Source: Gemmatimonadaceae bacterium
GTDB lineage: Bacteria; Gemmatimonadota; Gemmatimonadetes; Gemmatimonadales; Gemmatimonadaceae
Direction: 5' to 3'
Length of the DNA: 64,000 nucleotides
Assembly: GCA_025934775.1 (NCBI GenBank)
Contig: JAICWO010000003.1
Location: 124,001-188,000 of the forward strand
The number at the start of each line of letters is the position of its first letter. Position 1 is the first letter of the stretch. Under the pieces are notes generated by a model. It did no database searches, was not told the DNA's origin, and saw nothing but the letters and a program-made list of their open reading frames with translations. This document shows positions 1-64,000 of this stretch, one piece after another. The translations under genes and the position numbers were made by a program.

Positions 1-143
1 TGCCCGAAGAGGAGCGTGAGCTCCTGCGTGTGCTCCAGGTCCACGTAGGGACTGTGCGCGGGCGGGTAGCCCACCTGCGCTCCCGCCGGCGCCGCGCCCG
101 CGAGGGCGAGGGCGATCAGTGCGGGCGTGACGAAGTGCCTCAC
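1..143 (-). CDS. Secreted protein, 3' end beyond the left edge
   Basis: The first 47 residues of a leftward gene are present; the C-terminus lies outside the window. The GTG start at 143-141 has a good AGGAG ribosome site about 7 nt upstream and overlaps the gpmI stop codon by 4 bp (GTGA), so the two genes are probably translationally coupled. The N-terminus has a short basic start, a hydrophobic ALIALALAGAAPAG core and an AGAQ-type signal peptidase cleavage site, so the product is exported. The mature start (VGYPPAHSPYVDLEH) resembles exported barrel-like proteins of GC-rich diderms, but too little is visible to assign a family. Confidence 0.6.
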   Translation of the reverse strand, partial: MRHFVTPALIALALAGAAPAGAQVGYPPAHSPYVDLEHTQELTLLFG

Positions 144-1687
144 GCGCGTTCTCCTGTGTGTCTCAGGTCTACACCCGTCATCTCGGCGGGCTGCTCGAGT
201 CCGAGCATCGTCAACAGCGTGGGGCCGACGTCGCACAGCGCGCCGCCGGATCGAAGCGCGCGTCTGCCGTCCGGATCCACGACGACGAGCGGCACGGGGT
301 TGGTGGTGTGCGCGGTGTGCGGGCCACCCGTCTCGGGATCGATCATCATCTCGCAGTTGCCATGATCGGCTGTGATCAGCAGCCGCGCGCCGGCGCGATC
401 CGCTGACTTCATCACGCGCGCGAGACACTGGTCCACCGTCTCCACCGCGGTGATCACCGCGGGCATCGATCCGGTGTGGCCGACCATGTCTGCATTCGCA
501 TAGTTGCAGAGAATGAACTCGTGCTCCCGCTTCTCGATCGCGTCACAGAGCACGTCGGTGATTCCGGGTGCGCTCATCTCGGGCGCGAGATCGTACGTGG
601 CGACCTTCTGGCTCGGCACGAGCAAGCGGTCCTCGCACGGGAATGGCGTCTCCACACCGCCATTGAAGAAATACGTCACGTGCGCGTACTTCTCGGTCTC
701 GGCGGTCCGAAGCTGGTGCATGCCAGCATTGGACACCACTTCGCCCACGATGTTCGCCATGGACTGCGGCGGGAACGCCACCGGCACGTCGAAGGTGCGG
801 TCGTACGTGGTCATCGTGACCACGGTGAGCTTGGGCGGCTTCCCGCGATCGAAGCCGTCGAAGTCCGGCTGCGTGAGCGCGCGGACGATCTGGCGCATCC
901 GGTCCGCGCGGAAGTTGAAGCAGATCACCGCGTCGCCGTCGCGTATCGGCGCGACCGGCTCGCCGTCGTTCACGATGACCGTTGGCGTGATGAATTCATC
1001 GGTCTCGCCACGGTTGTACGCGGCCTGAATCACCTCGAGCGGATGGGTGCCTTCCGGCCCGACGCCTTGTACCGCGGCGCGATACCACTTCTCGGTGCGA
1101 TCCCACCGCTTGTCGCGGTCCATCCCGAAGTACCGCCCGCCGAGACTTCCGACGACGGCGCGCCCCTTCGCGCGCTCGAGCAGCTCGCGCATGTAGCCGA
1201 GTCCGGAGCGCGGCATCGTGTCGCGGCCGTCGGTCATCACGTGGATTGCGAGCTTCGGAACGCCGCGCTCGGCGCAGAGATCGATCAACGCGAACAGGTG
1301 CTTGTCGATCGCATGCACCCCGCCGTTGCCGAGGAGTCCGATCAGGTGCACCGTGCCATCGCTCGCGAGCGCAGCCTGGCACGCGTGCTCGAATACCGGA
1401 TTCTCGAAGAACGATCGATCGTCGATCGCTTCGCTGATGCGCACGAGATCCTGCATCACCACGCGACCGGCGCCGAGGTTCAGGTGTCCGACCTCGCTAT
1501 TGCCCATCTGTCCTTCCGGAAGCCCTACCGCGAGACCCGACGCCTGCAGCAGCGTGCGAGGATAGCCGCCCCACAACGCGTCCCATGTCGGTGTTTGCGC
1601 GAGCGCGATTGCGTTTCCCTCGCGCTCCGGCCGATACCCCCAGCCGTCGAGCACTACGAGCACAACAGGACGCTTGGTCACGTGCAA
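140..1687 (-). CDS. gpmI: 2,3-bisphosphoglycerate-independent phosphoglycerate mutase
   Basis: Interconverts 3- and 2-phosphoglycerate in cytosolic glycolysis and gluconeogenesis, using a phosphoserine intermediate and two Mn ions. At 515 aa it has the usual length. The N-terminal VVLVVLDGWGYR carries the first metal-binding Asp, GQMGNSEVGHLNLGAGR near residue 62 contains the nucleophilic Ser, and ITADHGNCEMM plus GPHTAHTTNPVP near the C-terminus carry the other metal ligands. The start is TTG at 1687 or GTG at 1681; neither has a convincing ribosome site. The stop overlaps the GTG of the secreted protein to its left, so the two form an operon. Confidence 0.95.
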   Translation of the reverse strand: MHVTKRPVVLVVLDGWGYRPEREGNAIALAQTPTWDALWGGYPRTLLQASGLAVGLPEGQMGNSEVGHLNLGAGRVVMQDLVRISEAIDDRSFFENPVFEHACQAALASDGTVHLIGLLGNGGVHAIDKHLFALIDLCAERGVPKLAIHVMTDGRDTMPRSGLGYMRELLERAKGRAVVGSLGGRYFGMDRDKRWDRTEKWYRAAVQGVGPEGTHPLEVIQAAYNRGETDEFITPTVIVNDGEPVAPIRDGDAVICFNFRADRMRQIVRALTQPDFDGFDRGKPPKLTVVTMTTYDRTFDVPVAFPPQSMANIVGEVVSNAGMHQLRTAETEKYAHVTYFFNGGVETPFPCEDRLLVPSQKVATYDLAPEMSAPGITDVLCDAIEKREHEFILCNYANADMVGHTGSMPAVITAVETVDQCLARVMKSADRAGARLLITADHGNCEMMIDPETGGPHTAHTTNPVPLVVVDPDGRRALRSGGALCDVGPTLLTMLGLEQPAEMTGVDLRHTGERA

Positions 1688-1875
1688 ATCTGGATTGATG
1701 ACGGATTGTGATGAGCGGGGCGAAATCTACATGGCTGATGCGGCGTGCGAGAACCGGACTCAGCGCGCGTGATGGAAATTTCGCGTGGCGAATTCGGTTC
1801 CCGATTCGTCTACCCAGCACTATCATCAGGCACATCCGTGCTCCACTCGGAGCCGGCCTCCCAGTCAGTTCTCGA

Positions 1876-2919
1876 ATGCGGTCTTTCCTCCACCGTCTCC
1901 GCGCAGCCACGCGCAACGACGCGGCGCGGCTCGGCACCCTCGGACTGTTCGGCATCGCCGCGCTCGGCGCCATCCAGTTCGCGCCGAGAATGCGAACGGC
2001 GCCGGCGCCGTTCAGCGCGAATGCCACGCGCGAGATGCGCGCGGATGCGTCGCTCAACGCGTTCGGCGCGAGCAACGAGCTGCGGGTACGCTTCGCGCTG
2101 CCCGGGGCTGCCGTAGAGTTCCCGATCGAGATTTCCGGCGACGATCCGACCGCGCTCAGCTATCAGTGGGTGACCACGAGCGACTCGACGGTGACCACAC
2201 CGTTGCTCGCCGTCCATGGATCGTCGTTCGTCGCGCCCGACAAGGCCGGCTTCTACCGTCTGGCGATCGTGCACGGCGCCGACCGGCAGGTGATTGGCGA
2301 GCCGACGCTCGCGGTGATGGTGCCGTTCGCGCGAAAGACCGGCGCGGTGCTCAACGGCTATCGCATCGGACATTACTTGGCCGAGCGATTCGGCCACCAC
2401 GATCACCCGGTGGGCTTTCTCGAGGTGCGACGCGCCGACGTGAACCTCAAGGTGAGCGCGCATCTCAAGCTCGGCGACTTCCTCACCCACGACAATCAGG
2501 CCGACGTCTGGCCGAAGTACGTCGCGCTCAATCCGCGCTTGCTCGACAAGATCGAGCTCGTGCTGGCGAAGATCGGCGCGCGCGCGCGCTTCTCGACGAC
2601 CTCGGGCGACGACGGCGCGTCGGATGTGGCATTTGACGTGCACAGCGGTTTCCGGACGCCGGCGCACAACAGCGGCGTGTGGCGCGCCGCGCGCGACAGC
2701 CGGCACCAGTACGGCGACGCCGCGGATCTGGCGATCGATGCGGATGGCGACGGCCGCGTGACGTTGAATGATGAAATTCTCGTAGCGCGCGCGGTGGATC
2801 AGGTCGAGGACGAGCACCCGGATCTGGTGGGAGGTCTTGGGCTCTACACGAGTAGGCACTACCGTACGCCCTACGTACACATCGACACGCGAGGCACGCG
2901 CTCGCGCTGGAAGGGCTGA
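1876..2919 (+). CDS. Exported M15-family peptidase with an EF-hand-like loop
   Basis: Predicted zinc peptidase of the M15/DUF882 type, which cuts peptidoglycan cross-links or D-amino-acid peptides. ATG 1876 is preferred because the hydrophobic anchor (residues ~15-32, ending AALGAIQFAP) follows directly; upstream in-frame codons give an atypical sequence. The catalytic domain is C-terminal: HSGFRTP at ~256, HQYGDAAD (H277, D284; the HxxGxAxD zinc motif) and VHIDTRG (H335, D337). Between the two zinc motifs lies D288-A-D-G-D-G-R-V-T-L-N-D299, which matches a canonical EF-hand Ca loop. The N-terminal half resembles an immunoglobulin-like domain. The gene lies in a rightward group with the next two genes. 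Confidence 0.8.
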   Translation: MRSFLHRLRAATRNDAARLGTLGLFGIAALGAIQFAPRMRTAPAPFSANATREMRADASLNAFGASNELRVRFALPGAAVEFPIEISGDDPTALSYQWVTTSDSTVTTPLLAVHGSSFVAPDKAGFYRLAIVHGADRQVIGEPTLAVMVPFARKTGAVLNGYRIGHYLAERFGHHDHPVGFLEVRRADVNLKVSAHLKLGDFLTHDNQADVWPKYVALNPRLLDKIELVLAKIGARARFSTTSGDDGASDVAFDVHSGFRTPAHNSGVWRAARDSRHQYGDAADLAIDADGDGRVTLNDEILVARAVDQVEDEHPDLVGGLGLYTSRHYRTPYVHIDTRGTRSRWKG

Positions 2920-2937
2920 CCTCGCACGGAGAGCACC

Positions 2938-3357
2938 ATGAACGAGCACCTGCGCGACCGCATTCTCAGAAAACTGGAGACATTGCCGGATGAGCGTGGG
3001 TACCAAGTGCTCGACTTCGTGGAGTTTCTCGAGTCGCGGTACGCCGAACGGCAGGCGCCCGGCGCCAATGCGTTCACGCGCTTTACCGAAGCGATCGAGG
3101 ACAAGCTGCGCGCCGGCAAGGTCTCGGCGAGCGCGATCGCCGAGACGGTTGGATTCATGAATCGTGCGGCCGGCGTGCTCAACAGCGCGCTCGAGAGCGG
3201 CAAGAGCATGGCGAATGAGATCGTGAGCACCGCGCGCAACGCGACGGGTGGCGCGACGAGCCAGCCCGCTCCGCCGCAGAAGACGTCAAGCCAGGACTCC
3301 GCTTCGTCACCGGCGCACGAGGTGCAGGATCCTGGCGGTCCGGGAGAAAAGCTCTGA
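2938..3357 (+). CDS. Small protein with a DUF2281-like N-terminus
   Basis: 139 aa with a GGAGAG ribosome site before ATG 2938. Residues ~5-40 (ILRKLETLPDERGYQVLDFV) resemble the DUF2281 segment found in some antitoxin-like proteins, but no toxin gene is adjacent. The middle is amphipathic helix and the C-terminus is a Ser/Pro/Gln-rich disordered tail. The stop TGA overlaps the ATG of the DUF1232 gene (TGATG), so the two are co-translated. Function unknown; a scaffold or regulatory partner of the membrane protein that follows is possible. Confidence 0.7.
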   Translation: MNEHLRDRILRKLETLPDERGYQVLDFVEFLESRYAERQAPGANAFTRFTEAIEDKLRAGKVSASAIAETVGFMNRAAGVLNSALESGKSMANEIVSTARNATGGATSQPAPPQKTSSQDSASSPAHEVQDPGGPGEKL

Positions 3358-3812
3358 TGGCTACTCGTACGCACGCCGCCGGCGCCCGCCGCGCGCGAAC
3401 GATCGACGACAGTCCGGCGCGCGGGAAGCCGCGCACCGGAGCACGGCGCACGGTGCTCTACTACATCCGCCAACTCCCAAGCCATCTGCGGCTGCTCGGC
3501 GGGCTGATCACCGATCGGCGCGTCTCGGTCGTGGACAAGCTGCTGGTCGCGGGCGCGATCGCCTACATCGTGACGCCAATCGATCTCATTCCCGATTTCA
3601 TTCCGTTCTTCGGGGAGATCGACGACCTGTACATCCTGGTGCTCGCACTGCAACGGCTCATCTCGAACGCCGGTCGCGTGGTGTTGCTCGATCACTGGGC
3701 GGGAGATCCGGCCGATCTGGCCGACATCAACCTGCGCGGCGCGCTGACGGCGGCGGCGTTCTTTCTGCCGAAGCGGATTCGGCGGAGACTGCGGGTGATC
3801 GGGAAGGCCTGA
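3357..3812 (+). CDS. DUF1232 (YkvA-type) membrane protein
   Basis: 151 aa. A basic N-terminus is followed by a hydrophobic core around VDKLLVAGAIAYIVTPIDLI and PDFIPFFGEIDDLYILVLAL, the hallmark of DUF1232/YkvA proteins. These are small, probably membrane-associated proteins of unknown function that often travel with envelope genes. The start overlaps the preceding stop by one base. The gene ends just before the long inverted-repeat element at 3819. Confidence 0.85.
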   Translation: MATRTHAAGARRARTIDDSPARGKPRTGARRTVLYYIRQLPSHLRLLGGLITDRRVSVVDKLLVAGAIAYIVTPIDLIPDFIPFFGEIDDLYILVLALQRLISNAGRVVLLDHWAGDPADLADINLRGALTAAAFFLPKRIRRRLRVIGKA

Positions 3813-3818
3813 GCCTCG

Positions 3819-5725
<1,907 letters not shown>

Positions 5726-5756
5726 TCGCGCGTTCGCGCGTTCCTTGAAGGCGATC

Positions 5757-5791
5757 GAAGCCGGCGGACCGAGCGCGGTCTCGCCGGCTTC
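5757..5791 (+). terminator. Stem-loop after guaB
   Basis: GAAGCCGGCG (5757-5766) pairs with CGCCGGCTTC (5782-5791), extended inward by GACC/GGTC with one bulged base. This GC-rich hairpin lies about 30 nt after the guaB stop. The downstream stretch is only modestly T-rich, so termination efficiency is uncertain. Confidence 0.65.
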
Positions 5792-5866
5792 TCGTTGTTC
5801 GGCTTTGCCATTTTCAATAAGCCTATATGCTATGTAATAGCACATTCCGCCGGTGCTTGAGTCATA

Positions 5867-5990
5867 TATGCATCATTAAACGGATTGACAGAGTCCCGTG
5901 GGATGGCTTATAATATGATGCATAAAAGCTATATTCACGCCAATAACAGCGTTTAAAGTTGCATTTATGCCAATTTACGCCGTGGCATAA
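5867..5990 (+). promoter_or_regulatory. hipBA promoter with bracketing inverted-repeat operators
   Basis: An AT-rich island in a GC-rich genome. It carries a perfect sigma70 promoter, TTGACA (5885-5890), 18-bp spacer, TATAAT (5909-5914). TATGCATCAT (5867-5876) upstream of the -35 and its exact inverse ATGATGCATA (5915-5924) just after the -10 bracket the promoter. A second inverted pair, TTATGCC (5965-5971) and GGCATAA (5984-5990), lies in the leader. HipB antitoxins repress their own promoters by binding such spaced palindromes, so these are the likely autoregulatory sites. Confidence 0.75.
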
Positions 5991-6001
5991 GCCGAGAGAT
6001 C

Positions 6002-6340
6002 ATGCGGATTCAACCCACGGCCACGACCGACGAAGTGCTCGCCGAGCTCGGCGATCGGCTGCGCGGCTACCGGCTCCAGCAGAACAGAACCCTCGAGGAC
6101 GTTGCCGCTGAAGCGGGTGTCCACCTCAGTACCGCGCAACGGGCCGAGCGCGGCGCCAATCCGACGCTCGAGACCATCGTGCGCCTCCTGCGCGCACTCG
6201 GGCGATTGGATGCGCTCGATGCGTTCCTGCCGCCGCCGCTCGTCTCGCCCATACAGCTGGCGAGGCTCGGCGGTCGCGAGCCGCAGCGTGCCGGAACGCC
6301 GCGTCGCAAGCGTTCGCGCAAGGCCGACAGCGATGAGTGA
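6002..6340 (+). CDS. hipB: HipB-type XRE antitoxin/repressor
   Basis: 112 aa with a GAGAG ribosome site before the ATG. An XRE helix-turn-helix spans ~12-68 (LGDRLRGYRLQQNRTLEDVA, then STAQRAERGANPTLETIVRLL), followed by a basic tail. It sits immediately 5' of hipA and overlaps it by 8 bp, the standard antitoxin-first layout. By family precedent it binds the operators upstream and neutralises the kinase toxin. The coding region is GC-rich like its neighbours; only the control region is AT-rich. Confidence 0.85.
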   Translation: MRIQPTATTDEVLAELGDRLRGYRLQQNRTLEDVAAEAGVHLSTAQRAERGANPTLETIVRLLRALGRLDALDAFLPPPLVSPIQLARLGGREPQRAGTPRRKRSRKADSDE

Positions 6341-7652
6341 TCCGATCCGCCGCGCGCCGCGTCGCCCGCGATCATCGGAGTACACGATCGCTCGCCTGCG
6401 GCTCTGGGACGATGAGGTCGGTGCGGTCGTCGAGAATCGCCAAGGACAGATCACCTTCGAGTACGCGGAGGCGTTCAGGCGCTCCGGTCTCGAGATCTCG
6501 CCGATCCATCTTCCGCTGTCGCGTGCGGGACCGATCGAATTTCCCGAGTTGCAGCGCGTCGCCTCGTTCGCCGGCCTGCCTGGAGCGCTCGCGGATTGTC
6601 TTCCGGACGCGTTCGGCAATGCGGTCATCGCGCGGTTCTTCGAACGGCGCGGAACGCCCGGCGCGGCGCTGAGCCCCGTCCAAAAACTGCTCTACATCGG
6701 CAGGCGCGCGATGGGAGCGCTGGAATTCAGCCCGCCGATCGACGGAACGAACAGCGCCGCCGAGGACGCGCTCAAGATCGCGCAGTTGGTGCGCGAAGCG
6801 CGGCGCGTGATCGAGGGCGATACCTCGGTCGCCGTTCCGGAGATGATGCAGGTGGGCGCCTCGGCCGGCGGCGCGCGCGCCAAGGCGCTGATCTTGTGGA
6901 ACCAGGCCGCCGGCCGCGTGCGCTCGGCGTTCGCGCCGCGCGGAGCGGGAGACGAACACTGGTTGATCAAGTTCGACGGCGTGAGCGGCGGAGCAGGCGG
7001 TCACGTCATGGTGAAGGACTTTCGGCCCGGGCCGTTTGGGCGCATCGAGTACGCATACTCGCAAATGGCGCGTGCCGCGGGACTCGACGTGTCGGATACG
7101 TACGTGCTGCGCGAACGCGATTTCGCGCACTTCATGACCAAGCGTTTCGACCGCGAGGCGGACACGCGCGTGCACATGCACAGTCTTGGCGGACTGCAGC
7201 ACGCCGACTATAACGTGCGCCAGGTGCTCTCCTACGAAGATTATTTTCGCACCATTCGCCGGCTCGGCATGGGACAGCCCGCGGTCGATCAGGCGTTCCG
7301 CCGCATGGTCTTCAACATCGCGGCGAGAAATCAGGACGATCACGTGAAGAATCTTGCGTTCCTCATGGGCCGCGATGGCGCGTGGCGGCTCGCACCGGCG
7401 TTCGACGTGACGTGGGCGTACGGCGGGAATTGGTCGCGAACGCATCAGATGACCGCGCGCGGCAAGGACGACGATTTCACGCGAGACGATCTGCTGGCCG
7501 TTGGGCGGGCGTTCGACGTTGCGAAGGACGGTGCGGCGATTTTGGAGGAGGTCGAATCCGCGCTCGGGTTATGGGAGCCAGAGGCGAAAGAAGTGGATCT
7601 CACACGGAATTGGATCACGACCGTTCGCTCGAGCTTCCGGCACTTCGCCTGA
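6333..7652 (+). CDS. hipA: HipA-family serine/threonine kinase toxin
   Basis: 439 aa, the usual HipA length; ATG 6333 overlaps the end of hipB. An N-terminal couple_hipA domain (~18-115) precedes a HipA_C kinase domain. VGASAGGARAKAL (S177, K184) matches the Gly-rich autophosphorylation loop, LIKFDG holds the ATP-binding Lys (K213), and NQDDHVKN (D335, N340) is the catalytic loop. APAFDV (D358) is the metal-binding Asp. All key kinase residues are present, so the toxin should be active. Known HipA proteins phosphorylate aminoacyl-tRNA synthetases such as GltX and cause growth arrest and persistence; the target here is unknown. Confidence 0.9.
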   Translation: MSDPIRRAPRRPRSSEYTIARLRLWDDEVGAVVENRQGQITFEYAEAFRRSGLEISPIHLPLSRAGPIEFPELQRVASFAGLPGALADCLPDAFGNAVIARFFERRGTPGAALSPVQKLLYIGRRAMGALEFSPPIDGTNSAAEDALKIAQLVREARRVIEGDTSVAVPEMMQVGASAGGARAKALILWNQAAGRVRSAFAPRGAGDEHWLIKFDGVSGGAGGHVMVKDFRPGPFGRIEYAYSQMARAAGLDVSDTYVLRERDFAHFMTKRFDREADTRVHMHSLGGLQHADYNVRQVLSYEDYFRTIRRLGMGQPAVDQAFRRMVFNIAARNQDDHVKNLAFLMGRDGAWRLAPAFDVTWAYGGNWSRTHQMTARGKDDDFTRDDLLAVGRAFDVAKDGAAILEEVESALGLWEPEAKEVDLTRNWITTVRSSFRHFA

Positions 7653-7680
7653 TGCGGCCTGATGCCGGTTGATACCGGGA

Positions 7681-7813
7681 CGCGTGTCACTGTCCGGACG
7701 GATCTCTGACACGCGACTTCCTTGACATCGCTCCTGGCGGGGTCCAACTTGCCCCCGCCAAGTGTATACAGTAGGACCGACGCCGCCGCTCGCGTGTCGC
7801 GAGGCGGCGTCGG
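7681..7813 (+). promoter_or_regulatory. Three consecutive stem-loops in the permease leader
   Basis: The hipA-permease gap holds three perfect hairpins. CGCGTGTCA/TGACACGCG (7681-7689, 7707-7715) may be the hipA terminator. TGGCGGGG/CCCCGCCA (7735-7742, 7753-7760) and CCGACGCCGCC/GGCGGCGTCGG (7777-7787, 7803-7813) follow. A TTGACA hexamer lies at 7722-7727 without a good -10 at the right distance. The last two could form a structured 5' leader; no known riboswitch consensus was recognised. Confidence 0.5.
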
Positions 7814-7893
7814 CGTGCCGAGGCATGATCATCCCGCCACTCGCCGGCGCACTGGCGGCGCCGTCTTACGTCCGACCCCAGGAGAATCCTGCT

Positions 7894-9450
7894 ATGGGTT
7901 TGTGGTCCAAGAAGAGCATCACGCTGCTGCAAGCGGAAGCGGCGGCCGAAGGCCAGGAGGTCACGCTCCGACGTGCCCTCGGCGCGCTGAACCTCACGAT
8001 GCTCGGCATCGGCGCGATCATCGGCGCCGGCATCTTCGTGCTCACTGGCACCGCCGCCGCGCAGACCGCTGGTCCCGCGATCGTGCTCTCGTTCGTGCTC
8101 GCCGGCCTGGGATGCTTGTTCGCCGGCCTGTGCTACTCGGAAATGGCGTCGATGATTCCGATCGCCGGCAGCGCGTACACGTACGGGTACGCGACGCTCG
8201 GTGAATTCATCGCCTGGATCATCGGCTGGGACTTGATCCTCGAGTACCTGTTCGGCGCCGCGACGGTGGCGGTGGGCTGGTCGGGCTACTTCGTGGCGTT
8301 CATGAAGGAGATCGGCGTCAACATGCCGACCGCGTGGACGCAGGCGCCGCTCGGCGTGATCGGCACGCACACGCTGGTGCGCAACATCATGTGCGTGGAC
8401 GCGCACGGCGTGGCCACCGCGGCCGCCAACGGCGTCTGCGCCGCGGGCATGACGGCGACGCCCGGCATCATCAACCTGCCGGCGATCATCCTCGTCGGCT
8501 TGATGTCGACGCTCCTCGTCATCGGCATTCGCGAATCAGCGAACTTCAATAACGTCATCGTCTTCATCAAGGTCGCCATCGTCATCCTGGTGATCGGCTT
8601 CGGGTTCATGTACGTGAACCAGGCGAACTGGCATCCATTCATTCCGCCCAACACGACCGGCGAGTTCGGCCACTACGGATGGAGCGGCATCGTCCGAGGG
8701 GCAGGGGTGGTGTTCTTCGCGTACATCGGATTCGACGCGGTCTCCACGGCCGCGCAGGAAGCCAAGAATCCACAGCGCGACATGCCGATCGGCATTCTGT
8801 CGTCGCTCGCCATCTGTACGGTGCTCTACATCTTGATGGCGCTCGTGATGACGGGCCTGACGAGCTACAAGAACCTCAACGTGCCGAACCCGGTCTTCGT
8901 GGCGATCGACGCCGCGGGTCCCGCGCTTCGCTGGCTGTCGTTCTTCATCAACATCGGCGCGATGCTCGGTCTCGCGTCCGTGGTGCTCGTGATGCTCATG
9001 GGGCAGCCCCGCATCTTCTTCTCGATGAGCCGCGACGGTCTGCTTCCGGCGTCGTTCGGCAAGGTGCACCCGCGCTTCCAGACGCCGTACGTCACGACGA
9101 TCGTCACCGGCGTCGTTGCCGCGCTCGTCGCCGGCTTCTTCCCGATCGACCTGCTCGGTGCACTCGTGTCGATCGGCACGCTGCTGGCGTTCGTGATCGT
9201 GTGCGCCGGCGTGATGGCGCTTCGCTACACGCGCCCGAACATTCCCCGCCCATTCCGGACGCCGCTCGTTCCGCTCGTGCCGATCCTCGGCATTCTCATC
9301 TGCGGCTACATGATGGTCGGGTTGCCGTCGGATACGTGGATTCGGCTCGTCGTTTGGATGGCCATTGGCCTCATCATCTACTTCACGTACGGCAAGCGGA
9401 ATTCGCGCATCGGCGGCGAGAACGCCGTCGCGCCCGCGGCCGGCGACTGA
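7894..9450 (+). CDS. APC-superfamily amino acid permease
   Basis: 518 aa, about 12 transmembrane segments. LGIGAIIGAGIFVLTGTAA near residue 40 is the TM1 signature of APC/CAT transporters, followed by AGPAIVLSFVLAGL and GSAYTYGYATLGEFIAWIIG, so cationic or branched amino acid uptake is likely. ATG 7894 is supported by GGAG nine bases upstream and by homology beginning with the LRRALGALNLTMLG stretch. An upstream in-frame extension would run through the leader hairpins and is rejected. It is transcribed alone and ends at a strong terminator. Substrate not assignable from sequence. Confidence 0.9.
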   Translation: MGLWSKKSITLLQAEAAAEGQEVTLRRALGALNLTMLGIGAIIGAGIFVLTGTAAAQTAGPAIVLSFVLAGLGCLFAGLCYSEMASMIPIAGSAYTYGYATLGEFIAWIIGWDLILEYLFGAATVAVGWSGYFVAFMKEIGVNMPTAWTQAPLGVIGTHTLVRNIMCVDAHGVATAAANGVCAAGMTATPGIINLPAIILVGLMSTLLVIGIRESANFNNVIVFIKVAIVILVIGFGFMYVNQANWHPFIPPNTTGEFGHYGWSGIVRGAGVVFFAYIGFDAVSTAAQEAKNPQRDMPIGILSSLAICTVLYILMALVMTGLTSYKNLNVPNPVFVAIDAAGPALRWLSFFINIGAMLGLASVVLVMLMGQPRIFFSMSRDGLLPASFGKVHPRFQTPYVTTIVTGVVAALVAGFFPIDLLGALVSIGTLLAFVIVCAGVMALRYTRPNIPRPFRTPLVPLVPILGILICGYMMVGLPSDTWIRLVVWMAIGLIIYFTYGKRNSRIGGENAVAPAAGD

Positions 9451-9473
9451 TCACAGCCGTCGTTAGCTTTCCA

Positions 9474-9508
9474 CCGGCGTCCGAGGCATCGGACGCCGGT
9501 TTTTTTTT
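9474..9508 (+). terminator. Strong rho-independent terminator of the permease gene
   Basis: CCGGCGTCCGA (9474-9484) pairs perfectly with TCGGACGCCGG (9489-9499) across a GGCA loop and is followed by nine Ts. It lies 24 bp after the permease stop. Confidence 0.95.
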
Positions 9509-9540
9509 CTCTCGACGCTCGAGTCTCCACTCTTCGCCCT

Positions 9541-10584
9541 TTGCACACCGTTCCGGACTACCTCGCCATTCCCGAGCCGCGTCGGGCCGCGATCCGCGCA
9601 TTGGACCGCGAGCTCGTGCCGGGGCGTCGCGTGGCGCTGTCGACGCACATGAACGCCGACGGCGACGGTTGCGGCTCCGAGGTGGCGCTCGCGCGCATGC
9701 TGATGCAGCGCGGGCTCGACGTGCGGATCGTGAATCCCACGCCATGGCCGGATCTGTTCGACTTTCTGCTCGCGGACGGCGAGGTGAAGAACGCCACGCC
9801 CAAGGGCGCCAAGGCGCTCGACGGCATCGATCTCCTGATCGTGCTCGACATCAGCGACGTGACGCGCCTGGGCGCGCTGACGGAGCGCGTGCGCGGGCTG
9901 AGCGTGCCGAAGCTCGTGATCGATCACCACATCGCGTCGGACGATCCGGCGGGGAACATCATTCTCACCGACGTGACCGCGTGCGCCACGGGGGAGCTGG
10001 TCTACGACCTGGCGTGCGTGCTCGGGTTCGACATCACGCCGGCGATCGCGCAGGCGTTGTACGCGGCGATTCTCACCGACACGGGCAGCTTCCGGTTCAG
10101 CAATACGTCGCCGCGCTGCCATGCGATGGCGGCCGATCTCCTCGCCGCCGGCGTCGATCCCGAGGAGATGTACGTGCGGATCTACGCGAGCGCGCCGGCC
10201 GGGCGCGTGCGGCTGCTCGCCGAAGTGCTGTCGACGCTCGGCGTCGACGCGGAGCACGGGCTCGCCTGGCTCTCGATGCCGGCAGGTGGTTTAGAGAAGT
10301 TTGACGTCCGCCAGGAGGATCTCGATGGCATCGTGGAGCATGCGCGGTCCATCGCCGGCACGCGGATGGCGCTCTTCTTCCGGGATCTGGGCTACGGCAA
10401 GGTCAAGGTCTCGTTCCGCAGCACGGGCGAGGTGGACGTGAACGCGTTCGCGCGCCAGTTCGGCGGCGGCGGCCACGCCAAGGCCTCGGGCGCGCTGATC
10501 GCCGGCTCGCTCGACGACGTGCGCGCGCGGGTCATCGCCGCGGCGCAGCAGTATCTCACACCAACCAACGTTCACCCGGCCTGA
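9541..10584 (+). CDS. DHH/DHHA1 phosphoesterase, NrnA-like
   Basis: 347 aa. The DHH domain shows ALSTHMNADGDGCGSE near residue 35 and VIDHHIASDD near 123, both metal-binding; the DHHA1 domain ends with QFGGGGHAKASGA. This layout is that of NrnA-type oligoribonuclease/pAp phosphatases, which degrade nanoRNAs and 3'-phosphoadenosine phosphate, or related cyclic-dinucleotide phosphodiesterases. The start is TTG 9541; no ATG or GTG is better placed. It is preceded by a pyrimidine-rich CTCCACTCTTCG tract rather than a purine-rich ribosome site, the same context as the TTG start of ubiD. Confidence 0.88.
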   Translation: MHTVPDYLAIPEPRRAAIRALDRELVPGRRVALSTHMNADGDGCGSEVALARMLMQRGLDVRIVNPTPWPDLFDFLLADGEVKNATPKGAKALDGIDLLIVLDISDVTRLGALTERVRGLSVPKLVIDHHIASDDPAGNIILTDVTACATGELVYDLACVLGFDITPAIAQALYAAILTDTGSFRFSNTSPRCHAMAADLLAAGVDPEEMYVRIYASAPAGRVRLLAEVLSTLGVDAEHGLAWLSMPAGGLEKFDVRQEDLDGIVEHARSIAGTRMALFFRDLGYGKVKVSFRSTGEVDVNAFARQFGGGGHAKASGALIAGSLDDVRARVIAAAQQYLTPTNVHPA

Positions 10585-10615
10585 GCGCGTGCTCCGGCGA
10601 GCGATTTAGTGTCAT

Positions 10616-11725
10616 ATGGCTACTAATCCACTGCAGGCTCGCGTGGCACAGGCGCTGAGCCGAATTCCATACCCGCGCACCGGCGACAACCTCGTCGCGA
10701 GCCAGGCCGTGCGCGACGTCGCGACGACGACCGCCGGCAAGGTGCGCCTCACGCTGCTCCTCGCCGCCGGCGACGATCCGGCGCTCGCCCGGACCGTGCG
10801 CCAGATATTAGAGAACGTTGAAGGCGTCACCGAGGTCACGGTCGACGTGGCGGACGCGGCAGCCTTCGCGGCCAACCGCAAGCCGGCCGGCCGCGCGCTG
10901 CCCGTGATGGACGACCGGCCGGCGCAACCGCGCGTCCCCGCGCCCACCCCCAAGCAGTACCCCAACCTTGGCAAGATCATCGCCGTGTCGAGCGGCAAGG
11001 GCGGCGTCGGCAAGTCCACCGTCTCGGTGAATCTCGCCGTCGCGCTCGCGCAGCGCGGCGCGCGCGTCGGCCTCATGGACGCCGATATTTATGGACCGAA
11101 TATCCCCACGATGATGGGGCTCGCCGAGCCGCCGATGGTCATCAACGAGCGGATCGTGCCGCTCGAGGCGCACGGCGTGAAGGTGATGAGCCTGGGCGTG
11201 CTGATCGATCGCGATCAGCCGGCGATCTGGCGCGGTCCCATCATCATGAAAATCATCACGCAGTTCCTCGGCGACGTGGCGTGGGGGCAGCTCGACTACT
11301 TCATCGTCGATCTGCCGCCCGGCACCGGCGACGCGCAGCTCACGCTCGTGCAATCGGCCGAGGTGTCCGGCGCGGTGATCGTGACGACGCCGCAGGAGGT
11401 CTCCGTCGGCGACGCGCTCCGCGGCGCGAAGATGTTCGAGCGCGTCGACGTGCGCGTGCTCGGCATCGTGGAGAACATGAGTTGGTTCGAGTGTCCGCAC
11501 TGCGGCAAGCCGTCGTCGATCTTCGGATCGGGCGGCGGCGAACGGCTCGCGCGCGAGCTCGAGCTGCCATTGCTCGGTCAGATTCCGCTCTACCCGCCGG
11601 TCATGCAGGGCGGCGACACGGGCGCGCCGATCGTCGTGACCGATCCGCAGTCGTCGGCCGCGCGCGCGCTCGCCGCGACGGCGGAACGGATCGCGGAGCG
11701 CGCCGGAGCGACGGCGGCCCGGTAG
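10616..11725 (+). CDS. Mrp/ApbC-type iron-sulfur carrier ATPase
   Basis: 369 aa. An N-terminal DUF59/MIP18-like domain (~5-85) precedes a P-loop ATPase with the deviant Walker A SSGKGGVGKSTVSVNLA (~124-140), MDADIYGPNIP and IVDLPPGTGDAQLT. CPHCGK near 295 is the CxxC that bridges an Fe-S cluster at the dimer interface. It delivers Fe-S clusters to cytosolic apoproteins. ATG 10616 follows the phosphoesterase by 31 bp, so co-transcription is likely. Confidence 0.93.
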   Translation: MATNPLQARVAQALSRIPYPRTGDNLVASQAVRDVATTTAGKVRLTLLLAAGDDPALARTVRQILENVEGVTEVTVDVADAAAFAANRKPAGRALPVMDDRPAQPRVPAPTPKQYPNLGKIIAVSSGKGGVGKSTVSVNLAVALAQRGARVGLMDADIYGPNIPTMMGLAEPPMVINERIVPLEAHGVKVMSLGVLIDRDQPAIWRGPIIMKIITQFLGDVAWGQLDYFIVDLPPGTGDAQLTLVQSAEVSGAVIVTTPQEVSVGDALRGAKMFERVDVRVLGIVENMSWFECPHCGKPSSIFGSGGGERLARELELPLLGQIPLYPPVMQGGDTGAPIVVTDPQSSAARALAATAERIAERAGATAAR

Positions 11726-11737
11726 TCCACCGCGCGC

Positions 11738-13147
11738 GTGCTCGATCCCGCTCCGGCTGCGGCACCGCAGCTTCCGGTCGAGCCGCACGAGGGCCTCGCG
11801 CCCGTCGCGGTCAGCGATGCGCGCGAAGCCGCGCATCTCGTCACCGACTCGCTGCGACGCACGATCCTGAAGATTGCGCTGCCGGCGGTCGCGTCGTCGC
11901 TCCTGATGACACTTTTCTCATCGGTCGACGCGTTCTGGGTGGGCACGCGGATCGGCGCGTCGGGTCTCGCGGCGGTCTCCACGTCGCTGTTCTGGATCTG
12001 GATGATCGTCTCGCTCGCCGAGATGATCGGCGTGGGACTCACCGCGGTCGCGGCGCGACGCTACGGCGAGCGCCGGCCGGATGACGCGGCGCGCATCGCC
12101 GGCGACACGCTCGTCTTCGGTGTGGTGCTCGGCGCCATCGTCGGCGCGATCGGCGCGACGCACATCGACGCGCTCTTTCGCCTGATGGAGACACCGCCCG
12201 ACGTGAGCGCGCTCGGCGCCACGTACCTGCGGACGTACCTGCTCGGCACACCGCTCATCTACGGCTTCTTCGCGGTCGACGCGTCGTTCCGCGCGTCGGG
12301 CGACACGAAGACGCCCTTCGTGCTTCTGCTCACGTCGGTCGGGCTGACGCTGTTTCTCGATCCGGCGCTGATGCTCGGATGGGCGGGACTGCCGCGGCTC
12401 GGCATCGCCGGCGCGGCGATCGCGACGATCGGCACCCGCGGCGCCGCGTTCATTCTCGGCGTCGGCATCGCCGTCCGCCGCAAGCTGCTGCGTATGGGTC
12501 GAATTCAGCTCGCGTCGCTCCAGGCGATCTGCCGCGTCGGACTCCCGACCGCGATCACCGGAAGCACGTTCAGCCTGATTTACATTTTTCTCACGAGGAT
12601 CACGACGCACTTCGGCACGCCGGCGCTCGCCGCGCTCGGCATCGGCCATCGCGTGGAGAGCTGGCTGTTCATGATCGGCGTGGGCTTCGGCGCGGCGACG
12701 GCGGCGATCGTCGGACAGAACCTTGGCGCCGGACGCCCCGATCGCGCGGCGCGCGCCGGTTGGATGGCCACCGGTTTCTGCACACTGCTCGGCGTCGGCG
12801 CGTTCGTGCTCGAGCTGACGATCCCGCGGCAGTTCGCGTCGTTCTTCACCAACGACGCGGCGGTGATCGCCGAAGCGGTCAAGTATCTGCGCGTCGCCTC
12901 GTTCTCGCAGCTCGCGGTGTGCGCCGAGATCGTGCTCGAGGGCGCGTTGGGCGGAGCGGGGCACACGGTGCCGCCCATGCTGTCGTCGACCGCGCTCACG
13001 GCATCGCGCATTCCGCTCGCGGCGTGGGCGGCATCGCGGTGGGGCAGCATCGGGATCTGGTGGGTCATCTCGCTCACGGCGATGGGGCGCGGCATCGCGA
13101 TGTGCGCCCTCTGGCGCGCCGGTGGCTGGAAGCGCAGATCAGTGTGA
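11738..13147 (+). CDS. MATE-family efflux transporter
   Basis: 469 aa with 12 predicted membrane helices in two homologous halves. LRRTILKIALPAVASSLLM starts the first half, LGTPLIYGFFAVDASFRASG and GNLGAG-like NLGAGRPDRAARAG are typical of MATE/NorM proteins. These export organic cations or drugs using Na or H gradients. The GTG start lies 12 bp after the mrp-type gene. The 3' end is separated by 2 bp from the SAM-hydrolase gene, so three or four genes form one unit. Confidence 0.92.
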   Translation: MLDPAPAAAPQLPVEPHEGLAPVAVSDAREAAHLVTDSLRRTILKIALPAVASSLLMTLFSSVDAFWVGTRIGASGLAAVSTSLFWIWMIVSLAEMIGVGLTAVAARRYGERRPDDAARIAGDTLVFGVVLGAIVGAIGATHIDALFRLMETPPDVSALGATYLRTYLLGTPLIYGFFAVDASFRASGDTKTPFVLLLTSVGLTLFLDPALMLGWAGLPRLGIAGAAIATIGTRGAAFILGVGIAVRRKLLRMGRIQLASLQAICRVGLPTAITGSTFSLIYIFLTRITTHFGTPALAALGIGHRVESWLFMIGVGFGAATAAIVGQNLGAGRPDRAARAGWMATGFCTLLGVGAFVLELTIPRQFASFFTNDAAVIAEAVKYLRVASFSQLAVCAEIVLEGALGGAGHTVPPMLSSTALTASRIPLAAWAASRWGSIGIWWVISLTAMGRGIAMCALWRAGGWKRRSV

Positions 13148-13149
13148 GC

Positions 13150-13899
13150 ATGCGACCGCTCGTCACGCTGACCACCGACTTCGGGACCGCCGACGGCTAC
13201 GTCGGCGAGATGAAGGGGGTGCTGCTCGCGCGCGCGCCGGACGCGCAGCTCGTCGACATCACGCACGAGATTCCGCCGCAGGACGTGGAGCGCGCGCGCC
13301 TCACGATCGCGCGCGTCTGGCGCCGATTTCCGAGCGGCACGGTGCACCTGGTCGTCATCGATCCCGGTGTAGGGTCGGCGCGCGTCGCGCTCGCGGTGGC
13401 GAGCGAAGGGCGATTTCTTGTCGGACCGGACAACGGCGTGCTGTCGCCGGCGTTGATCGTGCCCGGCGCACGCGCGGTGGCGCTGCCCACGCCGCGTGGC
13501 GTCTCGGCGACCTTTCACGGCCGCGACATCTTCGCTCCCGCGGCGGCGGCGCTCGCGTGCGGCGTGTCGATCGATGCGCTCGGCACCGATTGCGCGTTGC
13601 CGGTCATTCGCCGCACGCCGGAAGCCGTGCGCCGCGCGGATGGCTCGATCGAAGGCGAGATCATCATCATCGACCGCTTTGGCAACGCGATCACGAACGT
13701 GGTGGGACTGCACGGCGGTACGATCGAGATCGGAACGATGTGCCTTCCGCTGCGGCACACGTACGCGGAGGTGCAGCCGGGCGAGCCCGTATGCGTCGTG
13801 GGCTCGTCGGGGTTCATCGAGGTGGCGGTGCGGAACGGCAGTGCGGCGCGGCTACTGGGATTGGCGCGCGGCGCGAAGCTCGTTGTGCGGCCCGACTGA
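13150..13899 (+). CDS. SAM hydroxide adenosyltransferase (DUF62 family)
   Basis: 249 aa. LVTLTTDFGTADGYVGEMKG at the N-terminus, DPGVGSAR in the middle, FHGRDIFAPAAA and the C-terminal barrel segment with IDRFGNAITN are hallmarks of the chlorinase/fluorinase fold. Members of this length without the halide loop hydrolyse S-adenosylmethionine to adenosine and methionine. ATG 13150 follows the MATE stop by 2 bp. Physiological role unclear; the pairing with an exporter may be positional only. Confidence 0.88.
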   Translation: MRPLVTLTTDFGTADGYVGEMKGVLLARAPDAQLVDITHEIPPQDVERARLTIARVWRRFPSGTVHLVVIDPGVGSARVALAVASEGRFLVGPDNGVLSPALIVPGARAVALPTPRGVSATFHGRDIFAPAAAALACGVSIDALGTDCALPVIRRTPEAVRRADGSIEGEIIIIDRFGNAITNVVGLHGGTIEIGTMCLPLRHTYAEVQPGEPVCVVGSSGFIEVAVRNGSAARLLGLARGAKLVVRPD

Positions 13900-13912
13900 G
13901 GGGCAACGGTTC

Positions 13913-14094
13913 GTCATCCCGAGCGACGGAGCGCAGCGACTCACCCCTTCTTGTCATCCCGAGCGACGGAGCGCAGCGACGGAGTCGAGGGATCTGGGCT
14001 CGTTGCGTCGCCGACGCGCGTTCCCTAGTCGGATCACAACGCGAACGACGCGAACACTCGCGAACGCAAACTTGATCGCTCCGCTCGGGGATGA
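13913..14094. repeat. GTCATCCCGAGCG-type dispersed repeat cluster
   Basis: Two direct copies of a 28-mer beginning GTCATCCCGAGCGACGGAGC lie at 13913-13940 and 13953-13980; the second continues GGAGTCGAGGGATCT. An inverted partial copy, CGCTCCGCTCGGGGATGAC, is at 14077-14094. The region separates two convergent transcription units. Repeats with this GTCATCCCGAGCG core occur in intergenic regions of many unrelated GC-rich bacteria. The inverted ends could fold into a bidirectional terminator-like structure. Confidence 0.8.
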
Positions 14095-14106
14095 CCGGCT
14101 ATCCGA

Positions 14107-15372
14107 TCACAACCGTTCCGCGCGGTCGAGCATCAGGCGCTGCTCGCGCACGTTGCGCGTGAGCGAGGCGGCGCGATGGAGCTCGGCGCGCGCTTCGTCG
14201 AAGCGCGCCAACTTCGCGAGAAAGTCGGCCCGCACCGCCGGCAGTAAATGATAGTTCTCTAATGCGCCGTCAGCCGCGATCGCATCGGCGATCGCCAGCC
14301 CCGCCGCGGGCCCGAACGCGAATCCGACGGCGACCGCACGATTGAGCTCGACGACCGGCGAGGGCGCCAGATCGCCGAGCGCCTGATAGAGCGCGGCGAT
14401 ACGCAACCAATCGGTTGCATGTGCCTCGCGGGCGCGGGCGTGGCACGCGGCGATCGACGCCTGGAGCAGGTACGGTCCCGGCGCGCCGCCGAGCGCCTCG
14501 GCGCGCGCCAGCGCCGCGAGACCGCGGCCGACGAGCAGATGATCCCACCGGCCGCGGTCCTGGTCGAGGAGGAGCACCGGTTCGCCATGAGGGCCGACGC
14601 GGGCGCGCGATCGCGACGCGTGAATCTCCATCAGCGCGACGAGGCCGTGCACTTCCGCCTCTTGGGGCGCGAGCTCGGCGAGAACGCGGCCGAGGCGCAG
14701 CGCTTCCTCACAGAGGTCGGCGCGAATCCAGTCTTCACCCGCGGTCGCGGCGTAGCCCTCGTTGAAAACGAGATAGATCACCTCGAGCACGGAGGACAGG
14801 CGCTCGGCGAGCTCCGCGCCGCGCGGCACCTCGAACGCGACGCGCTTCTCGTTGAGCGTCTTCTTCGCGCGCACGATCCGCTGCGCGATCGTCGACTCGG
14901 GCACAAGGAACGCGCGCGCGATCTCATCGGTCGTGAGGCCGCCAAGGAGACGCAGCGTGAGCGCGACGCGCGCATCCTGCGAGAGCACGGGATGACAGGT
15001 CATGAACATGAGCCGCAGCAGATCGTCGCCGACGTGGTCGTCGAGCGAGTCGTGCAGATCGATCACGGCCGCCTCTTGCTGCGCCTCGAGCTCGGCGCTG
15101 ATCGCGTCGTGCTTGCGTTCGTGCAGCGATTGCTTTCGCAGCACGTCGATCGCGCGGTGCTTGGCCGTGCCCATGAGCCAGGCGCCCGGATTGTCCGGCA
15201 CGCCCGACTCGGGCCATTTCTCGAGCGCGGCCAGCAGCGCGTCCTGCGCCAGATCTTCGGCGATGCCCACATCGCGGACGATGCGTGTGAGCCCGGCGAT
15301 GAGCTTCGCCGATTCGATGCGCCAGATGGCGTCGATTGCGCGGTGTGTGTCGGATGCCGTCACGGCATCCAA
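14107..15372 (-). CDS. ECF42-type RNA polymerase sigma factor with a C-terminal TPR extension
   Basis: 421 aa, about twice the length of a normal ECF factor. Sigma2 lies at ~15-85 (GIAEDLAQDALLAALEKWP, GAWLMGTAKHRAIDVLRK) and sigma4 at ~130-185 (LTTDEIARAFLVPESTIAQR). A helical TPR-like region occupies ~190-421. This is the COG4941/ECF42 architecture, whose members lack an anti-sigma factor and are encoded beside DGPF proteins, as here. The start is TTG 15372 or the nearby GTG. It is the last gene of the DGPF-DoxX-ECF42 unit, 20 bp after doxX. Confidence 0.92.
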   Translation of the reverse strand: MDAVTASDTHRAIDAIWRIESAKLIAGLTRIVRDVGIAEDLAQDALLAALEKWPESGVPDNPGAWLMGTAKHRAIDVLRKQSLHERKHDAISAELEAQQEAAVIDLHDSLDDHVGDDLLRLMFMTCHPVLSQDARVALTLRLLGGLTTDEIARAFLVPESTIAQRIVRAKKTLNEKRVAFEVPRGAELAERLSSVLEVIYLVFNEGYAATAGEDWIRADLCEEALRLGRVLAELAPQEAEVHGLVALMEIHASRSRARVGPHGEPVLLLDQDRGRWDHLLVGRGLAALARAEALGGAPGPYLLQASIAACHARAREAHATDWLRIAALYQALGDLAPSPVVELNRAVAVGFAFGPAAGLAIADAIAADGALENYHLLPAVRADFLAKLARFDEARAELHRAASLTRNVREQRLMLDRAERL

Positions 15373-15391
15373 TCACACCCCGCGCGGGGAC

Positions 15392-15769
15392 TCAGGCAAG
15401 GGCGAAGCGGCGGTACGCCACCGTGCACGCGAGCAGTCCGACGACGAGCGGAACCGTCGCCCCCGCGACGCTGCCGCCGAGGATCGTCACGATGACCGCG
15501 CCGATCATGATGACTGTGAGGCCGGACGCGGCGATCGGGGTGAGGATCGGAAGGACGCGCAGCAGCACCGGCAGAATCAAGCCGAACGCGCCGAGCAGCT
15601 CACACACGCCGATGAAGCGCAGGAAGTCGATTGGAAGGGCGACGGGGCCCTTCAGCATGGCGGGCGGCAGGATGAGCTTCATCACGCCAGCGAAAGCGAA
15701 CAGGGCGGCGAGAAGCGACTGGATCGTCCAGAGGGCGCGATTGCCGCGCGTCGTGTTGGTGGTGTGCAT
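15392..15769 (-). CDS. DoxX-family membrane protein
   Basis: 125 aa with four transmembrane helices (~12-32, ~48-66, ~72-92, ~98-116), typical of small DoxX/DoxD-like proteins. ATG 15769 has GGAGA about 8 nt upstream. DoxX proteins are linked to redox, thiosulfate or detoxification functions, but most remain uncharacterised. Its position between the DGPF and ECF42 genes suggests it belongs to the regulon of that sigma factor. Confidence 0.85.
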   Translation of the reverse strand: MHTTNTTRGNRALWTIQSLLAALFAFAGVMKLILPPAMLKGPVALPIDFLRFIGVCELLGAFGLILPVLLRVLPILTPIAASGLTVIMIGAVIVTILGGSVAGATVPLVVGLLACTVAYRRFALA

Positions 15770-15804
15770 CGTCGTGTCTCCGTTGGCTCGGGTCTCGAGC
15801 CGGA

Positions 15805-15835
15805 GCCCGGTCCGATTGGACCGGGCCGACATTCC
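15805..15835 (-). promoter_or_regulatory. Hairpin in the DGPF-doxX spacer
   Basis: In the 136-bp spacer, GCCCGGTCC pairs with GGACCGGGC across a 4-nt loop on the minus-strand transcript. No T-run follows, so this is more likely an attenuator or mRNA-processing or stabilising element than a full terminator. It could set different levels of the DGPF and DoxX-ECF42 portions. Confidence 0.4.
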
Positions 15836-15905
15836 GGCTCTCGACCAACACGTCGAATCAGCTCCGACGAAATCGACACGGCGCTGAGAATTTGTTGCAG
15901 GCTCG

Positions 15906-16343
15906 TCAGGCCTTTGCGTTCTTGGCGATCCCATCGGCCAGGCGGCGCTCCTGCTCGCGGAGCTCGGCCGTGAAGTTCTCCCCCAGGTCCGCGACGTCGA
16001 ACACCTGGCGGATCTCGAGCTCGCCTTCGGGCGAATCGGGCATCGGGTTGGGGCAGCGCTTCGCCCACTCGATCGCTTCATCGAGCGACTTGCACTGCCA
16101 GATCCAGAAGCCCGCGACGAGCTCCTTGGTCTCGGCGAACGGGCCATCGATCACGGTGCGCTTGTCCCCTTTGAACTTGATGCGCGCGCCCTTGGAGCTC
16201 GGGTGCAGCCCCTCGCCGGCGAGCATGATACCCGCTTTCACGAGCTCTTCGTTGTACTTGCCCATGGCGGCGAACATCTCCGTGCTCGGCAGCGCGCCCG
16301 CTTCGGATTCCTTCGTCGCTTTGACCATCACGATGAATCGCAT
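15906..16343 (-). CDS. DGPF-domain (YCII-related) protein
   Basis: 145 aa. MRFIVMVKATKESEAG opens a ferredoxin-like YCII fold and VIDGPFAETKELVAGFWIWQ contains the name-giving DGPF motif. ATG 16343 has GGAGAG upstream. DGPF proteins are consistently encoded next to ECF42 sigma factors and are known targets of them; no enzymatic activity is established. First gene of the leftward DGPF-DoxX-ECF42 unit. Confidence 0.92.
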   Translation of the reverse strand: MRFIVMVKATKESEAGALPSTEMFAAMGKYNEELVKAGIMLAGEGLHPSSKGARIKFKGDKRTVIDGPFAETKELVAGFWIWQCKSLDEAIEWAKRCPNPMPDSPEGELEIRQVFDVADLGENFTAELREQERRLADGIAKNAKA

Positions 16344-16466
16344 TGTCGTCTCTCCAGTTGAGTTCGAGCCGAGTAGCCGGACGGAGGTGTCCGGAGCAAG
16401 GTAGGCTCACAGTGACGTCGAACGAGGAGGGCGAGAATCGACAACGGCGAACGGCGCGAAGTCGAG

Positions 16467-16587
16467 GCGGTCGCTGTCGTGTTGCGTGGTGCGTCTTCCG
16501 TTTCCCGTTTGCCCGTGAGCCAAGCGCGCCGAGGCAAGCGGAATAACGGACAACACAGAACTGATGACGGACAACGACAGCGACCGC
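16467..16587. repeat. Dispersed intergenic repeat with inverted ends, copy 1
   Basis: GCGGTCGCTGTCGT at 16467-16480 is exactly inverted at 16574-16587. The interior (CGTCTTCCG, GCCCGTGAG, AATAACGGAC, ACACAGAA) aligns with the sequence upstream of the MarR gene at 34771-34872. The element lies between the DGPF operon promoter region and the 3' end of yihY. No coding potential. Confidence 0.6.
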
Positions 16588-16608
16588 CGCGCGAGGCCGT
16601 TCGCGCCT

Positions 16609-17532
16609 TTACGCTCTCCGCTCGATCGACTCGCTCCCCGGCCCGCTTCCGGTCACCAACCGCCCCACGTACACCGCTCCCTTGTCCGGCGCTACCGCTC
16701 CGGTCCCGTGGTGCATCTCCGAGGCGAGCTCGCCGCCGATGAGGATGACGTACATCGTGTAGTACATCCACGTCAGCAGAATGATGATCGCCCCGATGAG
16801 GCCGTAGGCCGGGTTGGGCGGGAAGTGAGAGACGTAGAGGCGAAAGAGCAGCGTCGCGACAATCCACAGGACCGCGGTGAGAACGGCCGCGATGAGCACC
16901 TGCCCCTTGTGCTGCTTAACGTTGGGCAGGGCGTAGAACGCGAGGAACGCGAGCGCGACGAGTCCGCTGATCGCGACCGGAAATTGGACGATCTTCCACA
17001 CGAGCACGAACGCGGGTCCCAAGTGCAGCGCGTTGCCGATCAAGTTCGCCACGCCTTCGCCATTCAGAAACACCACGGTCGAGACAACCATGATGATTCC
17101 GCCAATCACGAACGCGACCAGTCGGATGATCTGCTGCTTGATCCACGGGCGCGTTTCGGTGACGTCGTAGGCGGTGTTGAGCGCGCCCATGAGGGTGCCG
17201 AAGATGTTCGATGCCGACCACGCGGCGAGCACGATGCCGATTGAGACGAGGCCCGGCGCATTGCTCGCGAACACCACTTTCGCCAGGATCTCGCGCACGG
17301 CGGGCACGTCCTGCGGCGGCAGTGTGGACGTGAGCTGCGACATGAGCCAGCCCACCAACTGCTGCTTGTCGCCGATCAGACTGAGGAGCGGGGCGAGGAA
17401 GAGCAGGAGCGGGAAGAGCGAGAAGAAGAAGTTGTACGCGGCGGATGCGGCGAGCGTCCCGACGTTGTCGGCGCCGACCTCGCGAACCGTCTTCTTGAGC
17501 AGCGGGCCAATACGAAAGCCTTTGATCACCAT
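16609..17532 (-). CDS. yihY: YihY/BrkB-family inner-membrane protein
   Basis: 307 aa with six transmembrane segments. DNVGTLAASAAYNFFFSLFPLLLFL near residue 25 and the later YGLIGAIIILLTWMYYTMYVILIGGEL are signatures of the YihY/BrkB family, formerly annotated RNase BN. Its role is unknown, perhaps envelope transport. ATG 17532 is at the exact centre of a 32-bp palindrome and has no upstream ribosome site; an in-frame TTG lies three codons earlier. It is last in the sigma/anti-sigma/bactofilin-like cassette, 57 bp after the preceding gene. Confidence 0.88.
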   Translation of the reverse strand: MVIKGFRIGPLLKKTVREVGADNVGTLAASAAYNFFFSLFPLLLFLAPLLSLIGDKQQLVGWLMSQLTSTLPPQDVPAVREILAKVVFASNAPGLVSIGIVLAAWSASNIFGTLMGALNTAYDVTETRPWIKQQIIRLVAFVIGGIIMVVSTVVFLNGEGVANLIGNALHLGPAFVLVWKIVQFPVAISGLVALAFLAFYALPNVKQHKGQVLIAAVLTAVLWIVATLLFRLYVSHFPPNPAYGLIGAIIILLTWMYYTMYVILIGGELASEMHHGTGAVAPDKGAVYVGRLVTGSGPGSESIERRA

Positions 17533-17547
17533 GGTGATCAAAGGCTT
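17516..17547. promoter_or_regulatory. Perfect 32-bp palindrome over the yihY start codon
   Basis: AAGCCTTTGATCACC-AT plus its exact complement form a mismatch-free 32-bp palindrome with the yihY ATG at its centre. In the mRNA it would fold into a hairpin presenting AUG in a minimal loop. In DNA it would suit a dimeric repressor. Confidence 0.75.
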
Positions 17548-17589
17548 CGAGCAAGCGATGGACCAGCCTTCGGTACGTCGCCGGTGTCG

Positions 17590-18705
17590 CTACTTCGTCG
17601 CGGACAGCGGGCGCCGCGCGGCGGCGGCGACGCCGCTCACGGGGGTGGGCGTCTGCCATGCAAGCTCGTCGGCCGGCCCGCCGCCCTTGCGCGCTGTCGC
17701 GCTTTCAGTGCCTGCGCGCGAAACGAGGGCCGCGCCGAGTCCGAGCGTGGCCGCCACCCACGTCACAGCGATCGCGATCGCGCGCAGCACCGCGCCGGCG
17801 ACGGGCGCCGATTTGAACGCGGACGCCACCAGCCACAAGCCGAGATAGACGAGGAGTCCGGCAACGAGGGCGCGAAGATGAACATTTCGGGCGGACGCTG
17901 ATTCGCCGTCTCGCACGAACGCGCCGCCCGTGAGCCGCGCGACCGCGAGGAAGCCGAGCGTCACCAGCCCCGCCGCGGCGATCACGTACGCCACGATCGC
18001 GAATGGAATGAGCAGAATGCCGATGAGCGTGATCGCGAGCGCGACGACGATCACCAGCAGCAGCGGCAGCGCGAGGAGCTGGCCAGCCACGCCGATCCAG
18101 AAAGCGCGCGCGAAGCCTCGCTCGAGCGCGACCACGCCGCCGTCCAGGTTCGCCTCGGCGAACACCATGACGCCGATGCCGATGATGGCGAGCAACGCGA
18201 ACCACCCGATGACGAGCTTGATCGATTGCCACGTGGAGAGCGGTCGTGACGGGGCTGCAGACGCCGGCGCCAGCACAATTGGTGCGCCGGCGTTGATCGC
18301 GCGCCGCTCGCCCTCCACGACCCCGCCGTCGATGATCACGGAGCCGGCGGCCGACCACGCGTCGCCGGTCACGCGGGCGCCGCGGTGGACGCGGACGTCA
18401 CCGTCGACGACGAATACGCTGCCATTCACCGTGCCGAACACGTCGAGGTTGCCGCGCGCGATCGCGATCGGACCGGCAACGCTGGTGTTGGCTCGAATGG
18501 TCCGATCGCCGTATGTGAAATGATCGGCGGATGGGATTGTGCTGTCTCCGGCAGCGCGGCGCTGTGCGACCGCGGATGCGACCTTGCCGGTGTCGGCGCT
18601 TCCGGAAGATGCGGAGTCAGGCTTGTACTGCGGCGCCTGCGCGAGCGCGGGGGACCCACCGAGCGCCAGCGCGACGAGAGCGACGAGAGCGACGAGAGCG
18701 CGCAT
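17590..18705 (-). CDS. Exported bactofilin-like membrane protein
   Basis: 371 aa. A signal peptide containing three tandem Val-Ala-Leu units is followed by a short polymer-forming (bactofilin-like) beta segment at ~60-125 (IARGNLDVFGTVNGSVFVVD, VHRGARVTGDAWSAAGSVII). Four or five transmembrane helices occupy ~150-350. ATG 18705 is 2 bp after the anti-sigma stop. This pairing of a short beta-helix with a membrane domain is common behind ECF/anti-sigma pairs in GC-rich diderms and suggests an envelope stress effector; function not established. Confidence 0.75.
   Translation of the reverse strand: MRALVALVALVALALGGSPALAQAPQYKPDSASSGSADTGKVASAVAQRRAAGDSTIPSADHFTYGDRTIRANTSVAGPIAIARGNLDVFGTVNGSVFVVDGDVRVHRGARVTGDAWSAAGSVIIDGGVVEGERRAINAGAPIVLAPASAAPSRPLSTWQSIKLVIGWFALLAIIGIGVMVFAEANLDGGVVALERGFARAFWIGVAGQLLALPLLLVIVVALAITLIGILLIPFAIVAYVIAAAGLVTLGFLAVARLTGGAFVRDGESASARNVHLRALVAGLLVYLGLWLVASAFKSAPVAGAVLRAIAIAVTWVAATLGLGAALVSRAGTESATARKGGGPADELAWQTPTPVSGVAAAARRPLSATK
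18673..18699. repeat. Triplicated 9-mer inside a signal peptide
   Basis: GACGAGAGC occurs three times in perfect tandem (18673, 18682, 18691). On the coding minus strand it encodes repeated Leu-Val-Ala units of the bactofilin-like protein's signal peptide. Slippage here would lengthen or shorten the hydrophobic core without changing frame. Confidence 0.85.
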
Positions 18706-18707
18706 CG

Positions 18708-19301
18708 TTACGCCCGGCGACGGCTCGACGCGACGGCGAGGGCTCGAAGTCCGGCGATCGACGCCCCGGCCGCTGCGGCCAGGCCGATGAGCGCGGCCGT
18801 GATCCCGACTGTTCCCGTCCGCTCGATGATCGTGAACATCTGATCGCCGAAGACGGTCGACAGGACGGCCTGCCCTGCGTCGAACACCATGCTCCGAAGC
18901 TGATCGCCAGCCATCCCGGATGCGAGCACGACCGTATCGGTCTGCGTCGTGATCCAGAGAATCCCGATCGTGAGCACCGCGGCCACCGAGGTCGCGATGG
19001 CGCCGAAGGCCACTCGCGCTGGCCGCGACCGGGGCAGCCAGCGAGTGACGGCATCGCGGGCGGTCACGTGCCAGGGCACGAACACCGGCACCTGAGCCAT
19101 GACGGATTCGGCGAATCGATGCGACGGAGCAAAATGAGGGAGGTCTTCCAAGGCATCCACGACCGACCGGGCCTCGTCGACGCGCGCGCGGCAGTCGGCG
19201 CATTCGCGGAGATGGGACTTGAGCGGGGTTACACCAAACCCCACCTCGTCCTCGTCGAGGAGCAGGTCGATTTCATCTGGAAGCAGGTGCCTGTGATTCA
19301 T
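18708..19301 (-). CDS. Anti-sigma factor with a zinc-finger N-terminus
   Basis: 197 aa. The N-terminal HLRECADCRARV (H30, C34, C37) is the zinc-associated anti-sigma motif that holds an ECF sigma factor. A central transmembrane helix (~95-115) and a second hydrophobic stretch near the C-terminus (~165-185) place the rest at the membrane. Encoded 64 bp after the sigma gene and immediately before the bactofilin-like gene. It is the likely sensor that releases the sigma factor under envelope stress. Confidence 0.88.
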   Translation of the reverse strand: MNHRHLLPDEIDLLLDEDEVGFGVTPLKSHLRECADCRARVDEARSVVDALEDLPHFAPSHRFAESVMAQVPVFVPWHVTARDAVTRWLPRSRPARVAFGAIATSVAAVLTIGILWITTQTDTVVLASGMAGDQLRSMVFDAGQAVLSTVFGDQMFTIIERTGTVGITAALIGLAAAAGASIAGLRALAVASSRRRA

Positions 19302-19365
19302 GGAGTCTCCGGAGAGCCGTACGAGGGGGTGGTCGCAATGGTTTCAGCCGGGATGGTGACGCGCA

Positions 19366-20010
19366 TTACGATCCGCCCTCCCTTACGTGCTCCAACGCCT
19401 GGCGAAGCTCGTGCCTCGCGCGGTGGATATACGTCTTGACGGTTCCGAGCGGCAGGTCCAGGGTGGCCGCGATCTCCTCGTACGACCGGCCCTCGACGTG
19501 GCGCAGCATGATGCACGACCGGTACTCGGGCCGGAGCGATGCGATCGCCCGCTCGATGGCGGTGCCGAGCTCCCGGGCCTCGAGCTCGTCGAGCGCGGAT
19601 TCCTGCTGGACGACGACGTCGAACGACGTCGCCTCGATCGCGTCCGCGGTCTGGGCGTGCGGCGAGCCGTCGATGCTCACCGTCTCGAGCTGCCGGCGGC
19701 GCAGGTGATCGATCGCGACGTTGTTCGCGATCTTGAAGAGCCAACTCGAGAGCTTGAACTCCGGCCGGTACCGATCGATGTGGTTGAGGACCTTGATGAA
19801 CGTGTCCTGCGCCAGATCCTCGGCGAGCTCGCGGTCGCGCACCATCCGGTAGATGAGCGAAAAGACCGGGCGCTCATAGCGCCGGATCAATTCGCGAAAT
19901 GCCGAGTCGCGTCCTTGCTGCGCCAGCGCGACGACGTCGGCGTCCGGTAGGTTGGTAAGGTCGAGGGCTGGAGGCATCGGCCTGGTGGAGCGCGGCGCGC
20001 CGAAGCGCAT
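19366..20010 (-). CDS. ECF RNA polymerase sigma factor
   Basis: 214 aa. Sigma2 (~25-95) shows YERPVFSLIYRMVRDRELAE, DLAQDTFIKVLNHIDRY and the WLFKIANNVAIDHLRRR helix. Sigma4 (~145-205) shows LRPEYRSCIMLRHVEGRSYEEI and LPLGTVKTYIHRARHELR. ATG 20010 is taken; ATG 19977 (MPPALDLTN) is a plausible alternative only 11 residues before the conserved start. First gene of a four-gene leftward cassette with its anti-sigma factor, and divergent from ubiE. Confidence 0.93.
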   Translation of the reverse strand: MRFGAPRSTRPMPPALDLTNLPDADVVALAQQGRDSAFRELIRRYERPVFSLIYRMVRDRELAEDLAQDTFIKVLNHIDRYRPEFKLSSWLFKIANNVAIDHLRRRQLETVSIDGSPHAQTADAIEATSFDVVVQQESALDELEARELGTAIERAIASLRPEYRSCIMLRHVEGRSYEEIAATLDLPLGTVKTYIHRARHELRQALEHVREGGS

Positions 20011-20101
20011 CGCGCCGGGTTCCCTGAAAGTATCCGCGCGTGCGACACCAAACCAGCCGGATCGCTTGATTCACCCTCACGCGGCGGGCAGTTTTCCTTG
20101 A

Positions 20102-20851
20102 ATGTCAGTGAGCGAGTTGGAGACGGCGGAGGTTCGTGCGGCCGCGGCGGGTGGCGACGAGAAGCGCGCCTATGTGCAGCGGATCTTTTCCGAGATTGCC
20201 CCGCGCTACGATCTCCTCAATCACCTGCTCAGCTTCAACATCGACAAGCGGTGGCGCCGGGCGGCCATCGCCACCCTCGATTGGCAGCGATCGCCGTGCG
20301 GCACGTACGTGGACCTGTGCGCCGGCACGTTGGACGTTTCGATGCAGCTCGCGCGGACGGCGGGGTTCCAGGGTCGCGTGGTGAGCGCCGATTTCGCCGA
20401 GCCGATGCTGCGCGCCGGCGTCCGAAAGTCGCCGCCGGGGAGCGTGACGCCGGTCGTGGGCGATGCGCTCCAACTGCCGATCTCGTCGAATACCGCGGCG
20501 GGCGCGATCGTGGCGTTCGGGATCAGAAACGTGGCCGATCTCGATCGCGGCCTGCGCGAAGTGCACCGCGTGTTGGAGCCGGGCGCCCGGTTCGTGATCC
20601 TCGAGTTCACGACGCCGCGTTCGGCGCTCGTGCGCCGATTTTATCATTTGTATTTTCATCATGTGCTGCCGTTCATCGGCGGCGTGATCAGCGGCCATTC
20701 GACGGCATACCACTATCTCCCGCGCTCCGTCGCCAACTTCCCGATCGAAGAGCGGTTGGCGGATCGCATGCGCGCGGCTGGCTTCGCGAACGTTTCGTGG
20801 CGAACATTGACGTTCGGCATCGCGGCGGTGCACGTCGGGACAAAGGCGTGA
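20102..20851 (+). CDS. ubiE: Demethylmenaquinone methyltransferase
   Basis: 249 aa class I SAM methyltransferase that methylates the quinone ring in the last step of menaquinone synthesis. VQRIFSEIAPRYDLLNHLLS near residue 25 and VDLCAGTLDVSMQLAR near 69 (SAM site) identify UbiE/MenG. GIRNVADLDRGLREVHRVL and the HSTAYHYLPRSV segment complete the family pattern. It heads the ubiE-ubiD-ubiA-ubiX gene run. Confidence 0.95.
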   Translation: MSVSELETAEVRAAAAGGDEKRAYVQRIFSEIAPRYDLLNHLLSFNIDKRWRRAAIATLDWQRSPCGTYVDLCAGTLDVSMQLARTAGFQGRVVSADFAEPMLRAGVRKSPPGSVTPVVGDALQLPISSNTAAGAIVAFGIRNVADLDRGLREVHRVLEPGARFVILEFTTPRSALVRRFYHLYFHHVLPFIGGVISGHSTAYHYLPRSVANFPIEERLADRMRAAGFANVSWRTLTFGIAAVHVGTKA

Positions 20852-20923
20852 TCCGATTGCTTGGGCGGTGGGCGCGCCGGTCGCCGCCCCTCCACTCTCT
20901 ACTCTCCACCCTCCAGTCTTCGT

Positions 20924-22408
20924 TTGGATACCCTCGCTGACTTCATCACCCGGCTCGACGAGGCCGGTGAGCTGGTCCGCATCACACGGCCGGTGTCCGT
21001 GGACCTGGAGCTGTGCGAGATCACCGACCGCGTGATGAAGCAGCCAGGCGGCGGCAAGGCGCTGCTCTTCGAGCATCCGGTGTTGAGCGACGGCACGCCG
21101 TCGGCGTTCCCGGTCGCGATCAACCTGTTCGGCTCCATGCGGCGCATGAGCATGTCCCTCGGCGTGGAGCGGCTCGACGCGATCGGCGAGCGGATCACGG
21201 AGATGCTCGAGATGAAAGTGCCGGAGGGCGTGATCGCGAAGCTGTCGCTCCTCCCGCGGCTGCTCGAGCTCGGAAAATTCCCGCCGCGGCTGCGGCGCGG
21301 CGGCGCGGCGTCGCAGGAAGTCGTCTGGCGCGGCGACGAGGTGGATCTCGACAAGCTGCCGCTCATCACCTGCTGGCCGCAGGACGGCGGCCGGTACATC
21401 ACGTTTCCGATGGTGATCACGCGCGATCCGAAGCGCGGGATTCGGAACGTGGGCATGTACCGGATCATGCAGACGGGCAAGACGACCCTCGCGATGCACT
21501 GGCAGCGGCACAAGGTGGGCGCCGCGCACTGGCGCGAGATGGCGGAGCGCGGCGAGACGATGCCGGTGTGCATCGCGATCGGCGCCGATCCGCCGTCCAT
21601 GTACTCGGCGAGCGCGCCGCTCCCGCCGACGATTGATGAATTTATATTTGCAGGATTCTTACGAACGCGCCCGGTGTCGCTGGCGAAGGCCGTGACGTGC
21701 GACCTCGAGGTCCCCGCCGAGGCGGACTTCGTGCTCGAGGGGTACATCGACCCGGCCGAGCCGCTCGTCATGGAGGGCCCCTTCGGCGATCACACCGGCT
21801 TCTACTCGCTCGCCGATCTCTATCCGCAGGTGCACGTCACGGCGATTACGATGCGGAAGCATCCCGTCTTTCCCGCGACGATCGTCGGCCGCCCCCCGAT
21901 GGAGGACTACTACCTCGGTCATGCGACCGAACGGATCTTTCTCCCGCTGCTCAAGCTGACGATCCCCGAGATCGTCGACTATCACATGCCCGCGGAAGGG
22001 ATCTTCCACAACCTGGTCTTCGTCTCGATCAAGAAGGAGTATCCGGGGCAGGCGTACAAGGTGATGAACGCGCTCTGGGGGCAGGGGCTGATGTCGCTCG
22101 CCAAGGTCCTCGTGATCGTGGATCAGTGGGTGAACGTGCAGGATCCGCAGGAGGCGTGGTGGGTGACGCTCAACAACATCGATCCCGAGCGCGACGCGCG
22201 CTTCACGATGGGGCCGATGGACGTGCTCGATCACTCGAGCCGCGCGTTCACGTACGGATCGAAGATGGGGCTCGACGCCACGCGAAAGCTCCCCGAGGAG
22301 GGTTTCGCGCGCGAGTGGCCTGACGTGATCGTGATGGACGACGCGACCAAGCGGCGCGTCGACGCGATCTGGGCCGAGCTCGGCCTCGACTGGCGGTCGT
22401 CGCGATGA
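20924..22408 (+). CDS. ubiD: UbiD-family prenylated-FMN decarboxylase
   Basis: 494 aa, the usual length. MEGPFGDHTGFYSLADLYPQ near residue 285 holds the acidic catalytic residues, and the N-terminal EAGELVRITRPVSVDLELCE and PMVITRDPKRGIRN fit the family. It removes the ring carboxylate of the prenylated menaquinone precursor, using prFMN made by the ubiX product downstream. The start is TTG 20924. An upstream reading-frame extension would translate a pyrimidine-rich intergenic repeat and is rejected. It overlaps ubiA by 4 bp. Confidence 0.93.
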   Translation: MDTLADFITRLDEAGELVRITRPVSVDLELCEITDRVMKQPGGGKALLFEHPVLSDGTPSAFPVAINLFGSMRRMSMSLGVERLDAIGERITEMLEMKVPEGVIAKLSLLPRLLELGKFPPRLRRGGAASQEVVWRGDEVDLDKLPLITCWPQDGGRYITFPMVITRDPKRGIRNVGMYRIMQTGKTTLAMHWQRHKVGAAHWREMAERGETMPVCIAIGADPPSMYSASAPLPPTIDEFIFAGFLRTRPVSLAKAVTCDLEVPAEADFVLEGYIDPAEPLVMEGPFGDHTGFYSLADLYPQVHVTAITMRKHPVFPATIVGRPPMEDYYLGHATERIFLPLLKLTIPEIVDYHMPAEGIFHNLVFVSIKKEYPGQAYKVMNALWGQGLMSLAKVLVIVDQWVNVQDPQEAWWVTLNNIDPERDARFTMGPMDVLDHSSRAFTYGSKMGLDATRKLPEEGFAREWPDVIVMDDATKRRVDAIWAELGLDWRSSR

Positions 22409-23382
22409 ACGAGGCCGCGCGCACGCCGCGGCCTGCCGCGCGCGAGGGACAGACCTTCGCGCATCGCGGCTCGCGCTGGCTGGTCTATGCGAATTTCGTG
22501 AAGCTGCCGCACACGCTGTTCGCGCTGCCGTTCGCGCTGGTCGGCGTGGTGCTCGCGTCGTACCAGGAGCGGGTGACGTGGGCGACGGTCGGGTGGATCG
22601 TGCTCGCGTTCACCTGCGCGCGGTTTGCGGCGATGGGCTTCAATCGCATCGTGGACCGCGAGATCGACGCGCGGAATCCGCGCACGAGGCAGCGCGAGAT
22701 CCCCAGCGGCGCGCTTCGGGTGACCGAGGCGGTGGCGTCCGTGGCGGTGGCCTCGGCGCTGTTCTTTCTCGCCGCGTGGCAGCTCAATCCGCTCTGCGCC
22801 GAGCTGTCGCCCGTGGCGCTGGGGTGGGTGCTGTTCTACAGCTACACAAAGCGGTTCACGCGCTGGTGCCACCTCGTGCTCGGACTCGGCATGGCGATCG
22901 CCCCAGTGGGCGGCTATCTCGCCGTCACGGGCGCGTGGAGCACGCCGTGGTGGATGCTGATCGCCCTCGCACTCGCCGTCACGACCTGGGGCGCCGGATT
23001 CGACGTGCTGTACGCGCTGCAGGACGTCGACTTCGATCGCGGGCAGGGGTTGTACTCGCTCCCCGCCGCGCTGGGGCAGCCAGCGGCGCTCCGCGTCGCT
23101 CGGCTGCTGCACATGCTCACGGTTGTTTGCCTCGCGGCGGTCGGGGCCGCGGTCTTCGCGGGTACGTCGGGCGGATCGTTCTACGCGCTCGGCGTCGTCG
23201 TCACCGCGGCGCTTCTGGTCTATGAGCATTCTCTCGTGCGGCCGGCCGATCTGTCCCGGCTCGACGCCGCGTTCTTCATGATGAACGGCGTGATCAGCAT
23301 CGTGTTCTTCGCGTGCGTGCTGATCGGGCGCATCACGCACCATGGCGCGGCGCTGTACTCCGTGTTCGTGCTCGGACGATGA
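22405..23382 (+). CDS. ubiA: UbiA-type polyprenyltransferase of quinone synthesis
   Basis: 325 aa with eight or nine transmembrane helices. NRIVDREIDARNPRT near residue 75 and DVLYALQDVDFD near 200 are the two Asp-rich Mg/prenyl-diphosphate motifs. It attaches the isoprenoid tail to the aromatic acid head. With ubiD, ubiX and ubiE adjacent and no menA/menB genes in view, a role as MqnP of the futalosine pathway is likely. Overlaps at both ends (ATGA) indicate tight coupling. Confidence 0.93.
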   Translation: MNEAARTPRPAAREGQTFAHRGSRWLVYANFVKLPHTLFALPFALVGVVLASYQERVTWATVGWIVLAFTCARFAAMGFNRIVDREIDARNPRTRQREIPSGALRVTEAVASVAVASALFFLAAWQLNPLCAELSPVALGWVLFYSYTKRFTRWCHLVLGLGMAIAPVGGYLAVTGAWSTPWWMLIALALAVTTWGAGFDVLYALQDVDFDRGQGLYSLPAALGQPAALRVARLLHMLTVVCLAAVGAAVFAGTSGGSFYALGVVVTAALLVYEHSLVRPADLSRLDAAFFMMNGVISIVFFACVLIGRITHHGAALYSVFVLGR

Positions 23383-23978
23383 GCGCACGACCGCTGGTCG
23401 TCGCGATCACCGGCGCCTCGGGCGCGCCGTACGCGGTGCGTTTGCTCGAGGCGCTCGTTGCCGCGGAGCGTCCGGTCCAACTCATCGTCTCCAGCCACGG
23501 CTTCCGGTTGCTGCAAACCGAGATGTCGATCGATTCGTTCGATGCGCTGCGGAGCCGCATGGGTCCACCGGCTTGGGACAAATGGATCACGCCGTTCGAC
23601 GATGCCGATCGGGGGGCCGCTCCTGCATCGGGCTCGGCGTTGAGCGCGGGGATGGTGATCTGTCCGTGCTCGATGGGGACGTTGTCCGCGATCGCCGTCG
23701 GCGCATCGCGATCGCTCGTCGAGCGCGCGGCGGACGTCGCCCTCAAGGAACGCCGGCCACTCCTGCTCGTGCCGCGCGAGACGCCGCTCAGCGCGATCCA
23801 TCTCGAAAACATGCTGCGCGTGACGCGCGCGGGCGCTGTCGTGATGCCCGCGGCGCCGGGCTTCTATCATCAGCCGCGCGGCATTGATGATTTGGTGAAC
23901 TTCGTCGTCGCGCGGATTCTGGATCACGTCGGCGTTCCGCAGTCGCTCGCACCGCGCTGGGGATCGCCGGAGGAATGA
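23379..23978 (+). CDS. ubiX: Flavin prenyltransferase
   Basis: 199 aa. VVAITGASGAPYAVRLLEAL at the N-terminus binds FMN, CPCSMGTLSAIAVGAS near residue 89 and LLVPRETPLSAIHLENMLRV near 128 are UbiX signatures. It makes the prFMN cofactor required by UbiD. ATG 23379 overlaps the ubiA stop, and its own stop overlaps the next ATG. Confidence 0.96.
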   Translation: MSARPLVVAITGASGAPYAVRLLEALVAAERPVQLIVSSHGFRLLQTEMSIDSFDALRSRMGPPAWDKWITPFDDADRGAAPASGSALSAGMVICPCSMGTLSAIAVGASRSLVERAADVALKERRPLLLVPRETPLSAIHLENMLRVTRAGAVVMPAAPGFYHQPRGIDDLVNFVVARILDHVGVPQSLAPRWGSPEE

Positions 23979-24463
23979 GCGCGTCGCGCGCGGCGCGCGT
24001 GATCGGACTCATCTCCGACACGCACGGGTTGCTGCGGCCGGATGTGCATACCGCGCTCGCCGGCGTCGAGCTCATTCTGCACGCGGGGGATGTCGGCGGC
24101 GACGACGTGCTTCAGGAGCTCGAGCTGATCGCGCCCGTGCACGCCGTGCAGGGAAACACCGACCCGCCGGGGCACCCCCGCCTTCCACTCGCGGTGGATC
24201 TGGAGATCGATGGGGTGCGCGTACACGTCAGCCACGGGCACGAGCTCGGCGTCCCGACACCGGAGAACCTGCTCGCGCGATATGACGCGGATGTGATCGT
24301 GTACGGGCACACGCACAAGCAGCTCATCGCGCATGCGGACGAGCGGTGGGTCGTCAATCCGGGCGCCGCGGGGCCGCGCCGGTTCCGGCTGATGCCGAGT
24401 GTGGCGCGCATGACGATCCGCGACTCGGCGGTCGCGATCGAGATCGTGGATCTGGCGGTATGA
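23975..24463 (+). CDS. YfcE/MJ0936-type metallophosphoesterase
   Basis: 162 aa. VIGLISDTHGLLRPD, ILHAGDVGG, VQGNTD, VSHGHELG and VYGHTHK are the five metal-binding blocks of small calcineurin-like phosphodiesterases. It is translationally coupled to ubiX (ATGA). Substrate unknown; relatives hydrolyse phosphodiester model substrates. Probably a passenger of the quinone operon. Confidence 0.92.
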   Translation: MSASRAARVIGLISDTHGLLRPDVHTALAGVELILHAGDVGGDDVLQELELIAPVHAVQGNTDPPGHPRLPLAVDLEIDGVRVHVSHGHELGVPTPENLLARYDADVIVYGHTHKQLIAHADERWVVNPGAAGPRRFRLMPSVARMTIRDSAVAIEIVDLAV

Positions 24464-24470
24464 GCCGCGG

Positions 24471-24692
24471 TCAGATCACGCGAAAGTGCGAGATCGGGTA
24501 GAGGTAGTCTTCGCCCGAGTCGTCGATGATGCGATAGAACGACCCTTGGCCTTCCAGGCCGAGCATCTCGTAGATCTTGCCCAGCGTCAGGTCGTGGCAG
24601 CCGCCAGGCTCATCGCATCCGGGATACACGAGCCACGGACGCGTGCTGATGCACTGTACGAGGGTCGTCGGTTGCCAGGAGGTCGTTGCCAT
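24471..24692 (-). CDS. Small conserved hypothetical protein
   Basis: 73 aa starting at ATG 24692. The second half, LTLGKIYEMLG followed by FYRIIDDSGEDYLYPISHF, matches a recurrent small-protein pattern with a compact beta fold seen in phages and bacteria. CISTRPWLVYPGCDEPGGCH adds three Cys and a His, which could bind metal or form a disulfide. No function is known. It is convergent with the phosphoesterase and lies 101 bp after the UvrC-like gene. Confidence 0.65.
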   Translation of the reverse strand: MATTSWQPTTLVQCISTRPWLVYPGCDEPGGCHDLTLGKIYEMLGLEGQGSFYRIIDDSGEDYLYPISHFRVI

Positions 24693-24793
24693 GAGGCGTT
24701 TCGCTGGTCGAGTGCCGCGGGAATCGCGCGAACACCCACTAATGCAGAAGACGCGCCATTTGGCGCGATGACCTCCGTCACTTCTTTCGTCGA

Positions 24794-25927
24794 TTACGAG
24801 GCCGCGTCCAGCGCGGCCGGCGTCCCGGATGCGCTCGTGCGGTCGAGCTCTTCGGGAAAGCGACGGAACCAGGACGAGAGCAGCAGGAGTTCGTCGATCT
24901 CGTGCGTGGGGATCTGTCCGTTCGTGTGCTGCGCAGGCGTGTAGACGTCGTCGATGAGCCCCAACAGGTGCACGGCCTCGGCCGGAGTCCTGGGCAGCGA
25001 ACGTTCGGCGCGCACGCACCCGCGCCGAATGAGATACACGCGATCGTCGCCGTCGAAACCTGGAACCGTGTACACGAACGACAGCGTCTCGACCGCGAAT
25101 CGTAGTCTGGCGAACTGTGCGCGGAGCGCCTCGAGCCGCTTCAGCTTGTCGCGGAGCACCGCGGCGCGCTCGAACTCGAGCCGTTCGCTCGCCTGCTCCA
25201 TCTCGCGGCGGAGCCGTTCCATCGGGCCGTCGTCGATCCCATCGAGAAAGGCGCGCGCCATCGTGAGGCGTTCGTCGTACTGCTCCGCGGTGCACCCGCC
25301 GACGCACGGGCCGAGACACTTCTTCACCTCGAACCGGATGCAGCCCGGCGTCCGCGGAAAGATCTCGAACAGCTCGGGCTGATCGGCGAAGTGCATGCGC
25401 TGATCGTTGGCGCAGTCGCGCAATCCGAGCACGTCGTTCAACTCGCGCACCGCCTCGCTCACGCTCAGCGCGCCGAGGAAGGGGCCGTAGTAGGCGGACG
25501 AGTCATCGTGGCCCGCGCCGCGCACCACGACGAACTTGGGCGCCGGACCTTTCGTGAGCTTGAGGAAACAATAATTGCGCGCGTCGCGCTTCATCGCCAC
25601 GTTGAATCGCGGCCGAAACCGCTTGATGAGGCGAAGCTCCTCAAGCAGTGCCGCGAACTCGCTCGGCACGTACTCCCACTCGATGCACTCGGCGTCGCGA
25701 AGGATACGCGCGCCTTTCTCCTCTGGGAACGCGGCGCGGAAGTAGCTCAGCAGCCGCGTCCGCACACGCTTCGATTTGCCGACGTACACGATCTCGCCGT
25801 CGGCCGAGATCATGCGATAGACGCCCGGCCGGTCCGTCGCGTGATCGCGCACGTGCTTGCGCATCGCGGCGAGCTGCTCGTCGGACGTCGGCGGCCGGAG
25901 GAGCTTCAGCTTTGACAGCGCGCGCAT
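24794..25927 (-). CDS. Half-length UvrC: GIY-YIG nuclease with Fe-S cysteines and UVR motif
   Basis: 377 aa. GIY-YIG spans ~33-110 (RPGVYRMISADGEIVYVG). The UvrC cysteine set follows (C172, CIRFEVKKC at 196/204, C208), then a UVR (UvrB-binding) segment around 240-265. The RNase H-like nuclease and helix-hairpin-helix domains that complete full UvrC (~600 aa) are missing. Such a protein could make only the 3' incision, as Cho does, though Cho has a different C-terminus. ATG 25927 overlaps the mutM end by 22 bp, so the two repair genes are co-expressed. Confidence 0.85.
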   Translation of the reverse strand: MRALSKLKLLRPPTSDEQLAAMRKHVRDHATDRPGVYRMISADGEIVYVGKSKRVRTRLLSYFRAAFPEEKGARILRDAECIEWEYVPSEFAALLEELRLIKRFRPRFNVAMKRDARNYCFLKLTKGPAPKFVVVRGAGHDDSSAYYGPFLGALSVSEAVRELNDVLGLRDCANDQRMHFADQPELFEIFPRTPGCIRFEVKKCLGPCVGGCTAEQYDERLTMARAFLDGIDDGPMERLRREMEQASERLEFERAAVLRDKLKRLEALRAQFARLRFAVETLSFVYTVPGFDGDDRVYLIRRGCVRAERSLPRTPAEAVHLLGLIDDVYTPAQHTNGQIPTHEIDELLLLSSWFRRFPEELDRTSASGTPAALDAAS

Positions 25928-26733
25928 AGCACCGTGGCTCGTCCGTCGACCGCGTGCGTGCCGACGAGCCGGCGGCCGCAGCGTGGGCACGCATCTCCTT
26001 CGCGTCCGTAGACCGCGAGCCGCTCGACGAATCCGCCGCGTCCGCCGTGGGCGTCGCGATAGTCGCGGAAGCTCGTGCCACGCAGCGCGATCGACTCCTC
26101 GAGCACGCCGACGATGGCATCGCGCAGTACGCCGGCTCGTTCCGGCGCGATCGTGCGTGCTTCACGCGACGGATCGATGCCGGCGCGCCAGAGCGCCTCG
26201 TTCGCGTAGATGTTGCCGATGCCGGCGATCGCGCGCTGGTCCATCAAGACCTTCTTGACTGCTTGGCGAGAGGAGCGGAGGACCGCCGATAAATGCTCCG
26301 CGGTAAACGACGGGTCAAGTGGCTCGGTCCCGAGATGCGCGGTGTATTCGCCAAACCGCTCGGCCGACATCAGCGCGACGGTGCCGAGTCGACGGATGTC
26401 GCGGTAATGAAGCGTGCGGCCGTCGTCGAGGAGGAACGCGATGGTCGAATAACGAAGCTCGCTCTCGGGCAGTTGGCCGGCATCGACGAGCAGTGCGCCG
26501 GTGAACCGGGGCTGCACCACCAGGTGATCGCGCGTGGAGAGGTCCAGAATCACGAGCTTGGCGCGGCGCCAGGATCGCTCGATTGTCGCGCCCGTCGTAC
26601 GACGCGCGAGCTCACGCGGCGAAACTTCGCGCAGTACGTCGGGACGATGAATGTGCGTCTCGAGGATGCGTTGCCCGCGAATCGCGCGATCGAGATCCCG
26701 GGCGATCGTCTCGGTCTCGGGGAGCTCCGGCAT
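25906..26733 (-). CDS. mutM: Formamidopyrimidine-DNA glycosylase
   Basis: 275 aa. The start MPELPETE supplies catalytic Pro2 and Glu3. AIAGIGNIYANEALWRAGI is the helix-two-turn-helix, and the C-terminal zinc finger reads CPRCG ... CARCQS (four Cys). It excises 8-oxoguanine and Fapy lesions and nicks the abasic site. Located 34 bp after purD and overlapping the UvrC-like gene. Confidence 0.96.
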   Translation of the reverse strand: MPELPETETIARDLDRAIRGQRILETHIHRPDVLREVSPRELARRTTGATIERSWRRAKLVILDLSTRDHLVVQPRFTGALLVDAGQLPESELRYSTIAFLLDDGRTLHYRDIRRLGTVALMSAERFGEYTAHLGTEPLDPSFTAEHLSAVLRSSRQAVKKVLMDQRAIAGIGNIYANEALWRAGIDPSREARTIAPERAGVLRDAIVGVLEESIALRGTSFRDYRDAHGGRGGFVERLAVYGREGDACPRCGRRLVGTHAVDGRATVLCARCQS

Positions 26734-26767
26734 GCGTTGTATCGACTCTACTGCCGCCGCACGGCGG

Positions 26768-28057
26768 TCAGGTCGCGCGGCGCGCGAGCTCTCGCCAACC
26801 GATGTCCCGGCGGAGCTGCTTGCCGTCGAACGCCACGGCCTCGGCGAACGAGCGGCTGCGTTCGGCGGCAATGTCGAGCGATGATCCCACGCCCGTGACG
26901 GCAAGCACGCGCCCGCCCGCGGTGACGAGCGTCCCATTCACGTCCCGCTTGGTTCCCGCGTGAAAGACGAGGACGTCCTCGCTGGCCCGCGGCAGATCGA
27001 TGCGGTCTCCCGTGCGCGGGTGCTCGGGATATCCCGCCGACGCGAGCACCGTTGTCACCGCCGCGCGCGACAGCTCGAGCTGCACGGATTCGTCGAGCGC
27101 GCCGTCGCGCGCAACGGCTTCCATGAGATCTGTGAGTGGCGCGCTCGGATCGATTGCGGGGAGCACCGCTTCGGTCTCCGGATCGCCAAACCGGCAATTG
27201 AACTCCACCACTTTGGGTCCGTCGACCGTGAGCATGAGGCCCGCGTAGAGCAGACCGGCGAACGGCGTGCCGCGCGCATGCATCGCGGCGAGCGTGGGAC
27301 GAACGATACGATCGAGAACCGTGCTCACGAGCGTCGGATCGTCCCCCACGAGCGAGACCGGGCAGTACGCGCCCATTCCGCCGGTGTTCGGCCCTTGGTC
27401 GCCGTCGCGGAGACGCTTGTGATCTTGTGCGGCGGGGAGCGCGACGACGCGTTCGCCGTCCGTGAGCACGAACAGCGACAACTCCTCGCCCTCCATGAAC
27501 TCCTCGATCAGCACCGTGTCGCCGGCGGCGCCGAACGCGTGCGCGTCGAGCATCGCGCGCGCCGCATCACGTGCTTCCTCGGCGGTCTGGCACACGATCA
27601 CGCCCTTTCCCGCGGCAAGTCCGGATGCCTTCACCACGACCGGCGCGCCGAGCGCGTCGATCGCGCGGAGCGATTCCTCGTAGCTCGCGCAGGTCCAGGC
27701 ACGCGCCGTCGGCACGCCGGCGCCGAGCATGAGAGATTTGGTAAAGGCCTTGGATGTCTCGAGCATCGCGGCGGCCGCGGTCGGCCCGAAGATGGGCTGG
27801 CCTGCCGCGCGAAACGCGTCGGCGACGCCGGCGGCGAGCGGCGCCTCGGGGCCGACGAGCGTCCAGTCCACTCGCTCCTGTCGCGCGAGCTCGAGCAGCG
27901 CCGCCACGTCGGTCGCGCCGACTGGCACGCAGCGAGCCAACTCGGCGATTCCCGGATTCCCGGGTGCCGCGATGATCTCGAGTGAAGGATTGTCTTGCCG
28001 CAGGCGCCAGGCGAGCGCGTGTTCGCGTCCGCCGCCGCCAACGAGCAGAACCCTCAT
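26768..28057 (-). CDS. purD: Phosphoribosylamine-glycine ligase
   Basis: 429 aa. MRVLLVGGGGREHALAWRL starts the N-terminal domain; the ATP-grasp core shows KASGLAAGKGVIVC and the DHKRLRDGDQGPNTGGMGAY signature, and EFNCRFGDPETEAVLP binds Mg and ATP. It catalyses step two of purine synthesis. Its ATG overlaps the M48 stop (ATGA). Confidence 0.97.
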   Translation of the reverse strand: MRVLLVGGGGREHALAWRLRQDNPSLEIIAAPGNPGIAELARCVPVGATDVAALLELARQERVDWTLVGPEAPLAAGVADAFRAAGQPIFGPTAAAAMLETSKAFTKSLMLGAGVPTARAWTCASYEESLRAIDALGAPVVVKASGLAAGKGVIVCQTAEEARDAARAMLDAHAFGAAGDTVLIEEFMEGEELSLFVLTDGERVVALPAAQDHKRLRDGDQGPNTGGMGAYCPVSLVGDDPTLVSTVLDRIVRPTLAAMHARGTPFAGLLYAGLMLTVDGPKVVEFNCRFGDPETEAVLPAIDPSAPLTDLMEAVARDGALDESVQLELSRAAVTTVLASAGYPEHPRTGDRIDLPRASEDVLVFHAGTKRDVNGTLVTAGGRVLAVTGVGSSLDIAAERSRSFAEAVAFDGKQLRRDIGWRELARRAT

Positions 28058-29028
28058 CGATTACGCCACGCCGATGTCACGGCGTCTTTCGCGCTCTTCA
28101 GGCCTTCCTTGACCGTGTCGACCGTCTCGCGCGTCTTCTGCCCGTAGTAGCCGGCGGCGTCGACAAAGTCCTCCGAGAGCGGCTGGTCCTTGTCGCCCTG
28201 TCCACGACGCAGGTAGTTGCCCGCGAGAATCTGGTCATACCCGCCGCCGCGCTGCCACCGCAGCAGCTCGGCCGCTCGCACCGTGTGCATGGGGTGTGTG
28301 CGCATCACGGTATTGAGGATCTTCATCACCGTGTCCCACGCATCGCCGCCCGTCTCGTACTGCTCCGCCTGACGAATGAACTCCTCCACACGGAGCTGAT
28401 CCCCGTACTCCTTTCCGCCGGCGAGCTTCATCTCCGTGCTCATCACGATGTTCAGATCCTGCGTCGCGAGGAGCCCCGCGCGATCGGACGAGAACTCACT
28501 CTTCCGGTGCCACTCCAGCAGCGCGAGCTGGAACGGCAGGATCGCCGCCGCCGCGAGGAACGGGAGGTTCCCAACACCGAAGTAGAGCAGAATGATCGCG
28601 ATCGTCGTGTACGTCGGGTGGCCGCTCATGATGTGCCCGAGCTCGTGCCCGAGCACGCTCCGCAGCTCTTCGTCGTCGAGTATCTCGAGCATTCCCGAAT
28701 GCACGACCACGAATGGCTTGTCGAAGCCCACCGCCATCGCGTTCGCGATCGGTGTCTGTGTCACGTAGAGCTCCGGCCGCTCGGGCCAGTCCAGCGTCTC
28801 GAGCACCTCGGTCCACAGCACATTCATTTTCGGACGCTGGCTCGCCGTGACCTTGACCGAGTCGCCGAGAAAGAGCTGCCGGATTCCACGCTCGCCAAAG
28901 AAGCCGGCAACTTTGCGGACGACTTCATCGAAGCCCGGGATCGCGCGCAGCGTGTTGAGCGCCGCGCGATCGGCCGGGTGCTCCCAGGCGCGCGACGAAA
29001 TCTGAACGAGCGGAACGCGAGCGGGCAT
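28054..29028 (-). CDS. M48-family metallopeptidase
   Basis: 324 aa. GHELGHIMSGH near residue 130 is the zinc HExxH motif, and EFSSDRAGLLATQD near 180 supplies the third ligand. A hydrophobic stretch (~140-165) could insert in the membrane, as in HtpX-type proteases. The C-terminal third is helical and charged. Overlaps metB by one base and purD by four. Possibly a membrane quality-control protease; substrate unknown. Confidence 0.9.
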   Translation of the reverse strand: MPARVPLVQISSRAWEHPADRAALNTLRAIPGFDEVVRKVAGFFGERGIRQLFLGDSVKVTASQRPKMNVLWTEVLETLDWPERPELYVTQTPIANAMAVGFDKPFVVVHSGMLEILDDEELRSVLGHELGHIMSGHPTYTTIAIILLYFGVGNLPFLAAAAILPFQLALLEWHRKSEFSSDRAGLLATQDLNIVMSTEMKLAGGKEYGDQLRVEEFIRQAEQYETGGDAWDTVMKILNTVMRTHPMHTVRAAELLRWQRGGGYDQILAGNYLRRGQGDKDQPLSEDFVDAAGYYGQKTRETVDTVKEGLKSAKDAVTSAWRNR

Positions 29029-30266
29029 TACGGCGCCGCGGAGCCGATGGTGTCGCGACTCCGTTCCGCGCGGCCGGCGCCGCGCTTTTCGTTCGCCGGA
29101 ATGCCCGCGAACGCCTGCTCGAGATCGGCGAGCAGATCGCCGACGTCCTCCACGCCGCAGGACAGTCGAATGAGCCCGGGCGTGATGCCCAGCGCCGCGC
29201 GTCGGTCGGGCGGCACGGAGGCGTGCGTCATTTCCGCAGGTTGGCTGATCAGCGATTCCACGCCGCCGAGCGACTCGGCGAGCGAGAAGACGCGGACTCG
29301 GCCGAGCACGTGCGCCGCGCGCTCGCGGGTGCCCAGCTCCACGCTGATCATCCCGCCGAAGCCGCTCATCTGGCGCCGCGCGAGCTCGTGCTGCGGGTGC
29401 GTCGGCAGGCCGACGTAATACACGTTCTCATATCCGACCTGCTCGACCAGCCACTTGGCGATGTCGCGGCCGTTCGCGTCGTGCTGCCGCATGCGGAGGT
29501 GCAGCGTCTTGGTGCCGCGAAGCGCGAGCCACGCGTCGAACGGGCCCGCGACGGCCCCCGCCGCGTTGTGAATGAACTGTAAACGCTCCGCGATGCCGTC
29601 GTCGCGGCATACGGCGCACCCGCCGATCATGTCGCTGTGCCCGTTCAGGTACTTGGTCGTCGAGTGGAAGACGATGTCCGCGCCGAGGTCGAGCGGACGC
29701 TGGAAGTATGGTGACGCGAAGGTGTTGTCGACGATCAGGAGCGCGCCGCGCCGGCGCGCGATGTCGGCGACGGCCGCGATATCGGTGAGGCGCATGAGCG
29801 GGTTGCTCGGCGTCTCGACGATGATCGCCCGCGTCTCCGGGGTCATGGCATCCGCGACACGCTGCGGGTCGCGCGTGTCGACGTAGCTGAACGAGAGTCC
29901 GAGATGACTGAGCAGCTTGTCGAAGAGGCGGAAGGTGCCCCCATAGACATTTTCCGCGCAGACGATATGATCGCCTGCACGGAACAGCTTCATGATCGAA
30001 TCCAGGCAGCCCATGCCGCTGGAGAACGCGAACCCATGACGGCCATTCTCGAGCGTGGCGACGTTCCGCTCGAACGCTTCCCGGGTCGGGTTTTTACCGC
30101 GAGCGTACTCGTAGCCTTTGTTCTGCCCGAGGCCGTCCTGGACGTACGTGGACGTCAGGTAGACCGGCGTCATGATCGCGCCGGCGAGCGGCTCGGGGCG
30201 TTGGCCGGCGTGAATGGCCTTGGTGCCGAAACCGGCGGCAAGGTCCTCGTCAAAAACGCGCGTCAT
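29028..30266 (-). CDS. metB: Cystathionine gamma-synthase/lyase-type PLP enzyme
   Basis: 412 aa of the Cys/Met metabolism PLP family. FGTKAIHAGQRPEPLAGAIM at the start, VETPSNPLMRLTDI, DNTFASPYFQRPLDLGADIV and the PLP lysine in HSTTKYLNGHSD are all present. It acts in transsulfuration between homoserine esters, cysteine and methionine; synthase versus lyase cannot be separated from sequence alone. First gene of the leftward metB-M48-purD run and divergent from the response regulator gene. Confidence 0.88.
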   Translation of the reverse strand: MTRVFDEDLAAGFGTKAIHAGQRPEPLAGAIMTPVYLTSTYVQDGLGQNKGYEYARGKNPTREAFERNVATLENGRHGFAFSSGMGCLDSIMKLFRAGDHIVCAENVYGGTFRLFDKLLSHLGLSFSYVDTRDPQRVADAMTPETRAIIVETPSNPLMRLTDIAAVADIARRRGALLIVDNTFASPYFQRPLDLGADIVFHSTTKYLNGHSDMIGGCAVCRDDGIAERLQFIHNAAGAVAGPFDAWLALRGTKTLHLRMRQHDANGRDIAKWLVEQVGYENVYYVGLPTHPQHELARRQMSGFGGMISVELGTRERAAHVLGRVRVFSLAESLGGVESLISQPAEMTHASVPPDRRAALGITPGLIRLSCGVEDVGDLLADLEQAFAGIPANEKRGAGRAERSRDTIGSAAP

Positions 30267-30339
30267 GCCGATACTCTTGTTCTTGGAGGTCTGCGGAAGA
30301 TAACCGCGGCCTGCGATCGCCGTAACTGAACCAGTCCCG

Positions 30340-31413
30340 ATGACCGCTCCTTCCGCCGAAGCCGTCCGCTACTGTTTGATCGTCGATGATGAGCCGAGAC
30401 TGCGTCAGGTGATGGTGCACCTGATGCGCAGCGATGGCTTTCAGTGCATCGAAGCCGGAAACGGCGTCGAAGCACTCGAGCAGCTCGAGAAGCATCCCGT
30501 GATGCTCGTGCTCTCCGATCTTCGCATGCCGAAGATGGATGGCTTCGAGCTGCTGCGAGAGATCCGCTCGCGCTATCCCGACACCGCCGTCGTCATGATC
30601 ACCGCGGTGGCCGACGTCGAGATCGCGGTCAACTGCCTCGCGATCGGCGCGGCGGACTACGTCATCAAACCCTACCAGCTCGAGGACGTTCGCGCGCGCG
30701 TCGCGCAGGCGCTCGAGAAGCGCCGGCTCATTCTCGAGAACCGCGCCTATCGCGAAAGTCTCGAGGAGCGCGTCGCGATCCAGGCGCGCCGGCTCGAGGA
30801 GCTGTTCCTGGCGAGCGTGCAGTCGCTGGCGGAAGCGCTCGAGCTCAAGGATCCGTACACGCGCGGCCACTCGGTGCGCGTGAGCCACTACTCGAGCGTG
30901 ATCGCGCAGGCCATGGGCCTCGAGGGCGAGATGCTGCGGCAGATCGAGCTCGGCGGCCACGTGCACGACATCGGCAAGATCGGCGTACGGGAGGCCGTGC
31001 TGAACAAGCCGGACCGCCTCACCGAGGAAGAATACCAGCACATCATGACGCACCCGGTGCTCGGCTGGCGCATTCTCGCGCCGCTCCTCGGCGACACGCC
31101 GCACGCGCTGAATATCGTGCGCTCGCATCACGAGCGGTTCGACGGCCGGGGCATTCCCGACGGGCTCAAAGCGACCGAGATCCCGCTCGAGGCGCGGATC
31201 GCCGCCGCCGCCGACGCGCTCGACGCGATGACGAGCGACCGTCCCTACCGTCCGAGCGAGATGACGCTCGACATGGCGGTCGAGGAGATTCGCCGCTGCC
31301 GACTCACGCAGTTCGATCCGGACGTGGTCGAGGCGCTGGCTGGCGCCGCCGAGCGGGGCGAGCTGCAGTTGCTGCCGCGCACCGCGACGCACCCCGTGAT
31401 GGCGCGAGTTTAA
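30340..31413 (+). CDS. Response regulator with HD-GYP-type output
   Basis: 357 aa. The receiver domain (~8-125) has the acidic pair at DDEP, phosphoacceptor Asp in LVLSDLRMPKMDG and KPY near 110. After a coiled linker (~125-150) comes an HD-GYP domain: GHVHDIGKIG and HHERFDGRGIPDG, a GIP variant of the GYP loop. The HD metal residues are intact, so cyclic-di-GMP hydrolysis is plausible. No histidine kinase is adjacent. A PilZ protein, a possible receptor for the same messenger, is encoded at 36375. Confidence 0.93.
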   Translation: MTAPSAEAVRYCLIVDDEPRLRQVMVHLMRSDGFQCIEAGNGVEALEQLEKHPVMLVLSDLRMPKMDGFELLREIRSRYPDTAVVMITAVADVEIAVNCLAIGAADYVIKPYQLEDVRARVAQALEKRRLILENRAYRESLEERVAIQARRLEELFLASVQSLAEALELKDPYTRGHSVRVSHYSSVIAQAMGLEGEMLRQIELGGHVHDIGKIGVREAVLNKPDRLTEEEYQHIMTHPVLGWRILAPLLGDTPHALNIVRSHHERFDGRGIPDGLKATEIPLEARIAAAADALDAMTSDRPYRPSEMTLDMAVEEIRRCRLTQFDPDVVEALAGAAERGELQLLPRTATHPVMARV

Positions 31414-31441
31414 CATTCGTTAATACCGTTCTCCTGCTCGA

Positions 31442-31462
31442 CGCGAACGCACGGCGTTCGCG
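31442..31462. terminator. Hairpin between the HD-GYP gene and glmM
   Basis: CGCGAACGC (31442-31450) and GCGTTCGCG (31454-31462) form a perfect 9-bp stem with a 3-nt loop, 29 bp after the response-regulator stop. There is no T-run, so it may only be a partial terminator. Confidence 0.45.
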
Positions 31463-31519
31463 TTCGCGCTTGCCGCCATGCATGTGCGGGCTAGCTTTCG
31501 CACACTCGATGGAGGGTGC

Positions 31520-32890
31520 ATGGCGTACGAAGGATTGATGGTCAGCGTGTCGGGGATCCGCGGGCGCGTCGGCGAGGCGCTGACGCCGGAAGTCGTAGCA
31601 CGGTTCGCGGCGGGGTTCGGCGCCTGGGCGGCATCGCGCGGCAACTCGAAAAAAATCGTCGTCGGCCGCGACAGCCGCGTTTCCGGCCCGATGTTTCACC
31701 GCGTCGTGCTCTCGGCGCTTCAGTCGGTCGGATGCGACGTCGTCGATATCGGCCTCACGACCACGCCCACCTGCCAGCTCGCCGTGGAGCATCATCACGC
31801 CGCGGGCGGCCTGATGCTCTCGGCGAGCCACAACCCGATCGAGTGGAACGCGCTCAAGTTCATCGGGCCGTCGGGACTGTTTCTCGAGAAGCACGAGGGT
31901 GAGGAGATGCGCGCCCTCGTCGAGTCGGGGATCCCGAGAGCGCGCTGGGATCAACTCGGCGAGATCGAGCTCGACGACCGTGCGATTCAGCGACACATCG
32001 ATCGTGTCCTCTCGATACCGTACGTGGACGTGGAGGCGATTCGGCGGCGCAAGTACAAGGTCGCGCTCGACTGCGTCCGCGGCGCCGGCGCGGCGATCAT
32101 GCCCGCCCTGTTGGACCATCTGGGCTGCGAAGTGACAGCGATCAATCTCGAGACGGACGGTCGCTTTCCGCGCCCGCCGGAGCCCGTCGCGGAAAATCTT
32201 GGCGAGCTGGAACGTCTCGTGCTTCAGGCCGGCGCGCAGATCGGATTCGCGGTCGATCCTGACGTCGATCGATTGGCGCTCGTGTCGGATGCGGGCAAAG
32301 CGATCGGCGAAGATTTCACCCTCGCGCTGGCGGCGAGAGTGGTGCTTCGCCATCGGCGGGGTCCGGTGGTGACGAACCTGTCGACGAGTCGCGTGGTCGA
32401 GGACGTGGCGGTCGCGGCCGGCGTGCCGGTCATCCGTGCGCCGGTGGGAGAAGTGAACGTCGCCGTGCGCATGCGATCCGAGCACGCGCCCGTCGGCGGG
32501 GAAGGAAACGGCGGGGTGATCCTGTCCGAGGTGCATCTTGGCCGCGACGCGCCGATTGGCGCCGCACTGCTGCTGCAACTGCTGCACGAAGACGACAAAC
32601 CCTTATCTCGAATCGTGTCGGAGCTGCCGCGCTACGTCATCGTGAAGGACAAGCTGGACCGTCCGAACGCGAGTCTCGACACGGTGTACGACGCGCTCCG
32701 TTCGGCATTCCCGGGCGCGTCGGTTGATACGCAGGATGGGCTGCGCCTCTCGTGGCCCGATCGCTGGGTGCACGTTCGCCCGTCCGGGACGGAACCGATC
32801 GTGCGAGTAATCGCTGAAGCGCCCACGGCTGGAGCGGCGCAAGAGCTCGTCAGTCAATCACGCGCGCCGCTCGATGCGCTGAGCGCGTAA
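31520..32890 (+). CDS. glmM: Phosphoglucosamine mutase family protein
   Basis: 456 aa alpha-D-phosphohexomutase. GLMLSASHNPIEWNALKF near residue 100 carries the catalytic phosphoserine, FAVDPDVDRLALVS near 245 the Mg-binding DxDxD, and VRPSGTEPIVRVIAEA near 425 the phosphate loop. ATG 31520 follows GGAGGG, with unusually short spacing; an upstream in-frame ATG at 31478 is possible. Adjacent glmS (20 bp) indicates conversion of GlcN-6-P to GlcN-1-P for UDP-GlcNAc, though phosphomannomutase activity cannot be excluded. Confidence 0.88.
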   Translation: MAYEGLMVSVSGIRGRVGEALTPEVVARFAAGFGAWAASRGNSKKIVVGRDSRVSGPMFHRVVLSALQSVGCDVVDIGLTTTPTCQLAVEHHHAAGGLMLSASHNPIEWNALKFIGPSGLFLEKHEGEEMRALVESGIPRARWDQLGEIELDDRAIQRHIDRVLSIPYVDVEAIRRRKYKVALDCVRGAGAAIMPALLDHLGCEVTAINLETDGRFPRPPEPVAENLGELERLVLQAGAQIGFAVDPDVDRLALVSDAGKAIGEDFTLALAARVVLRHRRGPVVTNLSTSRVVEDVAVAAGVPVIRAPVGEVNVAVRMRSEHAPVGGEGNGGVILSEVHLGRDAPIGAALLLQLLHEDDKPLSRIVSELPRYVIVKDKLDRPNASLDTVYDALRSAFPGASVDTQDGLRLSWPDRWVHVRPSGTEPIVRVIAEAPTAGAAQELVSQSRAPLDALSA

Positions 32891-32910
32891 CGGATCGCAA
32901 GGACTCAATC

Positions 32911-34743
<1,833 letters not shown>

Positions 34744-34770
34744 AGGCGGGTGACGGCGAGCGCAGGTGGA

Positions 34771-34872
34771 GCGGTCGCTATCGTCGTCCGTTCTCCGTCT
34801 TCGGTCTTTCGTTGTTGCGTGCCCGCGAGGATAGCGGGCCGACGGAGTACGGATAACGGATTGACACAGGAA
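34771..34872. repeat. Dispersed intergenic repeat, copy 2
   Basis: Begins GCGGTCGCTATCGT and runs through GCCCGCGAGGATAGCGGGCC and GGATAACGGATTGACACAGG. It aligns with the element at 16467-16587 over most of its length, but lacks the inverted right end. Its last bases supply the TTGACA -35 box of the MarR gene promoter. Confidence 0.55.
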
Positions 34873-34889
34873 TGTACACTCTGTATTAT
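34861..34889 (+). promoter_or_regulatory. Near-consensus promoter of the marR-type gene
   Basis: TTGACA (34861-34866), 17-bp spacer and TATTAT (34884-34889). Counting about 7 nt from the -10 places the transcription start at or beside the ATG at 34896, so the mRNA is predicted to be leaderless. An in-frame ATG at 34872 lies inside this promoter and is therefore unlikely to be used. Confidence 0.75.
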
Positions 34890-34895
34890 TCAGTC

Positions 34896-35336
34896 ATGAA
34901 CAATCGTGCTGCGGCCACCGAGCCGCGCGAAGCCGATGCCGGCTCGCTCTTCTCGTTGATCAGGGCGGCGCACGCGCTCGAGGACAAGCTCGAGCAGGCG
35001 CTCGCCGACGTCGGACTGTCATCGGCGAAGTATTCGGTGCTCAATGAGCTCGCCAAGGCGAAGGAGCCGCTGGCGCTCAGCGAGCTGGCGGCGCGCGTGA
35101 GCTGTGTCCGCTCCAACATGACGCAGCTCGTGGACCGGCTCGAGGCGGATGGGCTCGTCGAACGCGTGGACTGCCCGAACGATCGCCGCAGTGTGAAAGC
35201 GGCGATCACGACGGAGGGCAAGCGGCGCCACCACGCAGGCGCGGAGACTGTTGGCCGATTGCAGGCGGAACTGTCGCGAAAGGTCAACGCGAAGGACCGC
35301 GCGGCGCTGCAGCGATCATTGGGCGCGCTCGGCTAG
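34896..35336 (+). CDS. MarR-family transcriptional regulator
   Basis: 146 aa from ATG 34896. The winged helix spans ~45-115 (LSSAKYSVLNELAKAKEPLA, LSELAARVSCVRSNMTQLVD, LVERVDCPNDRRSVKAAIT), flanked by dimerisation helices. ATG 34896 is preferred over 34872 on promoter position. MarR proteins usually repress themselves and a neighbour and respond to phenolic or oxidative ligands. The YceI gene, 100 bp downstream and in the same direction, is the obvious candidate target. Confidence 0.9.
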   Translation: MNNRAAATEPREADAGSLFSLIRAAHALEDKLEQALADVGLSSAKYSVLNELAKAKEPLALSELAARVSCVRSNMTQLVDRLEADGLVERVDCPNDRRSVKAAITTEGKRRHHAGAETVGRLQAELSRKVNAKDRAALQRSLGALG

Positions 35337-35436
35337 CTCGCGGCTTTTTATTTGCGATATAAGTTCAGTTATGTACCATCGATTTACGAACAGTACAGCA
35401 GTAATTCACTCAGCACGGACGCAACCGGAGGCGACA

Positions 35437-36003
35437 ATGGGTACGGCGACTACAGGCGTTACCACGTGGAAAGTCGATGCCGCGCATGCGGAGGTGGGTT
35501 TCTCCGTTCGGCATCTCATGATCTCGACCGTGCGCGGCCGCTTCGGCGCGGTGAACGGAACGGTCCAGTACGACGAGGCGGAGCCAGCCAATTCGAGCAT
35601 CGACGTCACGATCGACGTCACCTCGGTCGACACGCGGCAGGAGCAGCGGGACAATCATCTCCGTTCCGCGGACTTCTTCGACGTCGCGCGATTCCCGAGC
35701 ATGCACTTCGTCAGCAAGCGCATCGACGGCGACGTGACGGACGAGTTCCGCGTGATCGGGGATCTCACGATTCGCGGCGTCACGCGGGAGGTCAGGCTGG
35801 ATGTGACGGCCGAGGGCCGCGGCATGGATCCGTGGGGGAGCGAGCGGGCCGGTTTCAGCGCCAAGGGCAAGATCAATCGCGGCGACTTCGGGCTCACCTG
35901 GAACCAGGCGCTCGAGACGGGCGGCGTCATGGTGAGCGATGAGGTCAAGCTCACGATCGACGTGGAGCTGGTGAAGCAGGCGGAGACGCCGGCGGTCGGC
36001 TGA
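35437..36003 (+). CDS. yceI: YceI-family lipocalin-like protein
   Basis: 188 aa; ATG 35437 has GGAG upstream. TWKVDAAHAEVGFSVRHLMI, DVTSVDTRQEQRDNHLRSAD, FFDVARFPSMHFVS and KINRGDFGLTWNQAL are signature blocks of the YceI beta-barrel, which binds polyisoprenoid lipids. No signal peptide is seen, so it is probably cytoplasmic. The AT-rich 35341-35400 region upstream may hold its promoter and MarR binding sites. Confidence 0.92.
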   Translation: MGTATTGVTTWKVDAAHAEVGFSVRHLMISTVRGRFGAVNGTVQYDEAEPANSSIDVTIDVTSVDTRQEQRDNHLRSADFFDVARFPSMHFVSKRIDGDVTDEFRVIGDLTIRGVTREVRLDVTAEGRGMDPWGSERAGFSAKGKINRGDFGLTWNQALETGGVMVSDEVKLTIDVELVKQAETPAVG

Positions 36004-36078
36004 ATCGGGCAGGGAGCCGGAGGCGCGCGACATCACGGGATCGACGCCGCGCGCCCACGGCTGTAGGTTTCAGATGCG

Positions 36079-36393
36079 ATGTCGCATCGGGTGTTCGTTG
36101 ACCGGCTGGGACTTCCATGGGAAGTCTGGGACGTCATTCCGGGAATTGCGGAACGACGTGCGGGAATCGAGCGCCGTGACCTCACGCGGGAGGTCGATGA
36201 TCGCCGCGAGCAGAGTGGGGCCTGGATCGGCGTGCGGCACGAGTTCGCGGAAGGCTGGCTCTGCTTCCAGAACGGAGCCGAGAAGCGGCGCCTGGCGCCT
36301 ATCCCGCGCGACTGGGAGCGACTCGCCGATGACGACCTGCTGCGGCTGATGGACTCCGCGAAGCCCGCGGGCGTTCAGTCGCGCAGCGTGTAG
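36079..36393 (+). CDS. Small hypothetical protein
   Basis: 104 aa, rich in charged residues and Trp (LPWEVWDVIPGIAERRAG, GWLCFQNGAEKRRLAPIPRD). No transmembrane segment or recognised domain. The wording resembles small conserved proteins of GC-rich environmental bacteria, and ERLADDDLLRLMD near the end is a likely helix. No clear ribosome site is present. The 3' end overlaps the convergent PilZ gene by 19 bp. Confidence 0.65.
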   Translation: MSHRVFVDRLGLPWEVWDVIPGIAERRAGIERRDLTREVDDRREQSGAWIGVRHEFAEGWLCFQNGAEKRRLAPIPRDWERLADDDLLRLMDSAKPAGVQSRSV

Positions 36394-36710
36394 CCCTTCG
36401 ATCGCAGGTAGCGCTGTTCCGAGAGCATTTCGCTGAACGGAATGCCCGGCGGATCGAGCGCGAGGACGACGATCTCGTCTTGCGCGCGGATCACCTTCCC
36501 TGCGACCTCCAGCTCTTCGCCTCGGCGAAAGTGGATCGTGCCGCCCAGCTCCGTGTCGAGCGAGGGCAGTCGTCGGTCGCGCACCTCGTAGCGGAGTCCC
36601 GCCTCCGAGCAGTCGATGATCTCGTACACGTGGCGCCCAACGAGGAACGTCGGGCGCTCGGCCAGCGGATAGGCGATTCGATAGAGCGCGCGTCGAGATG
36701 AGTCGGGCAT
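36375..36710 (-). CDS. PilZ-domain protein
   Basis: 111 aa. RRALYRIAYP near residue 6 gives the RxxxR cyclic-di-GMP arginine motif, and IIDCSEAGLRYEVRD near 32 gives the DxSxxG motif, followed by the expected beta-barrel strands (GTIHFRRGEELEVAGKVIRA). It is a single-domain receptor that probably links cyclic-di-GMP to motility or secretion. The target is not evident here. Divergent from dtd. Confidence 0.85.
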   Translation of the reverse strand: MPDSSRRALYRIAYPLAERPTFLVGRHVYEIIDCSEAGLRYEVRDRRLPSLDTELGGTIHFRRGEELEVAGKVIRAQDEIVVLALDPPGIPFSEMLSEQRYLRSKGYTLRD

Positions 36711-36806
36711 CGTGGCGGAAAACTGCCACGGCGAGAGCGCGCGTGCAACGGTACTGCGCGCGGACCGTCATCGTGCGCGCGGGATGGTCTCGCTTAGTTT
36801 CCGCCA

Positions 36807-36851
36807 ACATGTCGCACATGTCGCACATGTCGCACATCTCGCATACGTCGC
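36807..36851. repeat. Five 9-bp tandem units in the PilZ-dtd intergenic region
   Basis: ACATGTCGC occurs three times exactly (36807, 36816, 36825), followed by two diverged units, ACATCTCGC and ATACGTCGC. The array ends 10 bp before the dtd ATG. Confidence 0.85.
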
Positions 36852-36861
36852 GGTCAACCGA

Positions 36862-37299
36862 ATGAGGGTTCTCGTGCAGCGCGTGTCGCGCGCCGAGGTA
36901 CGCGTCGACGATCGCGTCATCGGCAAGATCGGCGCGGGCCTGCTGCTGCTCGTGGGGTTCACGCACGCCGACGGCGACGAGCAGATCGCGTGGATGGCCG
37001 ACAAGGTCGTGGGTCTCCGCATTTTCTCCGACGACGAGGACAAGATGAATTGCTCGCTCGCCGGCGTAGGCGGTTCGATCCTGGTCGTCTCGCAATTCAC
37101 GCTGTATGGAGACGCGGTGAAAGGCCGGCGGCCGAGCTTCGTCGATGCGGCGCGCCCGGAGGCGGCGGTCCCGCTCTATGAGCGTTTCGTCGCGACGCTT
37201 CGCGCCCGCGGCGTGCACGTGGAGACCGGCGAGTTTGGCGCGACGATGGAGGTCGAGCTGGTGAACGACGGACCGGTGACGCTGTGGCTGGAACGGTGA
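36862..37299 (+). CDS. dtd: D-aminoacyl-tRNA deacylase
   Basis: 145 aa, the usual size. MRVLVQRVSRAEVRVDDRVI opens the fold, SQFTLYGDAVKGRRPSF near residue 78 is the catalytic SQFTL block and NDGPVTLWLER the C-terminal Gly-Pro motif. It hydrolyses D-amino acids from tRNA. ATG 36862 lacks a strong ribosome site and follows a 9-bp tandem array. Its stop overlaps the maf start (TGATG). Confidence 0.95.
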   Translation: MRVLVQRVSRAEVRVDDRVIGKIGAGLLLLVGFTHADGDEQIAWMADKVVGLRIFSDDEDKMNCSLAGVGGSILVVSQFTLYGDAVKGRRPSFVDAARPEAAVPLYERFVATLRARGVHVETGEFGATMEVELVNDGPVTLWLER

Positions 37300-37886
37300 T
37301 GCGGCCGCGCGTCGTGCTCGCCTCGGCGTCGCCGCGACGGCGCGATCTGCTCGCGCTCGCCGGCATCGAGCACGAGGTGCGGCCGGCGAACATCGACGAA
37401 GCGTACCGCGACGGCGAGACACCGCGCGCCCACGCGGAGCGCCTCGCGCGCGAGAAAGCGCTCGCCGTCGAAACGCCGGACGCGGTCACGATCGGCAGCG
37501 ACACGATCGTCGTCGTCGACGGCGACGTGCTCGGCAAACCGCGCGATCGCGCGCACGCCGGCGAGATGCTCCGCCGTCTGAGCGGGCGGTCGCACGTGGT
37601 CATGACCGGCGTGGCCGTACGATGGCGCAACCAGGTCGCTTCGTCGCTCGTTGAAGTCGGCGTCACGTTTCGACATCTCGACGGCAGCGAGATCGAGGCG
37701 TACATCGACACCGGCGAGCCGATGGACAAGGCTGGCGCGTACGGGATTCAGGGCTTCGGCGCGACGATCGTCGAGCGAATCGACGGCGATTACTTCGCGG
37801 TGATGGGCCTTCCGCTCAATCGCCTGGTCACGCTGCTGCGCGAGCTGGGCTTCGGCTACGCGTTCGGGCCGATCACGCGCGGCTGA
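37299..37886 (+). CDS. maf: Maf/YhdE nucleoside-triphosphate pyrophosphatase
   Basis: 195 aa. VVLASASPRRRDLLALAGIE at the N-terminus, IGSDTIVVVDGDVLGKP in the middle and DKAGAYGIQGFGA near residue 147 are Maf signatures. It hydrolyses non-canonical nucleotides such as dTTP/UTP analogues (house-cleaning). Coupled to dtd by a one-base overlap. It overlaps the convergent GT9 gene by 31 bp. Confidence 0.95.
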   Translation: MRPRVVLASASPRRRDLLALAGIEHEVRPANIDEAYRDGETPRAHAERLAREKALAVETPDAVTIGSDTIVVVDGDVLGKPRDRAHAGEMLRRLSGRSHVVMTGVAVRWRNQVASSLVEVGVTFRHLDGSEIEAYIDTGEPMDKAGAYGIQGFGATIVERIDGDYFAVMGLPLNRLVTLLRELGFGYAFGPITRG

Positions 37887-38917
37887 TACACCGCGCGCCA
37901 CCGCTCGACGCGATCGAGGACGTCGCGCACGGTGATGCGCGGCATGCGATCGGCGCGGTTCTCCATGCTGATTGGATATTCCTCGCCTGGCTCACCGTAC
38001 GCATCCACGATGAGATCGTGAAAGTTGCGATACGGGCCGGTGCGCTTGGGGTTGGTGTAGCCGAGGAGGCTGACGACCGGGCGATCGAGCGCGACGCTCA
38101 TGTGCAGCGGGCCCGTGTCGGGCGAGAGCACGAGCGCGGAGCCATCGAGGATGCTCACGAGCTTGCGGAGTCCGGAGCCGAGGGCGGAGCGCGGCCGATG
38201 ATGCGCCTGCTCGAGGATGACTTGCTCGGCGTGCAGCTCGCGCGGCGATCGGCCGCCGACGAGCACCGTCTCGAGTCCAAAGTCGGACCAGAGCGCGTCG
38301 ACGACTTGCGCCCAGCGCTCGGGCAGCCAGTCCTTCTGCGGTTTGCTCGTGGCGACCACGATCGCGGCGCTCGGACGATCGGCTTGCGCGAAGAACTCGC
38401 GCTGCCATGATCGCTCGTCGGCCCACGGTCCCAGATCCCAGACGACGGGTTCGTGCGGGACATTGATGGCCGTGAGGAATTCGAAATACTGATCCTGCAC
38501 GTGCTGCGGCTCGTGCGGCGGGATGCGGTGCGTCGTGAAGAGCCAGTTGAAGTCGCGCGCGCGCGCGCGGTCGAAGCCCAGCTTCACCGGCGATCGCGTG
38601 AACCGCGTCACGATCCCGGCCTTGAAGTAGACCTGGAGGTTGATGACGAGGTCGAACTCGCGTGCGGCGAGCTCGCGCCGAATGTCACGGAATGCGCCCC
38701 ACCCGCTCGCACGATCGAAGAGGAGGATCTCGTCGACGGCCCAGTGTCCGCGCACCAGAGTTGCGGGCCCCGGCTGCAGCACCCACGTGATGTGCACGTC
38801 CGGCGTGTGCCGCTTGAGTGCCGTGAGCACTGGCAGTACGTGCACGGCGTCGCCGACGGCGCTCATCATCACGATGCAGACGCGGCGGAGTGGATTGGGC
38901 AGGGCGCCGTCGATCAT
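37856..38917 (-). CDS. GT9-family glycosyltransferase (heptosyltransferase type)
   Basis: 353 aa. RRVCIVMMSAVGDAVHVLPV at the N-terminus and LVLSPDTGPLHMSVALDRPVVSLLG near residue 255, with GYTNPKRTGPY after it, are the ADP-heptose:LPS heptosyltransferase pattern. It likely adds a core sugar to LPS on the inner face of the inner membrane. ATG 38917 lies 7 nt after a TATCTT hexamer that would act as a -10, suggesting a leaderless mRNA. Divergent from the GT4 gene. Confidence 0.9.
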   Translation of the reverse strand: MIDGALPNPLRRVCIVMMSAVGDAVHVLPVLTALKRHTPDVHITWVLQPGPATLVRGHWAVDEILLFDRASGWGAFRDIRRELAAREFDLVINLQVYFKAGIVTRFTRSPVKLGFDRARARDFNWLFTTHRIPPHEPQHVQDQYFEFLTAINVPHEPVVWDLGPWADERSWQREFFAQADRPSAAIVVATSKPQKDWLPERWAQVVDALWSDFGLETVLVGGRSPRELHAEQVILEQAHHRPRSALGSGLRKLVSILDGSALVLSPDTGPLHMSVALDRPVVSLLGYTNPKRTGPYRNFHDLIVDAYGEPGEEYPISMENRADRMPRITVRDVLDRVERWRAVYQPRVIGPNA

Positions 38918-38982
38918 GTGCCGGAAGATAGAGGATCGGCGGCGGCGACGCGCGGCACTTGCGGCCGACGGCCGGAGCAAGG

Positions 38983-40086
38983 ATGTTGCGCGCCGTGGCG
39001 CTTCGCGTATTGCACGTCGACACGGAGCACGGCTGGCGCGGCGGCGAGCGCCAGGCGCTCTGGCTCGCGCAGGAGCTCGAGCGCGCGGGGCATCATTCGA
39101 TTCTCGCGGCCCGCCGCGATGAGCCGCTCGCGCAACGCGCGCGCGACGCGGGGCTGCACGTGCTCGACGCGGCACCTCGGTCGGAGCTGGATCTGCTCGC
39201 CGCGCGCGCGATACGCCGCGCGATTCGGCGCGAGCGCGTCGACATCGTGCATGCGCACACGGCGCACGCGGTGGCGCTCGCGGCGTTCGCGACGATCGGC
39301 ACCAACCTTCCATTCGTCGTATCGCGGCGCGTGGATTTCCCGCTTCGCGCGAACGTGGGCACGCGCTGGAAATATGGCCGGGCGGCGCGCGTCGTCGCGA
39401 TCTCCGGCGCGGTCGCTCGCGTGCTCGAGGCGAGCGGCATCGCCCGCGACCGCATTGCAGTCGTACCGGACGGCGTCGACCTCCACCGCACCGTCGTGCC
39501 GGCGGCTCCCGCGACGCTCGCGTCGCTCGGGTTGCGGCCCGGGCGGCCGCTGGTGGTCCAGGTCGCGCAGCTCGTCGGTCATAAGGATCCTATAAACTTC
39601 GTGCGCGCCGTGGCCCGCGCGCGTGCGTCGGCGCCCGGGATACAGGCGCTGCTCGTCGGCGACGGTCCGCTGCGCGACGAGGTCGAGAGCGAGATCGCGG
39701 CGCTCGGAATGCGCGACACGCTCATCCTCGCGGGCTATCGCCCGGACGCGGACGCCTTGCTCGCCGCGGCTGACGTCGCGGTTCTCAGCTCGCGCGAGGA
39801 AGGGATGGGATCGGTGCTGCTCGACGCCCTGGCGTTCGGCGTGCCGGCGGCCGCCACGCGCGCTGGCGGGATTCCGGAGATCGTGGCCGACGGGGAGTCC
39901 GGGCTGCTCGCCGACGTCTCCGACCCCGACGCGCTCGGCGGCGCGATCGCGCGACTCGTCACCGACCGCGAGCTCCACAAGCGGATGAGCGCTGCCTCGC
40001 GCGCGCGCGCGCCGCGATTCTCGATGGAGCGAACCGCCGAGCTCACGCTCGCGATTTACGAGCGCGTTCTCGCGGACGCGGGCTGA
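38983..40086 (+). CDS. GT4-family glycosyltransferase
   Basis: 367 aa GT-B fold. The N-terminal LRVLHVDTEHGWRGGERQAL, IVHAHTAHAVALA and C-terminal SSREEGMGSVLLDALAFGVPAAAT plus GGIPEIVADGESGLLAD are GT4 hallmarks including the EGMGS acidic motif. The acceptor is probably an envelope polysaccharide or LPS core, given the GT9 and Kdo-kinase-like genes on each side. ATG 38983 has GGAG six bases upstream. The 3' end overlaps the convergent kinase gene by 31 bp. Confidence 0.9.
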   Translation: MLRAVALRVLHVDTEHGWRGGERQALWLAQELERAGHHSILAARRDEPLAQRARDAGLHVLDAAPRSELDLLAARAIRRAIRRERVDIVHAHTAHAVALAAFATIGTNLPFVVSRRVDFPLRANVGTRWKYGRAARVVAISGAVARVLEASGIARDRIAVVPDGVDLHRTVVPAAPATLASLGLRPGRPLVVQVAQLVGHKDPINFVRAVARARASAPGIQALLVGDGPLRDEVESEIAALGMRDTLILAGYRPDADALLAAADVAVLSSREEGMGSVLLDALAFGVPAAATRAGGIPEIVADGESGLLADVSDPDALGGAIARLVTDRELHKRMSAASRARAPRFSMERTAELTLAIYERVLADAG

Positions 40087-40835
40087 GCGCGTGCCGCACG
40101 CGCGAGCTCGCGGAGCTCCGATTCCGTCACTTTCGCGCCATGCTCGTCGCGCCATTTCCGGGCGGAGCGAAAGAGTCGCGCGAGGTTCAGCGTGAGAATG
40201 TTCGTCCGATCCTCGGGAAACGCCACGCGATCCACGTCGAGCACCAGCGCGCGCAGCGCGCCGTCGCCATCTTCAGCCAGCAGCACGTTCTTCACGTTCA
40301 GGTCGCGGTGGCGCGCGCCGGCCTCGCTGAGCCGGCGGACGAGCCGGCCCGTAGCGTGCAGCGCGGCAGTGCGCAGCTCCGCGTCGGGGGAAGTGATGGC
40401 CGCCGAGAGATCGAACGCGTTGCGTACTTCGCGCGTGACAACGTCGACTCGCCGCAGCAGCGGGCCAGCCGGATACAGCGCGTAGCCGAGCATCGCGGGC
40501 GTCGGAACGCCCCGCCGCCGTAGTCGCTCCGAGGTGAGCAGCTCGTGCGGCGCGCGTGTGGGCGGCGGGAAGACGTCGCGCGTGATCGCGGCGAACATGC
40601 CGCCATGATGATTGTGCCGGACGACGACCGATTCGGCATCGCCGGGCAGCGGAACGGCGTACACCACGCCACGGCCTCTGAGTGGGCGCGCTTCCGGGTG
40701 CTGCTCCGCGTACTTGTACAACGTGCCGGCGGCGAGCGCGGCGCGAAAACCATCGGCGGCGTGACGGTGCGCCACGACGTCCGTCGTGCCGACGCGAAAG
40801 CGAACGAACCCCGTCGGCAGATGTGGCTCGGACAT
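40056..40835 (-). CDS. Kdo/LPS core kinase-like protein
   Basis: 259 aa of the lipopolysaccharide kinase (KdkA/WaaP/InaA) group. ARHRDLNVKNVLLAEDGD near residue 170 is the HRDxxxxN catalytic loop and ALVLDVDRVAFP near 197 supplies the metal-binding Asp. RLRRRGVPTPAMLGY lies in the N lobe. It probably phosphorylates Kdo or another core sugar. ATG 40835 overlaps the cyclase stop (TGATG), so it is co-translated with the signalling protein upstream. Confidence 0.85.
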   Translation of the reverse strand: MSEPHLPTGFVRFRVGTTDVVAHRHAADGFRAALAAGTLYKYAEQHPEARPLRGRGVVYAVPLPGDAESVVVRHNHHGGMFAAITRDVFPPPTRAPHELLTSERLRRRGVPTPAMLGYALYPAGPLLRRVDVVTREVRNAFDLSAAITSPDAELRTAALHATGRLVRRLSEAGARHRDLNVKNVLLAEDGDGALRALVLDVDRVAFPEDRTNILTLNLARLFRSARKWRDEHGAKVTESELRELARAARAQPASARTRS

Positions 40836-42421
40836 CAGCCGAGGTCGACGCGATAGACCTTGACCGGCTGGCTCTTGTTCTTGAACTCCATCGGCGGGCA
40901 TTCATCGAGCCGCGGGGGATTCCGGAGCACGCGCCGGAATTCATCGGAGAGCAGAATCTCGCCCTCGGCGGCCGCGCAGAGGCGCGCCGCGGTGTTCACC
41001 GTATCGCCGATGACGGTGAACTCGAGCCGGCGCTCCGAGCCGATGTTCCCGGCGAACGCCTCGCCGAAGTTGAGTCCGATGCCGTGCTGGAGCTCGGGAC
41101 GTCCTTCGCCGCGCCAGCGCGCGTTGAGCCGATCCAACTCGTGCATCATCTCGATCGCGGCGGCCATCGCTTTGTCGGGGTCGTCCGGGCCGCCGATCGG
41201 CGCGCCCCACTGCGCCATCACGGAATCGCCGATGAACTTGTCGAGCGTTCCATCATACCGGAACACGCATTCAACCATGCCGGTGAGATATTCGGTAAGG
41301 AGCGTCGCCATGTCGTCCGGGCGCATCGACTCGGACATCGCGGTGAAGCCGCGGATGTCGGTGAAGAGCACGGCGATCTGCCGCTTGTCGCCGCCGAGCT
41401 TGATCGTCTCCGACGATTCGGCGATGCGTTTCGCGAGCTGCGGCGTGAAAAAGCGCTCGAAGTTGCTGCGCGTGAGCAGCTCGCGTTGAATGCGCTGCGC
41501 GAATTGGCCGTTCTCGATCGCGACCGCGGCGATGCCGGCGAACGCGATGCAGAACTCGAAATCCTCGTCGCTGAACCGGTGCGTCGCGGTGACGTTGTCG
41601 ACGTAGAGGATGCCGAGCGCCTTGTCCTCGCTCCCGATGAGCGGTACGCAGATCGCGGAGCGAATCTGCTGCATCAGGATGGACTGGCCGCCGAAGCGCG
41701 TGTCCTCGCCGGCGTTGTCGGAGAGGATCGCGACCTTGTCCTTGAGCGCCGTGCGGGCGATGGACTGCGGCACGGCGCGCGTCGTGTCGCCGCCGCGCTT
41801 GTCGCGCGCGATTTTCGGCGTGAGCTCGCCGGAATCCTCGGTCATCAGAATCGCGACGCGGTCGACCTCGAGGATCTGATACGCGTAGTCGACGATCTTG
41901 TTGAGCAGCGAGTCGATGTCGGTGGCTTTGCCGAGGCCCTTCGACACCTCCAGCAGAATCGCGAGCTTCTGCCGGCTCTTGTCGACGTCCAGCGTTTGCT
42001 GCTCGCTCGGCACCGTCGGCGCGTTTTTATCGGCCTTCAGGCCAGCGAGCGTGGCGCCGGGCTCGCGCACCGGAAGCTGACGGACGATCGTGGCGCCCGG
42101 CGGCGCCGCGCTCGTGGCCGCCGGCGCCGGTGTGGGCACGACCTGCTGCAAGCGGAACCCGACTTTCCCGAACGTGACGACGTCGCCCGCGTTGATCGTC
42201 GCCGACTCGACGCGCGCGCCGTTCAGAAACGTGCCGTTGCTCGACCCGAGGTCGCGCACCGTCACGCCCGCATCGGTGCACTCCAGCTCCGCATGCCGGC
42301 GCGAGATCGTCGGATCGACGACCGGGATGTCGCTCGTCGGCGCACGGCCCACCACGAGCGGCACGTGGTCGCGCAGCTCGAACGAGTGCATGCCGTCGGT
42401 GCTGGTGAGCTTGTAGGGCAT
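40835..42421 (-). CDS. FHA-GAF adenylate/guanylate cyclase
   Basis: 528 aa in three parts. FHA is at ~1-95 (VVGRAPTSDIPVVDPTISRR, RRHAEL, GSSNGTFLNG) and reads phosphothreonine. GAF is at ~165-320 (SICVPLIGSEDKALGILYVDN-like segment). A class III cyclase lies at ~340-500, with VLFTDIRGFTAMSES, KFIGDSVMAQWGAP and GEAFAGNIGSERRLEFTVIGD, including both metal Asp residues. ATG 42421 follows TACATT by 9 nt. It is the first gene of a coupled pair with the LPS kinase. No membrane segment. Confidence 0.92.
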   Translation of the reverse strand: MPYKLTSTDGMHSFELRDHVPLVVGRAPTSDIPVVDPTISRRHAELECTDAGVTVRDLGSSNGTFLNGARVESATINAGDVVTFGKVGFRLQQVVPTPAPAATSAAPPGATIVRQLPVREPGATLAGLKADKNAPTVPSEQQTLDVDKSRQKLAILLEVSKGLGKATDIDSLLNKIVDYAYQILEVDRVAILMTEDSGELTPKIARDKRGGDTTRAVPQSIARTALKDKVAILSDNAGEDTRFGGQSILMQQIRSAICVPLIGSEDKALGILYVDNVTATHRFSDEDFEFCIAFAGIAAVAIENGQFAQRIQRELLTRSNFERFFTPQLAKRIAESSETIKLGGDKRQIAVLFTDIRGFTAMSESMRPDDMATLLTEYLTGMVECVFRYDGTLDKFIGDSVMAQWGAPIGGPDDPDKAMAAAIEMMHELDRLNARWRGEGRPELQHGIGLNFGEAFAGNIGSERRLEFTVIGDTVNTAARLCAAAEGEILLSDEFRRVLRNPPRLDECPPMEFKNKSQPVKVYRVDLG

Positions 42422-42448
42422 TGTCGAGGAAATGTACGTGCGGAGAGG

Positions 42449-42535
42449 CGAGAGTGGAGAGATGAGGGTGGAGATGACGGCGGCATTGCGAGCGCCTCCG
42501 CTCTCCACTCTCGACTGTCGACTCTCGACTCTCTA
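42449..42535. repeat. CTCTCCACTCTCG inverted and reiterated tract
   Basis: CGAGAGTGGAGAG (42449-42461) is exactly inverted at 42501-42513, then GACTCTCGACTCTC-type units run into the trpE stop codon. Related pyrimidine tracts lie before the phosphoesterase TTG start (9509-9540) and before the ubiD TTG start (20889-20920). Confidence 0.7.
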
Positions 42536-44047
42536 GCCTCTCGCCTTTCTCACCTGCCCAATCGCCGTCAGCAACGCACGCGCCTTGTTCTGGTGTTCCA
42601 GGAATTCGCGCTCGGGGACCGAGTCGTAGACCACGCCGGCCGCTGACTGGACGGACGCGACGCCGTTCGCGATCACGCAGGTGCGAATCGTGATTGCGAG
42701 GTCCATGCGCTTCGCGCCGGCGCTGATGTAGCCGACGGCGCCCCCGTATGGGCCGCGGCGCTCGGGCTCCATCTCGTCGATGATCTGCATCGCCCGCACT
42801 TTGGGCGCGCCGGTGAGCGTACCCGCGGGAAAGCCGGCGCGGAAGGCGTCCATCGCCGTGAGGCCGTCGCGCAGCTGTCCGTCGACCTGGCTCACGAGAT
42901 GGAGCACGTGCGAGTAGCGCTCGATCACCATCAGCTCGCTCACGTTCACCGAGCCGTACTTCGCGATGCGGCCCACATCGTTGCGGCCGAGGTCCACGAG
43001 CATGAGATGCTCGGCGCGCTCCTTCTCGTCGTTGAGGAGCTCCTCGGTCATGCGCGCGTCGTCTTCCGCCGACCGGCCGCGGCGGCGCGTGCCGGCGATC
43101 GGGCGCAGCGTCACCGTCCCGGACGACGTCACGCGCACCAGGAGCTCGGGCGAGCTGCCGACGATCTCCACGCCATCGAGCACGAGGTGGTACATGTACG
43201 GCGACGGGTTGATCACCCGCAGCGCGCGGTAGAGATCCGTCGACGAGAAGTCGTGCGGCACGTCGATCCGCCGCGCGATCTGCACCTGAAACGCATCGCC
43301 GGCAATGATGTACTCGCGGACGCGCTCCACGTCGAAGATAAATTTTTGTCTCTCGTATCGCGAGGTGCCTTCCACCGGCGGCGCGGCCGGATCGAGTACG
43401 AGGGGCGCGAGCACGCCGGGACCGCGAAGGCGCGCGATGGTCGTCTCGACGGTTTTCATCGCCTTCGCGTGGGCGGCCGCGATGTCGGCCTCCGCTGCAT
43501 TGGGCTCCACGCGTGCGGCGGCGACGACGCGCGCCTGCGACCGCAGATTGTCGAAGATCACGAGCGCGTCGGTGAACACGAAGAGCGCATCGGGCACGTT
43601 CACGCCGCGCGCGGGCGGCGTGGGCAGCCGCTCGATGACCCGGGCGAGGTCGTAGCCGAAATAGCCCACCGCGCCGCTCCAGAATTCGCCGATCTCCGGC
43701 ACCTCGATCGGCTCCGCGTCGCGGAGCAGCGCTTCGAGATCCGTCAGCGGGTCGATCGGCGTCCGATCGTTGTGCCACCCCCGCTCCGGCGTCCAATCCT
43801 GTACGACGCCGTCGGCGAGCTTCCACGCGGCGCGCGGCGCGGTGCCCATGAACGTGTACCGCGCCCAGGTCTCGCCGCCGGCGGGAGCGGACTCGAGGAG
43901 AAATGCGAACGGTCCGTGGCGGAGCTTGGCGAACGCCGCGACCGGCGTCTCCGTGTCGAGCAGCACGTCGGTCCAGACGGGGATGAGCCGCGGCTGCGTC
44001 GATGCGGCGCGCCGCGCGCGCTCGCGAAAGTCGTGGATCGACGTCAC
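42533..44047 (-). CDS. trpE: Anthranilate synthase component I
   Basis: 504 aa. The N-terminal FAFLLESAPAGGETWARYTF contains the LLES motif used for tryptophan feedback. VGYFGYDLARVIE, QVQIARR, ELLVRVTSSGTVTLRPIAGT-type and AGFPAGTLTGAPKVRAMQII are chorismate-binding blocks. It makes anthranilate from chorismate with a TrpG partner, not in the window. p-Aminobenzoate synthase PabB is the main alternative, but the LLES motif favours TrpE. The start is GTG 44047. Confidence 0.92.
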   Translation of the reverse strand: MTSIHDFRERARRAASTQPRLIPVWTDVLLDTETPVAAFAKLRHGPFAFLLESAPAGGETWARYTFMGTAPRAAWKLADGVVQDWTPERGWHNDRTPIDPLTDLEALLRDAEPIEVPEIGEFWSGAVGYFGYDLARVIERLPTPPARGVNVPDALFVFTDALVIFDNLRSQARVVAAARVEPNAAEADIAAAHAKAMKTVETTIARLRGPGVLAPLVLDPAAPPVEGTSRYERQKFIFDVERVREYIIAGDAFQVQIARRIDVPHDFSSTDLYRALRVINPSPYMYHLVLDGVEIVGSSPELLVRVTSSGTVTLRPIAGTRRRGRSAEDDARMTEELLNDEKERAEHLMLVDLGRNDVGRIAKYGSVNVSELMVIERYSHVLHLVSQVDGQLRDGLTAMDAFRAGFPAGTLTGAPKVRAMQIIDEMEPERRGPYGGAVGYISAGAKRMDLAITIRTCVIANGVASVQSAAGVVYDSVPEREFLEHQNKARALLTAIGQVRKARG

Positions 44048-44076
44048 GAGACGCGGTGCTCCCGTCGCGCGCCGGG

Positions 44077-44105
44077 TTGATCGGCTGGTGACACCCGGCG
44101 ATATT
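44077..44105 (+). promoter_or_regulatory. Promoter of the 725-aa outer-membrane protein gene
   Basis: TTGATC (44077-44082), 17-bp spacer and GATATT (44100-44105). The ATG at 44114 begins 9 nt after the -10, giving a predicted leader of about two bases. Confidence 0.5.
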
Positions 44106-44113
44106 CGCCCATC

Positions 44114-46291
44114 ATGCGTCGAATCCTCGCGGTGCCGCGCACCGCGTGTTGGTTATTCGTGTTCGTGTTGCTCGCGCCGTCGCTGGCGCGGACGGCGAGC
44201 GCGCAAACCTGGAACGATCAGCGAACGCTCGCCCTGGTGGACCGGGCGACGGCGCGCCGCGCCGAGCAGCTCGCGGACACCGGCCTCACCGACTATCAGG
44301 CGACCGCGCACGGCTACGTCACGTTCCTGGGGCAGCTCGGCGAAGGCTTTCCGACACCGCCGAAGATCATCAAAGCGGACGAGTTGGAGCTCGAAGTCTA
44401 CTGGCGCGCGCCCAATCTGAGCAAGCAGTTGATCGTCGGGCGGCGCGATACGCTCCTCTTGCCCACGGACATCGCGTACCACCGCGATCACCTGGGCATC
44501 GTCCAGAACAACTTTCCGAACATCATTCGCATCGGGGACGGCGACGAGGTGGCGGACGTGCCGCATCCCCTGTCGCCGGTGGGGCTCCGCGAGTACGACT
44601 TCGCGGTGAGCGACAGCTTCGCGATCGGGCAGGCGTCGCAGCGCATCCGCGTGTACGAGGTGAAGGTCCGGCCGAAGGACGACAAGCAGCCGCGCGTCGT
44701 CGGCGCGCTCTACATCGATCAGTCGGCGGGGCAGGTCGTGCGCATGAACCTGAGCTTCACGCGCGCGGCGTTTCTCGACCAGTCGCTCGAGGAGCTGTCG
44801 GTCGTTCTGGAGAATCGACTCGTCGGCGGACGGTTCTGGCTGCCAAGCCGGCAGGAGATCGAGATTCGACGCACGGGCACGTGGATGGATTTCCCCGCGC
44901 GCGGTATCATTCGCGGCCGATGGGAGATTGGTGATTACAAGTTCAACACGTCGCCCGCGCGGTCGTTGTTCGTTGGGCCAGAGATCGTGCAGGAGCCTCC
45001 CGCGCAGTTGAAGAAGTATCCGTGGACGGGGCAGGTGCTCGATTCTCTCCCGCCGGACGTGCGTGCGGTGACGGACGTCGACGTGCAGCGCGTGCAGGCC
45101 GAGGCGCGCGAGCTGGTGCGCGCGCGAGCGCTCGAGCGCTCGCAGCAGGTGCGGATGTCGGCGCGCAAAGTCTCGGATTTCGTCCACGTGAACCGCGTCG
45201 AAGGGCTGGCGGTCGGCGATGGAGCGGAGAAGCAGATCGGCGACGGCTTTTCGATCGCCGCGCGCGCGCGGTACGGCATCGACGATCGCGACGGGAAGGG
45301 AGCGGTGACGCTCGCGTGGACGCGGCCGTCGGGCGCGGGCGTTCAACTCTTCGCGCTGCGCGATTTTCGCCAGGCGGGCGATATTACAGAACGCTCATCG
45401 GTGGTGAACAGCCTCGCGGCGCAGGAGTTCGGGAGCGACGACACCGATCCGTATCTCGCGCGCGGTGCGGGGGTGGGGATCGATTTTCCGGTGGCCGGAT
45501 CGTGGCGCTGGCGGGTCGAGAGCACCGTGGAACGGCAGGACTCGCTCGCGGTGCACGCGACGCCGGTGACCGGGGCGTTTCTCTCGACGCTGCCGGCGAT
45601 GCCGCGCAATGTCGCGCGTGTCGCACTGTCCGCCTACCGGGCTCCCGGCCTTTGGCTTCTGGGCACGGAGTTGACCGCACGCGCGGAGGTTCGCGCGGGA
45701 CTCGACGTTCGGCCGAGCAGCGCGCAACCGTCCGGCTCGGGACGTACGGATACCTACCGATTCGTGGCGAGCGCCGATATCGAACGGCCATTCGCGAGCG
45801 GGTCGCAGCGCCTCGTGACGGAGACCACGCTCGGCCGGCTGTGGTCGTCGCGAAATTTCGATCCGTCGCAGGAGCTCTTCTACTTCGGCGGTCCCGTCTC
45901 GGCGCCGGGCTATGACTTCCACGCGATCGTCGCGAACATGGCCGCGACCGAGCACGTGGAGTATCAGGTCCCGATGCCGTTTCCGGCATTTTCATTGGGC
46001 CGGTTTGGACGCGTTCCGGCGAGTGGCACGTTCGCGCTGTACGCGCATGCCGTGGCGATCGGCTCGCGCAATCTGCCTGCGCTCGCGCCGCCGCCCGGCA
46101 TCGCGTCGCTCGCGGGCAGCGGAGGGGTCCCCCGCTTCGTCGAATCACCGAGCACGGTATATCCGTCGCTCGGCGCCGCGGTGTTCACGCCATTCCGCCT
46201 CCTCCGATTCGATGTGGCGCGCGGGCTCCGTCAGGGCGGCCGCTGGACGTTCGGCGTCGACGTGAGCCGCGACTTCTGGAGCATTCTCTAA
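44114..46291 (+). CDS. Large exported protein, predicted outer-membrane beta-barrel
   Basis: 725 aa. A signal peptide ends near TASAQ (~30). The N-terminal ~300 residues form a soluble domain (DELELEVYWRAPNLSKQLIV, AVSDSFAIGQASQRIRVYEV). From ~380 alternating hydrophobic strands resemble a BamA/Omp85 or DUF5686-type barrel (FYFGGPVSAPGYDF, VEYQVPMPFPAFSL, WTFGVDVSRDFW). Such proteins insert or translocate surface components, but the exact family is not identified. The gene is divergent from trpE. Confidence 0.7.
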   Translation: MRRILAVPRTACWLFVFVLLAPSLARTASAQTWNDQRTLALVDRATARRAEQLADTGLTDYQATAHGYVTFLGQLGEGFPTPPKIIKADELELEVYWRAPNLSKQLIVGRRDTLLLPTDIAYHRDHLGIVQNNFPNIIRIGDGDEVADVPHPLSPVGLREYDFAVSDSFAIGQASQRIRVYEVKVRPKDDKQPRVVGALYIDQSAGQVVRMNLSFTRAAFLDQSLEELSVVLENRLVGGRFWLPSRQEIEIRRTGTWMDFPARGIIRGRWEIGDYKFNTSPARSLFVGPEIVQEPPAQLKKYPWTGQVLDSLPPDVRAVTDVDVQRVQAEARELVRARALERSQQVRMSARKVSDFVHVNRVEGLAVGDGAEKQIGDGFSIAARARYGIDDRDGKGAVTLAWTRPSGAGVQLFALRDFRQAGDITERSSVVNSLAAQEFGSDDTDPYLARGAGVGIDFPVAGSWRWRVESTVERQDSLAVHATPVTGAFLSTLPAMPRNVARVALSAYRAPGLWLLGTELTARAEVRAGLDVRPSSAQPSGSGRTDTYRFVASADIERPFASGSQRLVTETTLGRLWSSRNFDPSQELFYFGGPVSAPGYDFHAIVANMAATEHVEYQVPMPFPAFSLGRFGRVPASGTFALYAHAVAIGSRNLPALAPPPGIASLAGSGGVPRFVESPSTVYPSLGAAVFTPFRLLRFDVARGLRQGGRWTFGVDVSRDFWSIL

Positions 46292-46371
46292 TAACGCGTC
46301 GCGCGGTGCTTTGCGCCGCCCTGCGATGAACGAGTGATGCTCCCGGCCGGCGCGCGTGCGATCGTGCGCGC

Positions 46372-48486
46372 ATGGCCACCCGCGCTCCCGTTCCGCCGCC
46401 GTCCGCCGCGAGCCTCGACACGCTCGCGCGGCGATTTCGCCTGCCGCTCGCCGATCTCTCGACGGCGAGCGCCCACGCGCTCGCGCTGCTCCCCGAACGG
46501 TGGGCGCGCCGATTCAACGTGCTGCCGCTCACCGCGTCGGAGCAGGACCTGCTCGTCGCGACCGCCGATCCGCTCGACGTGGATTGCGAGCGCACGCTCG
46601 GCTTCGCGACCGGCCGTCAGATTCGGCTCGCGCTTGCCGAGGCGGATGACATTGCCCGCGCGATCGACGACGCGTACGGCACGGACCCGGGCCCCCGGGA
46701 CACCGATCCGCTGCTCGAGGTCCAGCACCTCGACCGCGAGGCGGAAGCGGCGCCGCCATCACCGTCCTCGGAAGATGCGTCGTCGTCGATCACCGCCCTC
46801 GTCGACGAGCTGCTCGCCGGAGGCATTGCGGCGCGCGCGAGTGACATTCACATCGAGCCGGAAGAGCAGGGAATCGCGATTCGGCATCGCGTCGACGGCG
46901 TGCTGGCGCACGCGCGCACGCTGCCGCGCTCCGTCGGGCCGGCGCTCGTCTCGCGCATCAAGATCATCTCGGGGCTCGACATCGCGGATCGCCTGCGCCC
47001 GCAGGACGGCCGCGCCCGCGTCGCGATCAATGGCGTCGCGGTGGATCTGCGCGTCTCCACGCTGCCGGCGTCGCATGGCGAGAAAGTCGTCGTGCGCGTG
47101 CTCGACGGACGCTCCACCGTGTCGACGCTCGACGGCATGGGCTTCAACGGCGACGAGCTCGACCGCCTCGAGCGGCTGCTGCAGTCGCGCGAGGGACTCA
47201 TTCTCGTCACGGGCCCGACGGGCTCCGGCAAGACCACCACGCTCTACGCCGCGCTGCGGCGGCTCAAGGAGCGCGGCGTGAACATCGTGACGGTCGAAGA
47301 CCCCATCGAGTATCGCCTGCCTGGCATCGTTCAGGTGCAAGTGAACGAGAAAGCGGGGCTCACCTTCGCGACGGCGCTGCGGTCGATCATGCGTCAGGAT
47401 CCCGACGTGGTGCTCATCGGCGAGATTCGTGACCGCGAGACCGCGGAGATCGCGATCCAGGCGTCGCTTACCGGCCACCTCGTGCTCTCCACCCTGCACA
47501 CGAACGATGCGCCGAGCGCGGTGACGCGATTGATCGACATCGGCGTGGCGAGCTACAAGATCGCGACGGCTGTGAAAGGCGTGCTCGCGCAGCGGCTCGT
47601 GCGGCGGATCTGCTCGGCGTGCTCCGATGCAGCCAGTCAGCGCGAGGGCTGCGCCGAATGCGGCGGCACGGGCTTTCACGGTCGCCTCGCGCTCGTCGAA
47701 GTGTTGATCGCGTCGCCCGAGTTCGAGCGGCGTGTGGCGGCAGGTGAATCGACCGAGCGCATCGCGTCCGCGGCGCGCGACGACGGTATGCGCTCGCTCT
47801 GGCAGAGCGGCATGGTGCACGCGTCGGCCGAGCGCACGACCGTGGAGGAGGTGCTTCGCGTAGCCTCCCCCGACCAGCCGGCGCGCGCGGTCTCCGAAGC
47901 GGCGCCGCTCAGACTCACACACGCCGCCGCGCCGGAGTTTCAGGGCGATGCGTTCATCCTGCGCGACGATCTCGACGCAACGAGCGCGCGGCGCAGGCCG
48001 CGCCGCCGTAGCTTACCCGGCATGACCAAGATCGAGGTCGGCACGGTCGACGTGTTCGTGGTTCATCCGCTCGCCGCGGGATGGCGCGTGCTCGCGCTCC
48101 AGCGCGCGCGCGACACGCGCTGCCCCGGCGCGTGGGAGCCGGTGCACGGGCACATCGAGCCGGGCGAAGAGCCGGAGGATGCGGCAGTGCGCGAAGTGCG
48201 CGAGGAGACCGGGCTCTCGATCGATGCGCTCTACATCGTGCGCGTACAGCCGTTTTATCTGCGCAAGGTGCGCGCGGTGGAGCTGGCGATCGTGTTCGCG
48301 GCGTTCGTCAACGCGCCGGGTGACATCGTGTTGGGCACGGAGCACCAGGCGGCGGAGTGGCTGAGCGTGGACGAGGCGCTGGCGCGGTTCGCGTTTCCGG
48401 CGGAGCGGGCGTCGCTGCGGGAGATCGCGGAGCTGCTGGCGGCGGGCGACGCGGGGCCGGTGGACGACGTGATGAGAGTTTTCTAA
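46372..48486 (+). CDS. GspE/PilB-type ATPase fused to a Nudix hydrolase
   Basis: 704 aa. An N-terminal MshEN-like domain (~10-110) and a secretion/pilus ATPase domain (~135-505) are present: Walker A GPTGSGKTTT (~281), Walker B DPDVVLIGEIRD, a His box and a zinc site CSAC...CAEC. A Pro/Ala/Arg-rich linker (~510-550) leads without a stop into a Nudix domain (~551-704) with GHIEPGEEPEDAAVREVREE and TGL completing the Nudix box. An internal ATG at 48022 could start the Nudix part alone, preceded by TAGCTT but no ribosome site. Type II secretion or type IV pilus assembly, with an unexpected nucleotide hydrolase attached. Confidence 0.85.
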   Translation: MATRAPVPPPSAASLDTLARRFRLPLADLSTASAHALALLPERWARRFNVLPLTASEQDLLVATADPLDVDCERTLGFATGRQIRLALAEADDIARAIDDAYGTDPGPRDTDPLLEVQHLDREAEAAPPSPSSEDASSSITALVDELLAGGIAARASDIHIEPEEQGIAIRHRVDGVLAHARTLPRSVGPALVSRIKIISGLDIADRLRPQDGRARVAINGVAVDLRVSTLPASHGEKVVVRVLDGRSTVSTLDGMGFNGDELDRLERLLQSREGLILVTGPTGSGKTTTLYAALRRLKERGVNIVTVEDPIEYRLPGIVQVQVNEKAGLTFATALRSIMRQDPDVVLIGEIRDRETAEIAIQASLTGHLVLSTLHTNDAPSAVTRLIDIGVASYKIATAVKGVLAQRLVRRICSACSDAASQREGCAECGGTGFHGRLALVEVLIASPEFERRVAAGESTERIASAARDDGMRSLWQSGMVHASAERTTVEEVLRVASPDQPARAVSEAAPLRLTHAAAPEFQGDAFILRDDLDATSARRRPRRRSLPGMTKIEVGTVDVFVVHPLAAGWRVLALQRARDTRCPGAWEPVHGHIEPGEEPEDAAVREVREETGLSIDALYIVRVQPFYLRKVRAVELAIVFAAFVNAPGDIVLGTEHQAAEWLSVDEALARFAFPAERASLREIAELLAAGDAGPVDDVMRVF

Positions 48487-49325
48487 TCCATCCCGCCGCG
48501 CTCGCGCGCGGTCTTGAGGATGTTGTCGGGCGCCGGCGCGTTGGGCTTCACGCGTACGCTCTTGGCCGGAATCCCGACGTACACCTGGTACGGCCGCACG
48601 TCCTTCGTCGCGACCGCCATCGCGCCCACCATGCCCTGTTCGTGCACGTGCACGCCGGCGAGCACCGTCGCGTGATAGGTGATCCGCACGCCGTCCTCCA
48701 GCACCGTGCACGCGTTCGTCACCTCGCGCTGCTCCACGATGCTGTGCGTGTGGCTGTAGATGTTGGCGTAGTCGCTGATCGAGACGTTGTTCCCGAGCTT
48801 GATCCCGCCGCGGTCGTCGAGCAGCACGTGCCGGTGCACGACGACGTTGTCGCCCACGTCCATGTTGTAGCCGAACGAGAATTCCACGTGCTGGAACGCC
48901 TTGAAGTTCTCACCGCAACGTTTGAAGATGTGCGTCGCGAGCAGCCGCCGGAGCTCGACGCCCAGCCAGACGTTCTGCCCGCCCGCGGCGGTCCGGTCGA
49001 ACGAATACCAGAGCCAGAGCAGCGGCTTCACGCGTTGAAAGCGCGCGTCGTCGCAGTCGCCGTAGTACTCGGGCTCGAGGGTGACGTTGCGCGGATCGGT
49101 CGACGCGAGCGCGAGGCGCGTGGCGTGCGGCAGCGTCGCGTCGGCGACGGCGGTCTCCCAGTTGGACGCGTACTCAGGGTATGTCAGCGCGGTCAGCGTG
49201 TCGCGGCAGATCGTCGCACGATCGGCGTTCGGATCGGCGAGCGCGGCGCGGAGCGACTCGAGCCACTCGGTGGCGAGTGAGCGCGTGCCCGGTTCAGCGA
49301 CTTTCTTGAGCGGGAGATACGGCAT
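48483..49325 (-). CDS. Hexapeptide-repeat acyltransferase
   Basis: 280 aa. The C-terminal half is a left-handed beta-helix: MDVGDNVVVHRHVLLDDRGG, IKLGNNVSISDYANIYSHTH and VLAGVHVHEQGMVGAMAVAT, with the closing VGIPAKSVRVKP typical of acetyltransferases. The N-terminal ~110 residues are helical and unusual for the family, so O- or N-acyl transfer to a sugar is likely. Last gene of the lon-engB-lipoprotein run; overlaps the 3' end of the GspE-Nudix gene by 4 bp. Confidence 0.88.
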   Translation of the reverse strand: MPYLPLKKVAEPGTRSLATEWLESLRAALADPNADRATICRDTLTALTYPEYASNWETAVADATLPHATRLALASTDPRNVTLEPEYYGDCDDARFQRVKPLLWLWYSFDRTAAGGQNVWLGVELRRLLATHIFKRCGENFKAFQHVEFSFGYNMDVGDNVVVHRHVLLDDRGGIKLGNNVSISDYANIYSHTHSIVEQREVTNACTVLEDGVRITYHATVLAGVHVHEQGMVGAMAVATKDVRPYQVYVGIPAKSVRVKPNAPAPDNILKTARERGGMD

Positions 49326-49358
49326 GACGGCTTCCGGTGTCGGCGATATACCGGAATC

Positions 49359-50000
49359 CTAAGGCCGTCCGCCAGCCCTGGCCCTGATCGAAGCCCGCTC
49401 GAGGTCGATCGTACGGAGAATCGTCTCCCAGTCCGAATTGACGTCGCTCCCCGCCGTGACGGTCACCGGCTGCGAGACGTCGAGGCCATTCTCGAACAGC
49501 AGCAGCCCGCGCTGGACCTGTCGCGGCTGCAGGCGCTGCTGCCCGAAGCCCGACGTGAGTGGCAGGACGTCGAACGGCCGATACTCGCGGCCGCCGGAGG
49601 TCACGGTCACATCGGTCGGAATGAATCGCGCGTCGGGCTCGAGCCCGGTGAACATCGCGAGCCAGATGCGCGGGTCGCGCACGCCGTGGACGTTCGCGCG
49701 CTGCGTGATCTGCTGGCGGCGGCTCTCGACGATCGCGTGGAGCGCGCGATAGCTGTCCGGCGCGAGCACGCGGAGCACCGACTCGTCGAGCGGCAGCACC
49801 GAGATGAGGATGCCCGGCGCCTGCAGATTGATGGAGACGTCCTGCTGCTTGAGCGTGCCGTAGCCCGCGGGGACGAGCGTGGAGACCGAGGAATCGGCGG
49901 TGGGGCGCGCCGGGGGGAGCGACGGGCTGGGCGTCGACGATGATGCCGCGGGCGCGCCGCACGCCGTGCACAACGCGAGCACGTACGCCGCGCGCCTCAC
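49359..50000 (-). CDS. Putative lipoprotein of unknown function
   Basis: 213 aa. The N-terminus ALCTACGAPA after a hydrophobic stretch may be a lipobox with Cys as lipidation site, though the -3 residue is unusual. A Pro/Ser-rich spacer precedes a compact domain (LVPAGYGTLKQQDVSINLQA, GILISVLPLDESVLRVLAPD). No known family is recognised. GTG 50000 overlaps the engB stop (GTGA), so it is coupled to engB; the N-terminal GTG at 50015 is an alternative. Confidence 0.7.
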   Translation of the reverse strand: MRRAAYVLALCTACGAPAASSSTPSPSLPPARPTADSSVSTLVPAGYGTLKQQDVSINLQAPGILISVLPLDESVLRVLAPDSYRALHAIVESRRQQITQRANVHGVRDPRIWLAMFTGLEPDARFIPTDVTVTSGGREYRPFDVLPLTSGFGQQRLQPRQVQRGLLLFENGLDVSQPVTVTAGSDVNSDWETILRTIDLERASIRARAGGRP

Positions 50001-50629
50001 GGCGCCGCTCTCCACGCCGGCTGCGCGAGAAGCTCCACGATCGCTTCAGCAAGCTCCTCGCGCCCGTCGCCGGTCACCGCGCTGAACGCGACCACCTGCT
50101 CCGGGTCGAGTCCGAGCGCATTAGAGATTTTTGATATGCGGTCCGCGCGTTCCCGGGGCGCCAGCTTGTCCGTCTTCGTCAGCACCGCGATCGTCGGGAT
50201 CTCGAGCTCGCCGAGGAAGTCGAGCATCTGCCGATCGTCGTCGGTGGGGTCGCGCCGCGCGTCGAGCAGGTGGACGATACCGCGGAGCTGCGAGCTCGAT
50301 CGCAGATACCCCTCGATCAGCGGACGCCATTCGGCGCGCCGCTCTTTCGAGATGCGCGCGTAGCCGTACCCGGGAAGGTCCACGAAGATGAATGCGTCGT
50401 TCACCTTGAAGAAGTTGATCTCGCGCGTGCGGCCCGGCGTGTTGCTCACGCGCGCGAACTTCTTCCGGTGAATGAGCCGGTTGAGCAGCGACGACTTGCC
50501 CACGTTCGACCGCCCGGCGAACGCGACCTCGGGGAACGAGGGTTCGGGGCGCCACCCGCCCGCGCTCGCCATGCCACCGATGAACTCGAGCGAACGAATG
50601 ACGAGCGGATCCGCCGCGCGGTCGGCCAT
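49997..50629 (-). CDS. engB: Ribosome biogenesis GTPase YsxC/EngB
   Basis: 210 aa. G1 AGRSNVGKSSLLNRLI, G2 NTPGRTREINFF, G3 DLPGYGYA and G4 LTKTDKL are all present. It assists 50S subunit assembly. ATG 50629 overlaps the lon stop (TGATG). The lon-engB pairing is conserved in many bacteria. Confidence 0.95.
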   Translation of the reverse strand: MADRAADPLVIRSLEFIGGMASAGGWRPEPSFPEVAFAGRSNVGKSSLLNRLIHRKKFARVSNTPGRTREINFFKVNDAFIFVDLPGYGYARISKERRAEWRPLIEGYLRSSSQLRGIVHLLDARRDPTDDDRQMLDFLGELEIPTIAVLTKTDKLAPRERADRISKISNALGLDPEQVVAFSAVTGDGREELAEAIVELLAQPAWRAAP

Positions 50630-53019
50630 CAGTGCGGCGCGACCGCCGCCGGCTCCACGTCGAAGTCGGCGCGGAGCAGCGCGTGCGACAGCACCTCGTC
50701 CATGCTCCGCACGGGCTGGAACGTCACCGCGGCGCGGACCTCCTCGGGCAGCTCCTCGAGGTCGCGGACGTTCTCGCGCGGAATGAGGATTTTCCGAATG
50801 CCGTTCCGGTGCGCCGCGACCGCCTTCTCCTTGAGACCGCCGATCGCGAGCACGCGCCCGCGAAGCGTGATCTCTCCGGTCATGGCGATGTCGCCGCGTA
50901 CGGGAATTCCGGTGAGCGCGCTGATGATGCCGGTGGCGATCGCGATGCCCGCCGACGGTCCGTCTTTGGGCGTGCCGCCCGACGGGATGTGCACGTGCAC
51001 GTCCCTGTTCCGATAAAACTCGCGGTCGATGCCGAGCGCCGTGGCGCGGGTGCGCGCGTAGCTGAGCGCCGCGCTCGCGGACTCCTTCATCACGTCGCCG
51101 AGCGTGCCGGTGAGACTCAACTTTCCGCGTCCGCGGACGACGCTCACCTCCACCTCGAGCACCTCGCCGCCAACGCTCGTGTAGGCGAGCCCCGCGACGA
51201 CGCCGATCTTCGGATCGAGCGTCAGCGCGGCCGGGTCGTACGTCGCGGGGCCGAGCAGGTCGTGCAAGTCGGCGACGCGCACGGCGCTCTTGCCAGGATC
51301 CGTTTGCGCGACGGTCGCTTCGGCGCGGCGGCGCGCGAGCTTGCGCGCGATCCGTCCGATGCGGCGCTCGAGCTCGCGCACACCCGCCTCGCGCGTGTAG
51401 CCGTGCACGATCGCCGGGACCGTGTCGCTCTCCCACTCGAGCGACCCAGGCTCGAGGCCGTTGAGCTTGAGCTGCTTGGGGACGAGGAACTGGCGCGCGA
51501 TCGCGAACTTCTCCTGATCGAGATATCCGGAGATGCGAATGATCTCCATGCGATCGCGCAGCGGCTCCGGAATCTGCGGCAGATAGTTGGCCGTCGTGAT
51601 GAACAGCACCTGCGACAGATCGTAATCGAGCTCGAGGTAGTGATCGTTGAACGCGCGATGCTGCTCCGGGTCGAGCACCTCGAGCAGCGCCGCCGACGGA
51701 TCGCCGCGATAATCCTGCCCGAGCTTGTCGATCTCGTCGAGCAGAATCACCGGGTTCACCACTTCGGCGCGCCGCATCGCCTGGATCACGCGGCCCGGCA
51801 TGGAGCCGATGTACGTCCGGCGGTGGCCGCGAATCTCCGCTTCGTCGCGGACGCCGCCGAGCGACATGCGGACGAACTTGCGTCCGAGCGCGCGCGCGAC
51901 GGACCGGCCGAGCGACGTCTTGCCGACGCCCGGTGGTCCGACGAGGCAGAGGATCGGTCCTTCCATGCGGTCGACGAGCGAGAGCACGCCGATGTAGTCG
52001 AGGATCCGGTCCTTCACGTCCTCGAGACCATAGTGGTCCTCGTCGAGGATGCGGCGCGCGTGCGACACGTCGAGCACGTCGTCGGTGCGTTCGACCCACG
52101 GCAGCGCGAGGATCCAATCGATGAAATTCCGCGCGACCGTCGACTCGGGCGAGAGCGGCGACATCCGCCGCAGCTTCCGGAGCTCGCGGAGCGCGCGCGT
52201 CTTCACGAGATCGGGCAGCCGCTTCGCTTCGATCTGGCGCTCGAGCTCGAGGACGTCATCGGCGTCGTCCTGCCCGAGCTCGCGATGAATCGCCTTGAGC
52301 TGCTCCTGGAGATAGAACTCGCGCTGGTTCTGGAAGAGCGAGCCGCGCACCTCTTCGTCGAGCTTGCGCTCGAGCCGCAGCAACTCGACTTCGCTCGCCA
52401 GCACCTGACGAATCGCCTCGAGCAGCTCGCCGACGCTCGGTGCGTCGAGCAGCGCCTGGCGCGCCTCCACTCGAATCGCGAGATGCGCGGCGATTCCGTA
52501 CGCCTGCCGCGCGATCGATTCCGCGCCCTGCACCAGCGCGATCACTTCGTTCGGAATGCGGCGGTGCAAGCCAACGTATTCCTCGAACAGCGCGAACACG
52601 CGCCGCGCGAGCACGTTGACCTCGGCCGGATCGTGCGGCGCGCCCTCCACCTCGTCGCTGATCGCGGCGCGCAGAATTCCCGCGGCCGGCGTGTACCGCG
52701 TCACGCGGCCGCGCGCGACGCCCTCGATGAGCAGGCGCGCGGTGCCATTCGCCTGCCGAGTCGCCTGCACCACACGCGCGACCACGCCGACGCGGTGCAG
52801 ATCACCCGCGGCCGGCTCGTCGGTGTCGGCGCTGCGCTGTGTGACGAGGAAGAGCAGCCCGCCCTCCGCTGCCGCCGCCTCGATCGCGCCAAGCGAGCCC
52901 GGACGCCCGATGAGGAGCGGCATCGCGACGTAGGGGAAGACGACGACGTCGCGCAGCGGCAGCACCGGCAGCCGCTCGGGAAGCTCGATCGACTCGCCGT
53001 CGCGCAGGAGGATGGGCAT
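50629..53019 (-). CDS. lon: ATP-dependent protease Lon
   Basis: 796 aa LonA. The N-terminal LON domain ([20 protein letters not shown]) leads to a AAA+ domain with [13 protein letters not shown] and [15 protein letters not shown]. The Ser-Lys proteolytic domain has [12 protein letters not shown] and [15 protein letters not shown]. It degrades misfolded and regulatory proteins, including antitoxins such as HipB in other bacteria. Separated from clpX by a terminator, it leads the lon-engB-lipoprotein-acyltransferase unit. Confidence 0.97.
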
Positions 53020-53044
53020 GCGGGAAAGCTAAGGCGACACGCAG

Positions 53045-53071
53045 AAAAAAGCCCGCGCGAGTCGCGCGGGC
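53045..53071 (-). terminator. Rho-independent terminator of clpX
   Basis: On the minus strand, GCCCGCGCG and CGCGCGGGC form a 9-bp stem with a 3-nt loop, followed by six U residues (the A-run at 53045-53050). It separates clpX from lon. Confidence 0.93.
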
Positions 53072-53081
53072 CTGGAATCGT

Positions 53082-54326
53082 TCACGCTTCCTTTTTCTTG
53101 CGTTGCGGCGAGATCTCGAGGAGCGGCGCCGTCCGATTCAACACACTGCTCTCGGTCACCTTCACCTCTTCGACGTCTTCGCGCGTCGGCAGCTCGAACA
53201 TGACTTCGGTGAGCAGCTCCTCGAGAATCGCGCGCAGACCGCGCGCACCGGTGCCGCGCTTGAGCGCCTTCTGCGCGATCGCGCGGAGCGCCGAATCCTC
53301 GAAGGTGAGCTTCACTTCCTCGAGCTCGAAGAGTTTGGCGTACTGCTTCGTGAGCGCGTTCTTCGGCTCTTTGAGAATGCGCACGAGCGCGTCCTCGTCG
53401 AGCGCCTCGAGCGCGACGGCGACCGGGAGACGGCCGACGAGCTCGGGAATCAGGCCGAAGCGGAGCAGGTCGTCCGGCTCGACTTCAGCGAACTGATTCT
53501 TGACCTGCGTGGGCGTGCGAACCTCGTCGGTCTTGTTGAAGCCGATCTGACGCCGGCCCGTCCGCGCCTCGATGATCTTCTCGAGGCCATCGAACGCGCC
53601 GCCGCAGATGAACAGAATGTCCTTCGTGTTGATCTGGATGTATTCCTGCTGCGGATGCTTGCGGCCGCCCTGCGGCGGCACCGAGGCGACGGTGCCCTCG
53701 AGGATCTTGAGGAGCGCCTGCTGCACGCCTTCGCCCGACACGTCGCGCGTGATGCTCGGGTTCTCGGACTTGCGGGCAATCTTGTCGATTTCGTCGATGT
53801 AGACGATGCCGCGCTCGCATTCGGCGACGTTGAAGTCGCCCGCCTGGAGCAGCCGCACCAGGATGTTCTCGACGTCTTCACCGACGTAGCCGGCTTCGGT
53901 GAGCGTCGTGGCGTCGGCGATGGTGAACGGCACGTCGAGGATGCGCGCCAGCGTTTGCGCGAGCAGCGTCTTGCCCACGCCCGTGGGGCCGATGAGCAGG
54001 ATGTTCGACTTGTCCAACTCGACGTCGTCATCGCGGAGCGAGGCCGAGTTGATGCGCTTGTAATGATTGTAGACCGCGACGGACAGCGCTTTCTTCGCCT
54101 TGTCCTGGCCGATCACGTACTGATCGAGCGTGTCCTTGATCTCCTGCGGAGTCGGAACCTGGGTGATCGCTTCGGCAACCTCGCGCTCCTCATCCTCGGC
54201 GAGGATCTCGTTGCAGAGCGCGATGCACTCGTTGCAGATGTAGACCGACGGGCCGGAGATGAACTTCCGGACCGAGTCCTTGGACTTCCCGCAGAACGAG
54301 CAGCGCAGGTGTTTGTCGTGCGACAT
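53082..54326 (-). CDS. clpX: ClpX unfoldase
   Basis: 414 aa. The N-terminal zinc domain is [14 protein letters not shown] with ICNECIALC; the AAA+ core has [25 protein letters not shown] and an RRQIGF segment, the IGF loop that docks ClpP. It unfolds substrates for the ClpP product encoded upstream. The gap to clpP is about 200 bp and contains a hairpin. Confidence 0.97.
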
Positions 54327-54490
54327 GACAGATCACTCAACGGGTGACGCGGTTGCCCAGGCCGCCGACCGAACGCCGACCGGCTGTTGAAACGGGTGGC
54401 AACGGGGTGGGTTCTCTGAGAATTAAGGACCGGCCGTCGACCTAGCAAGAGACGACCGGAGGGTAAAAAGGTACCGGGTCGCGGGGAGGG

Positions 54491-54522
54491 CCGGGGGAGA
54501 GTGTCTCGACGCTCTCCCCCGG
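54491..54522 (-). terminator. Hairpin after clpP
   Basis: CCGGGGGAGAG (54491-54501) pairs with CTCTCCCCCGG (54512-54522) around a 10-nt loop, 12 bp past the clpP stop in the transcribed direction. There is no T-run, so it may stabilise the clpP end or attenuate rather than fully terminate. Confidence 0.6.
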
Positions 54523-54533
54523 AACGCTCACCA

Positions 54534-55196
54534 CTACTTCGTAACGGCCTGAAGCGTGCTCGCTTCGATGACGTCGCCGCGGTGCGTGATCACGTTGTCG
54601 ACGAGTCCATACTCCTTCGCCTCGTCGGCGGAGAGGTACCGATCGCGATCCGTGTCGCGCTCGATCCGATCGATCGGCTGGCCGGTGTGCTTCGCGAGCA
54701 GCTCGTTCATCTTCGAGCGGAGATAGAGAATCTCCTTCGCCTGGATCTCGATGTCCGACGCCGTCCCGCCGCCGCCGGACTGTGAGGGTTGGTGAATCAT
54801 GATTCTCGAATGCGGGAGCGCCGAGCGCTTGCCGTGCCGGCCGGCGGCCAGCAGGAACGCGCCCATGCTCGCCGAGAGGCCCATGCAGATCGTGTTCACC
54901 GGCGACTTGAGGTACTGCATCGTGTCGTAGATCGCGAGGCCCGCGGACACGCTGCCGCCCGGCGAGTTGATGTAGAGAAAGATGTCGCGATCCGGGTTGT
55001 CGGCCTCGAGGAAGAGCAGCTGCGCGATGATGATGTTCGCGACGTCATCGTTCACCGGGGTGCCGAGGAAGATGATGCGATCCATCAGCAGGCGGCTGAA
55101 GATGTCGTAGCTCCGCTCGCCGCGCGGCGAGCGCTCGATGACATACGGCGGGTAGATCGTTGCCATGGGTTCCCTGAGAGTATCGGTTGCTGTCAT
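54534..55196 (-). CDS. clpP: ClpP protease subunit
   Basis: 220 aa. [14 protein letters not shown] holds the nucleophilic Ser, RIMIHQPSQ the His, and the Asp of [20 protein letters not shown] completes the triad. [20 protein letters not shown] is the substrate groove. A start at MATIYPPYV (ATG 55166) is an alternative to ATG 55196, since the first ten residues resemble a cleaved propeptide. Lies between tig and clpX. Confidence 0.96.
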
Positions 55197-55256
55197 GAAA
55201 ACTGGTGTGAGTCGCCCGTGACTCGGCCGGCGTGCAAGTCAGGTGCTTGTTGAGTT

Positions 55257-56498
55257 TCAGCTTCCGATTTCATTCCGGTCCATGAGCCACTTGAAGACCT
55301 TTTCTTCGGTGATGCTCTGCTCGATCTCGCGGAGTCGGCCCGCCTTCTGGAGCGACGCGTAGACCTGCCCCGGATCGGCGCCCCGCTTGCTCGCCACTTC
55401 CGCCACGCGCTCGTCGATGTCCGCCTCCGTGGCCTTCAGCCCCTCGCGCTCGGCGATCGTCTCGATGATCAGATCGCGACGCACCTGCCGCTCGGCGACC
55501 TGACGGAACTCGCCGCGAAACCGCTCACGCTCGTCCTCCGGCACCTGATACGCGCTGATGTAACCATCGATGAGCTGACTGACCCAGCTCGGTGGAACGT
55601 CGAACGCGTTGGCCGCCGCGATCTGATCGACGAGCTGCTGGCGCACGCTGGCGTCGGCTTCGCGGTTCGCGTGCTCCTCGAGGTCCTTGCGCACCGTCGC
55701 CTGGAGCGCGTCGAGCGACTCGAAGTCGCCGACTTCGCGCGCGAACGCGTCGTCGAGCGGCGGAAGCGACTTGCGCTTGACGTCGAGCAGATGCACGCGC
55801 ACCGGCTTCGTCGTGCCGCGCTGCGATTCGTCGGGGAAATCCTCGGGCCAACGTACGGAGCGCTCGGCGGACTCGCCGGGCTTGATCTCCATGATCAGCT
55901 CCTCGACGCCCGGAATCGCCTGGCCGCTGCCCAGCACGAGCGGGTACTCGTGCGGCTCGGGGAACTGCCCCGACTCGTCGGCCGTCGAGAGCTGCACGCG
56001 CACCATGTCGCCCGGCGCCGCCTTGTCTTCGACCGGCGCCCACGCGGCCTTCTGCTCGCGAATCTGCTCGACCTGCTCGCGAACGCTGTCGTCGGTCACC
56101 GGCGCGATATTGCGCGCCACGTGGAAGCCCTCGGTGCGTGCGAGCTGAATTTCCGGACGAACCTCGACGTGCAGCTCGAAGCTGAGCGGCTGGCCTTCCT
56201 CGAACTTGAGGTCGTGGACGTGCGGCTGCGACGCAACTTTGAGCTGCTCGCGGTCGATCACTTCCTGAAACGCCTCCTGCACCAGCGACTCGATCACCTG
56301 TTGGCGAATCGCGTCCTTGAAGCGCTTCTTCACCATGGCCGGCGGTGCTTTGCCCGGACGGAATCCCGGCAGTCGTACGCTCCCGGCGTACCGGCGCGCG
56401 GCCTTGTCTTCGGCGTCGCGCACGGCCTCGACCGGGACGCGCACTTCAATCAGGCGCTCGAGCCCGTCGCTCTTCTTTGGCGTTATCTCGATGTTCAT
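55257..56498 (-). CDS. tig: Trigger factor
   Basis: 413 aa. The ribosome-binding N-terminus contains VRLPGFRPGKAPPAMVKKRF, the FRPGKAP signature; an FKBP-type PPIase domain covers ~150-240 (APGDMVRVQLSTADESGQFP), and the helical C-terminal arm follows. It chaperones nascent chains at the tunnel exit. ATG 56498 is used because an upstream in-frame extension has no conserved sequence. First gene of tig-clpP-clpX. Confidence 0.95.
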   Translation of the reverse strand: MNIEITPKKSDGLERLIEVRVPVEAVRDAEDKAARRYAGSVRLPGFRPGKAPPAMVKKRFKDAIRQQVIESLVQEAFQEVIDREQLKVASQPHVHDLKFEEGQPLSFELHVEVRPEIQLARTEGFHVARNIAPVTDDSVREQVEQIREQKAAWAPVEDKAAPGDMVRVQLSTADESGQFPEPHEYPLVLGSGQAIPGVEELIMEIKPGESAERSVRWPEDFPDESQRGTTKPVRVHLLDVKRKSLPPLDDAFAREVGDFESLDALQATVRKDLEEHANREADASVRQQLVDQIAAANAFDVPPSWVSQLIDGYISAYQVPEDERERFRGEFRQVAERQVRRDLIIETIAEREGLKATEADIDERVAEVASKRGADPGQVYASLQKAGRLREIEQSITEEKVFKWLMDRNEIGS

Positions 56499-56661
56499 TG
56501 GCCGAAAGCTAGTGAGGACCATAGGGAGAAGAAACGGCGCGCCGGGCCATGCGCATCGCCCCCAAAGCGACCACGGATCGATCGTACTATCATGTTTCGG
56601 AACGCCGCTGGCGGTCGCGGGTACAGCCGGGGCCGCCGACCTCATGAACCGAGAGCTTTGC

Positions 56662-57231
56662 ATGCGAATTCGTACGTTGCTCGCCGTCGTCGCTGCCGCC
56701 GCCGCTGCGTTCCTTGCGCCCCTGCGCGCGCCGCTCGCGGCGCAAGCCTCTCAAGGGACGCTCATTCCAATTCCATACCGCACGTACATCGGCATCAATC
56801 CGGTGGGAATCGCGTTCGATATCGCGTCGGTGGAGTTGGAGAGCGCGATCGCGCCGGGGATCACGCTCGGCGGACTCGCGTCGTACACCGACGTGAGCGA
56901 CAATCGATTCACCACGTTCGATGTGAAGCTCCGGTACTATCCGGGCGAGGTGGTGCTGCGCGGATTCTCGCTGGGCGGCACGGTGGGGTACACGCGGTTC
57001 TCGAACGTCGTCGGCAGCTCCATCTCCGGCGCGCCGGCGAGACAGTCGCTCGACGCGCCGACGGTGGGTATCATCGCGGACTACAACTGGATGCTCGGCG
57101 TGCGCCGCCGTTTTCTGGTCGGGACCGGACTGGGCGCCAAGCGCGTCCTGGCGAGCTCGGAGGATCGCGCTCGCGTCGATATCGATCGCGCGTACGTCAC
57201 GGGGCGGTTCATCGTCGGCATCGCGTTTTGA
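56662..57231 (+). CDS. Small outer-membrane beta-barrel-like protein
   Basis: 189 aa. The signal peptide runs through an Ala-rich core (VVAAAAAAFLAPL) to a cleavage near LAAQA. Then eight or so amphipathic strands follow (GITLGGLASYTDVSDNRFTT, FSLGGTVGYTRFSNVVG, ending FIVGIAF with a terminal Phe, the BAM recognition signal). ATG 56662 is favoured by GAGAG upstream; the in-frame ATG 56644 is possible. Function unknown, similar in shape to DUF3575-type proteins. Confidence 0.8.
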   Translation: MRIRTLLAVVAAAAAAFLAPLRAPLAAQASQGTLIPIPYRTYIGINPVGIAFDIASVELESAIAPGITLGGLASYTDVSDNRFTTFDVKLRYYPGEVVLRGFSLGGTVGYTRFSNVVGSSISGAPARQSLDAPTVGIIADYNWMLGVRRRFLVGTGLGAKRVLASSEDRARVDIDRAYVTGRFIVGIAF

Positions 57232-57285
57232 CTTTAGATTATCGCTCCATAGTCCTGTAATCGCCGCATGCGGCGGCAACGGCGC

Positions 57286-57367
57286 GCGAGAGTGGCGGAA
57301 CTGGCAGACGCACTGGACTTAGGATCCAGCGCCGCAAGGCTTGGGGGTTCGAGTCCCCCCTCTCGCA
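57286..57367 (+). tRNA. tRNA-Leu (anticodon TAG)
   Basis: 82-nt tRNA with an acceptor stem GCGAGAG/CTCTCGC, an anticodon stem CTGGA/TCCAG with loop CTTAGGA (anticodon TAG), a long class II variable arm and a T arm GGGGG-TTCGAGT-CCCCC. The long variable arm and anticodon fit leucine codon CUA and related codons. CCA is not encoded. It lies between the barrel gene and the lipoprotein gene. Confidence 0.95.
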
Positions 57368-57409
57368 TGTGCTGCTGCATATCCGGGCTTCGACCGAGGA
57401 GATGAGACG

Positions 57410-57841
57410 ATGCGACGGATCCTGCTCGTGGCGGCCGCGGCGATGCTCGTCGCCTGTATCGATTCGATCGATCCGTCGGTGCCGCTGCCGAACACCGAGA
57501 CCGACGTCGCGGGCAGCTTTGCGCTGTCGACCGCCAACGGGCAGCCGCTGCCGATCGTGGCGCAGACCACGACATTCGCCAAATGGAGCATCGTGGCGGA
57601 CACGCTGGTGATCGCCAACGGCGGCACGTGGACGGAGACGACGAGCTACGTGCTCGACTCGCTGACGAGTGTCGGCTCGTCCACGCAGCAGGGTACCACG
57701 GCGGGCACGTGGGCGATCTCGAACCAGCAGATCCACTTCACGACCACCCAGGGCGGATCCGCGACCTTCGTCGGCTCGCTCCTCCGGGGCACGCTCACGG
57801 TGGCGTTCAACAACGGGACGTTCGCCTACACGAAGATCTGA
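57410..57841 (+). CDS. Small lipoprotein
   Basis: 143 aa. MRRILLVAAAAMLVACIDSID has a clear lipobox LVAC; ATG 57410 has GAGGAG upstream. The mature region is a Thr/Ser-rich beta domain (GSFALSTANGQPLPIVAQTT, GTWAISNQQIHFTTTQGGSA) with internally similar strands, resembling a small periplasmic or outer-membrane-anchored beta-sandwich. No known family. It ends convergently with degP at a shared terminator. Confidence 0.78.
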   Translation: MRRILLVAAAAMLVACIDSIDPSVPLPNTETDVAGSFALSTANGQPLPIVAQTTTFAKWSIVADTLVIANGGTWTETTSYVLDSLTSVGSSTQQGTTAGTWAISNQQIHFTTTQGGSATFVGSLLRGTLTVAFNNGTFAYTKI

Positions 57842-57860
57842 ACCTTTCCGCGTCGCCGAC

Positions 57861-57892
57861 AAAAAAAACGGAGGAGCCACCGGCTCCTCCGT
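57861..57892 (-). terminator. Terminator of degP, probably bidirectional
   Basis: On the minus strand, ACGGAGGAGCC and GGCTCCTCCGT form an 11-bp stem with a 3-nt loop, followed by eight U residues (A-run 57861-57868). A weaker T-rich tail on the plus side would also end the lipoprotein transcript. Confidence 0.93.
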
Positions 57893-57917
57893 TTCCGTTT
57901 GTGCGAGTACTGTAATA

Positions 57918-59495
57918 CTACTTCTGTACCGCGATGCTCACCGCGCGCGTCGACCCGACCTGCGGGTTGTAGACCTCGAGCGTGATCACGTCGCCGTTGT
58001 TGAGCGACGAGACGGCCTGCTGGAGATCGCCCACCGAGGCGATCGCGCGGTTCGCCGGGTGCAGCTCGCGAACGATCACGTCCTGCCCGAACAGATTGCG
58101 GTACGAGGGTCCCTCGGGCGAGACGCGGCTCACCAGCACGCCGCTCCGATACTGGCTCGGCACCTTCATCTGCTGCGCGAGGTCGCTCGGAAGCGCCGAG
58201 ACCGAGATCCCGAGCTTGCTGTTGTCGCTCGCCGTCGCGCCGCCGTTGGCCGGCGTCGGCGCGCCTTGGTCATCGTTGCTCGCCACGGTCGTGTTGTCGT
58301 CCGTCGGCTCGCCGAGCTTCACGTGCAGCGTCTTCTTCTGGCCGAAGCGCACGATGTCGAGATCGACGACGTCGCCGGGCTTGTAGCCGCGGATGATGCG
58401 CTGCAGCGTGCTCACTTGATCGACCGGATGGCCGCCGGCCGCGACGATGATGTCGCCGACTTGTGCGCCCGCCTTCTTCGCGGGGCTGTTGTCTTCCGGC
58501 TCGAACGACTGGATCATCGCGCCGCCGATCGTCTGCAGCCCAGCGGCCTTCGCGTCGTTCGGCCCGACCTCGCCGATCGACACGCCGAGCACCGCGCGGC
58601 GCACCTTGCCGTACTTGATCAGGTCGTTCATGACCTGCTTCGCCAGCGTGATCGGAATCGCGAAGCCGTAGCCCGCGTAGTAGCCGGTGCCGCTCGCGAT
58701 CGCGCTGTTGATGCCGATCACGTCGCCGTGGATGTTGAGCAGCGGACCACCCGAGTTGCCCGGGTTGATGGCCGCGTCAGTCTGGATGTAGTCGGTGATC
58801 GCGTACTTCGCGTTCAGCAGTCCGAGCTGGTTGCGGCCCTTCGCGCTCACGATGCCCGCCGTGACCGTGAAGTTGAGCTGAAGCGGATTGCCGATCGCGA
58901 GCACCCACTGGCCGACGCGCGCGTTCGCGTCGTCGCCGAGGTTGACCGTGGGCAAGTTGTTCGCGTCGATCTTGATCACCGCGACGTCGGTCGTCGGATC
59001 GCGGCCGATGACCTTGGCGTTCGAGAAGACGCGCTTGTCGAACAGCGTCACCGTGACGCGGTCGGCGTCGGCGACGACGTGGTTGTTCGTGAGGATGTAT
59101 CCGTCGGGCGAGACGATGAAGCCGGAGCCGCTCGCCTCCTCGGGCTGATCGGACGGCTGGTCCGGCGCGCCCTCGAACTGGCGGAAGAAGTCGTCGATGC
59201 CCGGCGGCAGTTGGCCGTGCGGGTTGACGCGCCGCGACGAGGGCCGCGTGCGCGCGAACTTCTCGGTCTCGATCGAGACGACCGCGGGCCGCGCGTGATC
59301 GACGACGGCCTCGAACGCCGTCTCCAGGTCGGCCGCCGGCGCGACCTGCGCGGCGGTTGGCTTCGTGGCCGAGGCGAGGCGGCCCTGCGCCCAGCCGAAC
59401 TTCGTCAGGTTGAAGCCGGACGCGAAGACGAGGCCGCAGAGAAAGGCGACCACGATCGCCGCGCCGAAACGTGCACGAGCATACTTCGTGGACAT
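57918..59495 (-). CDS. degP: DegP/HtrA-type periplasmic serine protease
   Basis: 525 aa. An N-terminal signal-anchor (VVAFLCGLVFASGF) is followed by a trypsin-like domain with the triad in LTNNHVVAD, TTDVAVIKID and INPGNSGGPLLN. Two PDZ domains follow (~290-375 and ~420-510). It is a protease/chaperone for damaged envelope proteins. ATG 59495 has AGGTGG upstream. The separate in-frame GTG at 59507 is less well placed. Confidence 0.95.
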   Translation of the reverse strand: MSTKYARARFGAAIVVAFLCGLVFASGFNLTKFGWAQGRLASATKPTAAQVAPAADLETAFEAVVDHARPAVVSIETEKFARTRPSSRRVNPHGQLPPGIDDFFRQFEGAPDQPSDQPEEASGSGFIVSPDGYILTNNHVVADADRVTVTLFDKRVFSNAKVIGRDPTTDVAVIKIDANNLPTVNLGDDANARVGQWVLAIGNPLQLNFTVTAGIVSAKGRNQLGLLNAKYAITDYIQTDAAINPGNSGGPLLNIHGDVIGINSAIASGTGYYAGYGFAIPITLAKQVMNDLIKYGKVRRAVLGVSIGEVGPNDAKAAGLQTIGGAMIQSFEPEDNSPAKKAGAQVGDIIVAAGGHPVDQVSTLQRIIRGYKPGDVVDLDIVRFGQKKTLHVKLGEPTDDNTTVASNDDQGAPTPANGGATASDNSKLGISVSALPSDLAQQMKVPSQYRSGVLVSRVSPEGPSYRNLFGQDVIVRELHPANRAIASVGDLQQAVSSLNNGDVITLEVYNPQVGSTRAVSIAVQK

Positions 59496-59621
59496 AGTCG
59501 AACCCACCTAGTGAAAAAGACGTTGACCTTCGGTCCTACCCAACGAGCGCGCGCAAGTTTCGAGCACGTCGAATTGAACGATGACGAAAGCGGGCGTCGC
59601 CCGCGAGTGGGACACGAACGC

Positions 59622-59651
59622 ACCGGCCCACGGTTTCCACCGTGGGCCGGT
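59622..59651 (-). terminator. Stem-loop after dnaK
   Basis: ACCGGCCCACGG (59622-59633) pairs with CCGTGGGCCGGT (59640-59651) over a 6-nt loop, 14 bp after the dnaK stop. This 12-bp GC stem has no U-run, so it may combine termination with RNA stabilisation. Confidence 0.65.
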
Positions 59652-59664
59652 CGCTACGATTTCT

Positions 59665-61620
59665 TTACTTCTTGTTCTCGTCGACGATTTCGTAATCCGC
59701 TTCGACGACGTCTTCCGGCGGCGTGCCGGGCGAGCTCGCGCCGCTCGCGCCCGCCGCGCCGCTTTCGCCGGCCGGCGCTTCGCCGCCAGGACTCGCGTTC
59801 TGCGCCTGGCTCTGCGCGTAGAACGACTGGCCCGCTTCGCTGAACGCGCGGTTCAGCTCTTCCTGCGCGGCCTTGATCTCGTTCATGTCGTCGCCGCGAA
59901 GCGCCTTGCGTGCGCGCTCCACCGCGGCGTCGAGCTTCGATTTGAGATCTGGCGCGAGCTTGTCCGACCACTCCTTGGCGTTCTTCTCGACCTCGTACGT
60001 CATGCTGTCGAGCCGATTGCGCGTATCGATCTCCTCGCGGCGCGCCTTGTCCGCCGCCGCGTTCTGCTCGGCGTCCTTCACCATCTTGTCGATGTCGGAA
60101 TCCGAAAGCCCGCTCGAGGCCTCGATGCGAATCTTCTGCTCCTTGGCCGTGGCTTTGTCCTTCGCCGAGACGTGGAGAATGCCGTTCGCGTCGATGTCGA
60201 ACGTCACTTCGATCTGCGGCATGCCGCGCGGAGCCGGCGGAATCCCCGTGAGCTGGAACTTGCCGATGGTGCGATTGTCGCGCGCCATCTCGCGCTCGCC
60301 CTGCAGCACGTGGATCTCGACCGTCGTCTGATTATCGTCGGCCGTCGAGAACGTCTCCGACTTCTTGGTCGGAATCGTCGTGTTGCGCGGGATGAGCACC
60401 GTGGTCACGCCGCCGAGCGTCTCGATGCCGAGCGAGAGCGGCGTGACGTCGAGCAGGAGCACGTCCTTCTGCTCGCCCGTGAGCACCGCGCCCTGAATCG
60501 CGGCGCCGATCGCGACGACTTCGTCCGGGTTGACGGAGCGGTTCGGCTCCTTCCCGAAGTAGTCCTTCACGATTTGCTGAATTTTCGGAATCCGCGTCGA
60601 GCCGCCGACGAGAATCACCTCGTCGATGTCCTTCGGCTCGAGCCCCGCGTCCTTGAGCGCCTTCTTCATCGGCTCCAGCGTGCGCTGGATCAGATCGTCG
60701 ACGAGCTGCTCGAACTTGGACCGCGTGAGACTGTAGTTCAGATGCTTCGGACCGCTCTGGTCCGCCGTGATGAAGGGAAGGTTGATGTCCGTCGACATCG
60801 TGCTCGACAGCTCCATCTTCGCCTTCTCGGCGGCTTCCTTCAGGCGCTGGAGCGCCATTGGGTCCTTGGACAGATCGATGCCCTGATCGCGCTTGAATTC
60901 GCCGACGATCCAGTCGATGACGCGCTGATCGAAGTCGTCGCCGCCCAGGTGCGTGTCGCCGTTCGTCGACTTCACCTCGAACTGGCGCGAGCCTTCGACG
61001 TCGTACAGCTCGAGCACGCTGATGTCGTACGTGCCGCCGCCCAGGTCGAACACGGCGACTTTCTCGTCTTTCTTCTTGTCGAGACCGTAGGCGAGCGCGG
61101 CCGCCGTGGGCTCGTTGATGATGCGCAGCACGTCGAGGCCGGCAATTTTGCCGGCGTCCTTGGTGGCTTGCCGCTGCGCGTCATTGAAATACGCAGGCAC
61201 CGTGACGACGGCCTTGGATACCGAGTGGCCAAGGTAGTCTTCGGCGGTCTGCTTCATTTTCTGGAGGATCATCGCCGAGATCTCGGGCGGCGTGTAGCGC
61301 TTGCCCTGGACCTCGACCGAGGCCAGATCGTTCTGGCCGGAGACGACTTTGTATGGAACACGCTTGATCTCGTCCTGGACCTCGTTCATGCGACGGCCCA
61401 TGAAGCGCTTGATCGAGAAGACGGTGTTCTGCGGGTTGGTGACCGCCTGGCGCTTGGCGACCTGACCGACGAGCCGCTCGCCGTCCTTGGTGAAGCCCAC
61501 GACCGACGGGGTCGTCCGACCGCCCTCGGCGTTGGGGATCACAACCGGGTCGCCGCCTTCCATGACCGCGACGACGGAGTTCGTCGTCCCGAGATCGATG
61601 CCAATGACTTTGTCGGCCAT
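59665..61620 (-). CDS. dnaK: Chaperone DnaK (Hsp70)
   Basis: 651 aa. The nucleotide-binding domain has [35 protein letters not shown] and [16 protein letters not shown], then the linker [14 protein letters not shown]. The C-terminal lid ends with a Gly/Ala-rich region and an acidic tail. It folds and refolds proteins with DnaJ/GrpE, which are not in this window. ATG 61620 has GAGGAAG upstream. The upstream spacer lacks a recognisable sigma32 or HrcA site. Confidence 0.98.
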
Positions 61621-61764
61621 TGCTTCCTCAACAGGTGATGATTGAGCGGAGCGAGAGAGTCGGCTCCGCCGTGAACGCGGAGCGTAAAGGCAAGGAAGGG
61701 ACCGGGCTTTTGCGCCAATGTGGCAGAATGCGATCGTCGCGCAGACGTCGCTCGCGTTCGCTAG

Positions 61765-61793
61765 CTGTCATCGCGACGTGGACCCGCTAGAAT
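61765..61793 (+). promoter_or_regulatory. Promoter of the rhomboid protease gene
   Basis: CTGTCA (61765-61770), 17-bp spacer and TAGAAT (61788-61793). The ATG at 61803 starts 9 nt after the -10, giving an almost leaderless transcript. Confidence 0.45.
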
Positions 61794-61802
61794 GTCTCTC
61801 GC

Positions 61803-62579
61803 ATGATTCCGATTTCGGACGAGAACCCGACCCTCCGCACGCCGGTCATGACGTGGCTCCTGCTCGGCGCCATGTTCGCCATGTGGCTCGTCGTCGAGGG
61901 CGGCGGGATGAACTCCGACACGCTCGCCAAGGCCATCTGCAATCTCGGCATGATCCCGGGCGAGCTCACGCATCGCGTGCCGGTCGGCTCGTACGTCCCG
62001 CTCACCAACAATCTGGTCTGCGCGATCGACCGGGATCCGATCAACATCTTCACGCCGCTGATCTCCATGTTCCTGCACGGGAGCTGGAGCCACATTCTCG
62101 GCAACGCGATCTTCTTCTGGGTCTTCGGGAACAACATCGAGGACAGCATGGGGCCCGGGCGCTTCCTCGTGTTCTATCTCCTCTGCGGGATGATCGCCGC
62201 CGCGACGCACGTGTTGATCCTGCCCGATTCTCCGGTGCCCACCGTCGGCGCCTCCGGCGCGATCTCCGGGATCATGGGCGCGTATCTCGTGCTCTATCCC
62301 AAGGTGCGCGTCAACATGCTCTTCATCTTCATCATCTTCTTCAAAGTGTTCGCGATCCCCGCGTGGATCGTGCTCATCTACTGGTTCGGGCTGCAGGTGC
62401 TCTCGGGTTTGCCGGAGCTCTCGTCCGTGCGCCCGGACGTGTCGAGCGGCGTCGCGGTCTGGGCGCACATCGGTGGATTCATCGCCGGAATGCTCCTCAT
62501 CAAGGTGTTCGAGAAGCCCGAGCTCGTCGCGCAACGTTCAGCCATTCGCGAACAACGGCGGTGGCTGGCGAACGCCTGA
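61803..62579 (+). CDS. Rhomboid intramembrane serine protease
   Basis: 258 aa with six predicted transmembrane helices. FTPLISMFLHGSWSHILGNA carries the loop His/Asn block, PTVGASGAISGIMGAYLVLY carries the GxSG serine, and VWAHIGGFIAGMLL carries the partner His. All catalytic residues are present. It cleaves transmembrane helices of client proteins; no client is obvious nearby. Divergent from dnaK. Confidence 0.93.
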   Translation: MIPISDENPTLRTPVMTWLLLGAMFAMWLVVEGGGMNSDTLAKAICNLGMIPGELTHRVPVGSYVPLTNNLVCAIDRDPINIFTPLISMFLHGSWSHILGNAIFFWVFGNNIEDSMGPGRFLVFYLLCGMIAAATHVLILPDSPVPTVGASGAISGIMGAYLVLYPKVRVNMLFIFIIFFKVFAIPAWIVLIYWFGLQVLSGLPELSSVRPDVSSGVAVWAHIGGFIAGMLLIKVFEKPELVAQRSAIREQRRWLANA

Positions 62580-62664
62580 CCGCGGGGTTGGCCGAGTCGG
62601 CCGGCTCCGGTATCTTCGTTGGCGGCTATTCTCGTCACACGACGCCCCGCCTTCCTGGAGCCCA

Positions 62665-63282
62665 ATGTTCGGCCGCCTCCTCCCGCGCGACGACCAGTTC
62701 TTCGAGCTCTTCGACCAGCTCGCGGCACATCTGGCGACGACCGCGCGGATGCTCGACGCCCTGTTCGGCGACGCGGCCCACGTCACCGAGCACGTGAAGG
62801 CGATCAAGGACATCGAGCACAAAGCCGACCTGCTCACGGCCACGGTCAACCAACGGATCGACAAGAGCTTCATCACGCCGATCGACCGTGAGGACATTCA
62901 CACGTTGGCGTCGCGGCTCGACGACGTGATCGATCTGCTCGACGGCACCTCGCGCCGCTTTCAGATGCTGCACATCACGCACGTGCTGCCGCCCGCCAAG
63001 CAGTTGACGGGCGTCCTCGTGCGCGCGACGACCGAGATCCAGGCCGCCGTGAGCGAGATGCGTCAGCCGCCGGCGGTGAATCAGCACGTGGCGCTCATCA
63101 AGCATCTCGAGGAAGAGGGCGACGCCATCTACCACGAAGCGGTCGGCGCGCTGTTCGCCGGCAATCCGGACCCGCTCGACGTGATTCGGTGGAAGGAGAT
63201 GTACGACACGCTCGAGCGCGCGACCGATAGCTGTATGGGTGTGGCGCAGGTGCTCCAGAGCATCTCGCTCAAGAACGGCTGA
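62665..63282 (+). CDS. DUF47 phosphate-transport accessory protein
   Basis: 205 aa. FGRLLPRDDQFFELFDQLAA at the start and the all-helical core (KDIEHKADLLTATVNQRIDK, FITPIDREDIHTLASRLDDV) define DUF47/PhoU-like proteins, which regulate Pit transporters. ATG 62665 has GGAG upstream and begins the conserved region. It ends 16 bp before the pit gene. Confidence 0.93.
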   Translation: MFGRLLPRDDQFFELFDQLAAHLATTARMLDALFGDAAHVTEHVKAIKDIEHKADLLTATVNQRIDKSFITPIDREDIHTLASRLDDVIDLLDGTSRRFQMLHITHVLPPAKQLTGVLVRATTEIQAAVSEMRQPPAVNQHVALIKHLEEEGDAIYHEAVGALFAGNPDPLDVIRWKEMYDTLERATDSCMGVAQVLQSISLKNG

Positions 63283-63298
63283 TGGGGCGTCGCCCGCG

Positions 63299-64000
63299 GT
63301 GATCGCCTACGTCGTCGCGATCATCCTGATCGCATTCATCTTCGATTTCAGCAACGGCTTTCACGATTCGGCGAACTCCATCGCCACGATCGTGGGCACG
63401 CGGGTGATGAGTCCGCTCATGGCGGTCGTCTGGGCCGCGATCTTCAACTTCGCCGCCGCGTTCACCAGCTCGGTGGCGGTCGCGAAGGCGATCGGCGGCG
63501 GCATGATCAATCAGTCGATCGTGAATCCCAACGTGATCCTCGCGGCCCTCCTCGGGGCCATCGGGTGGAACGTCATCACGTGGTACTTCGGGATTCCGTC
63601 GAGCTCGTCGCACGCGCTGATCGGCGGGTACGCGGGGGCCGCGATCGCCCGCGCGGGCGCATCCGGCATCACGTGGGGAGAGAAGTGGGTCGAGACGCTC
63701 TCGTTCATCGTCGCATCCCCGATCATCGGCGTCGCGGCCGGTTATACGCTGATGCTCATTATGTTTTGGTTATTCCGCGGCTGGTCCGGTCGCCGCGTCG
63801 ACCGCCTGTTTCGCCCGGGTCAGTTCTTCAGCTCGGCGCTCCTGTCCTACTCCCACGGCAGCAACGACGCGCAGAAGACGATGGGCGTCGTCGTGGGACT
63901 ACTCGTCTCGGTGCACCCGCTGTTCGCGCACGAGCAGGGATGGCTCCATCATCTCTACCTGCCCACGAACGACACGATTCCGAGCTGGCTCAAGCTCTGC
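63299..64000 (+). CDS. pit: Pit-family inorganic phosphate transporter, 3' end beyond the right edge
   Basis: First 234 residues of a membrane transporter. AFIFDFSNGFHDSANSIATI and SSALLSYSHGSNDAQKTMGV are the two duplicated Pit signatures; PSSSSHALIGGYAGA is also typical. Start GTG 63299 has no in-frame ATG alternative. It imports phosphate or metal-phosphate by cation symport, with the DUF47 protein as regulator. Confidence 0.93.
   Translation, partial: MIAYVVAIILIAFIFDFSNGFHDSANSIATIVGTRVMSPLMAVVWAAIFNFAAAFTSSVAVAKAIGGGMINQSIVNPNVILAALLGAIGWNVITWYFGIPSSSSHALIGGYAGAAIARAGASGITWGEKWVETLSFIVASPIIGVAAGYTLMLIMFWLFRGWSGRRVDRLFRPGQFFSSALLSYSHGSNDAQKTMGVVVGLLVSVHPLFAHEQGWLHHLYLPTNDTIPSWLKLC

Follow-up and report, generated by a model that had tools for sequence, protein, structure and literature searches.

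The stretch of DNA analysed here (the window, 64,000 nucleotides from a Gemmatimonadaceae bacterium) contains a gene overlapping mutM that was first read as a UvrC reduced to its N-terminal half, and as a possible dedicated 3'-incision enzyme coupled to the repair of oxidised bases. Such an enzyme would depart from standard excision repair. The locus raises the question of whether this protein is a shortened UvrC at all and, if it is not, what it does beside mutM and beside the excision repair genes of the same genome.

A short GIY-YIG protein with a UVR motif

The open frame runs from 24794 to 25990 on the minus strand (398 aa). We chose as start the ATG at 25927, at or near which relatives also have a start codon; the resulting protein of 377 aa consists of the following parts:

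24794..25927, minus strand: Cho-like gene, encoding GIY-YIG, four cysteines, UVR and a short C-terminal module, 377 aa
25595..25876, minus strand: GIY-YIG nuclease domain, residues 18-111, from a structural match and invariant catalytic-position residues
25304..25414, minus strand: four-cysteine (putative Fe-S) segment with C172, C196, C204 and C208, aligned to the UvrC cysteines
25127..25219, minus strand: UVR motif of the UvrB-interacting type, residues 237-267, from PF02151 and a UvrB structure match
24857..25081, minus strand: post-UVR C-terminal module of three strands followed by helices, from an AlphaFold2 model and a profile alignment

GIY-YIG (PF01541, 32.9 bits against a cut-off of 22.6) and UVR (PF02151, 42.5 bits against 21.5) are the only Pfam domains over cut-off, the other two listed matches being below theirs, and among the matches listed up to E 1 none is to RNase H or helix-hairpin-helix (HhH). 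In a profile alignment, for which 44 of the 47 rows on the Cho-like side were kept by the program and UvrC is numbered as in the trimmed copy used, residues 29-357 pair with residues 12-335 of E. coli UvrC (E 8e-54). This covers the GIY-YIG, cysteine and UVR segments, extends into the first part of what follows UVR, and places the four cysteines on those of UvrC, a protein that carries an Fe-S cluster. The alignment stops at UvrC residue 335, and the Cho-like protein ends soon after. The domain reading in the original prediction thus holds, both for what it saw as present (nuclease, UvrC-type cysteines, UVR) and for what it saw as missing (RNase H and HhH). The ~95 residues after UVR align to the start of the UvrC post-UVR region within the full-length profile hit, while the module aligned alone gives a weak match to UvrC (E 0.0022, probability 13%).

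The AlphaFold2 model (mean pLDDT 85.4) agrees with this assignment in its two recognizable domains. Its GIY-YIG domain matches the N-terminal domain of T. maritima UvrC (VIA-align Z 15.9, rmsd 1.5-1.6 over 89-90 residues), with phage, homing and restriction nucleases resembled at lower Z, and the UVR part matches the UVR chain of UvrB, 2d7d_B (Z 5.6, 43% identity over 37 residues). The whole-model search, whose listed rows cover the GIY-YIG and UVR parts, gave no clear PDB match for the C-terminal module.

The gene is also intact. Catalytic positions were mapped from an alignment to T. maritima UvrC, with Y19, Y29, Y43 and N88 taken from PDB titles and K32, R39 and E76 presumably catalytic-position residues as well. 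Alignment A2, which took in 46 of the 80 named loci, shows no variation among its 47 sequences at Y37, Y48, K51, R58, Y62, E97 and N109 of the Cho-like protein or at its four cysteines, and in alignment A1 the same positions are conserved in 20 of 20 sequences except for K51 (19/20); the divergent copies of family f7 lie outside both alignments. Against three relatives the gene has dN of 0.12-0.14, dS of 0.64-0.94 and dN/dS of 0.13-0.19, and is in these comparisons under purifying selection. A broken or frameshifted gene is ruled out by the low dN/dS, the invariant residues and a frame that is open in most listed relatives. In G009 and G014, two of the relatives, a single stop codon interrupts the matched region.

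An architecture of this kind has been described before. The portion of PMC1564403 available to us defines, in 2006, a 'Cho-like' subfamily (C4-UvrBb) with one member at that time, from Gloeobacter violaceus, and a Cho-like+Exo subfamily of 11, from Actinobacteria. The window protein has every feature listed for the Cho-like subfamily in that portion: the order GIY-YIG, four cysteines, UVR, and the lack of an N-terminal exonuclease, of EndoV/RNase H and of HhH. The likeness to the G. violaceus protein is one of described architecture. The architecture of the window protein is accordingly not new. What differs from the 2006 subfamily is that the present proteins are widespread in Gemmatimonadota and, in Gemmatimonadaceae and their kin, usually follow mutM. 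In the literature covered, which was partial, we found no report of a Gemmatimonadota Cho-like protein and no paper treating Rv2191 together with UvrC.

Other known families are less close. Of the NCBIfam models, the one for the Cho-like+Exo family (PRK07883, DEDD exonuclease domain-containing protein) matches best; the match takes in residues 35-384 of the 398-aa frame, but at 180.5 bits it falls far below the cut-off of 495, and the window protein has no N-terminal exonuclease. With E. coli Cho it shares GIY-YIG, the cysteine segment, the absence of a 5'-incision half and the side of the protein tree on which it falls; Cho, however, is described in the available part of PMC1564403 as having no UVR and a different C-terminal domain, and the window protein scores 74.7 against a cut-off of 367 for the NCBIfam Cho model. 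It is like UvrC over the aligned residues, and unlike it in lacking the RNase H-like 5'-incision domain and HhH.

A lineage beside UvrC

A full-length uvrC, for which the original prediction had suggested searching the complete genome, lies on another contig (G000:C16:29343), with an open frame of 648 aa, or 636 aa from its ATG. The genome is 99.29% complete and has one UvrB gene and two UvrA genes over cut-off. The second full-length UvrA is on the window's own contig (G000:C6:279547-282300, minus strand) and scores 1133.9 bits, as compared to 1422.1 bits for the UvrA on contig C12.

In a protein tree of 54 hand-picked rows, a branch with support 100/99 parts 16 UvrCs from the 38 others, which comprise the window protein, 34 further Cho-like proteins, E. 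coli Cho and two actinobacterial fusions. The Cho-like protein is a lineage separate from orthodox UvrC and not, as had been supposed, a UvrC cut down to half. A replacement of UvrC is ruled out by the separate 636-aa protein that the genome keeps, and a recent truncated duplicate of UvrC by the tree, and the idea of a reduced excision repair in this genome is corrected accordingly. Within the non-UvrC side, E. coli Cho sits on a very long end branch (2.04) and we are unsure of its exact place. Support of only 96/78 unites the fusions with the divergent f7 copies; if that grouping is right, 'Cho-like' as labelled here is not one clade.

Distribution and apparent transfer

The nearest named relatives of the window protein are from Gemmatimonadaceae. 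The gene is present in 52 of 59 related genomes, the window's own included, and absent from G031 (74% complete) and from six genomes of family f2. Among 150 genomes of the phylum Gemmatimonadota, each at least 90% complete, 119 have it, so that a subfamily of a single protein in 2006 now extends to most sampled members of a phylum, is under purifying selection where tested and has apparently been transferred into myxobacteria. Presence was scored at a best E of at most 1e-60 or, for f7, by a second weak match on a frame of 379-408 aa; f7 presence was verified in five genomes (G073, G082, G142, G147, G167) and assumed for G075, G080, G086, G097 and G166, which have two matches and a genus common to two of the verified genomes. 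The gene is patchy in parts of the phylum, and because 31 of the 150 genomes do without it, its role is dispensable. Some genomes have additional or divergent copies, 40-45% identical to the window protein:

Loci L033, L034, L035, L036, L037, L038, L039 and L040: additional or divergent Cho-like copies of G013, G019, G020, G026 and G028

Four myxobacterial loci (L120, L138, L141, L146) also carry the gene. Three of these copies fall among Gemmatimonadaceae copies on the protein tree (93/92, not starred); the fourth, from Archangium, forms a pair with an f4 copy (100/98). This placement among Gemmatimonadota copies suggests that there were at least two transfers of the gene into myxobacteria. 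Among 114 genomes of the phylum to which the Sorangium genome belongs, there was no Cho-like-level match beyond the query genome itself: in 107 others, the scores of the matches (at most 118.6 bits) and the lengths of their frames look like those of UvrC, and six gave no match at E 1e-20.

Linkage to mutM

Upstream of the Cho-like gene, and in the same direction, lie four genes:

25906..26733, minus strand: mutM (Fpg), NCBIfam PRK01103, 249.5 bits against a cut-off of 212
26768..28057, minus strand: purD, in a conserved block with mutM and the Cho-like gene
28054..29028, minus strand: M48-family peptidase, same block
29028..30266, minus strand: Cys/Met metabolism PLP enzyme, same block

With mutM ending at 25906 and the Cho-like gene starting at 25927, the overlap that had drawn attention to this locus is real and measures 22 bp. 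Directly upstream (up to 210 bp), mutM is found in 72 of the 80 named loci, often overlapping the Cho-like gene; in three it is 1.3-2.1 kb upstream, and one locus begins at a contig end. Families f1, f2 and f3 show this linkage, as do loci of f4 and f6. It does not extend everywhere, for the Cho-like gene is far from mutM in five of five single-contig f5 genomes (G065, G084, G094, G095, G100) and in single-contig G147 of f7, and at none of the four myxobacterial loci is there a mutM on either strand within ~5 kb upstream. Sixty-three named loci have the linkage and at least 1.4 kb of DNA upstream of mutM; in 60 of them purD is no more than 400 bp from mutM. Matches to mutM occur in 147 of the 150 phylum genomes and in 29 of the 31 that have no Cho-like gene, counting as present the weak matches in G137 (4.9e-23) and G053 (4.6e-17). 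At all 11 Cho-minus f2 loci read (11 of 12 such genomes, G053 left out), M48, purD and mutM are in place without the Cho-like gene, and no remnant of it was detected at E of 1 or less in the 0.5-3.8 kb downstream of mutM.

The gene block is therefore genuinely conserved, but as a sign of a joint pathway it is weak, since purD is nearly as constant a neighbor, the single-contig f5 and f7 genomes have the two genes apart, and mutM is kept where the Cho-like gene is not. Most likely the overlap reflects expression in a shared housekeeping operon. In some relatives, long frames extend upstream of the Cho-like hit (up to 389 aa before it); a fused exonuclease was considered for these but is improbable, as the frames overlie the mutM coding region. 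Just downstream of the Cho-like gene, a short convergent frame of 73 aa (24471-24692, minus strand), inside a longer frame, may be a small real protein. Elsewhere in the window, a 537-aa frame (17590-19203, minus strand) with weak codon-position bias and no Pfam match up to E 1e-5 may be spurious.

A candidate function

E. coli Cho makes 3' incisions only, as given in the available portions of PMC1564403 and PMC518961, and the 3' incision of UvrC is assigned to its N-terminal GIY-YIG domain in the available portion of PMC7835731. We hypothesize that the Cho-like protein is a GIY-YIG endonuclease, of a lineage beside UvrC, that serves as an auxiliary UvrAB-dependent 3'-incision nuclease and probably works like E. 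coli Cho, a reading that we find likely, if not strongly so. Its UVR hairpin would anchor the protein to the UvrB-DNA pre-incision complex, where it would nick 3' near lesions that the N-terminal domain of UvrC itself cuts poorly; removal of the lesion would then be completed by full-length UvrC or by a nuclease that starts at the nick. By analogy with Cho and UvrC, we infer 3'-only incision, UvrB docking, Fe-S binding and the helper role; docking is not carried over from E. coli Cho, because what is available of PMC1564403 gives Cho neither a UVR nor the same C-terminal domain. The many natural proteins that combine a 3'-incision domain with UVR, and have no 5' half, would offer material on separate, UvrB-docked 3' incision.

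We regard as very unlikely a coupling of the protein, as a dedicated nuclease, to the repair of oxidised bases initiated by MutM. This coupling was proposed from gene position, and the frequent adjacency and overlap with mutM across several families would suit it, but purD has the same linkage, the f5, f7 and myxobacterial genes stand apart from mutM, nearly all genomes without the Cho-like gene retain mutM, and the lyase of MutM already nicks DNA during base excision. Just as improbable is the cutting of branched or recombination DNA independently of UvrB, in the manner of other GIY-YIG junction nucleases. The lower-Z resemblances to phage, homing and restriction nucleases and the dispensable, patchy nature of the gene are compatible with such a role; the retention of the UvrC cysteine segment and the UVR motif nonetheless points to the UvrB pathway. 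A further possibility, unlikely in our estimation, involves another gene of the same genome:

L177:4656-5552, minus strand: stand-alone DEDD exonuclease, 298 aa, on contig C19 of G000, a different contig from that of the Cho-like gene

Here the Cho-like protein would nick and the exonuclease degrade from the nick. The pair would be the actinobacterial fusion divided over two genes, and would offer an alternative way of excision. The NCBIfam fusion model gives three hits in the window's genome, each to a gene of its own: UvrC, the Cho-like gene and the DEDD exonuclease. The best NCBIfam match of the exonuclease is the N-terminal part of this fusion family (200.5 bits; DinG 170.3, PolC 139.2), and that of the Cho-like protein is the remainder; in fusions from Nonomuraea and Tsukamurella, read by eye, the exonuclease is followed by the GIY-YIG part. 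The exonuclease is matched in 134 of 150 phylum genomes, in some over the exonuclease part only; 116 of 119 genomes that have the Cho-like gene contain it, versus 18 of 31 that do not, the other 13 having none (Fisher p 4e-8; absence taken as a best E above 1e-15, fragmentary genes in G061 and G118 counted as present, state lists and Fisher counts entered by hand). Against this, an unrelated control, the M48 gene, also tracks the Cho-like gene (107/119 versus 18/31, Fisher p 1e-4, with absence in five genomes inferred by elimination). In independent pairs differing in the Cho-like gene on a mutM tree of 92 of the 150 genomes, the exonuclease agrees in 4.7 of 8 on average (median p 0.0625), with opposite states in 2 of 200 pairings, once each, and the control in 3.6 of 8 (median p 0.125). 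The exonuclease thus usually co-occurs with the Cho-like gene, but not clearly in excess of the control, and we do not accept co-loss as proof of a pair, given that, with relatedness taken into account, the M48 control gives a similar picture. Three genomes have the Cho-like gene without the exonuclease and 18 the reverse, the two genes are on different contigs here, and in all four myxobacterial Cho-like genomes the exonuclease hits are weaker, none above 111.2 bits. Less probable again is the fuller claim that such a split fusion, with a Cho-like nick at the lesion and exonucleolytic removal, would amount in Gemmatimonadota to an excision pathway without the 5' incision of UvrC. The DEDD exonuclease has in addition an extra N-terminal stretch of ~85 residues.

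What the first reader, a model, noticed from the sequence alone, without database searches (positions are those of the whole stretch)
46372..48486. Secretion/pilus ATPase fused in frame to a Nudix hydrolase
Without any stop codon, a complete GspE/PilB-type ATPase with all nucleotide and zinc motifs runs through a 45-residue Pro/Ala/Arg-rich linker into a complete Nudix domain with an intact Nudix box (residues ~551-704). I know of no established T2SS/T4P ATPase carrying such a domain. It could hydrolyse a nucleotide signal or by-product at the secretion base, or be a recent in-frame gene fusion. The internal ATG 48022 sits 7 nt after TAGCTT, so separate leaderless Nudix production from the same region is also possible.
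Basis: partly seen in the sequence, partly recalled or inferred. Interest (0 to 1): 0.65.

Follow-up and report, generated by a model that had tools for sequence, protein, structure and literature searches.

The report
Pilus-type motor ATPase fused to Nudix
In at least nine genera of one soil-bacterial family, a motor protein of the kind that builds pili or drives secretion carries a nucleotide-cleaving (Nudix) enzyme on its tail, in the place where older relatives carry a phosphorylation-sensing domain; it is a real, inherited and probably repeated gene fusion, not an assembly error.

Summary
Window 46372-48486 is one 704-aa ORF: truncated MshEN, PilB/GspE-type ATPase, about 47 disordered residues, intact Nudix domain. 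It is neither a chance read-through nor confined to this genome. The fused frame was found in 37 genomes from nine genera of one Gemmatimonadota family. Linkers run 51-189 nt, always a multiple of three. Nudix-box and Walker A residues are invariant in the fused proteins, and several members have lost the Nudix start codon. Related families and other genera encode the ancestral arrangement: ATPase plus a C-terminal phospho-receiver (REC), then a stop, then a separate Nudix gene. A sister genus carries a decayed pseudo-receiver, and one member of it is fused on its own account. So the Nudix took the receiver's place by deletion, at least twice. In the window's genus the linker also carries TAnnTT exactly 7 nt before the Nudix ATG, in all six copies. 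Most likely function: a tethered bifunctional protein (motor ATPase plus nucleotide pyrophosphohydrolase). Substrate and any coupling to the motor are unknown. New variant of known kinds.

The parts
46372..48486 (+). Fused ORF, 704 aa: truncated MshEN - T2SSE ATPase - linker - Nudix
   Evidence: same single frame in 37 genomes
46435..46686 (+). MshEN domain, residues 22-105, N-terminal part missing; no canonical c-di-GMP 24-residue motif
   Evidence: Pfam PF05157; motif scan 0 of 90 relatives, motif from PMC5013675
46777..47859 (+). PilB/GspE-type ATPase core, residues 136-496
   Evidence: PF00437 E 2.5e-123; Foldseek best hits PilF/PilB/GspE structures
47212..47238 (+). Walker A GPTGSGKTT, residues 281-289
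   Evidence: 100% conserved in 36 fused proteins
47611..47661 (+). C4 zinc motif, C414/C417 and C427/C430
   Evidence: C414, C427, C430 100%, C417 77%
47881..48021 (+). Disordered linker, residues 504-550; stands where relatives carry the REC domain
   Evidence: pLDDT under 50; REC in relatives at this place
48009..48014 (+). TAGCTT, leaderless -10-like element 7 nt before the Nudix ATG, inside the linker codons
   Evidence: TAnnTT-N7-ATG in 6 of 6 copies of the genus; genome-wide peak at spacings 6-7
48022..48483 (+). Nudix domain, residues 551-704; ATG 48022 is the likely ancestral and still usable start
   Evidence: PF00293; separate orthologous gene in relatives
48148..48216 (+). Nudix box GHIEPGEEPEDAAVREVREETGL
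   Evidence: G, E, RE, EE, G, L invariant in 36 fused proteins

Best explanation
A genuine, inherited gene fusion. The ancestor was a co-oriented gene pair: a PilB/GspE-type ATPase ending in a phospho-receiver (REC) domain, then a separate Nudix hydrolase gene, often overlapping or a few bases apart. In one family the receiver decayed or was deleted and the ATPase frame ran on into the Nudix frame. The product is most likely a bifunctional hexameric motor ATPase that carries catalytically competent Nudix domains on flexible tails. The Nudix part most likely still does its ancestral job, pyrophosphate cleavage of a nucleotide (nearest profiles: dihydroneopterin-triphosphate pyrophosphatase NudB and asymmetric Ap4A hydrolase), now co-produced with and tethered to the motor. 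In the window's genus a leaderless promoter inside the linker would also make free Nudix. Shown: architecture, frame conservation, receiver replacement, motif conservation, conserved -10-like element. Inferred: translation as one chain, activity, substrate, hexamer, transcription from the internal element.
For: Domain calls above cut-off. Thirty-nine fused loci, 37 distinct linkers, 51-189 nt, all multiples of 3. In clades defined by the ATPase tree, not by fusion, 19 of 19 (clade B) and 12 of 13 (genera g1, g2, g20) are fused despite many linker lengths. Linkers show coding periodicity: third-minus-second position GC reached by 0 of 5000 shuffles. Several fused members carry CCG, CCC, GAA, GAT, ACG or GTA where the Nudix start codon was. 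REC-bearing orthologs: none fused. Phospho-acceptor residues are invariant in 36 REC domains. The pseudo-receiver tail of genus g14 folds as a receiver, and G067 inside that genus is fused, with its Nudix nearest to a separate Nudix gene of the same genus. Leaderless element.
Against: No transcript or protein data. Linker length and sequence are not conserved and the linker is predicted disordered, which argues against mechanical coupling. Separate or broken genes occur in five lineages on the fusion side of the tree (genus g14, G019, G020, G091, and the broken G004 copy), so fusion is not essential. No T4P/T2SS genes were identified next to the gene.
Confidence: 0.8

Rival explanations
1. Co-production rather than partnership: the fusion is a neutral by-product of deleting the receiver between two neighbouring genes. 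The frame is kept only because the Nudix domain depends on that ribosome; the domains do not influence one another. (A sub-reading of the best explanation as to function, not as to the fusion itself.)
For: Linker varies freely in length and sequence and is predicted disordered. The window's genus also keeps a start and a -10-like element for free Nudix. In some other-family members the Nudix lies about 2.3 kb away behind three his-type genes.
Against: Fusion arose at least twice and is kept in nine genera; the two genes are neighbours across the order.
Confidence: 0.4
2. Nudix as the new input domain: it senses or removes a nucleotide signal (for example Ap4A-like) at the motor and so took over control of the ATPase from the lost receiver.
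For: It stands exactly where the REC input domain stood; Nudix-type domains act as sensors elsewhere (TRPM2 carries a NUDT9H domain, PMC4974056, abstract). Weak Ap4A hydrolase similarity.
Against: All catalytic residues are kept, unlike a pure sensor; flexible variable linker. No substrate data.
Confidence: 0.25
3. No fused protein: two overlapping transcription units in a GC-rich genome where a stop happens to be missing; Nudix is made only from the leaderless internal start.
For: TAnnTT-N7-ATG in all six copies of the genus, and the genome uses that spacing.
Against: Frame kept through many linker length changes; members without any start codon at the ancestral Nudix start; coding periodicity of linkers.
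Confidence: 0.06
4. Assembly or indel artefact in this genome.
For: None found.
Against: Same fused frame in 37 genomes assembled separately.
Confidence: 0.01

Closest known systems
PilB/PilF/GspE extension ATPases (PF00437; PDB 5oiu, 5tsh, 4pht)
   Same: About 44% identity over the core, all nucleotide motifs, C4 zinc site
   Different: C-terminal Nudix domain; MshEN truncated without c-di-GMP motif; scores under the GspE and PilB equivalog cut-offs; no pilus/secretion gene identified beside it
ATPase-REC proteins of the same order (e.g. L017, L142)
   Same: Orthologous ATPase, Nudix gene downstream
   Different: End in a phospho-receiver with its own stop; the Nudix is a separate gene
NudB dihydroneopterin triphosphate diphosphatase / asymmetric Ap4A hydrolases
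   Same: Nudix box and overall similarity; best NCBIfam (49 bits) and PDB (1kt9, 3u53) matches of the Nudix part
   Different: Below the NudB cut-off of 103 bits; tethered to an ATPase; substrate untested
TRPM2 and other proteins with attached Nudix-type domains
   Same: Nudix-type domain appended to a machine of another kind
   Different: Different machine and kingdom; here the catalytic box is intact; a resemblance from the literature, not tested here

Membership tests
T2SSE / PilB-GspE secretion ATPase | PF00437 above gathering score | tested here: met
   411.9 bits, cut-off 24.9
T2SSE / PilB-GspE secretion ATPase | Walker A, Asp, Walker B and His boxes, C4 zinc site | tested here: met
   Conserved in 36 fused proteins; C417 77%
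GspE (TIGR02533) or PilB (TIGR02538) equivalog | Score over the curated cut-off | tested here: not met
   503 of 630 and 481 of 676 bits
T2SS/T4P operon member | Pilin, platform or other machinery genes next to it | tested here: inconclusive
   Three window neighbours scanned with Pfam: none is a pilus/secretion gene; other loci read only as ORFs
T2SSE / PilB-GspE secretion ATPase | Hexameric ATPase activity | not testable with these tools
   Needs purified protein
Nudix hydrolase | PF00293 above cut-off and complete Nudix box | tested here: met
   69.5 bits, cut-off 21.1; G-E-RE-EE-G-L invariant
NudB (NF006961) | Score over the curated cut-off | tested here: not met
   49.1 of 103 bits
Nudix hydrolase | Pyrophosphohydrolase activity | not testable with these tools
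   Needs assay
MshEN c-di-GMP receptor | Two 24-residue RLGxx...Q motifs (PMC5013675) | tested here: not met
   0 of 90 sequences match the paper's relaxed motif
Leaderless gene (internal Nudix start) | TANNNT with first T about 12-13 nt before the start codon | tested here: met
   TAnnTT-N7-ATG in 6 of 6 copies; genome-wide peak at spacing 6 (43) and 7 (33) against 15.6 expected; rule in PMC3160421
Leaderless gene (internal Nudix start) | Mapped transcription start at the ATG | not testable with these tools
   Needs 5'-end RNA sequencing

The most novel reading that the evidence does not exclude
Convergent input-domain swap: a pilus/secretion motor lost its two-component receiver and repeatedly gained in its place a Nudix enzyme that removes or senses a nucleotide signal at the motor, with a second, free form of the Nudix made from a leaderless promoter hidden in the linker codons.
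Probability: 0.22. Interest if true: 0.75.

Novelty: new variant of a known kind. Interest (0 to 1): 0.52.

Why it matters
Literature searches here found no description of a Nudix domain on a type II secretion/type IV pilus ATPase, nor of a receiver domain on one. The series of receiver, pseudo-receiver, loss and fusion is laid out in living relatives, so it is a tractable case of domain replacement. It points to a nucleotide-linked function at a motor usually discussed through c-di-GMP, whose canonical binding motif is absent here. The embedded leaderless promoter is a clear case of one stretch of DNA serving both as codons and, probably, as a promoter.

Tried and rejected
Assembly artefact: rejected by 37 genomes. 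Chance read-through: rejected; note that '0 of 1408 in-frame stops' is partly by construction, because fused pairs were selected as open, so I rest on clades defined by the ATPase tree, the linker lengths, the lost start codons and the codon periodicity. All fused proteins as one exclusive clade: rejected (AU p 5.6e-6); clade A alone as one clade is not rejected (p 0.089), so the exact number of fusions is open. Pseudo-receiver by sequence: profile comparison gave nothing significant; only the predicted fold shows it. c-di-GMP binding by MshEN: no motif. NudB as a certified identity: below cut-off. TAnnnT-N7-ATG in the window alone: 5 against 2.8 expected, not significant by itself. Family-wide leaderless signal: no peak in other genera of the family.

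Full report
OBSERVATION. The window holds one open frame at 46372-48486, 704 codons, no internal stop. Pfam places MshEN at 22-105, T2SSE at 136-496 and NUDIX at 561-674, all over their gathering scores. AlphaFold on 36 homologues gives well folded N-domain, ATPase and Nudix parts, with residues 504-550 below pLDDT 50. Foldseek's best matches of the model are PilF, PilB and GspE structures at about 44% identity. The Nudix part matches Ap4A hydrolases best in the PDB by sequence and NudB best among NCBI families, below cut-off.

RELATIVES. Searches of genome collections and classification of each locus for ATPase, receiver (REC) and Nudix, with frames and stops, give two main states. In families f2 and f3 of the order, and in many genera of the window's own family, the ATPase continues into a response-regulator receiver (PF00072, E 1.6e-32 in L142) that ends in its own stop. 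Where a Nudix ortholog was found nearby it is a separate gene: overlapping, up to about 150 nt away, or in some members 2.3-2.5 kb downstream. In L020 the three genes in between are aminotransferase, hisB-type and hisH-type genes, with a hisF-type gene after the Nudix. None of the receiver-bearing orthologs is fused. In 37 genomes of nine genera (g1, g2, g5, g7, g10, g11, g14, g20, g30) there is no receiver and the ATPase frame runs into the Nudix.

IS THE FUSION REAL. The 37 distinct linkers are 51 to 189 nt, all divisible by three. Because pairs were called fused only if open and in frame, I judge by clades set by the ATPase tree: clade B is fused in 19 of 19 members with linkers from 81 to 189 nt, and the group of genera g1, g2 and g20 in 12 of 13 with linkers from 51 to 153 nt. 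Frame kept through so many length changes is not expected if the frame did not matter. In the 13 fused loci first examined, the linkers carry the codon-position GC pattern of coding DNA (GC 0.76/0.59/0.75; 0 of 5000 within-codon shuffles reach the third-minus-second difference). In several members the codon where the Nudix started is now CCG, CCC, GAA, GAT, ACG or GTA, so there the ancestral start is gone. The Nudix-box signature residues and Walker A are invariant in 36 fused proteins.

HOW IT AROSE. Rooted on f2/f3, the tree needs one change for loss of a sequence-recognisable receiver (support 88) and five for fusion. Genus g14, which lies inside the fused side, mostly has separate genes and, in six of its members, a 128-146 residue tail in the receiver's place. 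Sequence profiles do not recognise that tail, but its predicted structure (pLDDT 86.6) is a five-stranded receiver fold: all but one of the best 50 Foldseek rows and all but one of the best 50 VIA-align rows (Z up to 13.0) are response regulators, CheY-like proteins or complexes that contain them. It lacks the acidic pair, phospho-acceptor aspartate and lysine that are invariant in 36 true receivers of this protein family. One g14 genome, G067, has no such tail and is fused (108-nt linker). Its ATPase sits within g14 and its Nudix is nearest to a separate g14 Nudix. So fusion most likely happened at least twice. How many more times depends on weakly supported branches. The order of events (receiver decays, receiver is deleted, ATPase runs into the next gene) is inferred.

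THE INTERNAL START. In the window's genus all six copies (five genomes, plus an intact 3' copy in G004) have TAGCTT, TAACTT, TAGCTT, TAGGTT, TAGGTT or TAGTTT exactly 7 nt before the Nudix ATG. The first T is a wobble base of codons for different amino acids (CGT, CGT, CAT, TCT, GGT, GGT), whereas T makes up 13% of wobble bases in these linkers and 9% in the ATPase. So the conservation looks like conservation of DNA rather than of protein. In 464 kb of the own genome TAnnnT before ATG peaks at spacings 6 (43) and 7 (33) against 15.6 expected, with no such peak before GTG or CTG. This matches the published rule for leaderless genes, TANNNT about 12 bp before the start (PMC3160421). In the window the same N7 arrangement occurs at 56496 (the start of trigger factor, by reading its ORF) and 38915 (probable start of a glycosyltransferase-like gene).

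HOW IT MOST LIKELY WORKS. The ATPase keeps every nucleotide motif, so it should be a working PilB/GspE-class hexamer (inference from the family). Neither the GspE nor the PilB equivalog cut-off is reached. The own genome has four other ATPases of comparable T2SSE score, and none of the three window neighbours scanned is a pilus or secretion gene, so which filament or secretion system it serves is unknown. The MshEN c-di-GMP motif of PMC5013675 is absent in all 90 relatives tested. Six Nudix domains would hang from such a ring on flexible tails (inference). Free variation of the linker speaks against mechanical coupling and for tethering or plain co-production. Catalytic conservation speaks for an active enzyme. 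I put most weight on a bifunctional tethered protein whose Nudix keeps its ancestral nucleotide pyrophosphatase role.

COMPARISON AND NOVELTY. Both halves are known kinds and the combination is the news. Literature searches for Nudix with PilB or type IV pilus, and for receiver domains with PilB/GspE, returned nothing on such architectures; the library is limited to open-licence papers. In the phylum-wide sample no match outside the window's family covers the Nudix in one frame.

Noticed in passing
L118 (G004:C43:136500-152500), 2941-4602, 6774-7343, 10835-12007: In a same-genus genome the fused gene is broken: a full ATPase with a decayed Nudix, then a partial ATPase copy, then a partial ATPase fused to an intact Nudix, with unrelated ORFs (a small HTH-like protein, a putative secreted protease-like protein) between. 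Looks like repeated partial duplication or insertion.
   Followed up: partly
L017, L142 and about 35 other loci: PilB/GspE-type ATPases with a C-terminal phospho-receiver domain are widespread in this order; no paper describing them was found.
   Followed up: partly
L020 7131-10664: In some relatives the Nudix gene sits among histidine-biosynthesis-type genes (aminotransferase, hisB-type, hisH-type before it, hisF-type after it), downstream of the ATPase-REC gene.
   Followed up: partly
window 44114-46291: 725-aa protein with an apparent signal peptide, weakly DUF5686-like (below cut-off), just upstream of the ATPase; a protein of similar size stands upstream in most relatives.
   Followed up: partly
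window 56496-56511 and 38915-38930, minus strand: TAGCTT-N7-ATG at the start of trigger factor and TATCTT-N7-ATG at a glycosyltransferase-like gene: probable leaderless starts.
   Followed up: partly
L195 (G091) and L187 (G195): Two relatives carry an in-frame stop: in L195 between ATPase and Nudix (secondary or original separation), in L187 early in the ATPase (possible pseudogene or sequence error).
   Followed up: no
G000 whole genome: Twelve T2SSE-family ATPases over the cut-off in one genome, five of them matching the whole profile (GspE/PilB type).
   Followed up: no
window 48483-49325, minus strand: Convergent gene whose end overlaps the stop of the fused ORF by 4 nt; reads like a hexapeptide-repeat acetyltransferase but has no Pfam match.
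   Followed up: no
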